Origin: Plesiomonas shigelloides
GTDB lineage: Bacteria > Pseudomonadota > Gammaproteobacteria > Enterobacterales > CAMTGL01
DNA length: 64,000 bases
Assembly: GCF_900087055.1 (NCBI RefSeq)
Contig: NZ_LT575468.1
Location: forward strand, 2,483,773-2,547,772
Reading direction: 5' to 3'
In this document: positions 1-64,000 of the stretch, one piece after another
How the letters are laid out: each line of letters starts with the position of its first letter
How positions within the stretch are numbered: the first letter of the stretch is position 1
The notes under the pieces: model-generated
Databases searched by the model: none
The model's input: only the letters and a program-made list of their open reading frames with translations
Told to the model about the DNA's origin: nothing
Made by a program: the position numbers and the translations under genes

Positions 1-417
1 CGGATAACTGGCCACGCTGTAATGCAATGCAGCCTGTAGCCAATGTTCACCGGCCTGCGCCTGATCGCCTGCATCCAGCGCTTTTTGCTGCCACTGCATG
101 GCCTGATTGGCCCATTCGTAAATCCAGTTACCACTGCGATAGCCAATCACGGTATCGAGCAAATGAGGCTGAGTGCGCTCTGCATCGCTAACCGCAATGC
201 GCGCCAGTGTGGCTTCTAAATCAATAGGATTGATACCGCGCCAAATCCATTGCGGACGGTTCAAGACCCGATACCAGCTAGGCTCAGTTCGACCATCTAA
301 AGAGGAGTTAATTTGTGGATTGGCAATACGCGGTTGGCGACGGGCTATCGTCGAGGTTTCCTGCTGATTAACCTGCGGCTTAAACAGACTTTGCGAGCGG
401 TTGATAGGTTCACTCAT
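1..417 (-). CDS. frsA: FrsA, fermentation/respiration switch esterase family protein (5' part only)
   Basis: The gene starts at ATG 417 and runs off the left edge, so only the first 139 codons are present. Segments such as PSWYRVLNRPQWIWRG, DAERTQPHLLDTVIGYR and GNWIYEWANQAMQWQQKA match the remembered E. coli FrsA (YafA) N-terminus nearly position for position. The family is an alpha/beta-hydrolase-like protein of about 415 residues, reported to bind the glucose-specific EIIA protein and to influence the choice between fermentation and respiration. The catalytic-like region lies outside the window. It sits downstream of gpt in the same direction, as in E. coli. An AGGAG sequence lies about 12 bases before the ATG. 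Confidence 0.9.
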   Translation of the reverse strand, partial: MSEPINRSQSLFKPQVNQQETSTIARRQPRIANPQINSSLDGRTEPSWYRVLNRPQWIWRGINPIDLEATLARIAVSDAERTQPHLLDTVIGYRSGNWIYEWANQAMQWQQKALDAGDQAQAGEHWLQAALHYSVASYP

Positions 418-474
418 TGACGTACAACACTCCTGTCATCCGATGATGTTGTCGAGTTTACGCCACAGCATAAG

Positions 475-502
475 AAAACGCCCCACAAGATGCGAGGCGT
501 TT
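475..502 (-). terminator. Probable intrinsic terminator after gpt
   Basis: On the minus strand, a stem AAACGCC/GGCGTTT encloses a 13-base loop and is followed by TTTT. It lies just past the gpt stop codon and before frsA, so it may separate the two genes or only reduce read-through. Confidence 0.5.
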
Positions 503-511
503 AGTCAATAT

Positions 512-973
512 TTAGTCACGTCCGGCAACTGGCGGGACAAAAGTGATACCCATATCCCACGGCTGTTCAATCCAAGTGTCTTGTGGAATATCAATCACAT
601 AGTCATCAACCAGTGGGCGACCGGCCGGCTTAGCGAACATTGTCACAAAGTGCGCTTTCGGATACATCTCGCGCAGCACCTTAGCGGTACCACCGGTATC
701 CACCAGATCGTCAACCAGCAGGAAGCCTTCGCCATCCCCTTCAGCACGCTTAAGCACCGTCAGGGCGCGCTGATGATCGTGGTCATAGCTAGAGATACAC
801 ACGGTATCTACATGACGAATGCCCAGTTCACGAGCCAGCAAGGCTGCCGGTACCAGACCACCGCGGCTAACCGCGATAATGCCTTTCCACTGCTCGGCTG
901 GCAGCAAACGGTGAGCCAATTTACGGGCGTGGATCTGCAGCATGTCCCAGCTGACGATATATTTTTCTGTCAT
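512..973 (-). CDS. gpt: Xanthine-guanine phosphoribosyltransferase
   Basis: This 153-residue purine salvage enzyme joins PRPP to guanine, xanthine or hypoxanthine to form GMP, XMP or IMP. E. coli Gpt has 152 residues. The PRPP-binding motif [12 protein letters not shown] is at residues 86-97, SRGG at 36-39 lies in the pyrophosphate loop region, and the C-terminal WIEQPW segment (134-139) belongs to the purine pocket. It is followed by frsA. A good -10 element and a PurR-like palindrome lie upstream, consistent with control by purine supply. That control is inferred. Confidence 0.96.
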
Positions 974-1119
974 GGCGATAACCCCGATCGCAACCCGTAC
1001 TCAGCGGCATTGCGTTTCAATTTTGTTGGACGTAACACGTTATCAAGAATAAAAACGATTTCAGTAGAATGCCAGATAACCCGACAGCCTAGTGAAATCG
1101 GTCTTGGTATGCATGCAGT

Positions 1120-1133
1120 GGCAAACGTTTGCC
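1120..1133. promoter_or_regulatory. PurR-type operator upstream of gpt
   Basis: GGCAAACGTTTGCC is a perfect 14-bp palindrome containing the CAAACGTTTG core of PurR operators. It lies about 150 bp before the gpt start and about 30-45 bp downstream of the -10 element at 1172-1177, a position that would block transcription. PurR represses purine genes when hypoxanthine or guanine is abundant. No purR gene is in the window, so binding is inferred. Confidence 0.6.
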
Positions 1134-1171
1134 AATTTACCTAAAAAAGAGCCAAAAACTGTTGGGGCGCG

Positions 1172-1177
1172 ATTATA
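1172..1177 (-). promoter_or_regulatory. Probable -10 element of gpt
   Basis: The minus strand reads TATAAT, a perfect sigma-70 -10 hexamer. No convincing -35 is present; TGGTTT is the nearest candidate. Transcription would start near 1164 and pass through the PurR-like palindrome. Confidence 0.45.
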
Positions 1178-1293
1178 GAGACAACACCAGACAAAAACCA
1201 GTGATTCAGGCAGAGAATCTGCGATATATGCAATCTTTTGAAGGATTGTGCGGCCAACTGCTGCTTTTTACAGCACTGGTAAATTGCAGGCAA

Positions 1294-1321
1294 AAAAAAC
1301 CACCTTCGCTGGAAGGTGGTA
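1294..1321 (-). terminator. Intrinsic terminator ending the small transcript between gpt and pepD
   Basis: On the minus strand, ACCACCTTCCAGCGAAGGTGGT folds into an 8-9 bp stem followed by eight T residues. No annotated gene precedes it on that strand except the 32-codon ORF at 1429-1527, so it most likely ends that short transcript. Confidence 0.85.
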
Positions 1322-1428
1322 AAAATACCTAGGAATCAGGTGTGGGCCATCATAATTCACTGATAGACCAATAGGGATGAACAAAATCGTTCAATGTTGC
1401 CATCATTACCGGGCAGTGAAACCGGTAA

Positions 1429-1527
1429 TCAGAAAATTCGGTAGCCGAACTCGCGTGGATAAACAAACTGTTGTCCGGTATAGACACCACGACGGTTCCA
1501 GAACAAATCGCAATAAATACCTTGCAT
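1429..1527 (-). CDS. Putative 32-residue small protein
   Basis: ATG 1527 is preceded by a strong Shine-Dalgarno (GAGGTGA, six bases before ATG). It opens a 32-codon frame ending FVYPREFGYRIF, rich in aromatic residues and Arg. It has its own promoter-like elements (1676-1703), a CRP-type site (1709-1724), and an intrinsic terminator at about 1300. I do not recognise the peptide. The arrangement is that of a short mRNA or a dual-function small RNA. After the stop codon the RNA can form a second hairpin (ATTACCGG/CCGGTAAT, about 1406-1430). A pure leader peptide is less likely because a terminator rather than a gene follows. Confidence 0.5.
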   Translation of the reverse strand: MQGIYCDLFWNRRGVYTGQQFVYPREFGYRIF

Positions 1528-1572
1528 AAATCACCTCATTAACAAGTGTTACTAAAGACCAATGCGGCGCCT

Positions 1573-1608
1573 TTAACTTGTTCTCAGTTCCTTGGAGGCG
1601 TGAGACAC
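1573..1608 (-). CDS. Possible 11-codon upstream peptide in the same small transcript
   Basis: GTG 1608 opens V-S-H-A-S-K-E-L-R-T-S-stop. An AAGGA sequence is eight bases upstream, inside the loop and 3' arm of a perfect hairpin (GCTTAA-GGA-TTAAGC, 1611-1625) that could hide the ribosome site. It lies about 45 bases before the 32-codon ORF. It may be a regulatory uORF or chance. Confidence 0.25.
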   Translation of the reverse strand: MSHASKELRTS

Positions 1609-1675
1609 GGGCTTAATCCTTAAGCTTTCTAAAGTTGCGTTGCATGTTGTTGTGTTGCTTTTCTCAACGCTCAAA

Positions 1676-1703
1676 ATAATACCACTTCGGAATTTAATTA
1701 CAA
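1676..1703 (-). promoter_or_regulatory. Sigma-70 promoter of the small transcript
   Basis: The minus strand carries TTGTAA (1703-1698), a 16-bp spacer and TATTAT (1681-1676), predicting a start near 1669. The RNA to the terminator at about 1300 would be roughly 375 nt. Confidence 0.55.
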
Positions 1704-1708
1704 GAAAA

Positions 1709-1724
1709 AGTGATATGAATCACG
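1709..1724. promoter_or_regulatory. CRP-type binding site
   Basis: AGTGATATGAATCACG keeps the GTGA-N6-TCAC core of the CRP consensus. It is centred about 47 bp before the predicted start of the leftward small transcript. It also lies 368 bp before pepD, so it could serve either unit. Confidence 0.5.
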
Positions 1725-2091
1725 CAAAAACCTTTCAGCACTAAAATACCCCTTCATTCTTGATCTAAAAATTACAGATAGAGCGCAACAATTCAGCGTT
1801 TGCAACTCATTGTCTTATCAGTGAAATGGCATGTGCCGCGTGGGTCACCTCTTTTACGGCCTGTCATGTGGGTAAAATCTATCGCAGAAAACGGCAGATC
1901 ATTTTTTGCTTCTGCAACGGCAGTGGTATGCTGTGACTCATAAACCTGCATTTGCCAAATAACACGCTGTTTTATTTGACAACGTAGTTATAAATAGCGC
2001 AGGGTTGATTCCACTATTACTGACAATACGGGGCCACACAGCAGTATCCCTTCATTGCTGTTTTGTCAGGCACCCGAAAGGAGTTCACGCC
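1725..2091 (+). other. pepD upstream region
   Basis: This gene-free stretch of 367 bp is AT-rich near 1730-1800. It must hold the pepD promoter, but no hexamer pair stands out clearly. AAAGGAG at 2077-2083 is the pepD ribosome-binding site. Confidence 0.4.
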
Positions 2092-3552
2092 GTGTCTCAA
2101 TTGGGCCATCTGTCACCACAACCTTTGTGGCAATTTTTCGAAAAGATCTGCTCTATTCCACACCCATCGCATCACGAAGAAGCGCTGGCACACTACATTG
2201 TGGAGTGGGCGCGTAGCCAAAATCTGCACGTTGAGCGTGATCAGGTCGGCAACATTCTGATCCGTAAGCCAGCAACGCCAGGCATGGAAAACCGTAAACC
2301 GGTGGTGCTGCAAGCACATTTGGACATGGTGCCGCAAAAGAACAACGACACTGAGCATGACTTCACCCGTGATCCGATCCGTCCTTATATTGATGGTGAG
2401 TGGGTTAAAGCCCAAGGCACTACACTGGGCGCGGACAACGGTATCGGTATGGCTTCTGCGCTGGCGGTGGTCGCATCGTCTGATCTGGAGCACGGCCCAC
2501 TGGAAGTACTGCTGACGATCGATGAAGAAAGCGGAATGACCGGTGCATTTGGTCTGCAACCAAACTGGCTGCAAGGCGAAATCCTGATCAACACCGACTC
2601 GGAAGAAGAAGGTGAGATTTACATGGGTTGCGCCGGTGGTATCGATGCCACTTTGACCCTGCCAGTGAGCCGCGAAGCAACACCTGCTGACATGCACGCC
2701 TTCACCCTGACCGTAAAAGGTCTGAAAGGCGGCCACTCCGGCGGTGATATCCACCTGTATCTGGGCAACGCTAACAAGATGCTGGGCCGTTTCCTGTTCG
2801 GTCACGCTGAAGAGCTGGGTCTGCGTCTGTCTGACATTCACGGTGGTACCCTGCGTAACGCAATTCCTCGTGAAGGTGCTGCGACCTTTGTGCTGCCACA
2901 AGACAACGTAGAGCGTCTGCAAGCACTGGTAAGCAAGTTCACTGAAATTCAGAAAAACGAGCTGGGCGCGATCGAGCCAAACCTGACTATCCTGCTGGAT
3001 AACGCCGCGCAACCGGCTCAAGTTTTCGCCCACGATGCACAGCAACGTCTGCTGGCGCTGCTGCACAGCTGCCCTAACGGCGTAATGCGCATGAGCGATG
3101 CCGTGCCGGGCGTGGTGGAAACCTCGTTGAACGTCGGTGTTGTTACTACCTCTGACAGCGAAGTGAAAATTGTCTGCCTGATCCGTTCTCTGATCGACAG
3201 CGGCCGTTGTGGCGTGCAAAACATGCTCAAAGCGCTGGCTCAATTGGCGGGCGCAAACGCTGAGTTCACCGGCGGCTACCCAGGCTGGAAACCAGACAAC
3301 AGCTCACCAATCATGCAAGTGGTGCGTGAAACCTACCAAGACATGTTCGGCAAAACCCCGAACATCATGGTGATCCACGCCGGTCTGGAGTGTGGCCTGT
3401 TTAAAGAGCCATACCCACAGATGGACATGGTGTCTGTCGGCCCAACCATTCGTGGCCCACACTCACCAGATGAGCGCGTACACATTGCTAGCGTCGATAA
3501 ATACTGGCAATTGCTGACCATGCTGCTGAAAAACATTCCTGCGCGTGGTTAA
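2092..3552 (+). CDS. pepD: Aminoacyl-histidine dipeptidase (peptidase D)
   Basis: This is a cytosolic M20-family zinc dipeptidase that cleaves Xaa-His dipeptides such as carnosine. GTG 2092 is the chosen start because AAAGGAG lies eight bases upstream and the protein then begins SQLGHLSPQPLWQFFEKIC, as in E. coli PepD. The resulting 486 residues match the family's 485. An upstream in-frame extension from 2005 has no ribosome site. Visible metal-site elements are AHLD (H76, D78), GADNG (D115), DEE (144-146) and D169, with a C-terminal HAGLECG motif. A bidirectional-looking terminator follows. Confidence 0.96.
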   Translation: MSQLGHLSPQPLWQFFEKICSIPHPSHHEEALAHYIVEWARSQNLHVERDQVGNILIRKPATPGMENRKPVVLQAHLDMVPQKNNDTEHDFTRDPIRPYIDGEWVKAQGTTLGADNGIGMASALAVVASSDLEHGPLEVLLTIDEESGMTGAFGLQPNWLQGEILINTDSEEEGEIYMGCAGGIDATLTLPVSREATPADMHAFTLTVKGLKGGHSGGDIHLYLGNANKMLGRFLFGHAEELGLRLSDIHGGTLRNAIPREGAATFVLPQDNVERLQALVSKFTEIQKNELGAIEPNLTILLDNAAQPAQVFAHDAQQRLLALLHSCPNGVMRMSDAVPGVVETSLNVGVVTTSDSEVKIVCLIRSLIDSGRCGVQNMLKALAQLAGANAEFTGGYPGWKPDNSSPIMQVVRETYQDMFGKTPNIMVIHAGLECGLFKEPYPQMDMVSVGPTIRGPHSPDERVHIASVDKYWQLLTMLLKNIPARG

Positions 3553-3587
3553 TCGCCGGTAAGCCTATCTGGCCGATTATCCATGAC

Positions 3588-3619
3588 AAAAGGGTTGTCC
3601 ATAGGGACAACCCTTTTTT
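3588..3619 (+). terminator. Intrinsic terminator after pepD
   Basis: The stem AAAAGGGTTGTCC/GGGACAACCCTTTTTT has a 3-base loop. It ends pepD and, with A residues on its left side, could also stop dinB transcription from the other direction. Confidence 0.88.
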
Positions 3620-3664
3620 ATGCCGCTAATTTATTTCGCGAAGTACGTGATGCGCAGTCTGCCA

Positions 3665-4720
3665 CTAGCTCCACGGCAAAGCCAATTGCCGAATCAATTG
3701 TGGGTCAAGCAAGGTTACATGTAAGCCGACTAAACGCACCCCACGCCCTTCGCAGCGCTGCCAAACCGACTCGGCCAGTTGCAACAAATCATCGAGGCAC
3801 AATACCGGATAGACATGCTCTTGGGTGGTGAGCTGAAAATCGGAAAACTTAAGCTTCACCCCTTGCCGCGCAATCGCCAAAGACGGACTCACCCGCTGCA
3901 AGCGACGCTCTAATTCGGGATACAACTCCGTCACCAACCGGCGGCACTCATCGAGCGAGTTAATATCTTCGGCTAAGGTGCGCTCTACCCCAACCGATTT
4001 GCGCTGCCGATCAGGGTTAACTTCCCGCTCATCAATCCCCTGACTGCGTTGCCACAGCATATGGCCTTGCTTGCCAAACTTGTCGGCTAACGTTTTCAGC
4101 TCCACACGATGAACATCGGCGCAAGTATACAGACCCATATCAGCCAGTTTTTGCGCCGAGACTTTGCCAATACCGGGGATTTTATTGAGCGGCAATGCGG
4201 CGACAAAATCCGGCATTTGCTCTGGGCGAATCACATACAGCCCATCGGGCTTATTCATGTCGGAGGCGATTTTGGCCAAAAACTTTACCGGCGCAACACC
4301 CGCGGAAGCTGTGAGTTGTAACTCTTCGCGGATAGCACGCCGGATATCCTCGGCAATCCAGGTCGCCGAGCCGTGGAATAAGCTGCACTCGGTGACATCT
4401 AAATAGGCTTCATCCAATGACAGAGGTTCAATACGCGGGGTATAGCGGCGGAAAATGGCATGTAGCTGTTGTGAAACCCGTTTGTACACATCCATCCGCC
4501 CAGGTAATAGCGTCAGATGCGGACACAGCTTAAAGGCTTGCGCGGTAGGCATGGCACTGTGCACACCAAAACGGCGCGCCACATAATTACAGGTGCTGAT
4601 CACCCCGCGCCGCTCACTTCGCCCGCCGATAGCCAACGGTACATGGCGCAATTTGGGGTTGTCGCGCATTTCGACTGCTGCATAAAAGCAGTCCATATCA
4701 ATATGAATAATCTTCCGCAT
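3665..4720 (-). CDS. dinB: DNA polymerase IV
   Basis: This 351-residue Y-family translesion polymerase has the same length as E. coli DinB. Catalytic acidic residues are D8 (HIDMD) and D103/E104 (SLDEAYLD). The steric-gate position is Tyr13, where E. coli has Phe13. Little-finger and clamp-binding parts are present, ending QLALPW, a variant of the C-terminal beta-clamp peptide. A LexA box ends 15 bp before the start codon, so SOS control is expected. It is a stand-alone gene. The downstream neighbour pepD converges on it, and upstream the nqr operon ends with its own terminator. Confidence 0.97.
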   Translation of the reverse strand: MRKIIHIDMDCFYAAVEMRDNPKLRHVPLAIGGRSERRGVISTCNYVARRFGVHSAMPTAQAFKLCPHLTLLPGRMDVYKRVSQQLHAIFRRYTPRIEPLSLDEAYLDVTECSLFHGSATWIAEDIRRAIREELQLTASAGVAPVKFLAKIASDMNKPDGLYVIRPEQMPDFVAALPLNKIPGIGKVSAQKLADMGLYTCADVHRVELKTLADKFGKQGHMLWQRSQGIDEREVNPDRQRKSVGVERTLAEDINSLDECRRLVTELYPELERRLQRVSPSLAIARQGVKLKFSDFQLTTQEHVYPVLCLDDLLQLAESVWQRCEGRGVRLVGLHVTLLDPQLIRQLALPWS

Positions 4721-4735
4721 ACCCGCCTCGCATCA

Positions 4736-4751
4736 CTGTATAAATATACAT
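4736..4751. promoter_or_regulatory. LexA (SOS) box of dinB
   Basis: CTGTATAAATATACAT matches the LexA consensus CTGT-N8-ACAG with an AT-rich centre; only the last base differs. Its position just before dinB is where SOS operators of this gene are found. Confidence 0.8.
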
Positions 4752-4784
4752 GCAGTGATAGCTGAATGACAATCCAGCAGGCAG

Positions 4785-4810
4785 AAAAAAGCCCCTGTCG
4801 TGACAGGGGC
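4785..4810 (-). terminator. Intrinsic terminator of the nqr operon
   Basis: The minus strand reads GCCCCTGTC-AC-GACAGGGGC followed by TTTTTT, about 90 bp past the nqrM stop codon. This separates nqr from dinB. Confidence 0.88.
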
Positions 4811-4897
4811 CAATATCAGTACCATCGAGCATCACTCCCGCGTTTACGCGCAGTTCACACAACGCGGGTGAGAGCAGGCAAATAGTGCGAGCAAGCA

Positions 4898-5119
4898 TCA
4901 GATGATGCGATTTTCCTGCAGCTTGGCCAAACGGGCCTCTTCCGCCATTTTAGCTTTACGCTTATCGCACGGCTCAGGGCAGTTACAGACCTTTTCCAGA
5001 CCTAAGCTGGCAATTCCGCCACAGCTGCCATGAATGCTTTTCTTCTGCACAATATAGCCAATTGCCATACCGGCAATGACCAACACAAATACCGCAAACG
5101 TAGCAATAAATACGGTCAT
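4898..5119 (-). CDS. nqrM: Na+-NQR maturation protein NqrM
   Basis: This 73-residue protein has one N-terminal membrane helix (residues 2-24) and four Cys residues: C33 in SCGG, then C45, C47 and C51 in CNCPEPC. The family (formerly DUF539) is needed to assemble functional Na+-NQR, probably by delivering iron for the NqrD/NqrE cluster. It is the last gene of the nqr operon, nine bases after apbE, the usual order in Vibrio. Confidence 0.93.
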   Translation of the reverse strand: MTVFIATFAVFVLVIAGMAIGYIVQKKSIHGSCGGIASLGLEKVCNCPEPCDKRKAKMAEEARLAKLQENRII

Positions 5120-5128
5120 CGAAGCTCC

Positions 5129-6163
5129 TTACGGTTGCTTTTGCAGATAGGGTTTAAACGCCTCGGTGGCCACTTCTTTGAAGCCATCGGCAGTTTTGAT
5201 GATCATAAAAGCCGCAATGTTGTGAGCGTTAGCCACTTTGAGCGCTTCTTCCTCGCCCAAGACATTCAGACCGGTCGACAGACCATCAGCTTCCATACAC
5301 GTTGGTGCCAGCACGGTGATAGACACCATCTTGTGCTGAATCGGCTCGCCAGTGCGCGGGTCAATGGTGTGCGAATAACGCTTCCCATCTTGCTCGAAAT
5401 AATTGCGGTAATCGCCAGAGGTGGCAATCGCCATATTTCCCGGCGCGATAATTTCCTGCGCGGTTTGGTCTACACCCGCAACCGGCTTTTCAATGGCGAT
5501 ACGCCACGGGTTGCCCTGCGCGTTATGACCGTGCAGACGCACTTCGCCGCCAATCTCCACCATGTAGTTTTGGATCCCAAGCGACGCTAAATACTCGGCC
5601 ACCTGATCGACACCAAACCCTTTGGCAATCGATGACAAATCGACATACAGCTCAGGGATCGCTTTCACCAACGCATCGCCCTGTACCGACAAATGACGGA
5701 TACCGACGCGCGCTTTGCGCTCCGCCAGCGCTTCAGGTGTTGGCACTTTGTCTGGGCGACCTTCTGGACCAAAGCCCCACAGGTTCACCAGCGGCCCTAC
5801 TGTCACATCCAGTGCACCGTGTGTCACTTGATTGATGCGCAGTGCTTCACGCACCACTTTGGCAGTATCGGCCGACACGGCAAATGGCGTGTTAACGGCG
5901 GTACTGCTGTTAAAACGGCTCAGCTCGGATTTCGGTCGATAGGTCGACATCTGGTCATTGACCAATTCAAGACGCTTATCGATTTCGGTTTTCACCTGCT
6001 CCGGCGCTGGCAAATTATCTTGGTTAATGTACTTGATGGAGTAATAGGTCCCCATCGTTTGGCCTTGCAGGGCAATCTGTTCGTTTGACGAACTGTCATT
6101 ACACCCACTTAGAAAAAAGGCCAGCCCGACCAGGGCTAGCCATTGCTTAGTTTTTACAAACAT
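5129..6163 (-). CDS. apbE: FAD:protein FMN transferase ApbE (lipoprotein)
   Basis: ApbE attaches FMN covalently to Thr in SGAT motifs of NqrB and NqrC, and both targets are in this operon. I place the start at ATG 6163 (MFVKTKQW). A TTG four codons earlier has no room for a ribosome site. The resulting 344 residues begin with a lipoprotein signal ending LSGC (Cys21). Characteristic blocks include GQTMGTYYSIKY, a central VDLSSIAKGFGVD and SHTIDPRTGEP. It begins 8 bp after the nqrF stop, indicating co-transcription. Confidence 0.95.
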   Translation of the reverse strand: MFVKTKQWLALVGLAFFLSGCNDSSSNEQIALQGQTMGTYYSIKYINQDNLPAPEQVKTEIDKRLELVNDQMSTYRPKSELSRFNSSTAVNTPFAVSADTAKVVREALRINQVTHGALDVTVGPLVNLWGFGPEGRPDKVPTPEALAERKARVGIRHLSVQGDALVKAIPELYVDLSSIAKGFGVDQVAEYLASLGIQNYMVEIGGEVRLHGHNAQGNPWRIAIEKPVAGVDQTAQEIIAPGNMAIATSGDYRNYFEQDGKRYSHTIDPRTGEPIQHKMVSITVLAPTCMEADGLSTGLNVLGEEEALKVANAHNIAAFMIIKTADGFKEVATEAFKPYLQKQP

Positions 6164-6171
6164 GCGGGATA

Positions 6172-7395
6172 TCAACCACCAAAGTCATCCAGCAGAATGT
6201 TTTCATCTTCAACGCCCAGATCTTTGAGCATCTTAATGACCGCGGCGTTCATCATTGGAGGACCACACATGTAGAATTCGCAGTCTTCCGGCGCCTCGTG
6301 ATCACGCAGATAGTTCTCGTAAATCACGTTGTGGATGAAGCCGGTGTAACCGGTCCAGTTGTCTTCCGGTAACGGATCAGACAACGCCACATTCCACGTA
6401 AAGTTCGGGTTCTCAGCTGCCAGCATATCGAAATCTTCTACATAGAACATTTCGCGCTTAGAACGAGCACCATACCAGAAGCTCATCTTACGCTTGGAGT
6501 GCAGACGCTTCAACTGGTCGAAAATGTGGGAACGCATTGGCGCCATACCCGCACCACCACCGATGAACACCATTTCGTTGTCGGTGTCTTTGGCGAAGAA
6601 CTCACCAAATGGACCAGAAATGGTCACCTTGTCACCCTTCTTCAGAGACCAGATGAAAGAAGACATCTGACCTGGAGGGGCATCTGGGTTGCTTGGTGGC
6701 GGCGTAGCGATACGCACGTTCAGCATAATGATGCTCTTCTCTTCCGGATAGCTCGCCATGGAGTATGCACGGATGATTGGCTCATTAACCACTGACTCAT
6801 AACGGAACAGGTTGTACTTGTCCCAATCTTCACGATATTCCTCAGGAACATCGAAGTCAGAGTATTTAATGTGGTGCGCTGGCGCTTCGATCTGGATATA
6901 ACCACCGGCACGGAATGGCACTTCTTCGCCTTCCGGAATAGCCAGTACCAGCTCTTTGATGAAGGTGGCAACGTTATCGTTAGAGATAACTTCACATTCC
7001 CACTTCTTCACGCCGAAGATCTCTTCTGGCAGCTCGATCTTCATGTTTTCTTTCACGTTCACCTGGCAAGCCAGACGGCAACCTTCTGCCGCTTCGCGCT
7101 TGGTGATGTGAGACAGTTCGGTCGGCAGTACATCACCGCCGCCTTCCAGCACTTTGGCATGGCACTGACCACAAGAGCCACCGCCACCACAGGCTGAAGA
7201 AACGAAAATCCCGTTGGCTGCCAAAGCACCCAGCAGCTTACCGCCAGCCTGAGTCGTGATGGTCAGGTTAGGATCGCCGTTGATTTCAATCGTAATGTCA
7301 CCGGAACTTACCAGCTTGGATTTGGCAAACAGAATTACCAAAACCAATGCCAGCAGGATCAGGGTGAACATTACTACGCCAAGAATAATTTCCAT
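6172..7395 (-). CDS. nqrF: Na+-translocating NADH:quinone reductase subunit F
   Basis: NqrF is the NADH-oxidising subunit of the sodium pump, with 407 residues. An N-terminal membrane helix (3-23) precedes a ferredoxin-like [2Fe-2S] domain with ligands C69, C75, C78 and C110. A ferredoxin-reductase module follows with the FAD motif RAYSMAS and an NADH region including [11 protein letters not shown]. Electrons pass from NADH through FAD and 2Fe-2S towards NqrD/E. It is the sixth gene in the operon, 22 bp after nqrE. Confidence 0.98.
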
Positions 7396-7417
7396 TGAAT
7401 GTTCCTATACGCCCTGA

Positions 7418-8014
7418 TTACAACTGGATACCGGAGAAGGACATGAAGCCCAGCGCCATCAGACCTACAGTGATAAAGGTAATACCCAGACCACGCAGAC
7501 CTTTCGGCACGTCGGAATACTTCATCTTCTCACGCAGACCGGCCAGAGCCACAATAGCCAGCATCCAACCGATACCGGAGCCGATACCGTATACGATGGA
7601 TTCGCTGAAGTTGTAGTCACGCTGCACCATGAAAGATACGCCACCGAAGATCGCACAGTTTACGGTGATCAGCGGCAGGAAGATGCCCAGCGCGTTGTAC
7701 AGTGGTGGGAAGAACTTATCCAGCACCATTTCCAAGATCTGTACCAGAGCTGCGATTACACCGATAAAGGTGATGAAGCTCAGGAAGCTCAGATCAACGC
7801 CAGCAACCAGTGCGCCGTCTTTCAGGATCAGGTTGAACACCAGGTTGTTAACTGGAACAGCAATACCCAGAACGACGGTTACTGCGATACCCAGACCAAA
7901 CGAGGTCGCCACTTTCTTGGACACTGCCAGGAAAGTACACATCCCCAGGAAGAAGCCCAGCGCCATATTTTCAATGAAAATAGAGCGGACAAACAGACTG
8001 ATATAATGTTCCAT
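7418..8014 (-). CDS. nqrE: Na+-NQR subunit E
   Basis: This 198-residue integral membrane protein has six predicted helices. It pairs with NqrD to bind the intramembrane [2Fe-2S] cluster. The two expected ligands, C26 (GMCTF) and C120 (TVNCA), are at the same positions as in Vibrio NqrE. It starts 6 bp after nqrD. Confidence 0.98.
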
Positions 8015-8020
8015 CTGCCG

Positions 8021-8650
8021 TTAATCCTTCTCGTTTTGTTCAGGCTTGTAAGTACGGATAGCCCAAATCAGACCACCAATGATAAAGAATGCGCTTGGTG
8101 CCAGCAGGAACAGACCGTTGCTCTGATACCAGCCACCATCCTGTACCAGAGGCAGAATGGACACGCCGAACAGTTTGCCGGAGCCGATCAGTTCACGCAG
8201 GAACGCAACGGCCAGCAGGATCGCACCGTAGCCCAGACCGTTACCGATACCGTCCAAGAAGCTCTCTTTTGGAGGCGACTTCATGGCATAGGCCTCCGCA
8301 CGGCCCATTACGATACAGTTGGTGATGATCAAACCCACGAATACCGACAGCTGCTTGGAGATCTCATAGGCATACGCCTTCAGCACCTGGTCTACCACGA
8401 TTACCAGCGAGGCGATGATCGCCATCTGCACGATAATACGTACACTGTTCGGAATATGGTTACGAATCAGTGAGATAAACAAGTTGGAGAACGCGGTTAC
8501 CACAGTTACCGCCAGCGTCATTACAAACGCGGTTTCCATCTTGGTGGTCACGGCCAGTGCCGAACAGATACCCAGAATCTGCAGTGCAATCGGGTTGTTA
8601 TCCAGTACCGGGCCGACCAACAGTTTTTTCATTTCTTTACGATCAACCAT
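8021..8650 (-). CDS. nqrD: Na+-NQR subunit D
   Basis: This is a 209-residue six-helix membrane subunit homologous to NqrE. Cluster ligands C29 (GICSA) and C112 (ITNCI) are present. Its start codon overlaps the end of nqrC by 8 bp, suggesting translational coupling. Confidence 0.98.
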
Positions 8651-9422
8651 TGTTCAACTCTCCAGCACGCACCTTGGCCAGGAATGGACCAAAGCCATTC
8701 TCGCTCAGCCAGTAGTCAAAGGTGTTCTGTACGCCGTTACCGGTCAGAGTTGCACCTGACAGACCATCGATCGCATACGGATCGTTTGGCAGTGCGGTTC
8801 CTTTCACGATATGAATTGCCGGCTTACCGTCGACATCAAACAGCTTCTTGCCAACCCACAGCTTACGCCAGTTCGGGTTTTCAATTTCGCCGCCCAGACC
8901 CGGGGTTTCACCCTGATCGTAGTAAGTGATGCCTTTTACGGTGTTGCCATCAATGTCTACCGCCAGGAAGGCGTACATCATGGACCACAGACCGGTACCG
9001 TGTACTGGCAGGATCACTTGCGTTACCTTGCCTTCGGTATCACGTACCAGATACACCGCCGACACTTTCGCGCGACGCTTGATCTTCGCTACGTCCTGAT
9101 CAGCTGGGATGCTGATGCTCAGTGCCGGGTCTTTGTCCGCAGCACGCTGGTCGTAGTGAGTGGCATCACCTTCAACGAAGTTACCGGTCGCCAGATCCAC
9201 CAGACGTGGTTCGATGAACTTGCTGAATGTCTCTTTAACATTGACATTCGGCTGCAATAAGCCCGCAACAGACAGAATGTTACGCTGCTTATCCAGCTGC
9301 TTTTGTTCAATCTGGGTAGACTTCAGACCCACCGCAGCACCGGCTACGATGATAGAGCACACCAGACTGAGGGAAATTACCACCAGCAGCGTTTTGGCGA
9401 TGCTATCGTTACTCTTAGCCAT
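8643..9422 (-). CDS. nqrC: Na+-NQR subunit C
   Basis: NqrC carries a covalent FMN on the threonine of SGAT. Here that is S222-T225, exactly as in Vibrio cholerae (T225). The start ATG 9422 ([10 protein letters not shown]) gives 259 residues with one N-terminal membrane helix (about 10-33) and a periplasmic FMN domain. Upstream in-frame codons to 9494 lie inside nqrB and match nothing. It overlaps nqrB by 8 bp. Confidence 0.97.
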
Positions 9423-10659
9423 TACGCGCATTCCTCCGCTTGATGTTTGCCTGTACCACCAGATAGTCGAAAATCGGGGCAAACAGGTTAGCAAACAGAA
9501 TTGCCAGCATCATACCTTCCGGATACGCCGGGTTAACCACACGAACCAGTACTGCCATCACGCCGATCAGCGCACCGTACCACCACTTACCTTTATTGGT
9601 AAAAGAGGCCGATACTGGGTCAGTCGCCATGAACGCCATACCGAACGCAAAACCACCCAGCACCAGATGCCAGTACCAAGGCATGGCAAACATCGGGTTA
9701 GTTGCAGAGCCGATCAGGTTAAACAGCGTGGAGGTCACCACCATACCGATCATGACACCGGCAATGATGCGCCAAGAGGCAACACGGATGTACACCAGGA
9801 ATGCCGCACCCAGCAGGATCATCAGGGTAGACACTTCACCGATGGAGCCTGGAATGTTACCCAGGAACGCGTCGAACCACGTGATTGCTTGACCGGTTGC
9901 ATTGTGCACCAGACCTGCTTGACCTTGAGTTGCCCACTGGGACAGCGCGGTCGCACCAGAGAAACCGTCAGCAGCGGTCCATACCAGATCGCCGGAGATT
10001 TGTGCTGGGTAAGCAAAGAACAGGAATGCACGACCAGCCAGAGCAGGGTTCAGGAAGTTACGGCCAGTACCACCAAAGATCTCTTTAGCGACCACAACAC
10101 CGAAACTGATACCCAGCGCGGCTTGCCACAATGGCAGAGTCGGCGGAACAATCAGGGCAAACAGGATAGAGGTTACGAAGAAACCTTCGTTAACTTCATG
10201 GCCGCGCACGATAGCAAACAGCACTTCCCATGTCGCACCTACCGCAAATACCACGGCAAAGATTGGCAGGAAGTAGGTTGCACCCAGCAGCATTTTACTG
10301 CCCCAGCCAGCGTCAGCCGCGGTCATCGAACCACCCAGCGCTTCAACCAGAGAGTAGTGCCAGTCACCGGCAACGATCTGAGCCAGTTGCTCAGCACCGT
10401 ACATATGGTTCAGGGCAATAATGGCCTGTGCACCGGTATTGTACAGACCCCAAAACAGGGCTGGGAATACGGCGATCCACACCATGATCATCATACGCTT
10501 AAGGTCTATCCCGTCACGAACGTGGGCAGACGTACGGGTAACAGTACCCGGCGTATAGAAAATGGTAGCCACGGCTTCGTATACGGCATAGAACTTCTCG
10601 TACTTGCCGCCTGGCTCGAAATGATGTTCGAGCTTTTCAAGAGCGTGTTTCAAACCCAT
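9415..10659 (-). CDS. nqrB: Na+-NQR subunit B
   Basis: NqrB is a 414-residue membrane subunit that binds riboflavin and a covalent FMN. SGAT is at residues 234-237, with T237 the expected attachment site for ApbE. It contains the main Na+ path and the quinone-side site in known structures. It starts 5 bp after nqrA. Confidence 0.98.
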
Positions 10660-10664
10660 CTCGA

Positions 10665-12008
10665 TTAACCTTCTTTCTCAATCTTGGTCAGGACATCACG
10701 CAAGATTGGGGCATACTCATACTTGCCTGGGCACACAAAGGTACACAGCGCCAAGTCTTCTTCATCCAGTTCCAGACAACCTAATGTCTGAGCACCGTCA
10801 GTATCACCCACAATCAGATCACGCAGCAGCAGCGTTGGCAGAATATCCAGCGGCATAACACGCTCATAGCTGCCGATAGGCACCATGGCACGCTCACTGC
10901 CCTGAGTTGCGGTAGTAAATTTGAACAGATGCTTCTTAAACAGGTGCGCCAGTGTGGTGCGAGTCAGGGAGTATTTGTTTACGCCCGGCACCAACCAGCC
11001 CATAAACTCTTTCTCACGACCTTCCAGCAGCACAGAAATCTGGTTGTGGAAACGACCCAGGAATGCATGGCTGTCAGCAGCGATAGTCCCGTTCAGTACA
11101 GAACCGGAAATCACACGGTTTTCACCGTCTTTCAGCTCACCGGCTACCAGCTGCTCGGTGCTGGCACCCAGACGGGTACGGATCAGACGCGGATTGTTCA
11201 CCTGTGGGCCACCCAGCGCGATCACGCGATCGGTGTACAGCTCACCGGTAGTAAACAGTTTACCGACCGCAATCACGTCCTGATAACCAATATGCCAAAC
11301 GATCTTGTTCAGGCTAACTGGCTCCAAGAAATGGATGTGCGTGCCCGCCAGACCTGCAGGATGCGGACCGGCAAACTCGGTGATCACCACTTGTGCATCG
11401 GTGGTGAATGGGATCTTCGCGCCCGGCGCTTTACACAGGTGCACTTTGCCGTCAGTCAGACGAGTCAGTACATTCAGACCCTGTACGAAAGCATCAGCCT
11501 GCTCGTTGATCACCACTTCCGGATTCGCTGCCAATGGATTGGTATCCATCGCCGTAACGAAAATGGCCACTGGCTCACTGTCTACGGCTGGCGCTTTACT
11601 GAACGGACGGGTACGGAACGCAGTCCACAGGCCGGACTCGATAAGATTGTCTTTAACTTGCTGACGATCCAGCGTCGTTAATTCGTCTGCACTGTATTGC
11701 TTGAAGGTAATTTGTTCGTCACCTTCAACGGCAATCACAACAGATTGCAACACACGCTTGGCACCTCGGTTGATTGCTACAACCTTTCCACTGGCAGGTG
11801 CAGTGAATTTCACGCCTGGGTTCTTTTTGTCTTCAAACAGAACCTGGCCTTTTTTCACCACATCCCCTTCATGCACATGCATGGTAGGGCGCATACCAAT
11901 GTACTCTTCGCCTAGCGTAGCGACTTGGTTGATGGTCGGACCATCATGGATTACTTGCGTCGGCACACCCGCAATAGGGAGATCCAGACCCTTTGTAATT
12001 GTAATCAT
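10665..12008 (-). CDS. nqrA: Na+-NQR subunit A
   Basis: This is the first gene of the operon. It encodes a peripheral cytoplasmic subunit without cofactors that contributes to quinone binding. The start ATG 12008 ([14 protein letters not shown]) gives 447 residues, against 446 in Vibrio. Codons upstream to 12068 are not conserved. The N-terminal lipoyl-like hammerhead region ([20 protein letters not shown]) is clear. The ribosome site is weak (AAGTGA). Confidence 0.97.
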
Positions 12009-12450
12009 ATTCACTTGCACTACTTTATCGGGAAGGAAAGAAAGATTTGTCCGAGCAAGAAACGACATCCTGACGCCTTTACCCGAGCCTGTGGAGAATG
12101 TGATTTATCGAACCTGTAGGCAAAAATCGTCCTGTCATTTCGCCGCCGGCTCACCGCCATTCCCGCTGTTAAACTCTTAAAACTTTCGCTACAGCCGTAA
12201 CAGATGTAAACCCATTACAAGATGCATATTTTAGCATTTTTGTCTTCTTTGATGCCATTCTGAAAGCGGTTCTCTCTGACACAAAGCACACAAAATTGAG
12301 GTAAAAACGCAGGCTTAAACGAGCCAATATTCAATAATGTGATCGGTGCCTCACACTCAGAAAAACGTGACGGTTGATTTATTATCACACAAAAAATAAA
12401 AACCGAAACATTTGGCAACACCAACTGCACCACATGTCATTAACACAAAT
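12009..12450. other. nqrA upstream region
   Basis: This 440-bp stretch contains no gene and must hold the nqr promoter on the minus strand. I see no unambiguous hexamer pair. A TGTGA...TCACA pair at 12338-12355 has an 8-bp rather than 6-bp centre, so I do not call it a CRP site. Confidence 0.35.
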
Positions 12451-12474
12451 AAAAAAACCGGGTCACCCCGGTTT
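12451..12474 (-). terminator. Intrinsic terminator of bolA
   Basis: The minus strand reads AACCGGGG-TGA-CCCGGTT followed by seven T residues, about 40 bp past the bolA stop codon. Confidence 0.88.
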
Positions 12475-12514
12475 TGTGGTTAATTATCTGTTTACATCAG
12501 GGTTACTGTGCTAC

Positions 12515-12826
12515 TTAGCGCTTATTGCCACCCAGACACTGCGGTGAATCAGGGAAATCGCCCTGAATCGCGGCCCACTCTTCCGGCGTGTAAGTATGCA
12601 GCGCCAATGCATGAATATGATGCGCAAGTTCCTCAGCTAACGCGGCGTTTACCGCGCGATGGCGCGCTAACAGACGCTGCCCACAAAACGCATCACTCAC
12701 CAGTACGACTTTGAAATGACTTTCCGAACCAGCCGGTACATTGTGGCGATGGCTTTCATTAATGACGTCCAGATGCAACGGCGCAAAGGCGGCCTGCAAC
12801 TTAGCGATGATCTGTTCTTGTATCAT
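12515..12826 (-). CDS. bolA: BolA family transcriptional regulator / Fe-S trafficking partner
   Basis: This 103-residue protein is close to E. coli BolA (105). The block [20 protein letters not shown] and the helix region [13 protein letters not shown] are diagnostic. BolA influences cell shape, biofilm genes and stress survival, and pairs with monothiol glutaredoxin in Fe-S handling. yajG and ampG nearby are also bolA neighbours in E. coli. A terminator follows. Confidence 0.95.
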
Positions 12827-13058
12827 AGACTTCCCTCTATTGATGACCGTGCACGTGCCGCTTCTTTATTATCCGATATGCTGCGAGATGCTTATTGACC
12901 AAGGCTATATCTGCTCCCTGGCCAACCACGGCAATACGCTAAAGCGGCATGCTAATACTTTATTGTTTTTAAGCGTTTTTTTTGTTGACCCATTGTAGTA
13001 GATTCGTTCTATTGCGCCAAATTATCTCCCTTCTAGTATCAAAGGAGCCAGCACACCG

Positions 13059-14000
13059 ATGGATCCGGTTGTTTTATTCTTCCTGCTCGGGCTGCTGGCC
13101 GGTTTAGCCCGCTCAGACTTAAAATTGCCCCCGTCTTTATACGATACGCTGTCCGTATTTTTGCTGCTGGCGATCGGCATTAAAGGTGGGCTAGAGCTAG
13201 CCAAGCAACCCCTGTTGCAGGTGTTACCGCAAACCTTGTGGGTACTGCTGATGGGCGTGGTGATCCCGCTGCTGGTTTATCCTTTACTGCGTTTCGCGGC
13301 CCTCCCCCGCCCCGATGCAGCCAGCTTGGCGGCGCACTATGGTTCGGTATCAGTGGTGACTTTCGCCGTTGGGGTGGCGTTTTTAAGCCGCCATCAGATT
13401 GCCTATGAATCACAAACCACGCTGTTCTTGGTGTTGCTGGAAATGCCTGCGCTGGTGATTGGGGTGATCTTGGCACGCCGCGGCAGCCGCGATGACGAAA
13501 AACCGCGAGGTCATGGCTGGGGGAAATTGCTGCATGAGGTGCTATTAGGCAAAAGTATCGTACTGTTGCTCGGCGGGATGCTCATCGGTGTGCTCGCGGG
13601 CCCCGAGGGGATCAAGCCACTGGACAAACTCTATATCGATTTGTTCAAACCGGTGCTGACGTTGTTCTTATTAGAGATGGGTCTGGTGGTGGCGGGCAAA
13701 TTCAGTTCACTGCGCCAACATGGTCTCACACTACTCTTAATGGGATTGGGGCTACCGGTACTGCTGAGCTGGGTGGGGATTGGCTTTGCCCTGCTGATGG
13801 GATTATCTGTCGGCGGCATGACCTTAATGGCACTGCTCGCCGCCTCGGCCAGCTATATCGCCGCCCCTGCCGCCATGCGGATGGCTATCCCGCAGGCTAA
13901 TCCGGCCATTTCACTGGGCGCGGCTTTGGGGATCACGTTCCCGTTTAACGTACTGCTGGGCGTTCCGCTGTATTACCAATTTGCCCAGTGGACGGCGTAG
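13059..14000 (+). CDS. SbtA-family sodium-dependent bicarbonate permease
   Basis: This 313-residue protein has about ten hydrophobic helices in two halves. The opening (LFFLLGLLAGLARSDLKLP), the IGIKGGLELA segment, the GSVSVVTFAV loop and the ASYIAAPAAMR motif near residue 270 match the SbtA family (DUF897). Cyanobacterial SbtA imports bicarbonate with Na+. It is followed 160 bp later by an SbtB-like PII protein, the standard partner, which strengthens the call. AAAGGAG at 13041-13047 precedes the start. In a non-photosynthetic host, its role would be bicarbonate supply for carboxylases. That role is inferred. Confidence 0.85.
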   Translation: MDPVVLFFLLGLLAGLARSDLKLPPSLYDTLSVFLLLAIGIKGGLELAKQPLLQVLPQTLWVLLMGVVIPLLVYPLLRFAALPRPDAASLAAHYGSVSVVTFAVGVAFLSRHQIAYESQTTLFLVLLEMPALVIGVILARRGSRDDEKPRGHGWGKLLHEVLLGKSIVLLLGGMLIGVLAGPEGIKPLDKLYIDLFKPVLTLFLLEMGLVVAGKFSSLRQHGLTLLLMGLGLPVLLSWVGIGFALLMGLSVGGMTLMALLAASASYIAAPAAMRMAIPQANPAISLGAALGITFPFNVLLGVPLYYQFAQWTA

Positions 14001-14120
14001 GCCCGCACGGTAGTATTTCGGATGAGCAATCTGTACCTGATGGCATAAGCCTGATGAAAGGCATCGGATGGAATGATGCAATCAGCGCTACCTCCATACG
14101 CTATCCCCATATAAGCTGCA

Positions 14121-14148
14121 CCCATATACGCCCATATACGCCCATATA
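14121..14148. repeat. Short tandem repeat before sbtB
   Basis: The decamer CCCATATACG occurs 2.8 times in a row, ending 4 bp before the AGGAG ribosome site of the PII-like gene. A related CCCCATATA is at 14105-14113. Confidence 0.85.
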
Positions 14149-14160
14149 AAAGGAGTACAC

Positions 14161-14463
14161 ATGCAGTTTCATACCCGCACCTTGCTGACCATCGTGACCG
14201 AAGCCATCTTGGAAAACGATCTGGTCGATCTGTTTAACCGCCGCCAGATCCGCGGGTGGACCATTGTGGCGGCGCGTGGCAAAGGCGATCACGGCGAAAA
14301 ACGCGGCAGCTTTGATGCCAACGAGAACATTCAGCTTGAATTGCTCACCACTACCGCTACCGCAGAAGCGCTGGCCACGGAGATCATGCAAGAGTTCGGG
14401 CAAGATTACGCCTTGGTACAGTGGCTATCTGAGGTACGCGTGTTACGCGCCGACAAGTTCTAA
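14161..14463 (+). CDS. SbtB-like PII signalling protein
   Basis: This 100-residue protein has the ferredoxin-like PII layout. TLLTIVTEAILENDLVDLF aligns with the SbtB N-terminus, and GWTIVAARGKG precedes a T-loop (about 40-56). In cyanobacteria SbtB binds adenine nucleotides including cAMP and gates the SbtA transporter. The C-terminal CGPxGC redox loop of some cyanobacterial SbtB proteins is missing; this protein ends RVLRADKF. Good ribosome site AGGAG is at 14151-14155. The pairing with the preceding permease supports function as its regulator. Confidence 0.83.
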   Translation: MQFHTRTLLTIVTEAILENDLVDLFNRRQIRGWTIVAARGKGDHGEKRGSFDANENIQLELLTTTATAEALATEIMQEFGQDYALVQWLSEVRVLRADKF

Positions 14464-14729
14464 CGTGTCTGGTGCGCGTGCTATATCTTCCGATTTTTTA
14501 CGCCCTTTACATTGCGCAAATTACGGCGCACCTCGCCCATCAGATGACACGCGTTTCATGGTAAGAGTGAAACTGGCCGCAGACCGTCATGCGACTTGCG
14601 ACTGGAGCGGAAAATATTGCCGTTTTGCTCTTTTACCCCGATCGCGGGTTGTTTATTATGCTGCCTCTTAAAGCATCAACGTCTCGACACGTTTATATAA
14701 AGTTTTTAGGCTAAAGGATTGTGCGCACA

Positions 14730-15305
14730 ATGAAAAAATTTCTCCTGCCATTACTGGCCGTCCTGTCTCTGGCCGGCTGTGTCAGCCAACCTAGCAATAC
14801 CGTTGCCGTCAATCCACCGATTGCGTTGCCACACCAAGACCCAACCCTGATGGGTGCTACGATTGCCATCAGCAGCTCGGATCAACGTCCACAGCCTTAC
14901 GTGGCGATGGTACGCCGTGGCGAAGGTAAACCTGAGCCGCTGTACGCATCCCGCGACCTGCGTTTTTTGATGCAAGAAGTGCTGGAAAAGCAGATGCAAA
15001 AACGCGGCTACATGCTGGGTACCACCGGTCAAGCCACGCTGGAAATTATCCCCATTGAAATCTATGCCGATGTGACCGAAGGCAATCTGCGCCACAACAT
15101 CACCACTAAAGCCAAAATTCGCGTGATCACGCGTACGCCAAAAGGTGAGATGGTGAAAGAGTACCGCGCAACCTATAACGTTCAAGGGCCGTTAGGGGCG
15201 AAGAACGAAGACATCAGCAAAGCGCTGAACGAAGTACTGAAATCTGTGATCAGCGATATGGCGCAGGATGACAGTATCAATACCTATATCCGTCAGAACA
15301 GCTGA
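14730..15305 (+). CDS. yajG: YajG family outer-membrane lipoprotein
   Basis: This 191-residue lipoprotein has a signal peptide ending LAGC (Cys17). ATG 14730 is preferred over GTG 14721, which lies only two bases after the AAAGGA ribosome site. The conserved core reads LPHQDPTLMGATI, then ASRDLRFLMQEVLEKQM and RGYMLG, matching E. coli YajG. Function is unknown. It lies between bolA and ampG, as in E. coli, where yajG also adjoins ampG. Confidence 0.92.
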   Translation: MKKFLLPLLAVLSLAGCVSQPSNTVAVNPPIALPHQDPTLMGATIAISSSDQRPQPYVAMVRRGEGKPEPLYASRDLRFLMQEVLEKQMQKRGYMLGTTGQATLEIIPIEIYADVTEGNLRHNITTKAKIRVITRTPKGEMVKEYRATYNVQGPLGAKNEDISKALNEVLKSVISDMAQDDSINTYIRQNS

Positions 15306-15316
15306 TAGGAGCCATG

Positions 15317-15880
15317 ATGCGTCGTTTAATGTCTATTGCTGCCACCTTGCTCGTGTGCTGGAGCAGCGCGCTGTTCGCCGCGCCTGCAGCGCCAGTGGTA
15401 ACTCTGCAAACTTCACAAGGTGAGATTGCGATTGAGCTCGATCCGCAAGCCGCACCGCAAACTGTCGCCAATTTCCTGCGCTATGTGGATGACGGCAGCT
15501 ATGTCGGCACGCAGTTTCATCGCGTAATCCCAGGCTTTGTGGTGCAAGGAGGCGGACTGGATGCCGATCTGCGCCCACGCCCTGAGTATGCGCCGGTGAA
15601 AAATGAATCAGCCAATGGCTTATCCAACCGTTATGGCAGTATCGCCATGGCGCGCACCTCCGATCCAGATTCAGCCACCCGCCAGTTCTATATCAACATC
15701 AGCAACAACACCATGCTGGATAACACCCCAGGCCGTCCGGGTTATGCGGTGTTTGGCAAAGTGATCCGCGGGATGGATGTGGTCGAGAAAATGGCTGCCG
15801 TTCCAACGCGCAATGCCGGCGGGATGGCCGATGTGCCGGTCACGCCAATTGTGATTGAAAAAGTCAGCGTGACGCGCTAA
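15317..15880 (+). CDS. Periplasmic cyclophilin-type peptidyl-prolyl isomerase
   Basis: This 187-residue protein has an N-terminal signal peptide ending near ALFA-APAAP. ATG 15317 is preferred because AGGAG is five bases upstream; ATG 15314 is also possible. The cyclophilin core is intact: AIELDPQAAPQTVANFL, FHRVIPGFVVQGGG and RQFYINISNN. It accelerates proline isomerisation in exported proteins, like PpiA. It starts 11 bp after yajG and is likely co-transcribed. Confidence 0.9.
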   Translation: MRRLMSIAATLLVCWSSALFAAPAAPVVTLQTSQGEIAIELDPQAAPQTVANFLRYVDDGSYVGTQFHRVIPGFVVQGGGLDADLRPRPEYAPVKNESANGLSNRYGSIAMARTSDPDSATRQFYINISNNTMLDNTPGRPGYAVFGKVIRGMDVVEKMAAVPTRNAGGMADVPVTPIVIEKVSVTR

Positions 15881-15955
15881 ACCTGTCAGCAGAAGGTCAG
15901 TATTGAGGCTGTCCTTCTGCTGTATTGTTTTTCTGTCGCGCGACAACACAACAGA

Positions 15956-15985
15956 TATAACAAAGATAAATATAACAAAGATAAA
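15956..15985. repeat. Two tandem 15-mers abutting a ribosome-binding site
   Basis: The unit TATAACAAAGATAAA occurs exactly twice. The second copy ends at the GGAG of the following gene, so copy number would move AT-rich standby sequence next to its ribosome site. Confidence 0.85.
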
Positions 15986-15995
15986 GGAGCGAACC

Positions 15996-16328
15996 ATGCC
16001 AGCCTCTGCCGCCGAATTTGTCGCCCTGTATCAAGACGCTCTGGCCGAACACCTGCGCCTGATTTTACATGGCACGCCGCAGCCAGAGACATTGCAATTG
16101 CTGCGCGACGAGATCCTGCACCACTGGTGGGGACGCGAGCTTACCGACGACACCCCGTTATCCCCCACCGAACATGCCTTCTGGTATACCTTAGCGTTAC
16201 TCGAATCGACCCCACTGCATGAACTACGCGGCAATCGTTTTTTACGTCAGCGCCTGCATACCTGCCAAGCCTTACTCAATCAGCATCCGACCAGTACCGG
16301 TGTTTTTATTCGTGGTACGCGTCCGTAA
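15996..16328 (+). CDS. Unknown 110-residue protein
   Basis: I do not recognise this protein. ATG 15996 has AAAGGAG six bases upstream; earlier in-frame codons lack a ribosome site. It has no signal peptide or membrane helix and looks mostly helical. Features are an N-terminal acidic/leucine-rich helix, a LHHWWGRELTDDTPLSPTE segment around residue 40, and FLRQRLHTCQALL near residue 82. It lies between a secreted cyclophilin and ampG in the same direction. Confidence 0.75.
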   Translation: MPASAAEFVALYQDALAEHLRLILHGTPQPETLQLLRDEILHHWWGRELTDDTPLSPTEHAFWYTLALLESTPLHELRGNRFLRQRLHTCQALLNQHPTSTGVFIRGTRP

Positions 16329-16500
16329 ATCAAAGCTCGGCTGACTCAACACCATGCCGCGCAATCAAGCCCCATTTAACCGCTAGAGGGCGTGGTTTAT
16401 CGCTACTCTCCGTATGGTTTGCCCTATCTGACGGATGCATCCGCCGCCCCTACCTGATAGCATCGTGGCTGTTTTGAATTTCACACGGAGTAACAGGCGC

Positions 16501-17871
16501 ATGCGAGCCTCTCCTTCAAGTCTGCGAAGCACCCTTCGCAGTTACGCTGACATCCGGCTGTGGTGGATTTTTCTGCTGGGATGCGCCAGTGGTTTTCCCT
16601 GGGTGCTGATCGGCTCCAGTATGAGCGGCTGGCTGAAAGATGCCGGTATCTCCCGCGCCACCATCGGTTTCTTTGGTTCGATTTTTATCGTCTACGCCAT
16701 CCACTTTATCTGGGCACCGTTGATTGACCGAGTGCGCCTGCCGTGGCTGCATGCCCGTTTAGGTCAACGCCGCAGCTGGATTGTGTTAATGCAGATTTTC
16801 ATCCTGCTGGCGACGGTGGCGGTTGGCTTTACCAATCCGGCCGATTCACTGCTGTGGACAACATTGCTGGCCTTTACCATCGCGGTGGCCTCTTCCACGC
16901 AAGATATCGCCATTGATGGCTACCGGATTGATATTCTGTCGCAAGACAAAGAAATGCTACCGCAAGGCTCGGCAATGGCGGTGATCGGTTGGTGGACTGG
17001 CTATTCACTACCTGGCTATCTGGCATTTCACTTTGCCGATCAATACGGCTGGCAACACGTATTTTTAGGCATGGGCGCCATCAGCGCCTGCTGGCTGCTG
17101 GGGGTTTTAGTGATCCGTGAACCCCAAACCGGGCGTGATGAATTACAAGCCGAAGCCGAAGCCCACTACTCGCGCTATTTGCATAACAGTAAGCTAGTCA
17201 CTTGGCTGGCAGTCACCGTGGTAGAGCCGTTTGCCGAGTTTTTCCGCCGTAACGGCGCATCATTGGCGCTGTCTATCTTAAGCTTTGTGTTCTTGTTCAA
17301 GATTGGTGAAGCCTTTTTAGGCCGCATGTCGATCACTTTTTATAAAGAGATCGGCTTTAGCAACCAGCAAATTGCCGAGTATTCCAAGCTGATTGGCTGG
17401 TTTGCCACCGTGGTGTTTACCCTGATGGGTAGCATGCTGAACGTGCGGTTCGGGATTGTGCGCGGACTGCTGATTGGCGGAATTGCCATGGCCGGCAGTA
17501 ACCTGATGTTTGCATGGATTGCCAGTGTCGGACCGAATGAGCATCTGTTTGCCGCCACCATTATCGTGGATAACTTTACCACCGCCTTTTCCTCGGTAGC
17601 GTTTGTCTCGTTCTTAAGCTGGCTCAGTGGACGCGCCTTCTCGGCCACCCAATATGCCTTGCTGTCATCACTGGGGAATCTGGGGCGCACCACGCTCTCG
17701 TCGTTTAGCGGACAAATGGTGGACATGTTACACGGCAACTGGACGCTATTTTTCATCTGCACCTCACTGATGGTGGTGCCGGGATTAGTCCTGCTGTTGT
17801 ATGTAGGCAAACGATTTTCCGCCCTCACCACCGACCATGGCGCGCCAACGAGTGATTCAAGTCACAAATAA
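16501..17871 (+). CDS. ampG: Muropeptide transporter AmpG
   Basis: This inner-membrane major-facilitator permease has 456 residues and about 14 helices. It imports GlcNAc-anhydroMurNAc peptides for cell-wall recycling and feeds the AmpR/beta-lactamase signal where that exists. Early motifs WWIFLLGCASGFPWVLIGS and AGISRATIGFFG, and ASSTQDIAIDGYRID near residue 135, are typical. ATG 16501 has GGAG ten bases upstream. An in-frame extension to 16435 lacks a site. A terminator follows. Confidence 0.94.
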   Translation: MRASPSSLRSTLRSYADIRLWWIFLLGCASGFPWVLIGSSMSGWLKDAGISRATIGFFGSIFIVYAIHFIWAPLIDRVRLPWLHARLGQRRSWIVLMQIFILLATVAVGFTNPADSLLWTTLLAFTIAVASSTQDIAIDGYRIDILSQDKEMLPQGSAMAVIGWWTGYSLPGYLAFHFADQYGWQHVFLGMGAISACWLLGVLVIREPQTGRDELQAEAEAHYSRYLHNSKLVTWLAVTVVEPFAEFFRRNGASLALSILSFVFLFKIGEAFLGRMSITFYKEIGFSNQQIAEYSKLIGWFATVVFTLMGSMLNVRFGIVRGLLIGGIAMAGSNLMFAWIASVGPNEHLFAATIIVDNFTTAFSSVAFVSFLSWLSGRAFSATQYALLSSLGNLGRTTLSSFSGQMVDMLHGNWTLFFICTSLMVVPGLVLLLYVGKRFSALTTDHGAPTSDSSHK

Positions 17872-17921
17872 CTAAATCGATTGCGCAATATGCTGTAAAA
17901 TCTGCGAGAGCTCTCACTATG

Positions 17922-17949
17922 GCACTTCCCCTGAACGGGAAGTGCTTTT
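17922..17949 (+). terminator. Intrinsic terminator of ampG
   Basis: A perfect 9-bp stem GCACTTCCC/GGGAAGTGC with a CTGAAC loop is followed by TTTTATT, 50 bp after the ampG stop. Confidence 0.85.
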
Positions 17950-18020
17950 ATTATGTGCGCCCTGTTGCACCGAGATGTAACACTTTATTTCATTACCCGT
18001 TGTCGTTTTCTGAGGTATTC

Positions 18021-18752
18021 ATGTACAAACGTCTTGCCTGTTTATCTGCACTTGCTGCCCTGACCGCTACCTCTGTTCAGGCCGAGCCTATCTACAGTTT
18101 TGCTAACGTAAGTGCGAACTACCTCGACTGGAGCAGCCGCACCACCAGCGAAACTGGTAAAAAAGACTTCCCATATCTGGAGCTGGAAGGCGGTGCCGGT
18201 TACAACTGGGGTGAAGTGTACGGCTTCTTCGATCTGGAAAACCCAACTCGTGAGTGGGATCGTGATGATGGCCGTAGCATGCGTATCGCAGCTAAAGGCA
18301 CCGTGCGTTACTACCTGGGCGACTCAGGCTTTAACCTGTACGGCCACTACTACAACACCACCATGAAAGGCTTCTACGAAAATAACCTGATCTACGGTAT
18401 CGGTTATAACTTCAACGTAGGTCCTGTATGGGCAAAACCATTCCTGGCAGCTAACTACACCAACAACAAATTCTTCGAAGGTAGCAACGGCTACATGTTC
18501 GGTTGGGTTCTGGGTTATGACTTCCAAGTAGCTGGCCAGAAGTTCAGCTTCACCAACTGGAACGAATATGAATTTGCCCGTGACGAAGCATACGGCAATG
18601 GCGGTAAAGATGGTCTGAACGGCGCAGCCGCTGTTTGGTGGCATCCAACCCCAAGCATCACTACCGGTATCCAGTACCGCTATGCGGACAAAAAACTGGG
18701 TAGCGAAGCCTATCAGAACGCGATGGTGTACTCCATCAAGTACAACTTCTGA
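18021..18752 (+). CDS. ompK: OmpK/Tsx-type outer-membrane channel
   Basis: This 243-residue porin begins with a signal peptide cut near SVQA-EPIY. Aromatic beta-strands alternate throughout and the protein ends in a C-terminal F (SIKYNF) typical of BAM substrates. Motifs SANYLDWS, DFPYLELEGGAGYNWGEVYGF and GIGYNFNVGPVWAKPFLA match Vibrio OmpK and the Tsx nucleoside-channel family. The exact substrate cannot be told. TGAGGT lies before ATG 18021, and a strong terminator follows. Confidence 0.88.
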   Translation: MYKRLACLSALAALTATSVQAEPIYSFANVSANYLDWSSRTTSETGKKDFPYLELEGGAGYNWGEVYGFFDLENPTREWDRDDGRSMRIAAKGTVRYYLGDSGFNLYGHYYNTTMKGFYENNLIYGIGYNFNVGPVWAKPFLAANYTNNKFFEGSNGYMFGWVLGYDFQVAGQKFSFTNWNEYEFARDEAYGNGGKDGLNGAAAVWWHPTPSITTGIQYRYADKKLGSEAYQNAMVYSIKYNF

Positions 18753-18772
18753 TAACGCTGACGGGTTACAAC

Positions 18773-18803
18773 AAAAAACGGACACCAAGGTGTCCGTTTT
18801 TTT
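18773..18803 (+). terminator. Intrinsic terminator of ompK
   Basis: The stem CGGACACC-AA-GGTGTCCG is followed by eight T residues. The A-run on the other side makes it partly bidirectional, facing yajQ. Confidence 0.9.
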
Positions 18804-18895
18804 ATGCGCGTTTTATGTGCCCGCGTTATCGGCGCTCCGTGGATACTGAACACCGCAGCGCGCCGAGAGATGATTATGCGGGCAAAAAAGCGAGA

Positions 18896-19387
18896 TTAGT
18901 CGCGGAAGTTATTGAACTGGAATGGCTGACCCAGATCAGCGCCACGTACCAGTGCCATCACCGCTTGCAGATCGTCACGTGACTTACCGGTCACACGAAC
19001 TTGCTCGCCTTGAATCTGCGCTTGAACCTTCAGCTTGGAGTCTTTAATCAGCTTCACCAGCTTCTTGGCCATGTCAGTTTCGATACCCTGCTTGAGCTTC
19101 ACTTCTTTACTGAAGGTTTTACCGCTATGCTCACAGCTATCTGGCTCTTCCAGCGCGCCATTTTGGATCTCACGCTTAACCAGCGCACTGCGCAGGATGT
19201 CCATCAGCTGCTCAATCTGGAAATCTGACTCGGTCGCAACTTTGATGGTCTGATTTTTTTCGTTCATCTCGATGCTGGCAGTTACGTTACGAAAATCATA
19301 ACGGCTTTCCAGTGCCTTGTTGGCATTGTTTACCGCGTTACGAACTTCCTGCATATCAATTTCAGAGACAATATCAAAAGAAGGCAT
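18896..19387 (-). CDS. yajQ: YajQ family nucleotide-binding protein
   Basis: This is a 163-residue protein with two ferredoxin-like halves. The start ATG 19387 begins [20 protein letters not shown], the conserved opening. GNAALEEPD-type central sequence and the end [15 protein letters not shown] fit the family. YajQ homologues bind cyclic di-GMP or nucleotides in some species. Upstream codons to 19426 are not conserved. Confidence 0.94.
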
Positions 19388-19460
19388 GACGACTCTCTCT
19401 TCTGTCAACTCAACAATGGCGGGCATAATAGCAGAAAGTCAGGAACGACGGGAAAAGATG

Positions 19461-20381
19461 ATGAAAATTACCGTACTGGGATGTGGTGCCGTCGGCCAGC
19501 TATGGCTAGGCTACTTGCAGGCTAAGGGGCATACCGTGCAAGGCTGGCAACGCATCGCCGAGGCAGCGCCGGTGCGCTTTACTCTGCAGCCGCCAAGCAA
19601 GCCAGACAGCGCCTCAAGCCAAGAACGCCAGTATCAGGTGCCATGCAATGACCCGCACCATCTGGCCAGCAGTGATTGCTTACTGGTGACGCTCAAAGCT
19701 GGCGCCGTTGCGCCAGCACTGTTACCGTTGCTCGACAAGCTCTCAGCAAGCTGCGCGATCGTCTTGCTGCATAACGGCATGGGCAGCTTAAGCGAACCAC
19801 AACTGGCGCAAATTCAGCAACCGCTGCTACAAGGGATCACCAGCCATGGTGCGCTGCGCTATGCGACCCACAGCGTACGCCATACCGGCTACGGCGAAAC
19901 CCATCTCGGTGCGCTCAATGCCGCCGGACAAACTCGGCTTGACGCTATTACCGATGCGCTCAATGCGGCGCTCCCGCCCGTCACCGCACATACCGATATC
20001 CGGCCACGGCTGTGGCACAAACTGGCGGTGAACTGTGCAATCAATCCACTGACTGCGCTGCAGCAATGTCGAAATGGCGCACTGCTGTCACAGCAAGCCG
20101 AGCTGCAGGCCTTATGCGGCGAAACGGCGGCGGTGATGAATGCCGAGGGTATCGCGGTCAGTGCTGAACAACTGCTGGCTGGAGTCAATCAGGTGATTCA
20201 GGCGACAGCAGAGAACTTTTCCTCGATGCATCAGGATATTACTCTGCAAAGAGCGAGCGAAATTGACTATATTACTGGATACTTAATTCGTCGGGCGCAA
20301 GCACATGGTCTTGCTGTCCCGCATCATCAGGCCCTGTATGCGGCCATCAAACAATTGGAGTCTGCCCATGCCAAACGCTGA
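19461..20381 (+). CDS. panE: 2-dehydropantoate 2-reductase
   Basis: PanE reduces ketopantoate to pantoate with NADPH in pantothenate/CoA synthesis. The nucleotide fold is clear at VLGCGAVGQLW (5-15). The catalytic-lysine block KLAVNCAINPLTALQQC, ATAENFSSMHQDI and EIDYITGYLIRRA match E. coli PanE. The second of two adjacent ATGs (19461) is chosen because GGGA lies seven bases upstream and homologues begin MKITVLGCG. Length is 306 residues. It overlaps yajL by 14 bp. Confidence 0.95.
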   Translation: MKITVLGCGAVGQLWLGYLQAKGHTVQGWQRIAEAAPVRFTLQPPSKPDSASSQERQYQVPCNDPHHLASSDCLLVTLKAGAVAPALLPLLDKLSASCAIVLLHNGMGSLSEPQLAQIQQPLLQGITSHGALRYATHSVRHTGYGETHLGALNAAGQTRLDAITDALNAALPPVTAHTDIRPRLWHKLAVNCAINPLTALQQCRNGALLSQQAELQALCGETAAVMNAEGIAVSAEQLLAGVNQVIQATAENFSSMHQDITLQRASEIDYITGYLIRRAQAHGLAVPHHQALYAAIKQLESAHAKR

Positions 20382-20973
20382 ACACCGCGCCACGGCACTG
20401 GTCTGTATCGCCCCTGGCTCGGAAGAGCTGGAAGCGGTGACCGTCCTCAACCTGCTGGCGCGAGCCGGCATCCGTACTACCTTAGCTAGCGTCGATGGTG
20501 ATGGCGCACTGCCCGTCACCTGCTCACGAGGAACAACGTTGCTGGCCGATGCTGCGTTAATCGATGTGGCCGATCAGCCGTTCGATATGATTGTCTTACC
20601 GGGCGGTCTTGGCGGTGCGGAGTACTTTGCCCGCAGCGAATTGCTGACCGAAAAAGTGCGTCAGATGCATTTGGAAGGCCGTTGGGTGGCCGCTATCTGC
20701 GCCACACCCGTGCTGTTTTTACAGGCGCGCGGCCTGTTTGCTGACAGCAACATGACCTGCTATCCCAGCCTGTTGACCGACATCCCCGAAGAGCACCGCA
20801 TCAATAAGCGCGTGACAGTCGATCCGAGGTTTAATCTGATCACCAGCCAAGGCCCCGCGACCTCGATTGATTTTGCCTTGAAAATCATCGATACCCTGTG
20901 CGGTAAAGAAACCGCGGCGCAAGTGGCGGACGAGCTGGTACTGCCGCCGGGCATTTACAATTACGCTGACTAA
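20368..20973 (+). CDS. yajL: YajL (DJ-1/PfpI family chaperone/deglycase)
   Basis: This 201-residue DJ-1-like protein has its nucleophile elbow at AAICATP (Cys111) and the partner glutamate in PGSEELE (about E19). E. coli YajL protects proteins from oxidative and carbonyl damage; its precise activity is debated. ATG 20368 has TTGGAG seven bases upstream and lies inside the end of panE, so translation is coupled. Confidence 0.93.
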   Translation: MPNAEHRATALVCIAPGSEELEAVTVLNLLARAGIRTTLASVDGDGALPVTCSRGTTLLADAALIDVADQPFDMIVLPGGLGGAEYFARSELLTEKVRQMHLEGRWVAAICATPVLFLQARGLFADSNMTCYPSLLTDIPEEHRINKRVTVDPRFNLITSQGPATSIDFALKIIDTLCGKETAAQVADELVLPPGIYNYAD

Positions 20974-21000
20974 ACCGTCAACCTCGGCATAAGGCCACAA

Positions 21001-21032
21001 AGCTAAAAAGCTAAAAAGCTAAAAAGCTAAAT
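21001..21032. repeat. Four tandem octamers after yajL
   Basis: The unit AGCTAAAA occurs four times (the last ends in T) between the yajL stop and the shared terminator. Confidence 0.9.
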
Positions 21033-21041
21033 CCTCGCCAT

Positions 21042-21082
21042 AAAAAAACCACCTAGCGATGCTTATCGTAGGTGGTTTTTTT
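21042..21082. terminator. Bidirectional terminator between yajL and thiI
   Basis: The stem AAAAAAACCACCTA/TAGGTGGTTTTTTT carries a CGATGCTTATCG inner hairpin. It serves convergent yajL and thiI. Confidence 0.9.
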
Positions 21083-21100
21083 CACTCGCTTACAAGCTAA

Positions 21101-22555
21101 TTACGGGCGATACACTTTCACGTTCGTGAAGCCTTTCTCGCGCAGATACAGTGCCTGCAGCTTGCTCATCACGCCACGTTCGCAGAACAGCAGATAAGTC
21201 TTAGACTGATCCAGCGTATCAAATTGGGTCGACAGCTTGTAGAACGGCATGCAGGTGACGGTCACGCCTTCCAGTACCAGCGGCTTTTCCTCTTCCTCTT
21301 CAGGCGAGCGGATATCCAAGATCACTTCGTTAGCACCGAACTCCGCCACGGTTTCCACTTCTGGAATTTGCTCTTTGGCTTGCTCAGCGATATCGCGGAT
21401 ATCCATGTACTGCGCGTTTTCGATCACGTCATCCAAAATGGCGAAGTTGAATTTGCTCTCTTCTTCTTCAATCTTAGATTTCACCGCTTTCACGGTTGGG
21501 CTCTTGGAGATCACACCGCAGAACTCAGGCATGGTCTTAGCAAAATCTTCAGTACCGATTTGACGCGCCAGACGGATGATGTGCTCTTTGTCATGGGAGA
21601 TCAAAGGACGCAAGATCAGGGTGTCAGTCACGTTATCAATCAGACGCAAGTTGGTCAGAGTCTGGCTCGAAACCTGCCCCAGCGCTTCACCGGTCACCAA
21701 CGCCTGAATGCCGAATTTCTCCGCCACCGCTGATGCCGCGCGCATCATCATGCGCTTTAAGATCACGCCCATCTGGCCGTCTTCAACTTTTTCCAAGATC
21801 TCACCGACTACCGGCTCAAAGTTGATGGCACAGAAACGGACTTTGTGCGAAGAGCCAAAACGGTTCCAGATATAATGAGATACTTGCTTCACACCAATCT
21901 CGTGCGCCGAGCCGCCCAGATTGAAGAAGCAGTAGTGCACGCGACAACCACGGCGGATCAGCATATAGCTCGATACACCGGAGTCAAAACCACCGGAAAC
22001 CAGTGACAGCACATCTTCCTGGGTACCGATTGGATAGCCGCCCAAACCTTCATGGCGCGCTTTCACCAAACGCAGACGATCATCTTCCACTTCCAGACGC
22101 ACGGTCACTTGTGGATTACTCAGGTTTACTGACGCGGTTTCGATATGCTGGTTCAGACCGCCGCCCACATAACGTTCAACGTCTTGTGAGTTGAAGCTCT
22201 GCTTACCACGGCGCTTAGCACGCACACAGAACGTTTTGCCTTCCAGCAGTTCACGATTGGCCGCCAGTGTCTTTTCGAAAATATCGTGCAGATCGGTATA
22301 CACGCACTCTTCGACTTCCAGAATATGGTGGATCCCTGGGGTCTGCGTCAGACCGTCCAACAGACGGGCACGGTTCTCCGCGCTGTCGTTTTTGGAGCGG
22401 ACTTCAATGTGATCCCAATGACGTACCACAGCCAGCGTTTCATCGTACTTTTTCAGTACGTTACGGATGTTGCCGGTCAAGATCTTGGCAAAGCGCAGTC
22501 GTACTGAATCGCTTTTGATCATGATTTCCGGGAAAAGCTTGACGATAAATTTCAT
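21101..22555 (-). CDS. thiI: tRNA 4-thiouridine synthase / thiazole sulfur transferase
   Basis: ThiI makes s4U8 in tRNA and supplies sulfur for the thiamine thiazole. The 484 residues (E. coli 482) contain an N-terminal ferredoxin-like/THUMP region, the PP-loop SGGFDSG (187-193), and a C-terminal rhodanese domain. Both working cysteines are present: C346 (PEFCGV) and C458 (FCERGV). The long rhodanese form is typical of enteric bacteria. It has its own promoter region of about 160 bp towards pomB. Confidence 0.97.
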
Positions 22556-22663
22556 ATTCTTTCAGTAACACGTGGAGGTTAAGAGGAGTGCGCGAAGGCG
22601 CGGATTATACACAATAGCGTAGATGCTGTCTCACTGTTGAGCCATTCTGCGCGCAAGCGATAA

Positions 22664-22700
22664 AGAAAAACAGCCGTATCGGCAAAGCGAATACGGCTGT
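22664..22700 (-). terminator. Intrinsic terminator of pomAB
   Basis: The minus strand has ACAGCCGTAT/ATACGGCTGT around a ten-base loop, followed by TTTTT, 20 bp after the pomB stop. Confidence 0.85.
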
Positions 22701-22720
22701 CTGACGGAAAAGCGACTCAC

Positions 22721-23755
22721 TCAGAATGACAGCTCACTGGCCGGCGTAGCATCCGCAGCTGGCGCACTATCTGTTACCGCTGTACCTGTTGGCGTTGTTC
22801 CTGTTGACGTTGTGGCCTGCGCAGCGGGCTGACTCGCCGGTACCGGCGCTGCCGGTGACAGCGACGTGCTAGACGGAATATCTAATCCGCCAGATTCGGT
22901 CGGTTTCCCCTGCAACACCAAAATCTCCACGCGGCGGTTTTTCCGACGATGCTCTTCGCTATCATTAGGGAAACGCGGCTCGCTATCGGCCACCCCGATC
23001 ACTTCCAAACGCACTGGATTGAAATGCTCGTTTTTCTCCATCTCGATAGCAATCGAGGCCGCACGCTGAGCAGACAAATCCCACGCCGAGCGGAACAAGG
23101 TGGTATCCACGTTGCGATCATCGGTATGCCCGATAATGCGAATTTGCCCCGGCACGCTATTAAGCAGCGCCGTAATATCCGCCACGACCGGACGAAATTT
23201 CGGCTGCAAAAAGGCTGAACCGGCGGCAAACGCCACGCCTTCATTCATACGGATCAACAGCTGCTGGCCTAACATCTCCAGCTCGACCCCGCCGGTGAGG
23301 TTTTCACGCTCCATCATCAGCTTCAAACGCTGATAGACCTCATCCATCGCTTTGGAGGCGGCTTTATTCTCTTCATGCGCCTGCTGCTGTTTTTCCACCT
23401 GCACTTTGGCCCCTGAGCGATCAGAATCGCCCGGCTGGAAATACAGCGTTGGCAAAGTCACATCCGCCGTTTGCTGCTGGATCACTTCCACCGGCGTCGG
23501 ATCAGGACGCCCAGGGCGGTATTCCTGCGCCACCACGCTGGTGCCTTTCGGTATATCTTTCAGCTCCAGACGGTTTTGTACCCCGAACGCGCTACGCACT
23601 GAACCGGCGATCTGCTTGTATTTCTCCACATCCATCTCAGAAAACGACAGCAGAAGGACAAAAAAGCATAACAGCAGCGTCATCAGATCGGCGAAGGTGG
23701 TCATGTAAGCCGGCGCACCTCCAGTGCGACGGGGAATTTTACGCGGCTCGTCCAT
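22721..23755 (-). CDS. pomB: Sodium-driven flagellar stator protein PomB
   Basis: This 344-residue stator subunit has a single N-terminal membrane helix. It contains the ion-binding aspartate D23 in FADLMTLLLCFFVLLLSFSEMD. A plug/linker follows (RPGRPDPTP), then an OmpA-like peptidoglycan-binding domain (IIGHTDDRNVD near residue 206, RRKNRRVEILVLQG). The helix and linker closely match Vibrio PomB rather than MotB. Unusually, the last 55 residues are a Pro/Ala/Ser/Thr-rich low-complexity tail. Its ATG overlaps the pomA stop by one base. Confidence 0.94.
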   Translation of the reverse strand: MDEPRKIPRRTGGAPAYMTTFADLMTLLLCFFVLLLSFSEMDVEKYKQIAGSVRSAFGVQNRLELKDIPKGTSVVAQEYRPGRPDPTPVEVIQQQTADVTLPTLYFQPGDSDRSGAKVQVEKQQQAHEENKAASKAMDEVYQRLKLMMERENLTGGVELEMLGQQLLIRMNEGVAFAAGSAFLQPKFRPVVADITALLNSVPGQIRIIGHTDDRNVDTTLFRSAWDLSAQRAASIAIEMEKNEHFNPVRLEVIGVADSEPRFPNDSEEHRRKNRRVEILVLQGKPTESGGLDIPSSTSLSPAAPVPASQPAAQATTSTGTTPTGTAVTDSAPAADATPASELSF

Positions 23756-24519
23756 CAGGCAGCCTCGTTCATCAATTCACGCTTGGACTCATGCAGGTAG
23801 TTCTTCAGTAACGACTCAATCACCCGTGGATTGAGGCCATCTTGGATAGCCAGCACGCCATCGATAATCAGACGGCGATTGAGCGCCTCTTCATCGCGGC
23901 GCAGCGCCAGCTTATCGGCAATCGGGTTGGCAATCATGTTGGCAATCAACGCCCCGTACAAGGTGGTGATCAAGGCCACCGCCATCGCCGGTCCAATAGA
24001 TTTCGGATCGGACATGTTCGCCAGCATCGCCACTAGACCAATCAGGGTACCGATCATCCCCATCGCCGGCGCCACATCGGCAAAGGCGCGGAAAATCTGC
24101 TCGCCGCGCTCATGGCGCTCCAGCGTCAGATTCAGATCTTTAGACAACGTCATGCGCACGGTGGCTTGCTCGTGCCCATCCACCAGCATGTCGACCGCTT
24201 TGCGCATAAAGGGGTGGTCAATTTCCACCTCTTCCAGCGCCAAGAAGCCGCCCTTACGTGCCGCATCGGCCAGCGCCACCAGCTGCATGATCAAATCATC
24301 AGCGCGGGTTGAGCGATAGAAAAAAGCTTTGGTGGCAATTTTGGCCGCGCCCCAGAACTGGCTGAGGGTAAATTTCATCATCACGACAAAAATACTGCCC
24401 CCCACCACAATCAGGACGGAAGGAATGTCCACATACACCAGTCCGTTGCCACCCATGATCATGGCATAGATGATAAATGCGAATGAAACAATCAGACCGA
24501 TAAGTGTTGCCAAATCCAC
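23755..24519 (-). CDS. pomA: Sodium-driven flagellar stator protein PomA
   Basis: This is a 254-residue four-helix stator subunit (MotA/ExbB family). The opening LATLIGLIVSFAFIIYAM, the cytoplasmic LSKDLNLTLERHERGEQIFR segment that contacts FliG, and APAMGMIGTLIGLVAML fit PomA. It pairs with PomB to drive the flagellum with Na+, in line with Na+-NQR elsewhere in the window. As in Vibrio, the genes lie next to xseB, divergently. Confidence 0.94.
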   Translation of the reverse strand: MDLATLIGLIVSFAFIIYAMIMGGNGLVYVDIPSVLIVVGGSIFVVMMKFTLSQFWGAAKIATKAFFYRSTRADDLIMQLVALADAARKGGFLALEEVEIDHPFMRKAVDMLVDGHEQATVRMTLSKDLNLTLERHERGEQIFRAFADVAPAMGMIGTLIGLVAMLANMSDPKSIGPAMAVALITTLYGALIANMIANPIADKLALRRDEEALNRRLIIDGVLAIQDGLNPRVIESLLKNYLHESKRELMNEAA

Positions 24520-24782
24520 AACTGATTCCTCTTACAAATAAAACGCCGGCAGACAGCAAAAAACGCGCCGCAAACCCCTTTTGTTCTGGGTTTTATGCGA
24601 AAAGGGACAATAAAAATGCGTATTTGCGTCCCCATAGCACTGTGTCGGCAGCAAGTGCAAAACATTGACAGCAAAATCAAAAAAAAGCGCTCTATATCGC
24701 ACACTTCATTTTGCGCCGATTTGACCGGACGGCACGGCTGGGGTAACTTTTGCGGCATTGATTTCCCAAGTTTTTACCTGCT

Positions 24783-25028
24783 ATGGCCAGAGCTGCGAAA
24801 AAAACCACCGATTTTGCCTCCACGCTCACTGAATTGGAGCAAATCGTGACCCGTCTGGAAACGGGAGATTTACCGCTGGAAGAGGCGCTGACCGCCTTTG
24901 AACGTGGTATTGTATTGGCACGGGAAGGTCAGCAGCGGCTGGCTCAGGCAGAGCAACGGGTGCAAATCCTGCTCAGCGACAACCCGAACGCCGAATTAAC
25001 CCCTTATCCAACCGATAGCCAGTCATGA
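24783..25028 (+). CDS. xseB: Exodeoxyribonuclease VII small subunit
   Basis: This 81-residue helical protein has the conserved [20 protein letters not shown] and [25 protein letters not shown] blocks. It associates with XseA to degrade single-stranded DNA. It is the first gene of the xseB-ispA-dxs operon; its stop overlaps the ispA start by 4 bp. Confidence 0.95.
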
Positions 25029-25918
25029 GCACACTGTTTGCACAACTCTCTTCCCTTTATCGGGAGCGCATCGATCAGGTTCTGAGCCACTCGCTGTCCG
25101 CCTTGCCTTTGCAAGAGCAAGAGATGGTGCAGGCCATGCATTACGGTGCTTTGCTGGGCGGGAAACGCCTGCGTCCATTTTTGGTGTACGCCACCGGTCA
25201 GCTGTTTGCGGTGCCGCTAGACGCGCTCGATGCACCCGCGGCGGCGGTCGAGTGTATCCACGCCTATTCGCTGATCCATGACGATCTGCCGGCGATGGAC
25301 GATGACAATCTGCGCCGTGGCCAGCCGACCTGCCACATTCGCTTTGGCGAAGCGCAGGCGATTTTGGCCGGTGATGCGCTGCAAACACTGGCGTTTACTA
25401 TACTGACCAGTGAGCGCGAACCGGTGAGCGCGGCAATCCAACTGGCACAGGTGCGCGAACTGGCGCAGGCCAGCGGCGTGGCTGGGATGTGCGGTGGCCA
25501 AGCGCTGGATTTGGCCGCCGAAGGCAAATCCTGTTCGCTGGCGCAATTGGAGCAAATCCATGCCCACAAGACCGGTGCATTGATCCGCTGTGCCGTGCGT
25601 TTAGGCGCGTTGGCGGCAGGCCCTGCCGGTATTGCTGCGTTACCGGCACTGGATCGCTATGCCAACGCTATCGGTCTGGCATTTCAGGTGCAAGATGACA
25701 TTCTGGATGTGATCGGCGATACCGCCGTGATCGGAAAACAGCAAGGATCAGACCTTACACTGGGCAAAAGTACCTATCCTGCCCTGCTGGGTATTGAAGG
25801 AGCCAAAGCCAAAGCGCGGGAATTATACCAAGAAGCTTTAGGCGCATTGCAGACTCTGCCGTACAATACTAAAGCACTGGAAGCTCTGGCCAGTTACATC
25901 ATTGAGCGCGACAAATAA
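25025..25918 (+). CDS. ispA: Farnesyl diphosphate synthase
   Basis: IspA condenses IPP with DMAPP and GPP to make farnesyl diphosphate for undecaprenol and quinone synthesis. Of its 297 residues, the first Asp-rich motif is DDLPAMD (86-92). GKRLRP for the diphosphate lies around 46-51, and the second motif is in FQVQDDILD near residue 223. It sits between xseB and dxs, the usual operon. Confidence 0.97.
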
Positions 25919-25945
25919 AACCCTAACGCGCAACGCGAGTTTGTG

Positions 25946-27850
25946 ATGAATCTTGATATCGCTAAATACCCTATGCTGGCACTGACCAATACGCCAGAAG
26001 AATTACGTCTGTTGCCGAAAGACAGCCTGCCACAGCTGTGCGCGGAGCTGCGTGAATATCTGCTTAACTCTGTCAGCCGCACCAGTGGTCATCTGGCGTC
26101 TGGCCTCGGCACGGTCGAACTGACCGTGGCGCTGCATTATGTCTACAACACCCCGTTTGATCACTTGATCTGGGATGTCGGCCATCAAGCCTATCCGCAC
26201 AAAATTCTGACCGGTCGCCGTGATCGCATGCCGACCATTCGCCAAAAAGGCGGTCTGCACCCGTTCCCGTGGCGTGAAGAGAGTGAGTTTGATGTGCTGT
26301 CCGTCGGCCACTCCTCCACCTCGATCAGTGCAGGTCTTGGTTTGGCTATTGCCGCCGAATACGAAGGCAAAGGGCGTAAAGTGGTATCCGTAATTGGTGA
26401 TGGTGCCATGACCGCAGGTATGGCGTTCGAAGCCATGAACCATGCAGGGGATCTCCATCCTGACATGCTGGTCATTTTAAATGACAATGAGATGTCAATT
26501 TCGGAAAACGTCGGCGCCCTGAATAACCATCTGGCGCGCGTGTTGTCTGGCTCGCTGTATTCCAGCATCCGTGAAGGTGGCAAAAAAGTGCTGTCTGGCC
26601 TGCCGCCAATCAAAGAGCTGCTCAAGCGTACCGAAGAGCACATCAAAGGGATGGTGGTACCGGGCACGCTGTTTGAAGAGTTGGGCTTTAACTACATCGG
26701 CCCTATTGATGGTCATAACATCGATGAATTGGTGCATACGCTGAAAAATATGCGCGGTCTGAAAGGCCCGCAGCTGCTGCACGTGATGACCAAAAAAGGC
26801 AAAGGCTATGCGCCAGCGGAAAAAGATCCGATTGGCTATCATGGCGTGCCTAAATTCGATCCGGCCCAAGACAGCCTGCCGAAAAGCAGCGGCGGTCTGC
26901 CAAGCTACTCCGCCATCTTTGGCGATTGGCTGTGCGAAATCGCGGCCAAAGATCAGAAACTGATCGGAATTACCCCCGCGATGCGCGAAGGCTCCGGCAT
27001 GGTGCGCTTTTCTAAAGAGTACCCAAAACAGTATTTCGATGTGGCGATTGCTGAACAGCACTCCGCCACCTTTGCCGCCGGCTTAGCCATCGGTGGCTAT
27101 AAGCCGGTGGTTGCGATTTATTCCAGCTTCTTGCAACGCGCCTACGATCAGGTGATCCACGATGTGGCGATCCAAAATCTGCCGGTGATGTTTGCTATCG
27201 ACCGCGGCGGCATTGTCGGCGCGGATGGTCAGACGCACCAAGGCGCGTTTGATCTGTCATTCCTGCGCTGCATCCCAAATCTGGTGGTGATGACGCCAAG
27301 TGATGAGAACGAGTGTCGGCAGATGCTGTACACCGGTTATCAGCACTCTGGTCCATCGGCGGTGCGTTATCCACGTGGCACCGGCACTGGCGCGATCTTA
27401 GAGCCTCTGGCGGCCTTAGAGTTGGGTAAAGGGGTATTGCTGCGGGAAATGAGCGCCTCTGCCGATATCAATCAGCCGCATATCGCATTCTTGAACTTCG
27501 GTACACTGTTACCGCAAGTGATGGAAGCGGCGCAAGAGCTCAATGCCAGCGTTGCCGACATGCGTTTTGTTAAACCGCTGGATACCGCGCTGGTCTTGCA
27601 ATTGGCCGCCGAGCACGATGTGCTGGTGACGGTTGAAGAGAACGCCATCATGGGCGGTGCGGGTAGCGCGGTGAATGAAGCCTTGATGGCGGCGGGCGTG
27701 TGTAAGCCGGTGTTGAACCTCGGTCTGCCGGACTTTTTCATTCCGCAAGGCTCTCAAGATGAAATTCGCCATGACTTAGGTCTGGATGCGCAAGGTTTTG
27801 TGCGTCAGGTTCGTGAGTATTTAGCGCAGCGCGCTACTCTGCAAAAATAA
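25946..27850 (+). CDS. dxs: 1-deoxy-D-xylulose-5-phosphate synthase
   Basis: Dxs joins pyruvate and glyceraldehyde-3-phosphate to form DXP, entry to MEP isoprenoid synthesis and the source for thiamine and pyridoxal. The 634-residue thiamine-diphosphate enzyme has [18 protein letters not shown] (cofactor motif), the transketolase-like [18 protein letters not shown], and a C-terminal [20 protein letters not shown] 25946 follows a GTG; homologues begin MxxDIAKYP. It starts 27 bp after ispA. The neighbour thiL/ribH region also serves cofactor synthesis. Confidence 0.97.
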
Positions 27851-27870
27851 ATTTCGGCCTTTCGCTCATT

Positions 27871-27900
27871 AAAAAAACGGCGCTTATCGCGCCGTTTTTT
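27871..27900. terminator. Terminator of the xseB-ispA-dxs operon
   Basis: The stem AAACGGCGC-TTAT-CGCGCCGTTT has a T-run on one side and an A-run on the other. Confidence 0.9.
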
Positions 27901-27983
27901 ATTGTCATCAACATTAGCCGTGGTGTCGCCGCCGTGCATACCCTAGTCGGCTATTAGGCCTGCCTAAGTTACACCAACCTAAG

Positions 27984-28469
27984 TTACGCCCACCACTGTG
28001 CACCCAGCCATAAAAAGGCCGCGGCGATGATCCCAGCAATCACATCATCAATCATGATGCCAAAGCCGCCATCCACTTTGCGATCAAACCAGCGGATAGG
28101 CCATGGTTTTACCATGTCAAAAAAGCGGAACAGCACAAAGCCGGTCAGCACCCACTGCCACGTCATTGCCGGCAAGGCCAGCATGGTGATAAACAGACCG
28201 ACAAACTCATCCCAGACAATCGCGCCGCTGTCATGCACCTGCATGTCACGGGAAGTTTTATCGCACAGGTACACCCCAACGATAAAGCTCAGCACGATGG
28301 CCAGCAAATACCACGGCAAGCTCAGGTGCGCTAACAACCACCACACCGGTACCGCAGCCAGTGTTCCCATGGTGCCGGGTACTACCGGCGATAAGCCACT
28401 GCCAAACCCCAGCGCCAAAAAATGCACTGGATTGCGTAGCGACACTTTATCCAACCCTTCGCGCATCAT
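27984..28469 (-). CDS. pgpA: Phosphatidylglycerophosphatase A
   Basis: This 161-residue inner-membrane lipid phosphatase makes phosphatidylglycerol from its phosphate. FLALGFGSGLSPVVPGTMGT, WDEFVG and FRFFDMVKPWPIRWFDR are signature blocks. The stop-start overlap with thiL is a single base, as in the E. coli nusB-thiL-pgpA group. Confidence 0.96.
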   Translation of the reverse strand: MMREGLDKVSLRNPVHFLALGFGSGLSPVVPGTMGTLAAVPVWWLLAHLSLPWYLLAIVLSFIVGVYLCDKTSRDMQVHDSGAIVWDEFVGLFITMLALPAMTWQWVLTGFVLFRFFDMVKPWPIRWFDRKVDGGFGIMIDDVIAGIIAAAFLWLGAQWWA

Positions 28470-29443
28470 CAGCCTCCGAAATGGTCAAAACCGTGCAGAT
28501 CGAGCGCTTGCACTTCGCCATCACGGATAAACTCCAGACGACCATCTTGCGCCGTGATCTGACCGATACAGCTATAGCTTACGCCGAGATTCGCCAGCGC
28601 TGTATCCAAACGCAGGCGATTGACTTCCGGCACCGTAAAGCACAGCTCATAATCTTCACCGCCCGCCAGCGCCCACGCTTGTGCTTGCTCAAGGTCAGTG
28701 ACGCTACGTAACGCCGGTGAGTACGGCAGTTTATCCAGCTCGACCCGCGCGCCGCAGTGGCTGCGTTTTAAGATATGGCGCAAATCCGACGCCAAACCAT
28801 CGGATAAATCCAGACAGGAAGAGGCAATACCCGCCAATGCTTGGCCGACTAAAATGCGTGGGCTGGGGCGTAAATGCCGCTGCAACAGATAGGTGCGAGC
28901 CTCAGGATCGCTCACCTGCAAGCGCTGTTGCAAAATCGCCAATCCTGCGGCGCTGTCGCCCGGCGTGCCGGTGACATAAATCCAATCGCCCGGATGCGCG
29001 CCACTGCGGGTCAACGCCTTGCCATACGGCACCTGACCGAATACGGTCAGCGTCAGGCTGAGTGGGCCTTTGGTGGTATCACCACCCACCAGCTGCACAC
29101 TGTAGTAATCGGCCAGCTCAAACATACTACGGCTGAACTCAGCCAGCCACGGCTCTTGCACCTCGGGTAAGGTGATCGCCAATGACAGCCACGCTGGGGT
29201 CGCCCCCATCGCCGCCAAATCACTCAGATTCACCGCCAGTGCTTTATAGCCCAGATCCGCCGGATCAATATCCGCTAGGAAATGGATGCCACACACCAAC
29301 GTATCGGTACTGACAGCCAATTGCTGGTTTTCTGCCAGTGTCATCAGCGCACAATCATCGCCGATGCTGAGCTGCACGTCTTTACGCGAAGCTCTGTCAC
29401 GCGTGAAATAACGCGCAATCAGGTCAAATTCACCACAAGACAT
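28469..29443 (-). CDS. thiL: Thiamine-monophosphate kinase
   Basis: ThiL phosphorylates thiamine monophosphate to the active diphosphate. The 324 residues show the PurM-like fold motifs SIGDDCAL (metal binding), [36 protein letters not shown] and [12 protein letters not shown], followed by GGEDYEL. It lies between nusB and pgpA with a hairpin terminator before it, so it may also have its own promoter. Confidence 0.96.
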
Positions 29444-29467
29444 AAATCAATCATCAATCAGCGGGAT

Positions 29468-29497
29468 AAAAAAAGCCGGCAATGCCGGCTTTTTTTG
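29468..29497. terminator. Hairpin terminator between nusB and thiL
   Basis: AAAAAAAGCCGGC-AAT-GCCGGCTTTTTTT is symmetrical and lies inside an otherwise co-directional gene set. It would uncouple nusB from thiL at least partly. Confidence 0.8.
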
Positions 29498-29499
29498 AA

Positions 29500-29922
29500 T
29501 TACTTACGAACCTGCGGGGCTAGTTTGTCCAGCACACCGTTCACAAACTTGTGACTGTCTTCTGCACCGAACATCTTGGCCAGTTCAATCGACTCGTTGA
29601 TCACCACTTTGTACGGTACGTCTTGACGCTTGGTCATTTCATACACGGACAGGCGCAGGATAGCGCGCTCAATAGGATCCAGCTCATCAATCGCACGGGA
29701 AAGGTGTGGAGCCATTACACGATCCAACTCTTCGTGATGCAGGGCCACGCCGACCAGAAGATCGCGGAAATAGGCAATATCCGTGCCTTTCATATCCTGA
29801 TCCGTCAGGAACTGTAACTCTACATCGGCGACGTCGTTCTTGGAGATCTGCCAGGAATAGATGGCTTGCACGGCACACTGGCGTGCACGACGACGTTCAG
29901 CTGGTTTCATGGCGGGTTTCAC
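29500..29922 (-). CDS. nusB: Transcription antitermination factor NusB
   Basis: NusB is an all-helical RNA-binding factor that, with NusE (S10), binds boxA in rRNA leaders. Conserved blocks are [17 protein letters not shown] and [30 protein letters not shown]. The start is uncertain. GTG 29922 has AAGGGGG five bases upstream and gives 140 residues. ATG 29910, homologous to the E. coli start, has no ribosome site of its own, and an ATG at 29946 would lie before that site. It follows ribH closely. Confidence 0.9.
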
Positions 29923-29942
29923 ACTTTCCCCCTTCAGGACTC

Positions 29943-30407
29943 TCAAATTGCATTCAATACGTTAACCATTTCCAGCGCAGTCAGAGCAGCTTCTGCACCC
30001 TTGTTACCGGCTTTAGTACCGGCACGATCAATGGCTTGTTCAATGGTTTCAGTCGTCAGCACGCCGAAGGCAACCGGAATATCCGATTCCATCATGACCT
30101 GAGCCAGACCTTTGCTGCACTCACCGGCCACATATTCAAAGTGTGCCGTGCCGCCACGGATCACGGTGCCCAGAGCGATAATCGCATCATAGTTACCGGT
30201 TTTAGCCAGACGACGGGCAATCAGCGGTAACTCGTATGCACCCGGTGCACGTACCAACGTGATATTGTCATCAGCAACCTGACCGATGCGCTTCAGTGCA
30301 TCCAGAGCACCATCCAGCAGGCTTTCGTTAATGAAGCTGTTAAAACGTGCAACAACTACGGCAACACGTGCTTGCGGGGCGGCTACAGAGCCTTCAATTA
30401 CCTTCAT
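29943..30407 (-). CDS. ribH: 6,7-dimethyl-8-ribityllumazine synthase
   Basis: RibH forms the lumazine precursor of riboflavin from the butanone phosphate and the ribitylamino-pyrimidine. Of its 154 residues, the substrate motif is GAYELP (56-61) and [12 protein letters not shown] carries catalytic H89. It precedes nusB as in E. coli. The product feeds the riboflavin synthase encoded just upstream. Confidence 0.97.
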
Positions 30408-30544
30408 GATCCTTCCTGTTGCTCATTCCGGCTGACGATAAGGCGCCGGATTCTATCACAGTATTATCAAGTGTGCAGAGCTTGCTCGGTCACTCTCGAC
30501 AGATTCGTTTTATTTTATCTGTAAAAACGGGGCAATGCTGCGCT

Positions 30545-31213
30545 TCAGCGCAGAAAACCACTGCGGGCCAGTAAATCCATACTCACCCCACCGCTGTTAG
30601 CCGCTGACGACTCCGCCGCACGCTCACCGAGCAGCAGACGCTCTAAATAACGGGCAAGTAAGTCCACTTCAAGATTAATCTTACTGCCGGTTTGCCAGTT
30701 CAGCGTGGTAGTTTCCTGTTGGGTGTGTGGCACCAAGGTTATCTTGAAATCGGCGCCGTCTACCGCATTGATGGTCAAGCTGATGCCATCTAGCGTTACC
30801 GAGCCTTTTTCCGACAGATAACGCGCCAGCTCTGCCGGTGCGCGCAGCCAAAACTCAATGGCGCGCCCTAAATCTTGCCGACGCAGCACCTGCGCCACGC
30901 CATCGACATGGCCGCTGACCAGATGTCCACCCAAACGGGTATTGAGAGTCAGGGCTTTTTCCAGATTCAGCGCTTGGCCAGCACGGTAATCGGCAAACGC
31001 ACTGCGCTGCAAGGTCTCCAGCGATAAGTCCGCCTGATAGCCTTGCGCCGTGAGCGCGACCACAGTCAGGCACACACCATTGGTGGCGATACTGTCGCCT
31101 AAGCGCACATCACTCAGATCCAGTTTGCCACTGTTGACCGTTACCCGCACATCGGCCCCTTGCGGGGTCAGCGCGGCAAGGGTTCCCACCGCTTCAACAA
31201 TTCCTGTAAACAT
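30545..31213 (-). CDS. ribC: Riboflavin synthase (alpha subunit)
   Basis: This 222-residue enzyme converts two lumazines into riboflavin. It starts MFTGIVEAVGTL and has two lumazine-binding beta-barrel repeats: GVCLTVV with LETLQRSAF in the first, GISLTINAVDGADF in the second. In E. coli this gene is away from ribD-ribH; here it sits between them, giving a ribD-ribC-ribH cluster as in Vibrio. Symbols ribC and ribE are both used for it. The flavin products serve NqrB/C/F. Confidence 0.95.
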   Translation of the reverse strand: MFTGIVEAVGTLAALTPQGADVRVTVNSGKLDLSDVRLGDSIATNGVCLTVVALTAQGYQADLSLETLQRSAFADYRAGQALNLEKALTLNTRLGGHLVSGHVDGVAQVLRRQDLGRAIEFWLRAPAELARYLSEKGSVTLDGISLTINAVDGADFKITLVPHTQQETTTLNWQTGSKINLEVDLLARYLERLLLGERAAESSAANSGGVSMDLLARSGFLR

Positions 31214-31307
31214 AGGAGGTTATCCGTATGATCCGCCGTGGCGCACGCTTGCCCGCACACCGCGACAGGTAAAATCCAGTGCTGGCATATTATCGCGCAA
31301 CTCAGTA

Positions 31308-32411
31308 TTACGGTAGCATTATCAGCCGTAAATCCTCACCGACTTGCTGCACATCGGCAAAGCGAAATTGCGGTGCCTGCGCCAGTGATTCTAATCCCGG
31401 CAATGCGATCAGACCGCGCGCACTGTCACCGAGCAATTTCGGCGCCAAATACAACACCAGCTCATCCACTAAGCCCGCCGCAAACAGTGCACCCGCCAGT
31501 TGCGCGCCGCCTTCAACCCACACCTGATTGATCTGCATCCGGCCCAGTTGCATCATCAAGGTCACCAGGTCGACTTTCCCTTCACGGTTCGCCGGCACAG
31601 TCAACTGGCGCACCGTTTCCGGCCAATCTTGAGTATCGGCGCTCAACCGCGCCAAGCACACCTCACCATCGACCTGCACCAAGCGATGCTCAGGACGCAC
31701 CTGATTGCGGCTATCCACCACCACCCGTAATGGCTGGCGCAGGGCCGCGCTCGGATAAGCGGCCTGAATATCCGCCGGCAAATCGGCATGCCGCACATTG
31801 AGTGACGGATCGTCAGCCAGCACGGTGCCACTGCCGGTCAGGATAGCGCCGGCTTGAGCGCGAAACACCTGCACATCACGACGCGCCGCAGGGCCGGTGA
31901 TCCACTGACTCTCGCCCGAGGCCATCGCGGTACGGCCATCGGCGGATGCCGCCAGCTTAAGCTGAATATACGGAAAGCCGGTACGCATGCGCTTGAAAAA
32001 ACCCTTGTTCAGCGCTTCGGCCTCGGTTTGCAGTACCCCGTGCTCCACGGCAATGCCAGCTTGCTGCAACCGATACAACCCGCGCCCCGCCACGGCGGGA
32101 TTGGGATCTTGCATCGCGGCCACCACGCGGCTCACGCCAGCGGCAATCAGTGCATCGGCACAAGGTGGTGTGCGGCCATGATGACTGCACGGCTCCAGCG
32201 TCACATAGGCGGTAGCACCACGTGCCTTGTCACCGGCCATACGCAGCGCATGCACCTCGGCATGCGGCTCGCCCGCACGCTGGTGATAGCCTTCACCGAC
32301 AATCTCACCGTCACGCACAATCACACAGCCCACATTCGGATTCGGTGCCGTCGTAAAACGGCCATGGCGCGCCAGCTCCAGCGCCCGCGCCATATACTGC
32401 ACATCATTCAT
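31308..32411 (-). CDS. ribD: Bifunctional riboflavin deaminase/reductase
   Basis: RibD carries out two steps of riboflavin synthesis. The deaminase half has zinc ligands H50 (HAE, with E52 catalytic), C75 and C84 in PCSHHGRTPPCADAL. The reductase half contains LKLAASADGRTAMASGESQWITG and VWVEGGAQLAGAL. Length 367 matches E. coli RibD. It is the first gene of the rib cluster; nrdR, its E. coli neighbour, lies beyond proP. Confidence 0.96.
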   Translation of the reverse strand: MNDVQYMARALELARHGRFTTAPNPNVGCVIVRDGEIVGEGYHQRAGEPHAEVHALRMAGDKARGATAYVTLEPCSHHGRTPPCADALIAAGVSRVVAAMQDPNPAVAGRGLYRLQQAGIAVEHGVLQTEAEALNKGFFKRMRTGFPYIQLKLAASADGRTAMASGESQWITGPAARRDVQVFRAQAGAILTGSGTVLADDPSLNVRHADLPADIQAAYPSAALRQPLRVVVDSRNQVRPEHRLVQVDGEVCLARLSADTQDWPETVRQLTVPANREGKVDLVTLMMQLGRMQINQVWVEGGAQLAGALFAAGLVDELVLYLAPKLLGDSARGLIALPGLESLAQAPQFRFADVQQVGEDLRLIMLP

Positions 32412-32587
32412 TGCTTCAACTTCCCTTGCGGTCTGAGCTTATCAACCCAAACTCTTTCTGGTGCGACAGCGTATCAAACTGCCACTAACTGCTTGCAGTT
32501 TGGCACCATCAGCGCAGAAATCCAATCCTTGGCATCACGCGTCACCGCGTTCAGCACTTCCAATTTCGTCCGCCGCAGTGAGCGACA

Positions 32588-32616
32588 GAAAAAAAACCGG
32601 CGCAAGGCCGGTTTTT
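32588..32616. terminator. Terminator between proP and ribD
   Basis: The stem ACCGGC/GCCGGT with a five-base loop is flanked by A and T runs. It ends the leftward proP transcript. Confidence 0.8.
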
Positions 32617-32665
32617 GCATGCGTGTTATCTTTCATCGCAAGAACTCGATCAATTGATAACAGGC

Positions 32666-34162
32666 TCAATTGATATCAGGATGCTGCGCAATCAAGCGTT
32701 GGCGCTGCGCACCGAGGGTCGCAATCTGCACATTGAGCGCCTCAATTTTCTGCTCGATAGTGTCGTATTGCTCTTGCAGCAACTCGCGCGCCTCGGCTTT
32801 ATCCGACGCCGCCGGTGTCGCGCCTTTTAAGGGCAAATTGGCCGTTTCTTTCATCAAAATACCGGTGATCAAACCCACCACCGCAATGGCCATCAAGTAA
32901 TACGCCGGCATATACAAATTCTGTGTCACTTCCACCAGCCAGGCACTCAAGGTGGGTGTCAGACCGGCAATCAGCACCGAAATATTGAACGCAATCGCCA
33001 GTGCACTATAGCGAATTTTAGTCGGAAACATCGCCGGTAAGGACGACGCCATCACCCCGGTAAAGGCGTTCAATAGCACCGCTAACACCAATAAACCGGC
33101 AAAAATCAGCACCAGTGAGCCGCTGGTGATCAACATAAAACAAGGCACCGCCAACAGCAGCAAACCAATGCTGCCGCCAATCACAAACGGGCGTCGACCA
33201 AAGCGGTCACTCAGTAGTCCAATCACCGGCTGTACAAACAGCATCCCCAGCATCACCACAATGATAATCAAGATCCCGTGATCTTCAGGGTAATGCAGGT
33301 TATGCGACAGATAACTTGGCATGTAGGTCAGCAGCATGTAGTAAGTGACATTGGTGGCAATCACCAGCCCCACACAGCTGAGCAAACTGCGCCAATGGCC
33401 ACGAGCAATCTCCGCAAATGACACCGGCTGCGGCGCGTCGGCAGCACTGTGTTGTTGCAAATTTTCACTGTGCTTTTGAAACGCAGGCGTTTCTTCTAAT
33501 GCATGGCGCAAATACAGGCCAATAACCCCGAGCGGTAATGCTAGGAAAAACGGCAGTCGCCAGCCCCACGCCATAAAGCGCTGCTCGCCCAATACCGAAG
33601 AGAGCACCACCACAACACCAGCGCCCAGCACAAAGCCAGCAATCGAGCCAAAATCCAGCCAACTGCCCATAAAGCCGCGTTTTTTATCTGGCGAATATTC
33701 CGCCACAAAAATGGCCGCACCGGAGTACTCTCCGCCGACCGAAAAACCCTGCGCCAGCTTAGCCAGCAGCAATAAAATCGGCGCCCAAATACCGATACTG
33801 TCATACGACGGAATCAGCCCAATACAAAAGGTGCTGATCGCCATGATAATGATGGTGATGGCCAAAATTTTCTGTCGACCATATTTATCGCCCAGCGCAC
33901 CAAAGAAGATCCCGCCCAGCGGGCGTACCAGAAACGGTACTGAAAATGTCGCCAGCGCGGCAATCACCTGCACCCCAGGTGTCGCGCCGGGAAAAAAGAT
34001 CTGCCCAAGGGCATACGCCACAAACCCATACACCCCGAAATCGAACCACTCCATGGCATTACCCAGAGCGGCTGCAGTAATGGCTTTTTTCAGTTTAGCG
34101 TCATCAATAATAGTAATATCTTGAATTTGTAGTGGTTTTACCTTCTTCCCTCTTAATCGCAT
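32666..34162 (-). CDS. proP: Proline/glycine betaine:H+ symporter ProP
   Basis: ProP is an osmosensing 12-helix MFS transporter that imports proline, glycine betaine and ectoine under hyperosmotic stress. ATG 34162 follows AGGA and gives 498 residues (E. coli 500). ITAAALGNAMEWFDFGVYGF, RPLGGIFFGALGDKYGRQKI and FAEYSPDKKRGFMGSWLDFG-type segments match ProP. The C-terminal extension (about 455-498, LQEQYDTIEQKIEALNVQIA) is the antiparallel coiled-coil form that tunes osmosensing. A roughly 380-nt leader precedes it. Confidence 0.95.
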   Translation of the reverse strand: MRLRGKKVKPLQIQDITIIDDAKLKKAITAAALGNAMEWFDFGVYGFVAYALGQIFFPGATPGVQVIAALATFSVPFLVRPLGGIFFGALGDKYGRQKILAITIIIMAISTFCIGLIPSYDSIGIWAPILLLLAKLAQGFSVGGEYSGAAIFVAEYSPDKKRGFMGSWLDFGSIAGFVLGAGVVVVLSSVLGEQRFMAWGWRLPFFLALPLGVIGLYLRHALEETPAFQKHSENLQQHSAADAPQPVSFAEIARGHWRSLLSCVGLVIATNVTYYMLLTYMPSYLSHNLHYPEDHGILIIIVVMLGMLFVQPVIGLLSDRFGRRPFVIGGSIGLLLLAVPCFMLITSGSLVLIFAGLLVLAVLLNAFTGVMASSLPAMFPTKIRYSALAIAFNISVLIAGLTPTLSAWLVEVTQNLYMPAYYLMAIAVVGLITGILMKETANLPLKGATPAASDKAEARELLQEQYDTIEQKIEALNVQIATLGAQRQRLIAQHPDIN

Positions 34163-34542
34163 TAAGATCCTACCTCTTTTTTGTACCGTAAAACGTACAG
34201 CAAATTTATTCGTAACGGATACGCATGCAGCTAGCAGCCATCGAGTTGCCATAGATAAACGGCAGCCCTTAACCGGCCAAACGGTCAGACACCTCCCACG
34301 CGGAGGAACAAAACATCACAGGCTTTTTGCGAATGCAGCAGTACTGCGGGTACCGGCATTACCAGAAATACCGGATCTGGCGAACACGCCAAAAGAAACC
34401 GGAATGGCATTGCAGAGCACACACCCCATTCGGAGTTATGGCGTTACGAGCGATGAACCTGTTTCGAGCCATTGCGGTCACGAAAGGCCGTATCCGCTCT
34501 TATTCAGAGGGGGTGGATACCGCCGAATCTCAGGTCCAAGTG
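34163..34542 (-). promoter_or_regulatory. Long 5' leader of proP mRNA
   Basis: If the promoter at 34549-34577 is used, proP mRNA carries about 380 nt of untranslated leader. Several hairpins are visible on the minus strand: GTATCC/GGATAC around 34490-34520, a GCCGG/CCGGC region around 34350-34380, and CCTCC-GCGTG-GGAGG near 34300. No leader ORF with a ribosome site was found. A post-transcriptional role is possible. Confidence 0.45.
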
Positions 34543-34548
34543 CTGTAT

Positions 34549-34577
34549 AGAATACTGTATGATGATTGATTTTTCAA
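34549..34577 (-). promoter_or_regulatory. Probable sigma-70 promoter of proP
   Basis: The minus strand has TTGAAA (34577-34572), a 17-bp spacer and TATTCT (34554-34549). No other gene lies on this strand before proP. Confidence 0.55.
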
Positions 34578-34773
34578 ATTAACGCATGATTTCGTCAGAC
34601 ATTACGCCCTGTGTCATGCGTAAACAACCTGTTCACATAAAAAGACAACGCATTGTTTTTAAATTGGTTTTATGCGAAATAGCCACTGTAAAGAACGGTT
34701 ATCTAGACTAGGTTCATCTAATCAAAATTGCATAATTAATGCATAAAAATAAAGGCGTTCGAGGGGACAAAAA

Positions 34774-34845
34774 GACAAGAGACAAGAGACAAGAGACAAG
34801 AGACAAGAGACAAGAGACAAGAGACAAGAGACAAGAGACAAGAGA
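34774..34845. repeat. Heptamer tandem array, ten copies
   Basis: GACAAGA is repeated ten times without error, plus two bases. It lies between the nrdR 3' side and the proP promoter. A period of seven means it cannot keep a reading frame; open frames across it are repeat artefacts. Confidence 0.97.
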
Positions 34846-34875
34846 GTATGCCGCTCCTCGGCAATCCAGCAAATG

Positions 34876-34906
34876 GGCGCAAGGGAGATAATCTCCCCCT
34901 TGCGCC
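34876..34906. other. Strong hairpin after nrdR
   Basis: GGCGCAAGGGAGA/TCTCCCCCTTGCGCC folds into a near-perfect stem of about 13 bp, 10 bp past the nrdR stop. No T-run follows on either strand, so it may be an mRNA 3' stabiliser rather than an intrinsic terminator. Confidence 0.6.
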
Positions 34907-34915
34907 ACGTAACAC

Positions 34916-35365
34916 TCAATCCTGCAAGCGTGCGATTTCCTCGCCAAATTCACGGATATCTTCAAAACTGCGATACACCGAGGCAAAGCGGATATAAGCC
35001 ACTTTATCCAACTGTTTGAGCGCATCCATCACTAGATTGCCCACCAGCTTGGCCGGTACTTCCCGCTCACCGGTTGCCCGCAAACGGCTTTTAATATGGC
35101 TGATCGCCTTTTCCACATCATCGGCACTCACCGGACGCTTTTCCAACGCCCGCAACATGCCATTACGCAGCTTGTCTTCGTTAAACGGCTCGCGGATATC
35201 ATTGCTCTTGATCACCCGCGGCATCACCAATTCGGCAACTTCGAAGGTCGTAAAACGCTCATTGCATTCCAGACACTGACGGCGACGGCGAACCTGTGTT
35301 CCATCCGCCACCAGACGTGAGTCGATCACCTTGGTGTCCACGGCGGAACAAAAAGGACAGTGCAT
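34916..35365 (-). CDS. nrdR: Transcriptional repressor NrdR
   Basis: NrdR is a 149-residue Zn/ATP-cone repressor of ribonucleotide reductase operons, sensing ATP/dATP. ATG 35365 has GGGAGG upstream. The zinc ribbon cysteines are C3, C6, C31 and C34 (HCPFC, QCLEC), and the ATP-cone follows ([21 protein letters not shown]). Codons upstream to 35467 are unrelated. Confidence 0.97.
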
Positions 35366-35515
35366 ACAGCCTCCCGTACGGCAATAATCAGATTCGTACA
35401 CCGTAGTGTACTCTGAGGGCGCTATACGGCGCAAAAAATCCGTTATTCTCGACGCCAGAAAGGTCAAACATAGCGATTTATGCTGCGTAATCCGCCAACG
35501 GCATGCTAACCGACA

Positions 35516-35547
35516 TAAAAAAACAGGTGACCGAAGTCACCTGTTTT
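35516..35547 (-). terminator. Intrinsic terminator of clpB
   Basis: The minus strand shows AAACAGGTGAC-TTCG-GTCACCTGTTT plus a T-run, with the stable TTCG tetraloop, 26 bp after the clpB stop. Confidence 0.92.
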
Positions 35548-35572
35548 CTGTACGTTTCGCAACGGATTGCTG

Positions 35573-38146
35573 TTACTGACGAGCAACAATCTTGCCGTCT
35601 TCCATCTCCAGCTCGACCGGTTTGCCCGGTAACAGAGCGCCAGACAGAATTTGCTGTGCCAGTGGGTTTTCCACTTCCTGTTGCAGAGCACGTTTGAGCG
35701 GACGCGCACCGAAAATCGGGTCGTAGCCGGCTTTAGAGATGTGCTCCAGCGCCGCTTCGCTCATGTGCACCTGATAACCACGCTCTTCCAAGCGTTTGTA
35801 CAGGCGTTGCAACTGGATGGCCGCAATCGACTTGATCTGATCGCTACCCAGTGGATGGAACACCACGGTTTCGTCGATCCGGTTGATAAATTCCGGACGG
35901 AAGTGACGGCTCACTACGCTCATCACCAACTCTTTCATTTCACCGTAATCCAGCGTACCAAACTGCTCCTGAATCAAATCAGAGCCCAAGTTAGAGGTCA
36001 TGATCACCACGGTATTACGGAAATCAACCGTACGCCCTTGACCATCAGTCAGACGACCATCATCCAGCACTTGCAGCAAGATGTTGAACACATCCGGATG
36101 CGCTTTCTCCACTTCATCCAGCAGGATGACAGAGTATGGACGACGACGTACCGCTTCAGTCAGGTAACCGCCCTCTTCATAGCCCACATAACCTGGAGGC
36201 GCCCCGACCAGACGAGACACCGCATGTTTTTCCATGAATTCAGACATATCCAGACGCACCATGGCATCATCGCTGTCGAACATGAAGTTAGCCAGTGCCT
36301 TACACAGCTCGGTTTTACCCACCCCGGTTGGGCCTAAGAACAAGAACGAACCAATCGGACGATTTGGGTCAGCCAAACCGGCACGGCTACGACGGATTGC
36401 ATTCGATACCGCTTCCACCGCTTCGTTTTGACCAATCACGCGTTTATGCAGCTCTTGCTCCATACGCAATAACTTATCGCGCTCACCTTCCAGCATCCGC
36501 GCAACCGGAATACCGGTGGCTTTCGACAGCACTTCGGCAATCTCAGTATCGGTCACCTTGTTACGCAGCAATTGCAGATCGTGCGTATCGGTCTGACTGG
36601 CGTTTTCCAGCTCTTTTTCCAAGGCTGGAATTTTACCGTACTGCAGCTCAGACATCCGGGCCAAATCACCAGCACGACGTGCTTGCTCCAGATGAGTACG
36701 CGCTTGCTCTAACTCGGCTTTAATGTGCTGAGTACCGGACAGCGCCGCTTTTTCTGCCTTCCAGACTTCGTCCAGCTCGGCGTATTCGCGCTCTTTGGCT
36801 TCCAGCTCTTCGTTCAGCATGGTCAGACGCTTACGGCTTGCTTCGTCCGACTCTTTTTGCAGCGCTTGCTGCTCAAGTTTCAGCTGAATAATCCGGCGGT
36901 CTAAGCGATCCAGTGGCTCAGGTTTCGAGTCAATCTGCATCCGGATGCTAGACGCCGCTTCGTCAATCAGGTCAATCGCTTTATCTGGCAACTGACGGTC
37001 GGCAATGTAACGGTGCGACAAGGTTGCCGCCGCCACAATCGCTGGGTCGGTGATCTGCACGTGGTGGTGCAGCTCATACCGCTCTTTCAGACCACGCAAA
37101 ATGGCGATGGTATCTTCAACACTTGGCGGCGCCACATACACTTTCTGGAAACGACGCTCTAATGCTGGGTCTTTCTCAATGTATTGGCGATATTCATCCA
37201 GCGTGGTGGCACCCACACAGTGCAAATCACCGCGCGCCAGTGCCGGTTTGAGCATGTTGCCCGCATCCATCGCGCCATCGCCTTTACCGGCGCCGACCAT
37301 GGTATGCAGCTCATCGATAAACAGAATGACGCTGCCTTCTTCTTTAGCCAGCTCATTCAGCACGCCTTTCAGACGCTCTTCAAACTCACCGCGATATTTA
37401 GCACCGGCAATCAGCGCGCCCATATCCAGTGACAACACCCGCTTGTGCCGCAAGCCTTCGGGCACTTCACCGTTAATAATCCGCTGCGCCAAGCCTTCGA
37501 CAATGGCGGTTTTACCCACCCCAGGCTCACCAATCAATACCGGGTTATTTTTGGTCCGACGCTGCAAGACTTGGATGGTACGGCGGATCTCTTCGTCACG
37601 GCCAATCACCGGATCCAATTTGCCTTGCTCAGCACGCTCGGTCAGATCGATGGTGAATTTCTTCAATGCCTGACGCGATTCTTCGGCGTTAGCATCATTC
37701 ACATTTTCACCACCGCGCATCTGATCGACCGCCGCATTCAGTTTATTTAAGGTCGCACCTTGTTTGCGCAGCAACTCACCGAGTTTGCCGCGCTCTTCTG
37801 CTGCTGCCAGAACGAACAGCTCAGAAGAGATAAATTTGTCATTGCGCTTTTGCGCAATTTTGTCACACAGGTTCAGCAGACGCACGGTATCTTGAGACAG
37901 TTGGACATCGCCCCCGATCCCTTCGACTTTCGGAATTCGATCCAGCTCCTGATTTAGCTCGGCGCGCACAGCAGCCACATCAATACCGGCACTCGTCAGC
38001 AGCGGTCGAACAGTACCCCCTTCCTGATTCAATAATGCCAGCATTAAATGAACCGGTTCGATGTACTGATGATCGCGTCCGAGCGCCAGCGATTGCGCTT
38101 CCGACAGCGCAACCTGAAATTTACTTGTAAGACGATCCAGACGCAT
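35573..38146 (-). CDS. clpB: ATP-dependent disaggregase ClpB
   Basis: ClpB is an 857-residue hexameric Hsp100 that, with DnaK, rescues aggregated proteins. Domains in order are the double Clp-N repeat (1-145), the first AAA+ (Walker A GEPGVGKT 206-213), a coiled-coil middle domain (about 410-530), and the second AAA+ (GPTGVGKT near residue 605, then [14 protein letters not shown]). A sigma-32-like promoter lies 50-80 bp upstream, so heat-shock induction is expected. In E. coli, pgeF and rluD also adjoin clpB. Confidence 0.98.
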
Positions 38147-38195
38147 AACACCTCCAGTCAGGTTGTTGTATGCAAATACTTACTCTCATAACAAG

Positions 38196-38223
38196 AGATA
38201 AGGACTGTTCGGCTCTTTTCAAG
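38196..38223 (-). promoter_or_regulatory. Sigma-32 (heat-shock) promoter of clpB
   Basis: The minus strand reads CTTGAA, 14 bp, then CCTTATCT, close to the sigma-32 pattern CTTGAA-N13/14-CCCCATNT. It lies 50-77 bp before the clpB start codon. Confidence 0.65.
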
Positions 38224-38515
38224 TATCACACCTAAAATGTTTTACTCGCCTTATACAATCAGTCTCATTAAATTTCACTCCGCACTGTACTGCCTGTCAT
38301 GGTTTTTTCTATTACACCCTGCCGCAATTTGTAAAAAAAACAGTGATTCTCCTTCTGGGAGTTTCTGTTACATCTTGTTGTTTTTATTCAACGTTTAAGC
38401 ATAGAGCTTTCGTGGCTGAAGGCGTAAAAGAGGTGATGTACTTAATCTATTTTGTTGCCTCCCCGTCACCGTACGGCTAGATCGCCCAGATCGCGGGGTT
38501 ACTAAGGAGATTCAT
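38224..38515 (+). other. Intergenic region before the histidine-rich gene
   Basis: About 290 bp without genes separate the divergent clpB and the histidine-rich gene. CCCCG...CGGGG around 38461-38498 could pair just ahead of the AAGGAG ribosome site. No clear metal-regulator box was recognised. Confidence 0.35.
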
Positions 38516-38878
38516 ATGTCAGAACATAAATCAGGCTGCTGCCACAGCGAACCAGCGGCGCATCAAGGCCACGGTAAAGAGCCACATACTCGCGAACTGA
38601 CAACTCAGCATACCGCCGAGCACGTGCATGAAAGTATGCGGGCGCGCTACGGTGAGCCTGCCGGTGAACATGTGCACGACAAAGATCACCACCCAGAGCG
38701 CGAACATGAAGAGAGCCATCCACATACTCAGCATGGTGGCGATCCGGAAGGACACAAACACCCCGTTAAACACCGTGAAGGCGCATCCCACAGCGATGAG
38801 CGTCACCACCATGTGAAACATCACGACCATAAAATGCCATCTCGTGAGCACCACAAACACGCGCACGATAAAGAATAG
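38516..38878 (+). CDS. Histidine-rich putative metal-binding protein
   Basis: This 120-residue hydrophilic protein contains 30 histidines (25%), many in HxH or HH pairs (DKDHH, RHHHVKHH, REHHKHAH). An N-terminal GCCH supplies its only two cysteines. It has no signal peptide or membrane segment, so it is probably cytosolic. The start at 38516 has an ideal AAGGAG seven bases upstream, which supports translation. Composition suggests binding of Ni, Zn, Cu or Co for storage or buffering, like Hpn-type proteins, but no family was recognised. Acidic and basic residues are balanced. An antisense frame exists but lacks a site. Confidence 0.8.
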   Translation: MSEHKSGCCHSEPAAHQGHGKEPHTRELTTQHTAEHVHESMRARYGEPAGEHVHDKDHHPEREHEESHPHTQHGGDPEGHKHPVKHREGASHSDERHHHVKHHDHKMPSREHHKHAHDKE

Positions 38879-39054
38879 CCGCAGTACGGATTTTTTCTGT
38901 GCCGAAATGCGGGTATTAATCCATTGCGGTGACATGGTTTTTGTTAACCATGTTCTTGCTAAAGAAACTTTGATTAAACACCTCTTTGGTTAAACACAGC
39001 GTTGGCTAAAGATAGCTTCTGTTACATAAGTGCCGATCTCTCCGTTTCGGCCAA

Positions 39055-39085
39055 TAAAAAAGGCACGCCGCAGCGTGCCTTTTTC
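39055..39085. terminator. Bidirectional terminator between the histidine-rich gene and pgeF
   Basis: The stem AAAAAAGGCACGC-CGCA-GCGTGCCTTTTT serves both converging transcripts. Confidence 0.9.
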
Positions 39086-39094
39086 TTGTTTGAG

Positions 39095-39122
39095 CTTCCC
39101 TTATCTTCCCTTATCTTCCCTA
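39095..39122. repeat. Decamer tandem repeat
   Basis: CTTCCCTTAT is repeated 2.8 times between the terminator and the pgeF 3' end. Confidence 0.9.
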
Positions 39123-39210
39123 GGGATTTTTCACCAAGGGCGTTTCCCTCAGTGCGTTCCTCACAGGAAGCCTTCACCCAAGAAAATCGAGGGAAACGAG
39201 AAACAAGCGA

Positions 39211-39942
39211 TTACTCTTCAATCCAGATCAAGCTGGCCTGACGACCGGTTTCTGACTCCCGACGGAACGAGAAGAAACGCTCAGGATCGCTATAGGTACA
39301 ATAATCACCACCATAAATCGCGCCAACTCCCGCCGCCAGCAAGCGCTGACGCGCCAGCAGGTACAGGTTGGCTAAGTAGCGATCGCCATGCGGCTGAAAC
39401 GCCATAGCGGCTGCGGGATTGAACTGGATAAAGCGCTCACGCACCTCTTCGCCCACTTCAAAAACCTGTGGGCCAATCGCGGGGCCCATCCACGCCATCA
39501 AGCGCGCTGGCGCGACGCCAAAACGGGCCACGGTTTTTTCCAGTACCCCGTCACACAGGCCGCGCCAACCGGCATGGGCTGCCGCGACTTGGCTGCCATC
39601 GGTGCTGCAAAACAGCACCGGCAAGCAATCGGCGGTCATCACGGTACAGACTTGACCGGCAGTGGCGGTAAACGCCGCATCGGCTTGTTTACTTTCACCG
39701 TCAGCCAGCGGCAGGGTCAGCACACGTGTACCGTGAACCTGATCCATCCAGACCGGCTCATGCGGCAAGCGCGCAGCGTTACGCAGCAACGCACGGTTCT
39801 GATCGACAGCGCTCAGTGAATCGCCCACATGCGAACCTAAATTCAGGCTGGCATACGGACCTTCACTCATCCCCCCGTCACGGGTGGTACTCAGCGCACG
39901 CACCTTGGCGGGCGCTGGCCAGTCCGGCTCAATCCAGTTCAT
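39211..39942 (-). CDS. pgeF: PgeF/YfiH, multicopper-type peptidoglycan-editing factor
   Basis: This is a 243-residue member of the YfiH/LACC1 family. Zinc/copper ligand motifs are visible: MDQVHGTRV, TADCLPVLF and AAAHAGWRGL. E. coli YfiH removes mis-incorporated L-Ser from UDP-MurNAc and homologues show purine-nucleoside or polyphenol oxidase activities. Its start overlaps the rluD stop by one base, the E. coli arrangement. Confidence 0.93.
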   Translation of the reverse strand: MNWIEPDWPAPAKVRALSTTRDGGMSEGPYASLNLGSHVGDSLSAVDQNRALLRNAARLPHEPVWMDQVHGTRVLTLPLADGESKQADAAFTATAGQVCTVMTADCLPVLFCSTDGSQVAAAHAGWRGLCDGVLEKTVARFGVAPARLMAWMGPAIGPQVFEVGEEVRERFIQFNPAAAMAFQPHGDRYLANLYLLARQRLLAAGVGAIYGGDYCTYSDPERFFSFRRESETGRQASLIWIEE

Positions 39943-40919
39943 CAGTCATCCATCTCGTCTTTGTGCGCCAGCGTATCGGCACGCAGCGCTTCCACCAGCT
40001 CTACCATATCCTGTGGAATCGGCGCATGCCACTCCATTTGCTCACCGGTGATCGGGTGCACCAGACGCAGCATAGTGGCGTGCAGAGCCTGACGGTCAAA
40101 GCGACGCAGTACCTGCATAAACTCTTCCGACGCGCCCTTTGGCGGACGTGGACGGCCACCGTACAACGGGTCGCCAATCAGTGGATGGCTGATATACGCC
40201 ATGTGGACACGGATCTGGTGCGTACGCCCCGACTCCAGACGCAGACGCAAACGGGTATGGGCGCGGAAACGCTCCATGATCCGATAGTGCGTAACCGCCG
40301 GTTTACCCATTGGGTGCACCGCCATGTGAGTACGCTTACTTGGATGGCGCGCAATCGGCTCATCCACGGTACCGCCTTTGGTCATGATGCCAATGGCAAT
40401 CGCCTCGTATTCACGAGTGATTTCACGGCGCTGCAGCGCTTCCACCAAGTGGGTTTGCGCCGGAACGGTTTTCGCCACCACCATCAAACCGGTAGTGTCT
40501 TTATCCAGACGGTGCACGATCCCGGCTCGCGGCACATCGCTAATCGATGGGCAGTAGTGCAGCAAGGCGTTCAAAATAGTGCCGTCCGCATTACCGGCGC
40601 CCGGATGGACCACCAGATCGCGCGGCTTATTAATCACCAGAATATGTTCATCTTCATAAACGATATCCAGTGCGATATCCTGAGCTACCCAGCGTTCCTG
40701 CTCTTCGATAACGGTCATGACCGCGATCTGCTCACCGCCGAGGACCTTTTCCCGCGGGCGATCGACGACAGTGCCATCGACCCGTACGCAGCCATCCTGA
40801 ATCCAGGTTTTGATGCGCGAGCGGGAGTAATCTGGGAACAACTCAGCCAGAGCTTGGTCTAAGCGTTGCCCGAGTTGCTCGTAAGCCACTGTCGCAGTAA
40901 GTTCAATTTGTTGTGCCAT
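39942..40919 (-). CDS. rluD: 23S rRNA pseudouridine synthase D
   Basis: RluD modifies U1911, U1915 and U1917 of 23S rRNA helix 69. The 325 residues include an N-terminal S4 domain (about 17-80) and the catalytic block VHRLDKDTTGL with D139. IRVHMAYISHPLIGDPLYGG is the second signature. It is divergent from bamD, as in E. coli. Confidence 0.97.
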   Translation of the reverse strand: MAQQIELTATVAYEQLGQRLDQALAELFPDYSRSRIKTWIQDGCVRVDGTVVDRPREKVLGGEQIAVMTVIEEQERWVAQDIALDIVYEDEHILVINKPRDLVVHPGAGNADGTILNALLHYCPSISDVPRAGIVHRLDKDTTGLMVVAKTVPAQTHLVEALQRREITREYEAIAIGIMTKGGTVDEPIARHPSKRTHMAVHPMGKPAVTHYRIMERFRAHTRLRLRLESGRTHQIRVHMAYISHPLIGDPLYGGRPRPPKGASEEFMQVLRRFDRQALHATMLRLVHPITGEQMEWHAPIPQDMVELVEALRADTLAHKDEMDD

Positions 40920-41064
40920 GTCGCAACTTCTTTATTAACGTTGAGTGTATTAACGTTGGGTTTTAACGGCATGCCGTTTAGAATAGCCGGCAATTGTACA
41001 TTTTCTTTGCTGGGATCTTAACCAAAAGACTCCCGCAAGCCACTTGAGGATGATCGAGAACGTC

Positions 41065-41802
41065 ATGAAGCGTATTACAGCCCTGATGGTATCAGCTGCT
41101 CTTGCCGTCACGTTAGCAGGATGCTCCAACACCAAGGAAACCGTACCGGATGTGCCGCCGTCCGAACTCTATGCCAACGCACAGGCAAAACTGCAAGACG
41201 GTAACTTCCGCGAGGCCATCACCCAACTGGAAGCGCTGGACAACCGCTATCCGTTCGGTCCGTATTCCCAGCAGGTACAGCTTGATCTCATCTACGCTTA
41301 TTATAAGTCAGCCGATCTGGCCTTGGCGATGGCTTCCATCGACCGTTTCCTGCGTCTGAACCCAACTTCGCCTCAGGCGGACTACGTGCTGTATATGCGC
41401 GGTCTGACTGATATGGCCTATGATAACAACCTGTTGCACGGCATTTTCGGTATCGATCGCTCTGATCGTAGCCCCGATCACGCCCGTCAGGCGTACCGTG
41501 ACTTCACCATGCTGATCCAGCGTTATCCTGATAGCCAGTATGCCGCTGATGCCCATGCCCGTCTGGTATTCTTGAAAAACCGTCTGGCCAAGCATGAGCT
41601 GTCCGTGGCCGAGTACTATACCAAACGTGGCGCGTATGTCGCGGTGATTAATCGGGTTGAGCAGATGCTGCGTGATTATCCAGACACCCAAGCCGCCCGT
41701 GAAGCCCTGCCGCTGATGGAAAATGCCTATCAGCAACTGGGCCTGACCGCTGAAGCGGCCAAAGTGGCGAAGCTGATTGCTGCCAACCCCGTAAGCGCCT
41801 AA
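41065..41802 (+). CDS. bamD: Outer-membrane assembly lipoprotein BamD
   Basis: BamD is an essential TPR lipoprotein of the BAM complex. I choose ATG 41065 (MKRITALMV), giving 245 residues and a short signal ending LAGC (Cys20). ATG 41050 in frame would add five residues. TPR blocks [20 protein letters not shown] and [20 protein letters not shown], and [20 protein letters not shown], match E. coli BamD (also 245). Confidence 0.96.
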
Positions 41803-41886
41803 TTCACGCACGAACGTCAGTGTAGTGTAGGTCTCAGTACCGAATTAGCCCCGCACTGACAACGGCGCATTGAAATAAAGAATACC

Positions 41887-41912
41887 AACGCGTCCCTTGG
41901 GGCGCGTTTTTT
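41887..41912 (+). terminator. Intrinsic terminator of bamD
   Basis: A GC-rich stem AACGCGTCCC/GGGGCGCGTT with one bulge is followed by a T-run, 85 bp after bamD. Confidence 0.75.
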
Positions 41913-42305
41913 ATTGTCTTTATTTATCCCACCAAATACGTTTTCTGATCGGTTTTTTTATCGTCACCGCAGTGTTTTTCTCGCGCCAACACCAGCAAAT
42001 ATAGGCAGTTAGTCTCTACCAGCAACAGTTCGAGACAACTTTTGCCGCTCAACGGCCAGCTAAGAGTGATGTAAAAGGGAACAGAACCAGCAAAACAACT
42101 GAAGGGAATCTTGGTAGGGAATGGTCACTTGTTTAACATTTACTCAAGACGCTGTTTTTAAAACGAAAAAAGACAAAAGCCATCCCGTTTCTTGCGCTTT
42201 AACTCTCTCATCCTGCCCCAGTACTCTCGGAACAGCAAGCCCACCGTATCAATTTTACTTAACCAACTCACACTTTGTTTAACAGAATGTTCATTAGCAA
42301 AATAA
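41913..42305 (+). other. Long gene-free stretch before raiA
   Basis: About 390 bp contain no open frame with a ribosome site and no recognisable RNA. The sequence is AT-rich and carries the distal part of the raiA control region. Confidence 0.4.
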
Positions 42306-42321
42306 TGTGATCTGAATCACA
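42306..42321. promoter_or_regulatory. CRP binding site upstream of raiA
   Basis: TGTGATCTGAATCACA is a perfect match to TGTGA-N6-TCACA, 66 bp before the raiA start. Cyclic-AMP control of this stationary-phase ribosome factor is therefore likely. Confidence 0.8.
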
Positions 42322-42387
42322 CTTTATTTATCCATCTTAAGTATTCTGAAGTTAAGCCCAATGGCGGGATAGACAAGAGGTAAGCCT

Positions 42388-42771
42388 ATGAAAGTTAACA
42401 TTACTAGCAAACAAATGGACATCACTCCGGCTATCCGCGAACATGTCGAAGACCGTCTGACCAAACTGGAAAAATGGCAAACTCCGCTGATTAAACCACA
42501 CGTGATCTTGGGGAAAACGCCAAAAGGTGAATTTGTCGCCGAAGCCAATATCGGCATTGCCAATGGTCAGCTGGTTGCCAGCGCCGAACACCATGATATG
42601 TATGCAGCCATTAATGAGATGCTGCTGAAACTGGAACGTCAGCTGAACAAGCTGCAACACAAAGGCGAATCGCGCCGTTCAATGCAGAGCGTGAAAGAAG
42701 CAAACCGTCTGCAGGAAGAAGAACTGGCTGAAAAAATTGCTGAAGAGGACGATGCTGAAACCACGCTATAA
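42388..42771 (+). CDS. raiA: Ribosome-associated inhibitor A (YfiA/HPF family)
   Basis: This 127-residue factor binds the 30S A/P-site region and silences ribosomes in cold shock and stationary phase. [35 protein letters not shown] and [14 protein letters not shown] match E. coli RaiA. The tail ([19 protein letters not shown]) is longer and more acidic than in E. coli (113). It lies between bamD and pheL, as in E. coli. A CRP site is upstream. Confidence 0.94.
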
Positions 42772-42843
42772 CCAATAACATGACAAACGACATTGTCGAT
42801 AAATGATTCAGTCATAGTGGTTATCTGGTCAAATTTCAGGAGA

Positions 42844-42867
42844 GCGCACCCGTAAGGGTGCGTTTTT
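42844..42867 (+). terminator. Intrinsic terminator of raiA
   Basis: The stem GCGCACCC-GTAA-GGGTGCG is followed by TTTTT. Confidence 0.9.
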
Positions 42868-42932
42868 CGTTATCTGGCTCGCAGCCTACCGCGCCCACTT
42901 TCCCGCCCGCGCTCGCGGCACCGATAAATCCG

Positions 42933-42962
42933 TTGACAAGCACACGCCCTTCTGGCTACTTT
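42933..42962 (+). promoter_or_regulatory. Promoter of pheL-pheA
   Basis: A perfect -35 TTGACA (42933-42938) lies 18 bp before TACTTT (42957-42962). Transcription would start near 42969, about 47 nt before the leader peptide. Confidence 0.65.
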
Positions 42963-43015
42963 AAAACCACTTCACACGTTCCATTGCCTGTTTCTTATCG
43001 CCAGTGAGATTTTTT

Positions 43016-43069
43016 ATGCCTTTGTTTTTCATGGTTTTCTTTTTCAGCTTTTTTAGCCGCCCACACTAG
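43016..43069 (+). CDS. pheL: Phenylalanine leader peptide
   Basis: The 17-residue peptide MPLFFMVFFFSFFSRPH contains seven phenylalanines. When charged tRNA-Phe is scarce, ribosomes stall in this run and free the antiterminator so that pheA is transcribed. E. coli PheL is 15 residues with seven Phe. The stop codon TAG overlaps the antiterminator arm GGAGGC. Confidence 0.95.
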   Translation: MPLFFMVFFFSFFSRPH

Positions 43070-43142
43070 GAGGCCGCTTCGTTACGCGCAAAAGAAAACC
43101 AAGACGAACAAAGCAGCCTCCCACCTCGGGGGGCTTTTTTTT
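43069..43142 (+). promoter_or_regulatory. pheA attenuator
   Basis: The terminator hairpin AGCCTCCC (43115-43122)/GGGGGGCT (43128-43135) is followed by eight T residues. The alternative partner GGAGGC (43069-43074) can pair with GCCTCC (43116-43121), forming an antiterminator when the ribosome stalls in the Phe codons. Confidence 0.85.
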
Positions 43143-43173
43143 ACCCGTTTCACGCACAGCAAGGATGTACACC

Positions 43174-45207
43174 ATGAGTCAGGACTTAACCCAAATCCGC
43201 CAGCACATCAGCCAGTTGGACCGCTCGCTGCTCAAACTGCTGGCCGAGCGCCGCCAACTGGCCCTGGATGTGGCCCGCAGCAAGGAAAAGAGCCTGACTG
43301 CGCTGCGCGATACCGAACGCGAGCAAATTTTACTCAGCGCACTGATCCAGCAAGCCCATGAGCTACAGTTAGACCCGCATTATGTCACCCAGATTTACCA
43401 CACCATCATTGAAGATTCGGTGTTAACCCAGCAAGCCTACCTGCAACAACAGCTCAACCCTGCGCAAACCCAACAGCATAAAATCGCCTTTCTCGGCATG
43501 CGCGGCTCTTACTCCCATCTGGCGGCGCGTAAATACGCCGCGCGCCACACAGGCCGTTTGGTGGAGATCAGTTGCCGCACCTTTGATGAAATTCTCAAAC
43601 AAGTTGAACAAGGCCAAGCCGATTACGGGGTGCTGCCGATTGAGAACACCAGCTCCGGCTCGATTAATGACGTGTACGATCTGCTGCAGCACACCCAGCT
43701 GTCGATTGTTGGTGAGCTGACCCACCCGATTGAGCATTGTTTATTGGTCGCGCAAGAGACCAGTGCCGATCAAATTCACACCGTCTATAGCCACCCGCAA
43801 CCGCTGCAACAATGCAGTCAGTTCTTGGCAACGCTGGGTCAGGTGCAACTGGAGTTCTGTGAAAGCTCTTCGCACGCGATGCAAAAAGTGGCGCAATTGC
43901 AATCGCCGCACGTGGCGGCAATCAGCAATGCCGAAGGCGGTGAGTTATACGGCCTGCACGCTCTGCAAGGCAATATCGCCAATCAGCAGGAAAACATCAG
44001 CCGCTTTATTGTGGTCGCCCGCGAGCCGGTGGAGGTGGCGGCACAAGTGAGCGCCAAGACCACCTTAATCATGTCCACCGCCCAGCATGCGGGCTCACTG
44101 GTGGAGGCGCTGCTGATTTTGCGCGATCACGGCATCAACATGAGTAAGCTTGAGTCACGCCCGATCAACGGTCGCCCGTGGGAAGAGATGTTTTATCTGG
44201 ATGTGGAAGGCAATCTTAGCGAAGCGCGTATGCAATCGGCGCTGCGCCTGTTAAGCCGCCAGACCCGCTATGTCAAAGTGCTGGGCTGCTACCCATCAGA
44301 AACCGTGATCCCAACCGAGGTACCGCCAGAAGCGCATATTCCACACTCACGCGAAGCGATGCATCTGAGCGCGCAGCCTATCTTAGGACATGGTATTGAG
44401 CGCGGCGTGCGCGCCACTGCCACCGAGGATACGCACGATCTCGACGCTGCGCCGTGCCGTAATGTCCGCATTGGCGCTGTCACTCTCGGTGGTCAACAGC
44501 CGTTTCGGGTATTTGCCGGCCCGATGCATGGCGCAAGCCGTGAGGCGCTGCTGCAAAGCGCTGCCACCGTTAAACAATTTGGCGGCGCCCTGTTCAGCTT
44601 ACCGTTGACCTTGGCCGAAGAGGCACAGGCAAACAGTGGCGCGCAACAAGCTCTGACCGATTTGCTGCGCGATATTAGCCGTCGCTATCAGTTACCGTTG
44701 CTGCTGCCAGTGACCACCACCACGCACCTGACCACGCTGGCGGCTAAAGCCGATTTACTGTACATCCCGCCTCAGGCAATGCACAACACCGCGCTGCTAC
44801 ACGCTGCCGGAAAAACGCCATGTCCGGTGATGCTCAGTCGCGCGCCAGACATGGATAACGCCGCCTTGCTCGCGGCGGCCAATACCGTGCGCAGCCAAGG
44901 CAATCAGCAAGTGATTTTTTGTGAAACGGGGAGCCAGCGCACCACAGAAAGTGCACCGTGTTGGGATCTGGTCACCACCGCGCAGCTATGCCAACAGGCA
45001 GACATGCCGGTCATAGTAGCACCGAGCGTATTTGCCAGCGATGCCCGCTTATTACCCGCCTTGGTACAAGCCGCGCGCAGTGCTGGCGCGCACGGCGTAC
45101 TGCTGCCGCTGGCGTTGCCGGGAGATGCGTCAATCACCGCTGAAACCGACTCAACTGCCGCTCTGGATGCTCTGGCCTTCGGGGAACTGATGCAAACGCT
45201 GCGCTAA
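43174..45207 (+). CDS. pheA: PheA: chorismate mutase/prephenate dehydratase fused to a degenerate DAHP-synthase-like domain
   Basis: PheA converts chorismate to phenylpyruvate and is feedback-inhibited by Phe. ATG 43174 has AAGGA eight bases upstream; the protein is 677 residues against about 386 usual. In order: chorismate mutase (1-85), prephenate dehydratase (about 100-285; the TRF motif is N274-I-S276-R-F, Ser for Thr), and ACT domain with GSLVEAL and ESRP (about 290-375), ending KVLGCYPSE as PheA normally does. After a linker, residues 431-677 align with type I-beta DAHP synthases: VRIG, AGPMHGASREALLQSA, IPPQAMHNTALLHAAGK, QGNQQVIFCETG, MPVIVAPSV, AARSAGAHGVLLPL. The catalytic sites are lost: GPCS is GPMH (M451), DPSH is APSV (V619), and KPR and KRG are absent. 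This C-terminal half is probably a pseudoenzyme. It is read in the same frame without interruption. Confidence 0.93.
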   Translation: MSQDLTQIRQHISQLDRSLLKLLAERRQLALDVARSKEKSLTALRDTEREQILLSALIQQAHELQLDPHYVTQIYHTIIEDSVLTQQAYLQQQLNPAQTQQHKIAFLGMRGSYSHLAARKYAARHTGRLVEISCRTFDEILKQVEQGQADYGVLPIENTSSGSINDVYDLLQHTQLSIVGELTHPIEHCLLVAQETSADQIHTVYSHPQPLQQCSQFLATLGQVQLEFCESSSHAMQKVAQLQSPHVAAISNAEGGELYGLHALQGNIANQQENISRFIVVAREPVEVAAQVSAKTTLIMSTAQHAGSLVEALLILRDHGINMSKLESRPINGRPWEEMFYLDVEGNLSEARMQSALRLLSRQTRYVKVLGCYPSETVIPTEVPPEAHIPHSREAMHLSAQPILGHGIERGVRATATEDTHDLDAAPCRNVRIGAVTLGGQQPFRVFAGPMHGASREALLQSAATVKQFGGALFSLPLTLAEEAQANSGAQQALTDLLRDISRRYQLPLLLPVTTTTHLTTLAAKADLLYIPPQAMHNTALLHAAGKTPCPVMLSRAPDMDNAALLAAANTVRSQGNQQVIFCETGSQRTTESAPCWDLVTTAQLCQQADMPVIVAPSVFASDARLLPALVQAARSAGAHGVLLPLALPGDASITAETDSTAALDALAFGELMQTLR

Positions 45208-45225
45208 CATGCCATCAACGGCAAT

Positions 45226-45254
45226 AAAAAAGCGGCGCACTGCGCCGCTTTTTT
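45226..45254. terminator. Bidirectional terminator between pheA and tyrA
   Basis: AAAAAAGCGGCGCA/TGCGCCGCTTTTTT lies 20 bp after pheA and faces tyrA from the other side. Confidence 0.92.
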
Positions 45255-45336
45255 ATCTTGTGCTCTCGTGGTTATCGCATGATTAGCAAATATGCTGAGT
45301 TCAACCGACTATTCTGGCTAGCCGATTTTTGGACTA

Positions 45337-46467
45337 TTAAGCACGATGCACCAACGAGTCATTGGCTTGGCGCAGCAAAACGCGGCTTTCGGCCTGAAAC
45401 TGCTCGGCATACTCACCAAACCATTGTGCTACCTCGGCAAAACGCTGCATGAAGGCCGATTTGTCGTGGTGCTCCAGCAAGCTAATCGCCTCACCAAAGC
45501 GTTGATGGAAACGCCGGATCATCGCCAGATTCTGCGGCTGAGCCAGAATAATGTCAGCGTACAGCTGCGGATCTTGGGCAAACAATCGCCCAACCATCGC
45601 CAATTCCAAACGGTAAATCGGCGATGACAGCGCCAACAACTGCTCTAGGTCAGCATTTTCCTGCGCCAGATGCGAGCCATAGGCAAAAGTCGCAAAGTGG
45701 CGTAATGCCTGAATCAGCGTCATGGCTTGGTCATGCTGCGCCGCTGGCAAACGGTGTACCCGCGCGCCCCAGATTTTGATCTGCTCCAATAGCCACGCAT
45801 AAGCTTCTGGCTCGCGGCCATCACAGGCCACCACCACTTGCTTGGCCAGACTCGACACATCCGGGCCAAACATCGGGTGCAAACCCACCACCGGCCCACG
45901 GTGAATTTCCAGCATCGCTTGCAGCGGTTGCTGTTTCACCGAGGTCAAATCCGCCAAGATGCAATCTTCCGGCAACTGACGCAGCCGACCAATCACCTCT
46001 TCGGTCAAACAGATCGGCACGCTCACCACCACCATGCCCGCATCCGCCAACAAATGGTCGGCGTCAGCCCAATCCTCTTTTTCCAGCACTCGAACCTGAT
46101 AGCCAGACAACGTAAATAACTGGCAGAACAGCTGACCTAGTTGCCCACGGCCACCTATCACCACAATCGGTCGCAGCGCAGGATGCACGGTCTTAAAACC
46201 GCTGTCATTTTCGCTGGAGTAAGACTCGCGCATCACGCGGCGCAGAATATCTTCAATCAGATCCGGCGGCACGCCCAAGCGCTGCGCTTCCGCACGCCGC
46301 GCGGTCAGCATGCTGGCTTCGCGCTCCGGAACATAAATTGGCAGGCCACAGCGACTTTTCACTTCGCCCACCTGTTTTACCAGCTCCAAACGCCGGGCTA
46401 ACAAGCCCAGCATCTCCTGATCTACAGCATCGATTTGATCGCGCAGTTGTGCCAGTTCTGCCACCAT
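45337..46467 (-). CDS. tyrA: T-protein: chorismate mutase/prephenate dehydrogenase
   Basis: This 376-residue bifunctional enzyme makes 4-hydroxyphenylpyruvate for tyrosine. The chorismate mutase domain is 1-90. The dehydrogenase follows with NAD-binding [12 protein letters not shown] (GGRGQLG 105-111) and the catalytic histidine H197 in GLHPMFGPD. It starts 21 bp after aroF and forms the aroF-tyrA operon known from E. coli, controlled by TyrR. Confidence 0.97.
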
Positions 46468-46488
46468 GGTGTTTCCTCTTGTTGGGCT

Positions 46489-47565
46489 TTATGCCGCCGC
46501 CTGACGCGCATTCAGGTGCGGCGCTAACTCTTTGTGAATCCGGCACAATACTTGTTCCGTTTCCTCCCAGTTGATGCAGGCATCGGTAACCGACACGCCA
46601 TAGCGCATCTGCTCACGCGGCTGCTCTGCCGACTGGTTTCCCTCATGCAGGTTACTTTCCAGCATCACCCCGATAATGGAGCGGTTACCAGCCTGAATTT
46701 GGCTGACCACCGCATCCAATACCTGACCTTGACGACGGAAATCTTTTTCGGAATTGCCGTGGCTACAGTCTACCATCAGCGCACCGGTCAGTCCTGCCTT
46801 TGCCATTTGAGCCTGACATTCCGCCACATCAGCCGCCGAATAGTTCGGGCGATGGCCGCCGCGCAAGATCACGTGACCATCAGGGTTGCCTTGGGTTTGC
46901 AACAGCGCCACCTGTCCGGCCTGATTAATGCCCATGAAACGGTGCGACATGGCGGCCGCTTTCATGGCGTTAATCGCGGTGCTCAGGCTGCCATCAGTGC
47001 CGTTTTTAAACCCCACCGGCATGGATAAGCCCGAGGCCATCTCGCGGTGCGTTTGCGATTCGGTGGTGCGCGCACCGATCGCCGACCAGCTAAACAGATC
47101 GCCGATGTATTGCGGACTGATCGGATCGAGCGCTTCGGTCGCCAACGGGATCTCCATCTCCGCCAAATTGATCAGCAGCGAGCGGGCGATATGCAGACCT
47201 GCTTCCACATCAAAAGAGCCGTCCATATACGGGTCGTTAATAAGCCCTTTCCAACCAACTGTGGTGCGCGGCTTTTCAAAATAGACACGCATGACGATAT
47301 ACAACTGGTCACTCAGCTGGTTGGAAAGCGCTTTCAGACGACGAGCATAATCAATAGCCGCTTCAGGGTCGTGAATCGAGCATGGGCCGCACACCACCAG
47401 CAAACGCGGATCGCGGCGGTGAATAATATCGGCAATGGTACGGCGCGAGGCCGCAATCTGATTCAACGCACGTTCACTGATTGGCAATTTGGCCTTCAGT
47501 TCATCGGGGGTCACCATCACCTGTTCGGCGCTGATGTGGACATTATTTAACGCATCTTTGTGCAT
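46489..47565 (-). CDS. aroF: DAHP synthase, tyrosine-sensitive type (AroF)
   Basis: AroF condenses PEP and erythrose-4-phosphate, the first shikimate step. Of its 358 residues, the metal-ligand motif is VVCGPCSIHDPE (Cys62), with EKPRTTVGWKGL, GARTTESQTHRE and MVDCSHGNS. The N-terminus MHKDALNNVHISAEQV identifies the Tyr-regulated isoenzyme rather than AroG or AroH. It belongs to the alpha subfamily, unlike the DAHP-synthase-like tail of PheA nearby. Three phased TyrR-type boxes precede it. Confidence 0.96.
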   Translation of the reverse strand: MHKDALNNVHISAEQVMVTPDELKAKLPISERALNQIAASRRTIADIIHRRDPRLLVVCGPCSIHDPEAAIDYARRLKALSNQLSDQLYIVMRVYFEKPRTTVGWKGLINDPYMDGSFDVEAGLHIARSLLINLAEMEIPLATEALDPISPQYIGDLFSWSAIGARTTESQTHREMASGLSMPVGFKNGTDGSLSTAINAMKAAAMSHRFMGINQAGQVALLQTQGNPDGHVILRGGHRPNYSAADVAECQAQMAKAGLTGALMVDCSHGNSEKDFRRQGQVLDAVVSQIQAGNRSIIGVMLESNLHEGNQSAEQPREQMRYGVSVTDACINWEETEQVLCRIHKELAPHLNARQAAA

Positions 47566-47716
47566 GACGGCTTCATCCTTTGATTTAACGTTTTTGGGTT
47601 TACGGCCACTGCGCCCTGACCCTGCCGGTCAGTGGTTCTCAGTGACAACCTGTGGGTGTTTGCAACAGAGCAGCAGGAGGTTGTTCAATCCTGCGTCAGC
47701 TCACAATATCAACTGG

Positions 47717-47777
47717 CGTAAACTTTTCAAGCCATTTTCGTAAAGAAAACATTACCCACTGTAAAGTAAATAATCCG
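47717..47777. promoter_or_regulatory. Three TyrR-type boxes upstream of aroF
   Basis: Three 18-bp sites begin CGTAAA (47717), CGTAAA (47739) and TGTAAA (47760). They are spaced 22 and 21 bp apart, on one face of the helix. Each keeps the TyrR invariants G at position 2 and C at position 17; right halves are weak. E. coli aroF also has three TyrR boxes. They lie between divergent aroF and btsS, about 150-210 bp before aroF. Confidence 0.6.
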
Positions 47778-47813
47778 GTAGAATAGACGGCCGGATAATC
47801 GGCGGGATTGGGC

Positions 47814-49526
47814 ATGGAAATTAATCATATCGAGTTGGTCTCATTGCTGTTGCAGCAGATGTGCGTTTATCTGGTGATCGCTTACCTATTAAGTCGCACC
47901 CCGCTGTTCACGCCACTGATGCAGGTTTCTGTCCGCCTGCCACACAAGATCATCTGTTATGTGATGTTTTCCGGCTTTTGTATTCTGGGCACCTATTTTG
48001 GTTTGCAAATTCAAGATGCGATTGCCAATACCCGCGCCATCGGCGCGGTGCTCGGCGGCTTGCTCGGCGGGCCGGTGGTGGGATTGGCCGTTGGTCTGAC
48101 GGGCGGTTTACATCGCTACAGCTTGGGGGGGTTTACCGATCTGGCCTGTGCTATCTCCACCACCTTGGAAGGATTACTGGGCGGGCTGGCACATCGCTAT
48201 CTGGTGCGCCGTGGCCACGGCGATTTGCTGTTTAACACCCTAGTGGTCTTCGCCATCACCTTGCTGGCCGAAATTGTGCAGATGGCGGTGATTTTGCTAG
48301 TGGCCAAACCTTACGCCGATGCCGAACGCTTAGTGCAACACATCGCTCTGCCGATGGTGATTGCCAACTCCACCGGAGCGGCCATGTTTATGCGCATCAT
48401 CCTCGATCGCAAAGCCATGTTTGAAAAATACTCCATCGCCTTTTCTGCCAAGGCGCTACGCATTGCCGAGCGCACCGTGGGCGTGCTGCTACAGGGGCTT
48501 AACCAACACACCAGCCAACAAATTGCCCAGACTATTTACGAAGAAATTGATGTGGGCGCCGTGGCAATTACCGACCGTGAAGTCCTGCTCGGCTTTATCG
48601 GCATTGGCGATGATCATCATCGCCCCGGCACCCCGATCACCTCACCGCACACCATGCAGGCGATTGCCGACAATGTGGTGGTGTACGCTGACGGTAACGA
48701 GCATCCGTATCGCTGCTCGATTGCCGCCGACTGCCGCTTAGGCTCATCGCTGGTGATCCCGCTGCGCGGTGAAGATGAACAGGTGATCGGCACCATCAAA
48801 CTGTATGAGCCGAAACGAAAGCTGTTCTCCTCCATCAACCGCACATTGGGAGAAGGGATCGCGCGTCTATTGTCGAATCAGTTACTGGCAGGCCGGTTGC
48901 AGCAGCAAAAACAGATGCTGGCACAAACCGAAATCAAATTGCTGCATGCGCAGGTGAACCCGCATTTTCTGTTTAATGCGTTGAACACCATTGCTGCCGT
49001 GATCCGGCGCAACCCGCAGCAAGCGCGGGACTTGGTACAATACCTGTCGACGTTTTTCCGTAAAAATCTCAAACGTGTCAGTGGCGATGTCAGCCTGCAT
49101 GACGAAATTGAGCATGTTACGGCCTACCTGCAAATTGAGTTAGCGCGTTTTGCCGATCGCCTGCAGGTAGAAATGGATATTCCGAGCGCATTGCATCACT
49201 GCCGCGTTCCAGCCTTTATCCTGCAGCCGATTGTGGAAAATGCCATCAAGCACGGTACCGCACACTCATTGGAAACTGGCCACATACGGATCAGCGCACG
49301 CCAAACGGAGCGCGGTCTGTTTTTGGCGGTAGAGGATAATGCAGGGCTGTTTTGCGCCGATAAGCGCAGTGATGGCCTCGGCATGAGCTTGGTGGATAAG
49401 CGCATTAAAGCGCGCTATGGCGAGGCTTACGGCGTCAGTACCGACTGCGAGCCGGAGCGTCGCACCTGCGTCACTTTACATTTACCCCGCGCCGAAGAAA
49501 CTGAGGAATGCGTATGCTCAGCGTAA
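47814..49526 (+). CDS. btsS: Sensor histidine kinase BtsS (pyruvate sensor, LytS family)
   Basis: This 570-residue kinase closely follows E. coli BtsS (YehU, 561). Segments LLLQQMCVYLVIAYLLS, TRAIGAVLGGLLGGPVVGL and HRYSLGG lie in the 5TM-LytS pyruvate-sensing membrane region (1-200). A GAF-like domain follows (AITDREVLLGFIGIGDDHH), then the kinase core with phospho-acceptor H384 in NPHFLFNALN and VENAIKHG in the ATP site. ATG 47814 is preferred over an in-frame TTG at 47808. It overlaps btsR by 13 bp. Confidence 0.95.
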   Translation: MEINHIELVSLLLQQMCVYLVIAYLLSRTPLFTPLMQVSVRLPHKIICYVMFSGFCILGTYFGLQIQDAIANTRAIGAVLGGLLGGPVVGLAVGLTGGLHRYSLGGFTDLACAISTTLEGLLGGLAHRYLVRRGHGDLLFNTLVVFAITLLAEIVQMAVILLVAKPYADAERLVQHIALPMVIANSTGAAMFMRIILDRKAMFEKYSIAFSAKALRIAERTVGVLLQGLNQHTSQQIAQTIYEEIDVGAVAITDREVLLGFIGIGDDHHRPGTPITSPHTMQAIADNVVVYADGNEHPYRCSIAADCRLGSSLVIPLRGEDEQVIGTIKLYEPKRKLFSSINRTLGEGIARLLSNQLLAGRLQQQKQMLAQTEIKLLHAQVNPHFLFNALNTIAAVIRRNPQQARDLVQYLSTFFRKNLKRVSGDVSLHDEIEHVTAYLQIELARFADRLQVEMDIPSALHHCRVPAFILQPIVENAIKHGTAHSLETGHIRISARQTERGLFLAVEDNAGLFCADKRSDGLGMSLVDKRIKARYGEAYGVSTDCEPERRTCVTLHLPRAEETEECVCSA

Positions 49527-50230
49527 TGATTGTCGACGACGAGCCACTCGCGCGCGCCGAATTGCGCGAGCTGCTGGCAGAACAAGCTCAACTGCACATC
49601 GTGGCCGAATGTGCCAATGCGGTCGAAGCGATGAGCGCCATCAACCAACATCAGCCCGATATTGTGTTTCTAGATATCCAGATGCCGCGGATCAGCGGGC
49701 TGGAAATGGTCAGCATGCTGGATAAAAACCGCATGCCGCACATCGTGTTTGTCACCGCCTTCGATGACTACGCCTTGCAGGCCTTTGAAGAGCAAGCCTT
49801 CGATTACTTGCTCAAGCCCATTGATCCGGCGCGGCTACAAAAAACCTTGCAGCGCCTGTATCAGGCCAGCGCGCCGCAGCCGCTCGTCTTACCTGAACCG
49901 ACACCGCCTCTGCGCCAAATTCCCTGTCAGGGTCACCAGCGCATCTTCTTTTTACATTTGGAAGAGGTGGAGTTCGCGCATACCGATCTGAGCGGAGTGC
50001 AAGTGGTGGCCCACCAACAAAGCGGCTATACCCCACTCTCACTCAAGGTATTGGAAGAAAAAACCCCACTGCTGCGCTGTCATCGCCAATATCTGGTCAA
50101 TCCTGAGCAAATCTGCGAGCTGCAATTTACGGATGCGGCGCAGGTCGATATTGTGACCCGTAGCGGACATAAAGTGCCGGTCAGTCGCCGTTATTTACGC
50201 GCAGTAAAAGATTATCTGAATATTCCGTAA
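49514..50230 (+). CDS. btsR: Response regulator BtsR (LytTR family)
   Basis: This 238-residue regulator has a receiver domain with phospho-site D54 (FLDIQMPRISGLEMV), KPID near residue 100, and a C-terminal LytTR DNA-binding domain (LRCHRQYLVNPEQI, VPVSRRYLRAVK). ATG 49514 is chosen because GAGGA lies seven bases upstream; ATG 49508 would touch that site. E. coli BtsR activates the pyruvate transporter gene btsT. Here a CstA-family gene with matching repeats lies next downstream. Confidence 0.95.
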   Translation: MLSVMIVDDEPLARAELRELLAEQAQLHIVAECANAVEAMSAINQHQPDIVFLDIQMPRISGLEMVSMLDKNRMPHIVFVTAFDDYALQAFEEQAFDYLLKPIDPARLQKTLQRLYQASAPQPLVLPEPTPPLRQIPCQGHQRIFFLHLEEVEFAHTDLSGVQVVAHQQSGYTPLSLKVLEEKTPLLRCHRQYLVNPEQICELQFTDAAQVDIVTRSGHKVPVSRRYLRAVKDYLNIP

Positions 50231-50405
50231 CTGTTTCTCTGTGATAAAACTCACATTCGCGGCATGTTATTTTAATGCCGCCACGTTTTTTCTGATATTA
50301 CGTTCAGTCTCAACATCAAATACAGTCAATATAAAAATGTGAACCATCTCATAATTATATTTATTCGCTCACCTTGATGTTTAAAACACTATTTCACAAT
50401 CGTCC

Positions 50406-50494
50406 ACCGCTTCCCCCCCCAAAAAAACCACTTAACGAATATAATTACCGCTTAAGCGCCAATATAACCTCTCAGCGTAAAAGCTGACCTATTC
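50406..50494 (+). promoter_or_regulatory. Phased array of BtsR-type direct repeats upstream of the CstA-family gene
   Basis: Direct repeats occur at 50406 (ACCGCTTC), 50427 (ACCACTTA), 50447 (ACCGCTTA), 50467 (ACCTCTCA) and, weaker, 50487 (ACCTATTC), with starts 21, 20, 20 and 20 bp apart. The published E. coli BtsR (YehT) motif, as I recall it, is ACC(G/A)CT(C/T)A in direct repeat with a 13-bp gap; the first pair here has exactly that gap. A C8A7 homopolymer run sits between the first two. Confidence 0.65.
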
Positions 50495-50519
50495 AACTTG
50501 ATATTGCGTAGAGTATAGC
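50492..50519 (+). promoter_or_regulatory. Possible promoter of the CstA-family gene
   Basis: TTCAAC (50492) and TATAGC (50514) are separated by 16 bp and overlap the last repeat of the array. Neither hexamer is strong, consistent with activator dependence. Confidence 0.4.
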
Positions 50520-50577
50520 TACCTCTTTGTACATTCCCCTTCAGTACATTCACCATAACAAAAAGAGTGAGTCAGGT

Positions 50578-52008
50578 ATGATCTGGTTTCTGTTGTGCGT
50601 CGGCATTTTGATTGCCGGTTATTTTATTTACGGTGCCATAATCGAGAAGATCTTTAATCCCCGTCCAGAGCGTCAAACGCCTGCACTGGCGATGCAAGAT
50701 GGTGTCGATTATGTCCCTATGTCCAATGCCAAAGTGTGGTTGGTTCAGCTGCTAAATATTGCCGGCGTCGGCCCTATCTTTGGCCCAATTCTGGGCGCGC
50801 TGTATGGTCCAGTCGCCATGTTGTGGATTGTGTTTGGCTGCATCTTCGCCGGTGCGGTGCATGATTACTTCTCTGGGATGCTGAGCGTGCGCGCCAACGG
50901 TGCATCAGTACCAACGGTGGTGGGTAATCATCTGGGTACTGTTGCCAAGCACTTCATGAATGCGTTTTCCATCATCCTGCTGCTACTGGTCGGCGTGGTG
51001 TTTGTACTGAGCCCTGCCAGCCTGCTTGGGGATTTGACCAGCTGGAGCGTGCCAATGTGGATTGCCATCATTTTTGGCTACTACATTCTGGCCACGGTCG
51101 TGCCGGTAGATAAGATCATTGGCCGCCTGTACCCTATTTTCGGCGCCCTGCTGCTGTTTATGTCGGCCGGTCTGCTGATTGGTTTGATGGTCAGCGACAA
51201 GCCGTTCTACAGCGCAGGAATGGACGTGTTCACCAACATGCATCCAACCGAGCTGCCATTGTGGCCACTGCTGTTCATCACTATCGCCTGTGGCGCTGTA
51301 TCCGGCTTCCACGCTACCCAATCACCACTGATGGCGCGCTGCATGCAAAATGAAAAGCATGGCCGCTTTATTTTCTACGGTGCGATGATCGGTGAAGGTG
51401 TGATTGCCCTGATCTGGTGTACGCTGGGTCTGAGCTTCTACGAAAGCAGCGACGCCTTAAATGCCACGCTGGCCAGCGGAGGCCCGGCCAAAGTGGTACA
51501 CGAAGTGTCTACCTCGCTGCTGGGAATGGTCGGTGGAGCACTGGCCGTGCTGGGTGTGGTGATCCTGCCGATTACCTCTGGTGATACCGCATTCCGCTCT
51601 GCACGTCTGATCATTGCTGACTTCTTGAAAATGCCACAAAAAGCCATCAGTAAGCGGATGCTGATTGCTCTGCCAATGTTCGTGCTGGGTTACATGATCA
51701 CCAAAACCGATTTCGATGTGATTTGGCGTTACTTCGGTTGGGCAAACCAGACTACTGCAATGATGATGCTGTGGACCGCCGCCGCTTACTTGCTGCGTCA
51801 CGGTAAATTCCACTGGGTCGCCACGGTTCCGGCCATGTTCATGACCGCCGTATGCTTTACCTATCTGGCCAATGCCAAGATCGGATTTAACCTGCCGATG
51901 GATATCTCGACCGTGATTGGTCTGGGCGCGACCGTGGCAGTAACGGTGCTGTTCTTCTTGAAGATCCGTCGCTGCGACAAAGCGATTGTGGCCGAGCAAA
52001 ACAGCTAA
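50578..52008 (+). CDS. CstA-family transporter, probable pyruvate/peptide permease
   Basis: This is a 476-residue membrane protein with a CstA core. Typical segments are QLLNIAGVGPIFGPILGALYGP, GAVHDYFSGMLSVRANG, GFHATQSPLMARCM and LPITSGDTAFRSARLIIADF. It is shorter than E. coli CstA or BtsT (about 700). The family moves pyruvate (BtsT, CstA) and possibly peptides. ATG 50578 is chosen at the conserved start MIWFLLC. Position after btsSR with BtsR-type repeats points to pyruvate uptake, which is inferred. Confidence 0.85.
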   Translation: MIWFLLCVGILIAGYFIYGAIIEKIFNPRPERQTPALAMQDGVDYVPMSNAKVWLVQLLNIAGVGPIFGPILGALYGPVAMLWIVFGCIFAGAVHDYFSGMLSVRANGASVPTVVGNHLGTVAKHFMNAFSIILLLLVGVVFVLSPASLLGDLTSWSVPMWIAIIFGYYILATVVPVDKIIGRLYPIFGALLLFMSAGLLIGLMVSDKPFYSAGMDVFTNMHPTELPLWPLLFITIACGAVSGFHATQSPLMARCMQNEKHGRFIFYGAMIGEGVIALIWCTLGLSFYESSDALNATLASGGPAKVVHEVSTSLLGMVGGALAVLGVVILPITSGDTAFRSARLIIADFLKMPQKAISKRMLIALPMFVLGYMITKTDFDVIWRYFGWANQTTAMMMLWTAAAYLLRHGKFHWVATVPAMFMTAVCFTYLANAKIGFNLPMDISTVIGLGATVAVTVLFFLKIRRCDKAIVAEQNS

Positions 52009-52050
52009 TCCGCTCTATCAGTAACATTACAGATAAAAAAATCGCCCCCA

Positions 52051-52081
52051 CAACAGCCGCCCTTGCGGCTGTTGTCATTTT
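52051..52081 (+). terminator. Intrinsic terminator after the CstA-family gene
   Basis: The perfect stem CAACAGCCGC-CCTT-GCGGCTGTTG is followed by a short T-rich tail. Confidence 0.8.
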
Positions 52082-52576
52082 AACGAAGGGATTCGATAGA
52101 AATAGCGAGAAAACATAACACACTGACTATTATTTGCGCATGACAACAATTATTTCACTCTTATTATCTACGCTTTATTAGCAAGACAATAACAGCCATA
52201 TTACGACAAGTATTCACGATAACGTTTAGACTCTCTTTTATTACCGGCTCTTGCTATGAGTTTCTTACTATTAGCTAATAGCCCGATTTATTCCGCCCTA
52301 TCGTTAATGATTCTCAGCACACCTTATTTATCGTCATTTCACTCACCATCGGTAAAGCATGTCTATTTCCCTGACAAAAGGCGCAATAGGTGTCACGAAT
52401 GGGAATTTTATTTACTCAGATCAATAAAACGGCAGATTATTTAATGCACATTCTGGTTCGGTGATCATTTCCTCAGATTTGTCCGATGAAATAGACGATG
52501 ATATCCCCGTGCAGATATTTTCTTTTTGTGTACCTATTAATTCACTCTAGTTAATTACTCAACAGGGATTGGTTTT
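52082..52576 (+). other. dcuB upstream region
   Basis: About 495 bp of AT-rich DNA without a gene. An FNR-like site with one good half (TTTACTCAGATCAA, 52411-52424) fits the anaerobic control known for dcuB but has mismatches in its left half. No confident promoter was picked. Confidence 0.35.
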
Positions 52577-53923
52577 ATGATTGCTTTGCAGTTTATAGTC
52601 GTACTGCTGTGCTTATTAGTTGGTACCCGCTTTGGCGGTATGGGACTGGGCTTAATCAGTGGTATTGGCCTGTTTATTTTATCCTTCGTCTTCGGCCTGA
52701 TGCCGGGCGAGCCGCCAGTGAGCGTTATGCTGACCATTTTGGCGGTTATTGGCTGTGCTTCCGTACTGCAAACCGCCGGCGGCCTGAACGTATTGATGCA
52801 ATACGCCGAGCGTCTGCTGCGCCGTCATCCACAATACATCACCATTTTGGCTCCGCTCACCACTTGGACTCTGACTTTCCTGTGCGGTACCGGCCACGTG
52901 GTGTACACCATGTTCCCCATCATCTCTGACATCGCGCTGAAAAAGAATATCCGTCCAGAGCGTCCAATGGCGGTAGCATCTGTCGCCTCACAGATGGCGA
53001 TTTGTGCCTCTCCTGTATCGGTAGCCGTGGTTTCTCTGCTCTCGATTCTGGCCGCCAAGCAAGGCATTGGTGAGCCTATCGGCATGCTGACCCTGCTGGC
53101 TATCTCCGTACCAGCCTCTTTGTGTGGTGTGATGGTCGCCGCACTGTGGAGCCTGCGCCGCGGTAAGGATCTGGATAAAGACCCAGAATTCCAAGCTAAA
53201 CTGCAAGATCCCAAGCAGCGTGAATTTATCTATGGCAGCACTGAAACCCTGCTGAACCAAACATTCCCGAAAGAAGCTTACTGGGCGACCGGTATTTTCT
53301 TCGCCGCCATTGCCGTGGTGGTGTTACTGGGTGCGTTTGATGGCCTGCGTCCTGAGTTTGTGCTGGAAAACGGCAAAACCAAGATGCTGTCAATGAACCT
53401 GGCGATCCAGATGATGATGCTGATTGCCGGTGCCATCATGCTGATGGTGTGTAAAGTCAAACCGGGTGAGATTGCCAACGGCGCAGTCTTCAAAGCCGGT
53501 ATGGTCGCGATTTTCTCGGTGTTCGGGGTTGCTTGGATGAGTGACACCTTCTTCCAAGCGCACATGGTGCAATTGAAAGACGTGTTGGCTGATGTCGTGG
53601 TTGCCCACCCGTGGACCTACGCACTGGTGCTGTTCCTCGTCTCCAAACTGGTAAACAGCCAAGCCGCTGCGCTGACCGCCATCGCCCCTATGGGTCTGGC
53701 GCTGGGTGTGGATCCGAAAATGATCGTGGCCTTCTTCCCGGCCTGTTACGGTTACTTCGTGCTGCCAACCTACCCAAGTGATCTGGCTTGCATCGGCTTT
53801 GACCGCTCCGGTACAACCCGCATCGGGAAATTCATTATCAATCACAGCTTTATTATTCCGGGACTGATTGGCGTAATTACCGCCTGTACAGTAGGCTTCT
53901 TACTAGTAGAGACCTTTTTATAA
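52577..53923 (+). CDS. dcuB: Anaerobic C4-dicarboxylate transporter DcuB
   Basis: This 448-residue inner-membrane antiporter exchanges fumarate or malate for succinate during fumarate respiration. Motifs TLTFLCGTGHVVYTMFPII, ALKKNIRPERPMAVASV, VSKLVNSQAAALTAIAP and LPTYPSDLACIGFDRSGTT match DcuB rather than DcuA, which has AGTGNISL at the equivalent place. It has no dcuS/dcuR or fumarase gene beside it in the window. Confidence 0.92.
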   Translation: MIALQFIVVLLCLLVGTRFGGMGLGLISGIGLFILSFVFGLMPGEPPVSVMLTILAVIGCASVLQTAGGLNVLMQYAERLLRRHPQYITILAPLTTWTLTFLCGTGHVVYTMFPIISDIALKKNIRPERPMAVASVASQMAICASPVSVAVVSLLSILAAKQGIGEPIGMLTLLAISVPASLCGVMVAALWSLRRGKDLDKDPEFQAKLQDPKQREFIYGSTETLLNQTFPKEAYWATGIFFAAIAVVVLLGAFDGLRPEFVLENGKTKMLSMNLAIQMMMLIAGAIMLMVCKVKPGEIANGAVFKAGMVAIFSVFGVAWMSDTFFQAHMVQLKDVLADVVVAHPWTYALVLFLVSKLVNSQAAALTAIAPMGLALGVDPKMIVAFFPACYGYFVLPTYPSDLACIGFDRSGTTRIGKFIINHSFIIPGLIGVITACTVGFLLVETFL

Positions 53924-53953
53924 CCGAGTGTGGTTTAGCGTTACATAATGTTA

Positions 53954-53981
53954 AAAGCCGGTCTCCTGACCGGTTTTTTTT
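53954..53981 (+). terminator. Intrinsic terminator of dcuB
   Basis: The stem AAGCCGGTC-TCCT-GACCGG is followed by eight T residues. Confidence 0.9.
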
Positions 53982-54014
53982 GCTATGTTGCCACAGCATA
54001 TTGAGGAGCAAAGT

Positions 54015-54404
54015 ATGCGACATCTGGTATGGCTTGGCTTACTGATTCTTACGCTGACGGGTTGTACCAACCGCTATATGGCCGAACAATGCCGAGCGGG
54101 CAATGCCGAGCTCATCGGACAACGCGATGCCCTATCCGGTCGGGCCGCACGTACCGCGCAAGATCTTGAAACGCTGTGCCAAAGACACACCGCTCCAATC
54201 AGTTTCACTGAGTACCAAAAAGGGTTTAATCAAGCACTCACCGGCATCTGCCGCAATGATGAACTGTTCCGCTGGGGCGCGCGTGGTCTTGCCTATCCGC
54301 AAGGATGTAACTCCTTGCCTGGCGCACAAGAGTATCAGCAAGCATGGCAGCGCGGCTGGGACTGGTGGGTTTCACAGATTGATTGGCAACCGTTTTGGGG
54401 CTAG
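54015..54404 (+). CDS. DUF2799-type lipoprotein
   Basis: This 129-residue protein has a lipoprotein signal ending LTGC (Cys18 after MRHLVWLGLLILTLTG). ATG 54015 has GAGGAG six bases upstream. Mature-region motifs include FTEYQKGFNQALTGIC and YPQGCNSLPG, with paired cysteines suggesting a disulfide. The YxxGxxxGL-like spacing resembles DUF2799 lipoproteins of enteric bacteria. Function is unknown. Confidence 0.7.
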   Translation: MRHLVWLGLLILTLTGCTNRYMAEQCRAGNAELIGQRDALSGRAARTAQDLETLCQRHTAPISFTEYQKGFNQALTGICRNDELFRWGARGLAYPQGCNSLPGAQEYQQAWQRGWDWWVSQIDWQPFWG

Positions 54405-54466
54405 CCCACTTCACTATAAGCTTCACAACGGGCTTTACCACACGCTTTACCACGGAGCACAGCAAT

Positions 54467-54916
54467 ATGAAAATTTATCAGGCAGCCGTACAAGATGCCG
54501 CGAAAGTAGCGCCATTATATGTACAATATCGTGAATTCTATCAAGTCGACCCAATGCCTGAACAAGCTCTGGCATTCATGCAAGCCCGTCTGCAATTTAA
54601 TCAATCCGTGATCTTTTACGCCGTCAATGATGCTGGCGAAGCGGTCGGCTTTGCCCAACTGTATCCTGCATTTTGCTCACTGCAGATGAAGCCGGTATGG
54701 TGGCTGTACGACCTGTTCGTGACCCCATCCGCACGTCGTCAAGGTGTTGGCGAAGCCTTACTGGCACGCTGCAAAGCGCTGGGTGAAGAAACTGACGCCG
54801 GTTATATCATGCTGCAAACCGCACATGACAACACCCGCGCCCAAAGCCTGTATGAAAAAGAAGGCTATATCCGCGATAACGAGTTCTACAGCTATAACCT
54901 GTGGCTGCAACACTGA
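54467..54916 (+). CDS. GNAT-family N-acetyltransferase
   Basis: This 149-residue protein has the GNAT fold. The acetyl-CoA loop is in LYDLFVTPSARRQGVGEALLARC (motif RRQGVG about residue 90), and the C-terminal NTRAQSLYEKEGYIRDNEF is typical. The substrate is unknown. ATG 54467 is preceded by GGAG. Before it lie four 12-bp imperfect repeats (54408-54455, CTTYACNAY-like). Confidence 0.85.
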   Translation: MKIYQAAVQDAAKVAPLYVQYREFYQVDPMPEQALAFMQARLQFNQSVIFYAVNDAGEAVGFAQLYPAFCSLQMKPVWWLYDLFVTPSARRQGVGEALLARCKALGEETDAGYIMLQTAHDNTRAQSLYEKEGYIRDNEFYSYNLWLQH

Positions 54917-54987
54917 TTATCAGCATCCACACCTTGCCTAGCGCTTCAGCACACAGGCTAAGACGCTAGGCAAAACACCGCATGCAA

Positions 54988-55047
54988 CAAAAAAGGCTTT
55001 GGACCACAGAGCGCACATACCTCGCCTTGGTCACAAAGCCTTTTTTA
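54988..55047. terminator. Bidirectional terminator between the GNAT and secreted-protein genes
   Basis: AAAAAAGGCTTTG...CAAAGCCTTTTTT form a long stem, extended by GGACCA/TTGGTC-like pairing, around a loop of about 20 nt. Confidence 0.75.
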
Positions 55048-55063
55048 TCACCTAACGTGATGT

Positions 55064-55438
55064 TTAATACACTTGCTGCCGCTCACAGCCTTTCGGAATT
55101 TGGGCGCTGAAAGATTCCACCTTAGACAGGCGGTATACACCGTCATAATCCTCAGCAAACTCGCCCTGCGGCACATCCTCCGTCACTTGCAACACCACAT
55201 AAATGGGCTGGTAAGGCTGATGCTTTTTCTTCATCACCTCCGCCGCCAACTGACGCAATGGCTGCAAACTGGCCTCATCCCCGTTTAACCAAAACACGCT
55301 CGGGTCATTGCATGGCTGGAAAGTTTCCACCCCTTCCCCCCACACATACATTCCCTGTACGGTGATCGGCTCTTCTGCCGCGTAGCTGCATGATGCGGAC
55401 AACGCCAACGTCACCGCAGCCAGAATTCGTTTAATCAT
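55064..55438 (-). CDS. Unknown small exported protein
   Basis: This 124-residue protein starts with a signal peptide (MIKRILAAVTLALSASCSYA, cut before AEEP). The mature part has VQGMYVWGEGVETFQPCNDP, a pattern reminiscent of small OB-fold envelope proteins such as the NlpE C-terminal domain, and two further cysteine-bearing ends (KGCERQQVY). That similarity is only suggestive. ATG 55438 has GAGG about ten bases upstream; GTG 55447 is less likely. A heptamer array lies about 110 bp upstream. Confidence 0.75.
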   Translation of the reverse strand: MIKRILAAVTLALSASCSYAAEEPITVQGMYVWGEGVETFQPCNDPSVFWLNGDEASLQPLRQLAAEVMKKKHQPYQPIYVVLQVTEDVPQGEFAEDYDGVYRLSKVESFSAQIPKGCERQQVY

Positions 55439-55546
55439 CTCCTGCACACCTCAATACTCACCCTGCGGGCTTGTCTATATTGATTGAGACAACAGAAATT
55501 GAAAAGGTTCAGCGCAAAAAATTTACGGGCCAAGCCAATAAAGTGC

Positions 55547-55649
<103 letters not shown>

Positions 55650-55767
55650 ACAGTAAGCCCCGCTCACTCCCAGCGCAAGCCACTTCCCCCCCTATCGGTG
55701 CAGTATCACAACTAAGTGTAATAGCGGGTAATAGCGAAAAAAACCGCTTAACCCCAAATCACAGGGA

Positions 55768-55799
55768 TAAAAAAAGCGGTCAGCTTTCGCCAACCGCTA
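55768..55799 (-). terminator. Terminator of the rpsP-rimM-trmD-rplS operon
   Basis: The minus strand has AGCGGT/ACCGCT around a 12-base loop followed by seven T residues, 40 bp after rplS. Confidence 0.8.
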
Positions 55800-55839
55800 T
55801 AAATAGTATGCACTATTTTGAGAACGTATCGCGCAGCGA

Positions 55840-56187
55840 TTAGTTCAGACGCTCTTTAATACGAGCAGACTTACCAGAACGCTCACGCAGGTAGTACAGT
55901 TTCGCTTTACGCACAGCACCACGACGCTTAACAGCAACGCTGTCGATCAGTGGAGAGTGAGTCTGGAACACACGCTCAACACCTTCGCCGTTGGAGATTT
56001 TACGTACGGTGAATGCAGAGTGCAGACCGCGGTTACGCTTAGCGATTACCACGCCCTCGAATGCCTGCAGACGCTTTTTGTCACCTTCAACAACCCAAAC
56101 CTGTACCACAACGGTGTCACCAGGACGGAACGCCGGTACGTTTTGTTTCAGTTGTTCTTGTTCCAGTTGCTTAATGATATTGCTCAT
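55840..56187 (-). CDS. rplS: 50S ribosomal protein L19
   Basis: This 115-residue protein at the subunit interface contains [34 protein letters not shown] and the C-terminal [21 protein letters not shown]. It is the last gene of the rpsP operon. Confidence 0.98.
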
Positions 56188-56220
56188 AATTCTCTCTTAA
56201 CCCTAGAATTAACTGAATCT

Positions 56221-56973
56221 TTAGTTCTGCTCACTGCCCTGATGTTCCTCTTGGAACTCAGTCAGGAGCACCGCTTGCTCGTCAGTCAGAGCTAGGCTTT
56301 CTAGAAGCTCAGGTCTTCTCAGCCAAGTACGGCCCAGCGACTGTTTTAATCGCCAGCGACGAATTTCTGCATGATTCCCCGATAATAAAACCGGCGGCAC
56401 TTGCATCCCATCTAATACCTCGGGCCGGGTATAGTGCGGACAGTCCAGTAACCCGTTCGCAAAGGAATCTTCCTCTGCGGACGCTTGATGGCCCAGAACA
56501 CCCGGAACAAACCGCGCGACTGCATCCAACAGCGTCATGGCAGGTAACTCACCGCCACTGAGAACGTAATCGCCGATTGACCATTCTTCGTCAACTTCGG
56601 TTTGGATCACGCGCTCATCTATGCCTTCGTAGCGACCACAAACCAGAATCAACTTCTCGTTCGTTGCCAGCTCACTCACACCAGACTGATCCAGTGTGCG
56701 TCCCTGAGGCGACAGATAGATTACCTTCGCCCCATCACCTGCAGCCGCTTTCGCTGCATGAATCGCATCCCGTAAGGGTTGCACCATCATCAACATGCCC
56801 GGCCCGCCCCCGAAAGGTCTGTCATCGACAGTGCGATGCCGGTCGTGCGTAAAATCGCGAGGATTCCAGCACTCAATGCTGAGCAGGCCATTTTTTACCG
56901 CTCGGCCGGTTACCCCGAAATCGGTCACTGTACGGAACATCTCAGGGAACAAGCTTACTATTCCTATCCACAT
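56221..56973 (-). CDS. trmD: tRNA (guanine-37-N1)-methyltransferase
   Basis: TrmD methylates G37 next to anticodons and prevents +1 frameshifts. ATG 56973 gives [13 protein letters not shown], as in E. coli; length is 250. The trefoil-knot SAM site includes [25 protein letters not shown] and [11 protein letters not shown]. The start region carries a 20-bp tandem duplication, so a second ATG TGG ATA lies upstream in another frame. Confidence 0.96.
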
Positions 56974-57037
56974 AGGTTTCGGCCTATCCACATAGATTTA
57001 GTGCCAATTCTCGTCAGACAGATTGCTCTGCCCCGGG

Positions 57038-57568
57038 TCAGAAACCAGGATCCCAATCTACTTCGATAGTTCGAGTAGCGAGATCGACTTTTTTGATAAC
57101 CTGCCCATCGAGGAACGGAATTAACCGCTCCTTGATTCCAAAAGCATCTTTCAGGTTTGCCTTCACCACCAGAACATCGTTAGAGCCGGTTTCCATCATG
57201 TCAGTGACTTTACCAAACTCATAACCACTGGTGTTTACCACCTTGCAACCCATCAGGTCACGCCAGTAATAATCACCTTCTTCCAGCTTAGGTAGCTGTG
57301 AAGCATCCACGGCAATTTCTGCATTAGTCATTGCGTGGGCTGTTTCACGATCATCAACGCCTTTCAGCTTGATGATCAGGTCATTGTTGTGGTGACGCCA
57401 GCTTTCCAGCTCCACCTCACGCCATTGACCCCCTGTTTTCAAGAACCAAGGTTGGTACTCGAAAATACTTTCCGAATCCTCGGTGGAGGAGTACACCCTG
57501 AGCCAACCACGGATACCGTATGTAGAACCCAGTTTCCCAAGCACCACAGGCTCAAGCAGCTTACTCAT
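57038..57568 (-). CDS. rimM: Ribosome maturation factor RimM
   Basis: RimM assists 30S head assembly and binds S19. ATG 57568 ([21 protein letters not shown]) gives 176 residues, with a GTG three codons earlier also possible. An N-terminal RimM barrel is followed by a PRC barrel ([26 protein letters not shown]). It lies 18 bp after rpsP. Confidence 0.96.
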
Positions 57569-57586
57569 TGAAACCACCCAGACGGA

Positions 57587-57835
57587 TTACGCAGCTTTCT
57601 GCGCGTCTTTCAGCAGCTTAGCAACACGGTCGCTTACAGTAGCGCCCAGGCCAAGCCAATGGTTGATGCGATCCAGGTCCAGACGAACCTTCTCAGCCGC
57701 ACCAGCAGCGATTGGGTTGAAGAAACCCACGCTCTCGATGAAACGGCCATCACGCGCACTACGGCTGTCGGTTACGACTACTTGATAAAACGGACGCTTT
57801 TTAGCGCCGCCACGTGCCAAACGAATAGTTACCAT
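57587..57835 (-). CDS. rpsP: 30S ribosomal protein S16
   Basis: This 82-residue protein starts [20 protein letters not shown] and contains [10 protein letters not shown]. It is the first gene of the operon; the 160-bp gap to ffh must hold the promoter. Confidence 0.98.
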
Positions 57836-57997
57836 AACGTCCTCTTATATTAACAAAAACACCCAGAGACCGTATTGAGGGTCGGACTCCGGGGTCTGCG
57901 AAAAAGCTGTCGAATTTTACTCGTTTCAGGGTAAAAAGCAACCTGCCTTAACGGATTTACACACGCGGCACCTGTCAAGGCACCGCTACGGTAAGGA

Positions 57998-59359
57998 TTA
58001 ACGGCCAAACATGCCCGGTGGCATCATACCTTTCATGCCACGCATCATTTTCGCCATGCCGCCTTTGCGCATTTTTTTCATCATGCGCTGCATTTCAGTA
58101 AATTGCTTGAGCAGACGGTTCACATCCTGCACCTGAACACCGGCCCCCATGGCGATACGGCGCTTACGGCCACCTTTAATCAGCTCAGGGTTACGGCGCT
58201 CGGCACGGGTCATGGAGTTGATCATCGCTTCCATTTTCACGGTGACCTTGTCATCCATCTGCGCTTTGATGTTATCCGGCAACTGACCGGCACCCGGCAG
58301 TTTTTCCAGCATGCTCATCATGCCGCCCATATTGCGCATCTGTTGCAGCTGATCGCGGAAGTCTTCCAGGTCGAAGTTGTCGCCCTTCTTGAACTTCTCG
58401 GCCATTTTCTCGGCCTGTTCACGGTCAACGTTACGCTCCAGATCTTCAATCAGCGACAGTACATCGCCCATGCCCAGAATTCGTGACGCAACGCGATCCG
58501 GGAAGAACGGCTCCAGCGCATCGGTTTTCTCGCCCACACCGAGGAATTTAATCGGCTTGCCGGTAATATGACGGATAGACAGCGCCGCACCACCACGGGC
58601 ATCACCATCGACCTTGGTCAAAATCACACCGGTCAATGGCAACGCTTCGTTAAATGCCTTCGCGGTATTGGCCGCATCCTGACCGGTCATGGCATCGACC
58701 ACGAACAGGGTTTCGATTGGGTTGATGGCCGCGTGCAGCTGCTGGATCTCGTCCATCATCTCGCCATCAACGTGCAAACGACCGGCAGTATCCACCAGCA
58801 GCACATCGTAGAATTTCAGTTTGGCGTGCTGCAGCGCTTTGTTAACGATCGCTAACGGCTTCTCTTGCGGCTCCGATGGGAAGAAATCGATCTCAACGCT
58901 TTCCGCCAAGGTTTCCAGCTGTTTGATCGCCGCCGGGCGATACACGTCCGCGGACACCACCAGCACTTTTTTCTTCTTACGCTCACGCAGGAATTTACCC
59001 AGCTTGGCCACACTGGTGGTTTTACCGGCCCCCTGCAGACCCGCCATCAGCACCACAGCTGGCGGTTGCGCCGCCAGATTCAGGTCACTGTTGGCTTCGC
59101 CCATCGCCAATTCGAGTTCGTTACGTACAATTTTCACGAACTCCTGACCCGGCGTCAGGCTCTTGTTGACCTCTTGGCCAACGGCACGCTCTTTAACGCG
59201 ATTGATAAAATCACGTACCACGGGCAAAGCGACATCCGCTTCCAGTAACGCCATGCGTACTTCACGCAGGGTGTCTTTAATATTTTCATCAGTCAGTCGG
59301 CCACGGCCGCTGATATTGCGCAGAGTGCGCGACAGTCGATCAGAAAGATTCTCAAACAT
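57998..59359 (-). CDS. ffh: Signal recognition particle protein Ffh
   Basis: Ffh is a 453-residue SRP GTPase that targets membrane proteins with 4.5S RNA and FtsY. It has an N domain (1-90), a G domain with Walker A GLQGAGKTT near residue 107 and DTAGRL near 190, and a C-terminal methionine-rich M domain ending GMKGMMPPGM. It lies upstream of rpsP and is divergent from ypjD, as in E. coli. Confidence 0.98.
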   Translation of the reverse strand: MFENLSDRLSRTLRNISGRGRLTDENIKDTLREVRMALLEADVALPVVRDFINRVKERAVGQEVNKSLTPGQEFVKIVRNELELAMGEANSDLNLAAQPPAVVLMAGLQGAGKTTSVAKLGKFLRERKKKKVLVVSADVYRPAAIKQLETLAESVEIDFFPSEPQEKPLAIVNKALQHAKLKFYDVLLVDTAGRLHVDGEMMDEIQQLHAAINPIETLFVVDAMTGQDAANTAKAFNEALPLTGVILTKVDGDARGGAALSIRHITGKPIKFLGVGEKTDALEPFFPDRVASRILGMGDVLSLIEDLERNVDREQAEKMAEKFKKGDNFDLEDFRDQLQQMRNMGGMMSMLEKLPGAGQLPDNIKAQMDDKVTVKMEAMINSMTRAERRNPELIKGGRKRRIAMGAGVQVQDVNRLLKQFTEMQRMMKKMRKGGMAKMMRGMKGMMPPGMFGR

Positions 59360-59520
59360 CGTAGTCAGTGTCCGCTTGCACAGGGTCTGTGTGGCTTAAT
59401 AATTGAAGGGATTATACCTGATTATTCTGCTTATGTGGCAGTCACAAGGTTGGAGCATTGCCGAAGGGACGGTATACTAGCTTTTCTTCTATCAGGTTAT
59501 GCAACCACTGACACCGACTT

Positions 59521-60312
59521 ATGCCAATTTTCGCGACACTCGCCTTACTGGGTTATGCCGCCTGTCTGGGGCTGATTATTCCGAGTTTGCTGCGTAAAAA
59601 CGGACCGAATCCACGGGCCGTGTTTGCCTGTGCCGGTTTCGCACTGCTGTTTCATGGGATCACCCTGCAAGAGCTCATTTTTGGTGCGGTCAGCGGACAA
59701 AACCTCAGCCTGATGAATGTGGCGTCGCTGGTTGGCTTGATCATCACCTTATTGATGACCTTGTCGCTCCTGCGTTATCGGGTCTGGTTTTTGATGCCGG
59801 TGGTGTATAGTTTTGCCGCCATCAATCTGGCCGCAGCCAGTTTCCTGCCCGGCGCCTTTATTACGCATCTTGAGCATAACGCCGGTATTTTGCTGCACAT
59901 CACCTTGGCTCTGTTTGCCTATGCCACCTTGATGATTGCCACCTTGTATGCCCTGCAACTGGCGTGGTTGGATTACCGCCTCAAGCAAAAACGGTTACCG
60001 CTTAGCCCGATTTTCCCGCCATTGATGACCATCGAGCGCCAGCTGTTTCAGATCACCTTAATTGGTGAGATCCTGCTGACCTTAACACTGATCAGTGGCT
60101 GGTTTTTCCTGCAAGACATGTTCGCGCAAGGCAAATCGCACAAAGCCATTTTGTCGATGTTGGCATGGGTGGTCTATGGCGTGCTGCTGTGGGGACACTT
60201 TCGCCAAGGCTGGCGCGGACGCCGTATGGTCTACTTCAGTCTGATCGGCGCGTTCTTACTGACTCTGGCCTATTTTGGCAGCCGCTTTATGCAGGAAGTG
60301 ATCCTGCGCTGA
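59521..60312 (+). CDS. ypjD: YpjD, CcsA/HemX-like inner-membrane protein
   Basis: This 263-residue protein has eight predicted helices and belongs to the cytochrome-c-assembly (CcsA/HemX) superfamily. HALNAGILLHI-like histidines (H in LEHNAGILLHITLALFAYA) and HIxxSMxAW-like SHKAILSMLAWVVYGVLLWG are at family positions. E. coli YpjD has no firm function. It is divergent from ffh and followed by corB, the E. coli order. Confidence 0.9.
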   Translation: MPIFATLALLGYAACLGLIIPSLLRKNGPNPRAVFACAGFALLFHGITLQELIFGAVSGQNLSLMNVASLVGLIITLLMTLSLLRYRVWFLMPVVYSFAAINLAAASFLPGAFITHLEHNAGILLHITLALFAYATLMIATLYALQLAWLDYRLKQKRLPLSPIFPPLMTIERQLFQITLIGEILLTLTLISGWFFLQDMFAQGKSHKAILSMLAWVVYGVLLWGHFRQGWRGRRMVYFSLIGAFLLTLAYFGSRFMQEVILR

Positions 60313-60496
60313 TTATCGGACACAACCCGCTTGATTCTACGCTATGTAGCTCATATTTATTGAAACCGTGTTTACGCAGACCGCGTCGCTATTGCTACAC
60401 TGTCTAGCCTGAATGCCCCTTTAGCATTTCTAAGACGCTGTCTTTGTTGGATATTGTCTTTACTGAAATACTGTTACTGACGAAAGGAACCATTAC

Positions 60497-61789
60497 TTGG
60501 ACGACATACATACCGGCACACTGTTTATTGTGCTGATTTTAATGTTGTTAATTTCTGCCTATTTTTCCGGCTCCGAAACCAGCATGATGTCGCTGAACCG
60601 CTACCGGTTGCGGCATATGTCCAAAGAAGGACACCGCGGCGCGAAGCGTGCCGAACACTTGCTGCAGCGCCCTGATCGCCTGCTCAGCCTTATCCTGATT
60701 GGCAACAACTTGGTTAACATCCTCGCTTCGGCCATTGCCACGATTATTGGTATGCGCCTGTATGGCGATGCCGGGGTGGCGATTGCCACCGGTGTGCTGA
60801 CTCTGGTGGTGTTGATCGTATCCGAAGTGATGCCTAAAACCATCGCTGCGCTGTATCCGGAAAAAATTGCTTTCCCAAGCACCCTGCTGCTGAATGTGCT
60901 GATGAAGCTGATGCTGCCGGTGGTGCTGTTTACCAACCTGATCACCTCCGGTTTGATGCGCCTGTTTGGCTTGCGCTCCGATGTGAAAAACTCGCAAGCG
61001 GTCAGCAAAGAAGAGCTGCGCACGATTGTGCATGAAGGCTCGCGCATTACCCGCCGCAACCAAGATATGCTGCTGTCTATCTTCGATCTGGAGCAAATCA
61101 CAGTGGAAGATATCATGGTGCCGCGCAGTGAAGTGGTCGGTATCGATATCAACGAAGATTGGAAGAGTATTGTCCGTCAGCTCAACCACTCGCAACATGC
61201 CCGTTTGGTGCTGTACCGCGACAATTTGGATGATGCCATCGGTATGCTGCGCGTGCGTGAAGCCTACCGCTTGATGATGGAAAAGAACGAGTTCAACAAA
61301 GAGACGCTGCTGCGCGCCACCGATGAGATTTATTTCGTTCCGGAAGGCACGCCGCTGAACGTGCAGCTTCTCAAGTTCCAGCGCAATAAACAGCGTTTTG
61401 GTCTGGTGGTCGATGAATACGGCGATATTCAAGGCTTGATCACGCTGGAAGATATTCTTGAAGAGATTGTGGGTGAATTTACCACCTCAATGTCGCCAAC
61501 TCTGGCCGAAGAAGTAACTCCGCAAAGTGACGGCACCATTTATGTGGAAGGTACCGCCAATATTCGCGATCTGAACAAGGCCTTTAACTGGCAACTGCCG
61601 ACCAATGGCCCACGAACCGTCAACGGTTTGCTGCTCGAATACTTGGAAGATATTCCTGATGTCGGCACCAGCGTGCACATGTATGGTCATCAGATCGATA
61701 TTCTGGAAGTCAGCGACAACATGGTCAAACTGGTACGGGTACATCCGAAAAATAACGGTGACGATGCCACGCCAGAAAATGATGGCTGA
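60497..61789 (+). CDS. corB: CorB/YfjD, CNNM-type Mg2+/Co2+ efflux family protein
   Basis: This 430-residue protein has a DUF21 membrane domain (SAYFSGSETSMMSLNRYRLRH, LIGNNLVNILASA, EVMPKTIAALYPEK), a pair of CBS domains (about 200-320), and a C-terminal CorC/HlyC domain. It aligns along its length with E. coli YfjD. The start appears to be TTG 60497, eight bases after AGGA, since no ATG lies at the conserved N-terminus. A terminator follows. Confidence 0.92.
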   Translation: MDDIHTGTLFIVLILMLLISAYFSGSETSMMSLNRYRLRHMSKEGHRGAKRAEHLLQRPDRLLSLILIGNNLVNILASAIATIIGMRLYGDAGVAIATGVLTLVVLIVSEVMPKTIAALYPEKIAFPSTLLLNVLMKLMLPVVLFTNLITSGLMRLFGLRSDVKNSQAVSKEELRTIVHEGSRITRRNQDMLLSIFDLEQITVEDIMVPRSEVVGIDINEDWKSIVRQLNHSQHARLVLYRDNLDDAIGMLRVREAYRLMMEKNEFNKETLLRATDEIYFVPEGTPLNVQLLKFQRNKQRFGLVVDEYGDIQGLITLEDILEEIVGEFTTSMSPTLAEEVTPQSDGTIYVEGTANIRDLNKAFNWQLPTNGPRTVNGLLLEYLEDIPDVGTSVHMYGHQIDILEVSDNMVKLVRVHPKNNGDDATPENDG

Positions 61790-61810
61790 GTCTGGCTAAC
61801 CGCGCACGCA

Positions 61811-61850
61811 AAAAAAACCGCCGCAGCGATTCGCTAGTGGCGGTTTTTTT
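61811..61850. terminator. Bidirectional terminator between corB and luxS
   Basis: The stem AAAACCGCC...GGCGGTTTT has an internal GCGA/TCGC hairpin, with A and T runs on the outer sides. Confidence 0.88.
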
Positions 61851-61906
61851 ATGCTGAGCTCCGATTATGCCAACCGTTGCCCCCAATCTCTTACCCAATG
61901 ATTGCG

Positions 61907-62410
61907 TTAGCCCAACAGCGATGGATCCAGTGCCAGCTCGTCATTGCGATTCACGCCCACACCGCGGCTAAGTACATTACGCGCAATCTGCTGCGCTTCG
62001 CTCAGCGAGTGCATGGCACAGGTACCACACTGAAAGCGGTTCAGCTCTGGGATATCATCCTGCGAGGCCACTTGCTCCACATCTTGCATCGCGGCAAGCC
62101 AAGCATCTGCCACCCGCTGTGCATCCGGCGCACCAATCAGGCTCATATAAAAGCCGGTACGGCAGCCCATCGGCGAAATATCGATAATTTCAACTCCGTT
62201 GCCGTTTAAGTGATCGCGCATAAATCCAGCGAACAGGTGCTCCAGCGTGTGGATCCCTTTTTCGCTCAAGATCTCCTGATTCGGAACGCAAAAGCGCAGA
62301 TCAAACACGGTAATGGTATCGCCATGCGGTGTTTGCATGGTCTTGGCAACGCGCACGGCCGGTGCAGCCATACGGGTATGATCGACGGTAAAACTATCAA
62401 GTAATGGCAT
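61907..62410 (-). CDS. luxS: S-ribosylhomocysteine lyase LuxS
   Basis: LuxS splits S-ribosylhomocysteine into homocysteine and DPD, the precursor of autoinducer 2. The 167 residues carry metal ligands H54 and H58 (HTLEH) and C128 (QCGT), with catalytic C83 (MGCRTGF). It lies next to micA and gshA, as in E. coli. Confidence 0.98.
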
Positions 62411-62473
62411 GCGGCTGTTTTCCTTACTGATTTTATCTTCTGTGAAAAAAACAAAAAAATTTTGTCAAACAGG

Positions 62474-62502
62474 GGAAACCTTTTATCCGGCATCCGGTCT
62501 TA
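62474..62502 (+). promoter_or_regulatory. Sigma-E-type promoter of micA
   Basis: GGAAACC (62474) resembles the sigma-E -35 GGAACTT. After 16 bp comes GTCTTA (62497-62502), close to the -10 GTCTGA/GTCAAA type. Transcription would start at 62509, where MicA similarity begins. Confidence 0.6.
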
Positions 62503-62508
62503 ATTACT

Positions 62509-62598
62509 GTAAGACGCGCTATTTTGTTGTCATCACATCCCTGAAATTACACACGCAGAGATGTATTTCGGCCACCCCACCTTGGAGTGGCCTTTTTT
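62509..62598 (+). ncRNA. micA: MicA small RNA
   Basis: The sequence begins GTAAGACGCGCTATTTTG and continues with CATCCCTGAAATT. It ends in the stem GGCCAC/GTGGCC plus TTTTTT, matching E. coli MicA (start GAAAGACGCGCATTTG, same terminator stem). MicA is an Hfq-dependent, sigma-E-induced RNA that represses ompA and other envelope mRNAs through its 5' region. Location between luxS and gshA, opposite to luxS, is the same as in E. coli. The inner loop is longer here. Confidence 0.88.
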
Positions 62599-62646
62599 AT
62601 GGGCGCCGCGGTTAAAATCCTGCGACTGAACCCGCGATCGGAGCGC

Positions 62647-64000
62647 TCAAAAGTGTTGCTGCTGCAAATACGCATCAAAACTCAGCGTATCAGCGGCTTC
62701 AATCTCAGCTTGTTTACGCTGCGAATGTTCACGCTCTTGCACAAACTCCGCTTCGCTCACCATTTCGGTTGGCTCGGACGCTAATTGACGATGATAACGA
62801 CTCGCCAGCCCCAGACCTAAGCCGCTCATGCCTTGCTGCAACATGTCATCCAACACCCGCGCCGACAAGGTCAATGATGGATCGGCAAACGCCGGCTCGA
62901 GCTTATCGCACAGCGCCTGATAAGTATTGCCCTGCTCCGCATCCAGTACGCTGGCCACTTTACGCAAGTCGGCAAACAGTTTCTGGCCCACTTCCGACAG
63001 CGGCTCACGGCTAGTCTCACACCCGATCCCGATGGTCTGCCCCGGCTTACGCCCTTCGAGGATCACGCGGTTCCAGTTTTTACGACAACACAGCAACTCA
63101 CCTTCGCTCATCTCTGGCGCATCGGCCAGCGCACACCAGATCAAGAACAGATCCAAGAAGCGCACCTGCTCGGCATCAATCCCAATTGGTGAGTAAGGGT
63201 TGTTATCCAGCGCGCGCACTTCAATGTATTGAATGCCACCACGCAGCAGCGCATCCGACGGCGACTCACCCGGTAAGGTGACACGCTTAGGCCGAATCGG
63301 CGCATAGAACTCATTTTCAATCTGCAGCACATTGCTGTTGAGCTGACGATACTGACCATCTACCTTCACGCCCAGCTCAGCATACTGCTTGGAAGGCTGA
63401 TGAATGGCCTTTTTCAGCGCATCCACATAAGTGTGCAGATGATTGAAGGTAATGCCTAATTTACTCTGCTCTTTATTGGTGTAACCCAAATCACTCATGC
63501 GCAGCGAAGTTGCATACGGCAGGTACATCAACCCTTTGCCGTTAGATTCAAACGGCAGCACATCTTCACGGCCAGCGATAAACGAACGGCACAGCGCAGG
63601 TGACGCACCAAACAGATACGGGATCACCCAGCCAAAACGATAGTAATTACGGATCAGGCGGAAATAACCATCCGAGACACTTTCCTGATAGGTGGCCGGA
63701 TCTTGACCAGCAAACCGCAATTGCCAGAACGTATCCGGCAACGAAAAGTTATAGTGCACCCCGGAGATCACCTGCATCAAGGCGCCATAACGGTTTTTCA
63801 GCCCTTCGCGATACAGCGTTTTAAACTTACCGATGTTAGAGCTGCCGTACTGCGCCAAAACGATATCGTCTTCATTGCCAATAAAGCACGGCATGCTCAA
63901 CGGCCAAAACAGCTCGTTCTCCACCTGACGGGCAGTATAACGGTGAATATCACGTAAAAATGTCAGCAGACGGTCTACATCACGCTCCACTGGGGTGATG
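62647..64000 (-). CDS. gshA: Glutamate-cysteine ligase (3' part)
   Basis: GshA makes gamma-glutamylcysteine, the first step of glutathione synthesis. The frame continues past the right window edge (preceding codons read I-T-P-V), so about 70 N-terminal residues are missing; the visible part has about 451. Segments [59 protein letters not shown] and [20 protein letters not shown] match E. coli GshA. Confidence 0.97.

Follow-up and report, generated by a model that had tools for sequence, protein, structure and literature searches.

The pheA gene lies at positions 43174 to 45207 on the plus strand of the 64-kb stretch of DNA analysed here (the window). It is a single reading frame of 677 codons plus stop, with no internal stop, inside an open frame that spans 716 codons unbroken; the original prediction that the frame runs far past the usual end of PheA is thereby confirmed. 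Frame, Pfam and NCBIfam together describe the 677-residue product as CM-PDT-ACT followed by a pseudo-DAHP synthase. Pfam places a chorismate mutase domain (CM) at residues 8-87 (CM_2, 2e-18; positions 43195 to 43434), a prephenate dehydratase domain (PDT) at residues 104-284 (1e-60; 43483 to 44025), a weakly matched ACT domain at residues 298-357 (44065 to 44244) and DAHP_synth_1 at residues 435-644 (4e-16). Residues 395-424 (44356 to 44445) have a pLDDT below 50 in an AlphaFold2 model and form a linker predicted to be disordered, while profiles, motifs and model assign residues 431-677 (44464 to 45204) to a putatively dead type I-beta DAHP synthase (beta/alpha)8 barrel. All these features are on the plus strand.

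The first three domains are like those of the E. coli P-protein (PheA, 386 aa). All eight mutase active-site residues (R9, R26, K37, D46, R49, E50, S82 and Q86) are the same, and the dehydratase motif N-I-S-R-F and the Phe-binding ACT motifs GSLV and ESRP are present, as in a P-protein. Among the key residues of CM, PDT and ACT only T278S and A310S differ from E. coli, and the three domains are presumed active. The serine for threonine that had been pointed out in the dehydratase motif is real (S276, corresponding to T278) but uninformative: serine occurs in 57 of 149 sampled sequences, some of them near-duplicates, and as a common variant it is no sign of an altered dehydratase.

The surroundings, bamD-raiA-pheL-pheA / tyrA-aroF, also follow the gene order of E. 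coli. Translation, together with the E. coli order raiA-pheL-pheA, points to a putative pheL-type leader peptide, MPLFFMVFFFSFFSRPH, at 43016 to 43069 on the plus strand, with 7 Phe among its 17 residues. Between leader and pheA the terminator scan finds a stem-loop with a T run, a candidate attenuator (43115 to 43144, plus strand); the number of terminator-like sites in the region is not above that in shuffled sequences, and the argument is one of position and context. Since a Phe-rich leader and a hairpin 5' of pheA resemble E. coli pheL, expression of the fused gene probably responds to the Phe supply through attenuation. On the other side, an inverted repeat rich in GC, flanked by A and T runs and assigned to neither strand, lies between the convergent pheA and tyrA (45232 to 45254). 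Read by eye it is likely their shared terminator; the terminator scan did not list it. No RNA families were found in the pheA region and no tRNA genes in the 64-kb window.

In the tail we recognise the barrel of a type I-beta DAHP synthase. Taken alone it matches PRK08673 in NCBIfam (E=6e-28) and 1vs1 in the PDB (E=2e-19). AlphaFold2, run on a family alignment that included intact relatives and so favoured the family fold, supports without proving a complete eight-stranded barrel (pLDDT 91.1, pTM 0.89), and a Foldseek search with this model puts DAHP synthases on top, 1VS1 being the best (TM 0.83, rmsd 2.4 A). Pfam, NCBIfam, PDB and Foldseek thus agree on residues 431-677 as the original prediction had described them, and the structural comparison proposed there came out in its favour. 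The fold is shared with the synthases of Aeropyrum pernix (1VS1), Pyrococcus furiosus (1ZCO) and Thermotoga maritima (1RZM) at a TM of 0.82-0.83; in the window protein CM-PDT-ACT stands in the place of the Thermotoga-type N-terminal regulatory domain.

In contrast to these enzymes, the window tail has lost three of four metal ligands and all PEP and E4P residues, using the type I-beta site assignment (metal C, H, E and D; PEP and E4P residues) from PMC6362186. The cysteine, histidine and glutamate ligands have become M451, V619 and P645; the aspartate, D659, remains, although its alignment is ambiguous. The PEP and E4P positions are now T479, A481, E482, Q534, S555 and T585, and none of the motifs RGG, KPRT, GAR, KRG and CERG is retained. 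Every motif change that had been listed proved correct in the alignment: GPC to GPM, replacement of the KPRTSPY loop, KRG to SRA, CERG to CETG, DPSH to APSV and VExH to LPLA. Only 2 of 14 catalytic columns are kept, versus 38 of 80 other conserved columns (Fisher p=0.02). The sequence therefore bears out the claim of a dead synthase, and we infer with considerable confidence that the barrel is catalytically inactive. Across the genome DAHP_synth_1 gives five matches. By length and score three of them are taken for I-alpha enzymes; the others are taken for a KDO8P synthase and the dead tail, so that the genome appears to be without an active I-beta enzyme. The neighbouring AroF is I-alpha and the tail I-beta, which rules out a local duplication; the tail was, as proposed, not copied from AroF.

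We sampled 119 genomes of the window's order, from 27 families, and about 365 genomes of the class outside it. A long fused PheA is found in 26 of the 119, spread over 8 families, and among the matches listed for the roughly 365 other Gammaproteobacteria none extends into the tail. Further, a scan of species genomes finds the fused frame in Alginatibacterium, Aliagarivorans, Agarivorans, Paraferrimonas, Ferrimonas and many Shewanella, as well as CM-PDT-DAHPS frames outside the class, in Planctomycetota, Bacteroidota, Calditrichota, KSB1, Krumholzibacteria, Myxococcota and Virgisporangium; GNQQ was part of the search pattern, and its conservation in these loci is partly an effect of that choice. 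The survey of genera sharing the architecture, suggested earlier, thus reaches well beyond the order. In the Planctomycetota 6 of 119 sampled genomes have such a protein.

The fused tails of the order range from catalytically intact to unrecognisable. All catalytic motifs are retained in three proteins (L015, L033 and L034), the synthase is partly dead in L003 and the Agarivorans group, and it is wholly dead in Shewanella, Ferrimonas, the fused members of family f25 and others. The foreign three-domain proteins are mostly intact in their synthase motifs, with intact examples in Planctomycetota, Bacteroidota, Calditrichota, KSB1, Krumholzibacteria and Actinomycetota (Virgisporangium). The reversed domain order and the dead synthase, both noted from the window sequence, are true of this protein, but it had not been foreseen that the same order also occurs intact elsewhere. 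With enzymes of this layout apparently intact in other bacteria, the architecture would be inherited and the synthase would have died later, more than once.

Some proteins outside the order have losses of synthase residues of their own: marine Planctomycetota (L118, L120, L122 and L127), one MAG of the Myxococcota (L125) and, again among the Planctomycetota, L169 and L171. A 573-codon ORF of a Caldithrix sp. (L113) is a PDT-DAHPS fusion without CM, with intact synthase motifs. Type I-beta DAHP synthases were once called unusual in Gram-negative bacteria; standalone, motif-intact ones (L042-L051) occur in several families of the order.

The only other sampled member of the window's family, a congener, lacks the tail. 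Its PheA stops at codon 386, ending in PTQIA and the stop, and is followed by about 140 bases and then tyrA; its TyrA and AroF are 82-84% identical to those of the window. In this assembly (G010) two contigs, C202 and C55 (L053 and L052), overlap by about 25 bases inside pheA and jointly give a tail-less PheA of 385 aa. The tail would thus seem dispensable in the genus. An intact stop near codon 390 in a relative, named in the original prediction as a sign that an error had joined two genes, was therefore indeed found, and it is what could be said for a sequencing error or misassembly in the window. However, the frame is one open stretch of 716 codons, and the same fusion is found again in 25 further genomes from the order as well as in the named species, which rules such an artefact out for practical purposes. 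With the fused frame present in so many genera, the stop of the congener is a lineage-specific loss.

To place these proteins, we built CM-PDT trees rooted on other Gammaproteobacteria, in a quick and a careful version. In the careful tree the PheA of the order, fused and unfused and with E. coli included, falls in one clade with the foreign three-domain proteins, which is separated from the other Gammaproteobacteria by a branch of 1.47 with support of 100/100 (bootstrap/SH-aLRT). A tree in which the order's unfused PheA proteins are held monophyletic is rejected (lnL 152 worse, AU p 6e-7). The two species of the window's family group with family f9, which has genomes of about 2 Mb, and E. coli. 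The branch order at the base of the three-domain clade is open, and the direction of transfer is not fixed by this tree. One PheA of the order (L205, in G017 of family f17) is of the ordinary gammaproteobacterial type in the quick tree; it was omitted from the careful one.

A barrel tree, made by the quick method from the less decayed members and excluding the window's own tail as too divergent, places the intact tails of the order next to a Bacteroidetes fused tail (SH-aLRT 86), and standalone I-beta enzymes from the same genomes apart from the fused tails. This rules out fusion to a resident standalone I-beta gene. The window protein has the domain order of the three-domain family and the common descent of both halves, while the intact synthase residues are missing.

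Within the order, presence of the tail has changed at least nine times, and the intact or dead state at least six times among the fused proteins. Most simply, these proteins would go back to a single three-domain ancestor, probably acquired by horizontal transfer, whose synthase then died and was lost repeatedly. E. coli PheA, too, seems to stem from this ancient enzyme; it has no third domain and is on the tree a derived, shortened member. A separate event in a single lineage, joining PheA to a stray DAHP synthase gene already degenerate, would fit the reading that Song et al. 2005 (PMC1173090) gave of one Shewanella genome, but given that intact three-domain relatives occur both within the order and beyond it, that the trees agree and that losses were multiple, we consider it very improbable.

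Next, we estimated omega for tail and CM-PDT separately; these are pairwise values, some of them near saturation. The dead barrels of the relatives evolve faster than CM-PDT and are mostly under purifying selection, with omega mostly 0.02-0.2 versus 0.00-0.09. In Shewanella the values are 0.05-0.39 for the tail versus 0.00-0.09, in f25 0.12-0.14 versus 0.02-0.03, in marine Planctomycetes 0.06-0.07 versus 0.02-0.03 and in Agarivorans 0.02-0.045 versus 0.002-0.02, one near-identical Aliagarivorans pair aside. In lineages with an intact synthase the order is reversed: 0.11 for the tail versus 0.19 in f14, and 0.03-0.14 versus 0.24-0.34 in Virgisporangium. For the window, where the family sample is two genomes, the tail frame is unbroken and the omega below one is that of relatives. 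Its GC at codon position 2 is raised (0.52 versus 0.37), compatible with relaxed constraint.

The barrel could be a purely neutral, functionless relic that survives by chance in the window lineage. The tail-less congener, the many losses elsewhere, the faster evolution of dead tails and the raised GC2 would all fit this. However, omega is well below one in five dead lineages, and catalytic columns are lost preferentially. The tail is also full length in all 34 Shewanella-group sequences. Constraint there falls mainly on the barrel's second half, and a GNQQ and LDL core does not vary, GNQQ being inflated by the search pattern, as most of the loci were found with it and so presuppose a tail. Further, the frame is open where neutral decay predicts stops. 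Simulated neutrally to an equal loss of conserved residues, a tail acquires about 7 stops on average and none in 1 of 400 runs, a comparison that covers surviving lineages only; core hydrophobicity in this simulation test is 0.81 versus 0.71 (s.d. 0.06). We therefore regard neutral survival as unlikely, though it deserves to be kept in mind.

Another possibility is that the barrel has been re-used as a regulatory or sensing pseudoenzyme of the Phe branch, by binding a metabolite or by contact with AroF or TyrA, as the original prediction had suggested. It is kept and constrained in many lineages after catalysis was lost, and DAHP synthases are allosteric partners of chorismate mutase, as in the complex of the two enzymes in M. 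tuberculosis (PMC4281200). No new conserved pocket was found in the barrel, however, and its most constrained part, the second half around GNQQ, is already there in the intact fused enzymes. The Phe-binding ACT domain is intact by itself, and the congener does without the tail. Relaxed purifying selection in relatives and this clean loss give the suggestion no positive evidence, and we think such a role rather improbable.

The reading that we prefer, at a probability of about 0.7, is that the window encodes a P-protein with a relic third domain, derived from a three-domain ancestor and now structural or oligomerising. A CM-PDT-ACT-DAHPS(I-beta) protein would have entered or arisen at the base of the order. 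Its synthase part may have become redundant where I-alpha AroF/G/H or class II DAHP synthases supply the step. Several independent losses of metal ligands and substrate residues would have followed, the dead synthase being retained as a folded barrel or deleted. All dead-tail genomes that were checked have another DAHP synthase (I-alpha or class II). The same is true of every intact three-domain genome looked at, and there the fused synthase may therefore have been a Phe-controlled isozyme. In the window the barrel would be an appendage of the Phe-regulated P-protein under weak selection, most likely a dispensable structural or oligomerising pseudoenzyme domain. A wider claim is more tentative, and we give it somewhat less than an even chance: that the PheA of the whole order, E. 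coli included, stems from a three-domain DAHPS/CM/PDT enzyme common to distant phyla, and that the dead barrel was kept in many lineages as a pseudoenzyme that assembles or tunes PheA.

The dead PheA-DAHPS fusion itself is already known from Shewanella. Song et al. 2005 (PMC1173090) took it for a "bizarre" aroAI-beta pseudogene whose origin was unknown, and placed the event within the Shewanella lineage. The AroQ-PheA of Shewanella oneidensis described there has the same domain order and a dead barrel, and Shewanella tails belong to the series presented here. In contrast to a pseudogene acquired in Shewanella, we see an inherited third domain, intact elsewhere, constrained in relatives and common to other families. 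In the CM-DAHPS fusions or complexes of Listeria and Geobacillus (3NVT, 5J6F) an I-beta barrel is likewise associated with an AroQ chorismate mutase; however, that synthase is active and there is no PDT, while in the window protein PDT-ACT sits between CM and the dead barrel. In the open literature searched we found no description of an intact CM-PDT-DAHPS protein. As far as this literature shows, what is new is that the three-domain protein occurs intact in relatives, that enteric PheA groups among these, that the synthase decayed repeatedly, that there are signs of constraint and that the congener lacks the tail.

The PheA of E. coli, a textbook enzyme, is also a target of metabolic engineering. 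If the account given here is true, this two-domain protein is the shortened remnant of an enzyme that joined the first and the last steps of phenylalanine synthesis, and there is an unrecognised history behind how it is regulated and assembled. The inherited third domain would also explain the Shewanella oddity left open since 2005. With the synthase intact, partly dead, wholly dead or deleted at one and the same locus, these genes would offer a system for asking why dead enzymes persist.
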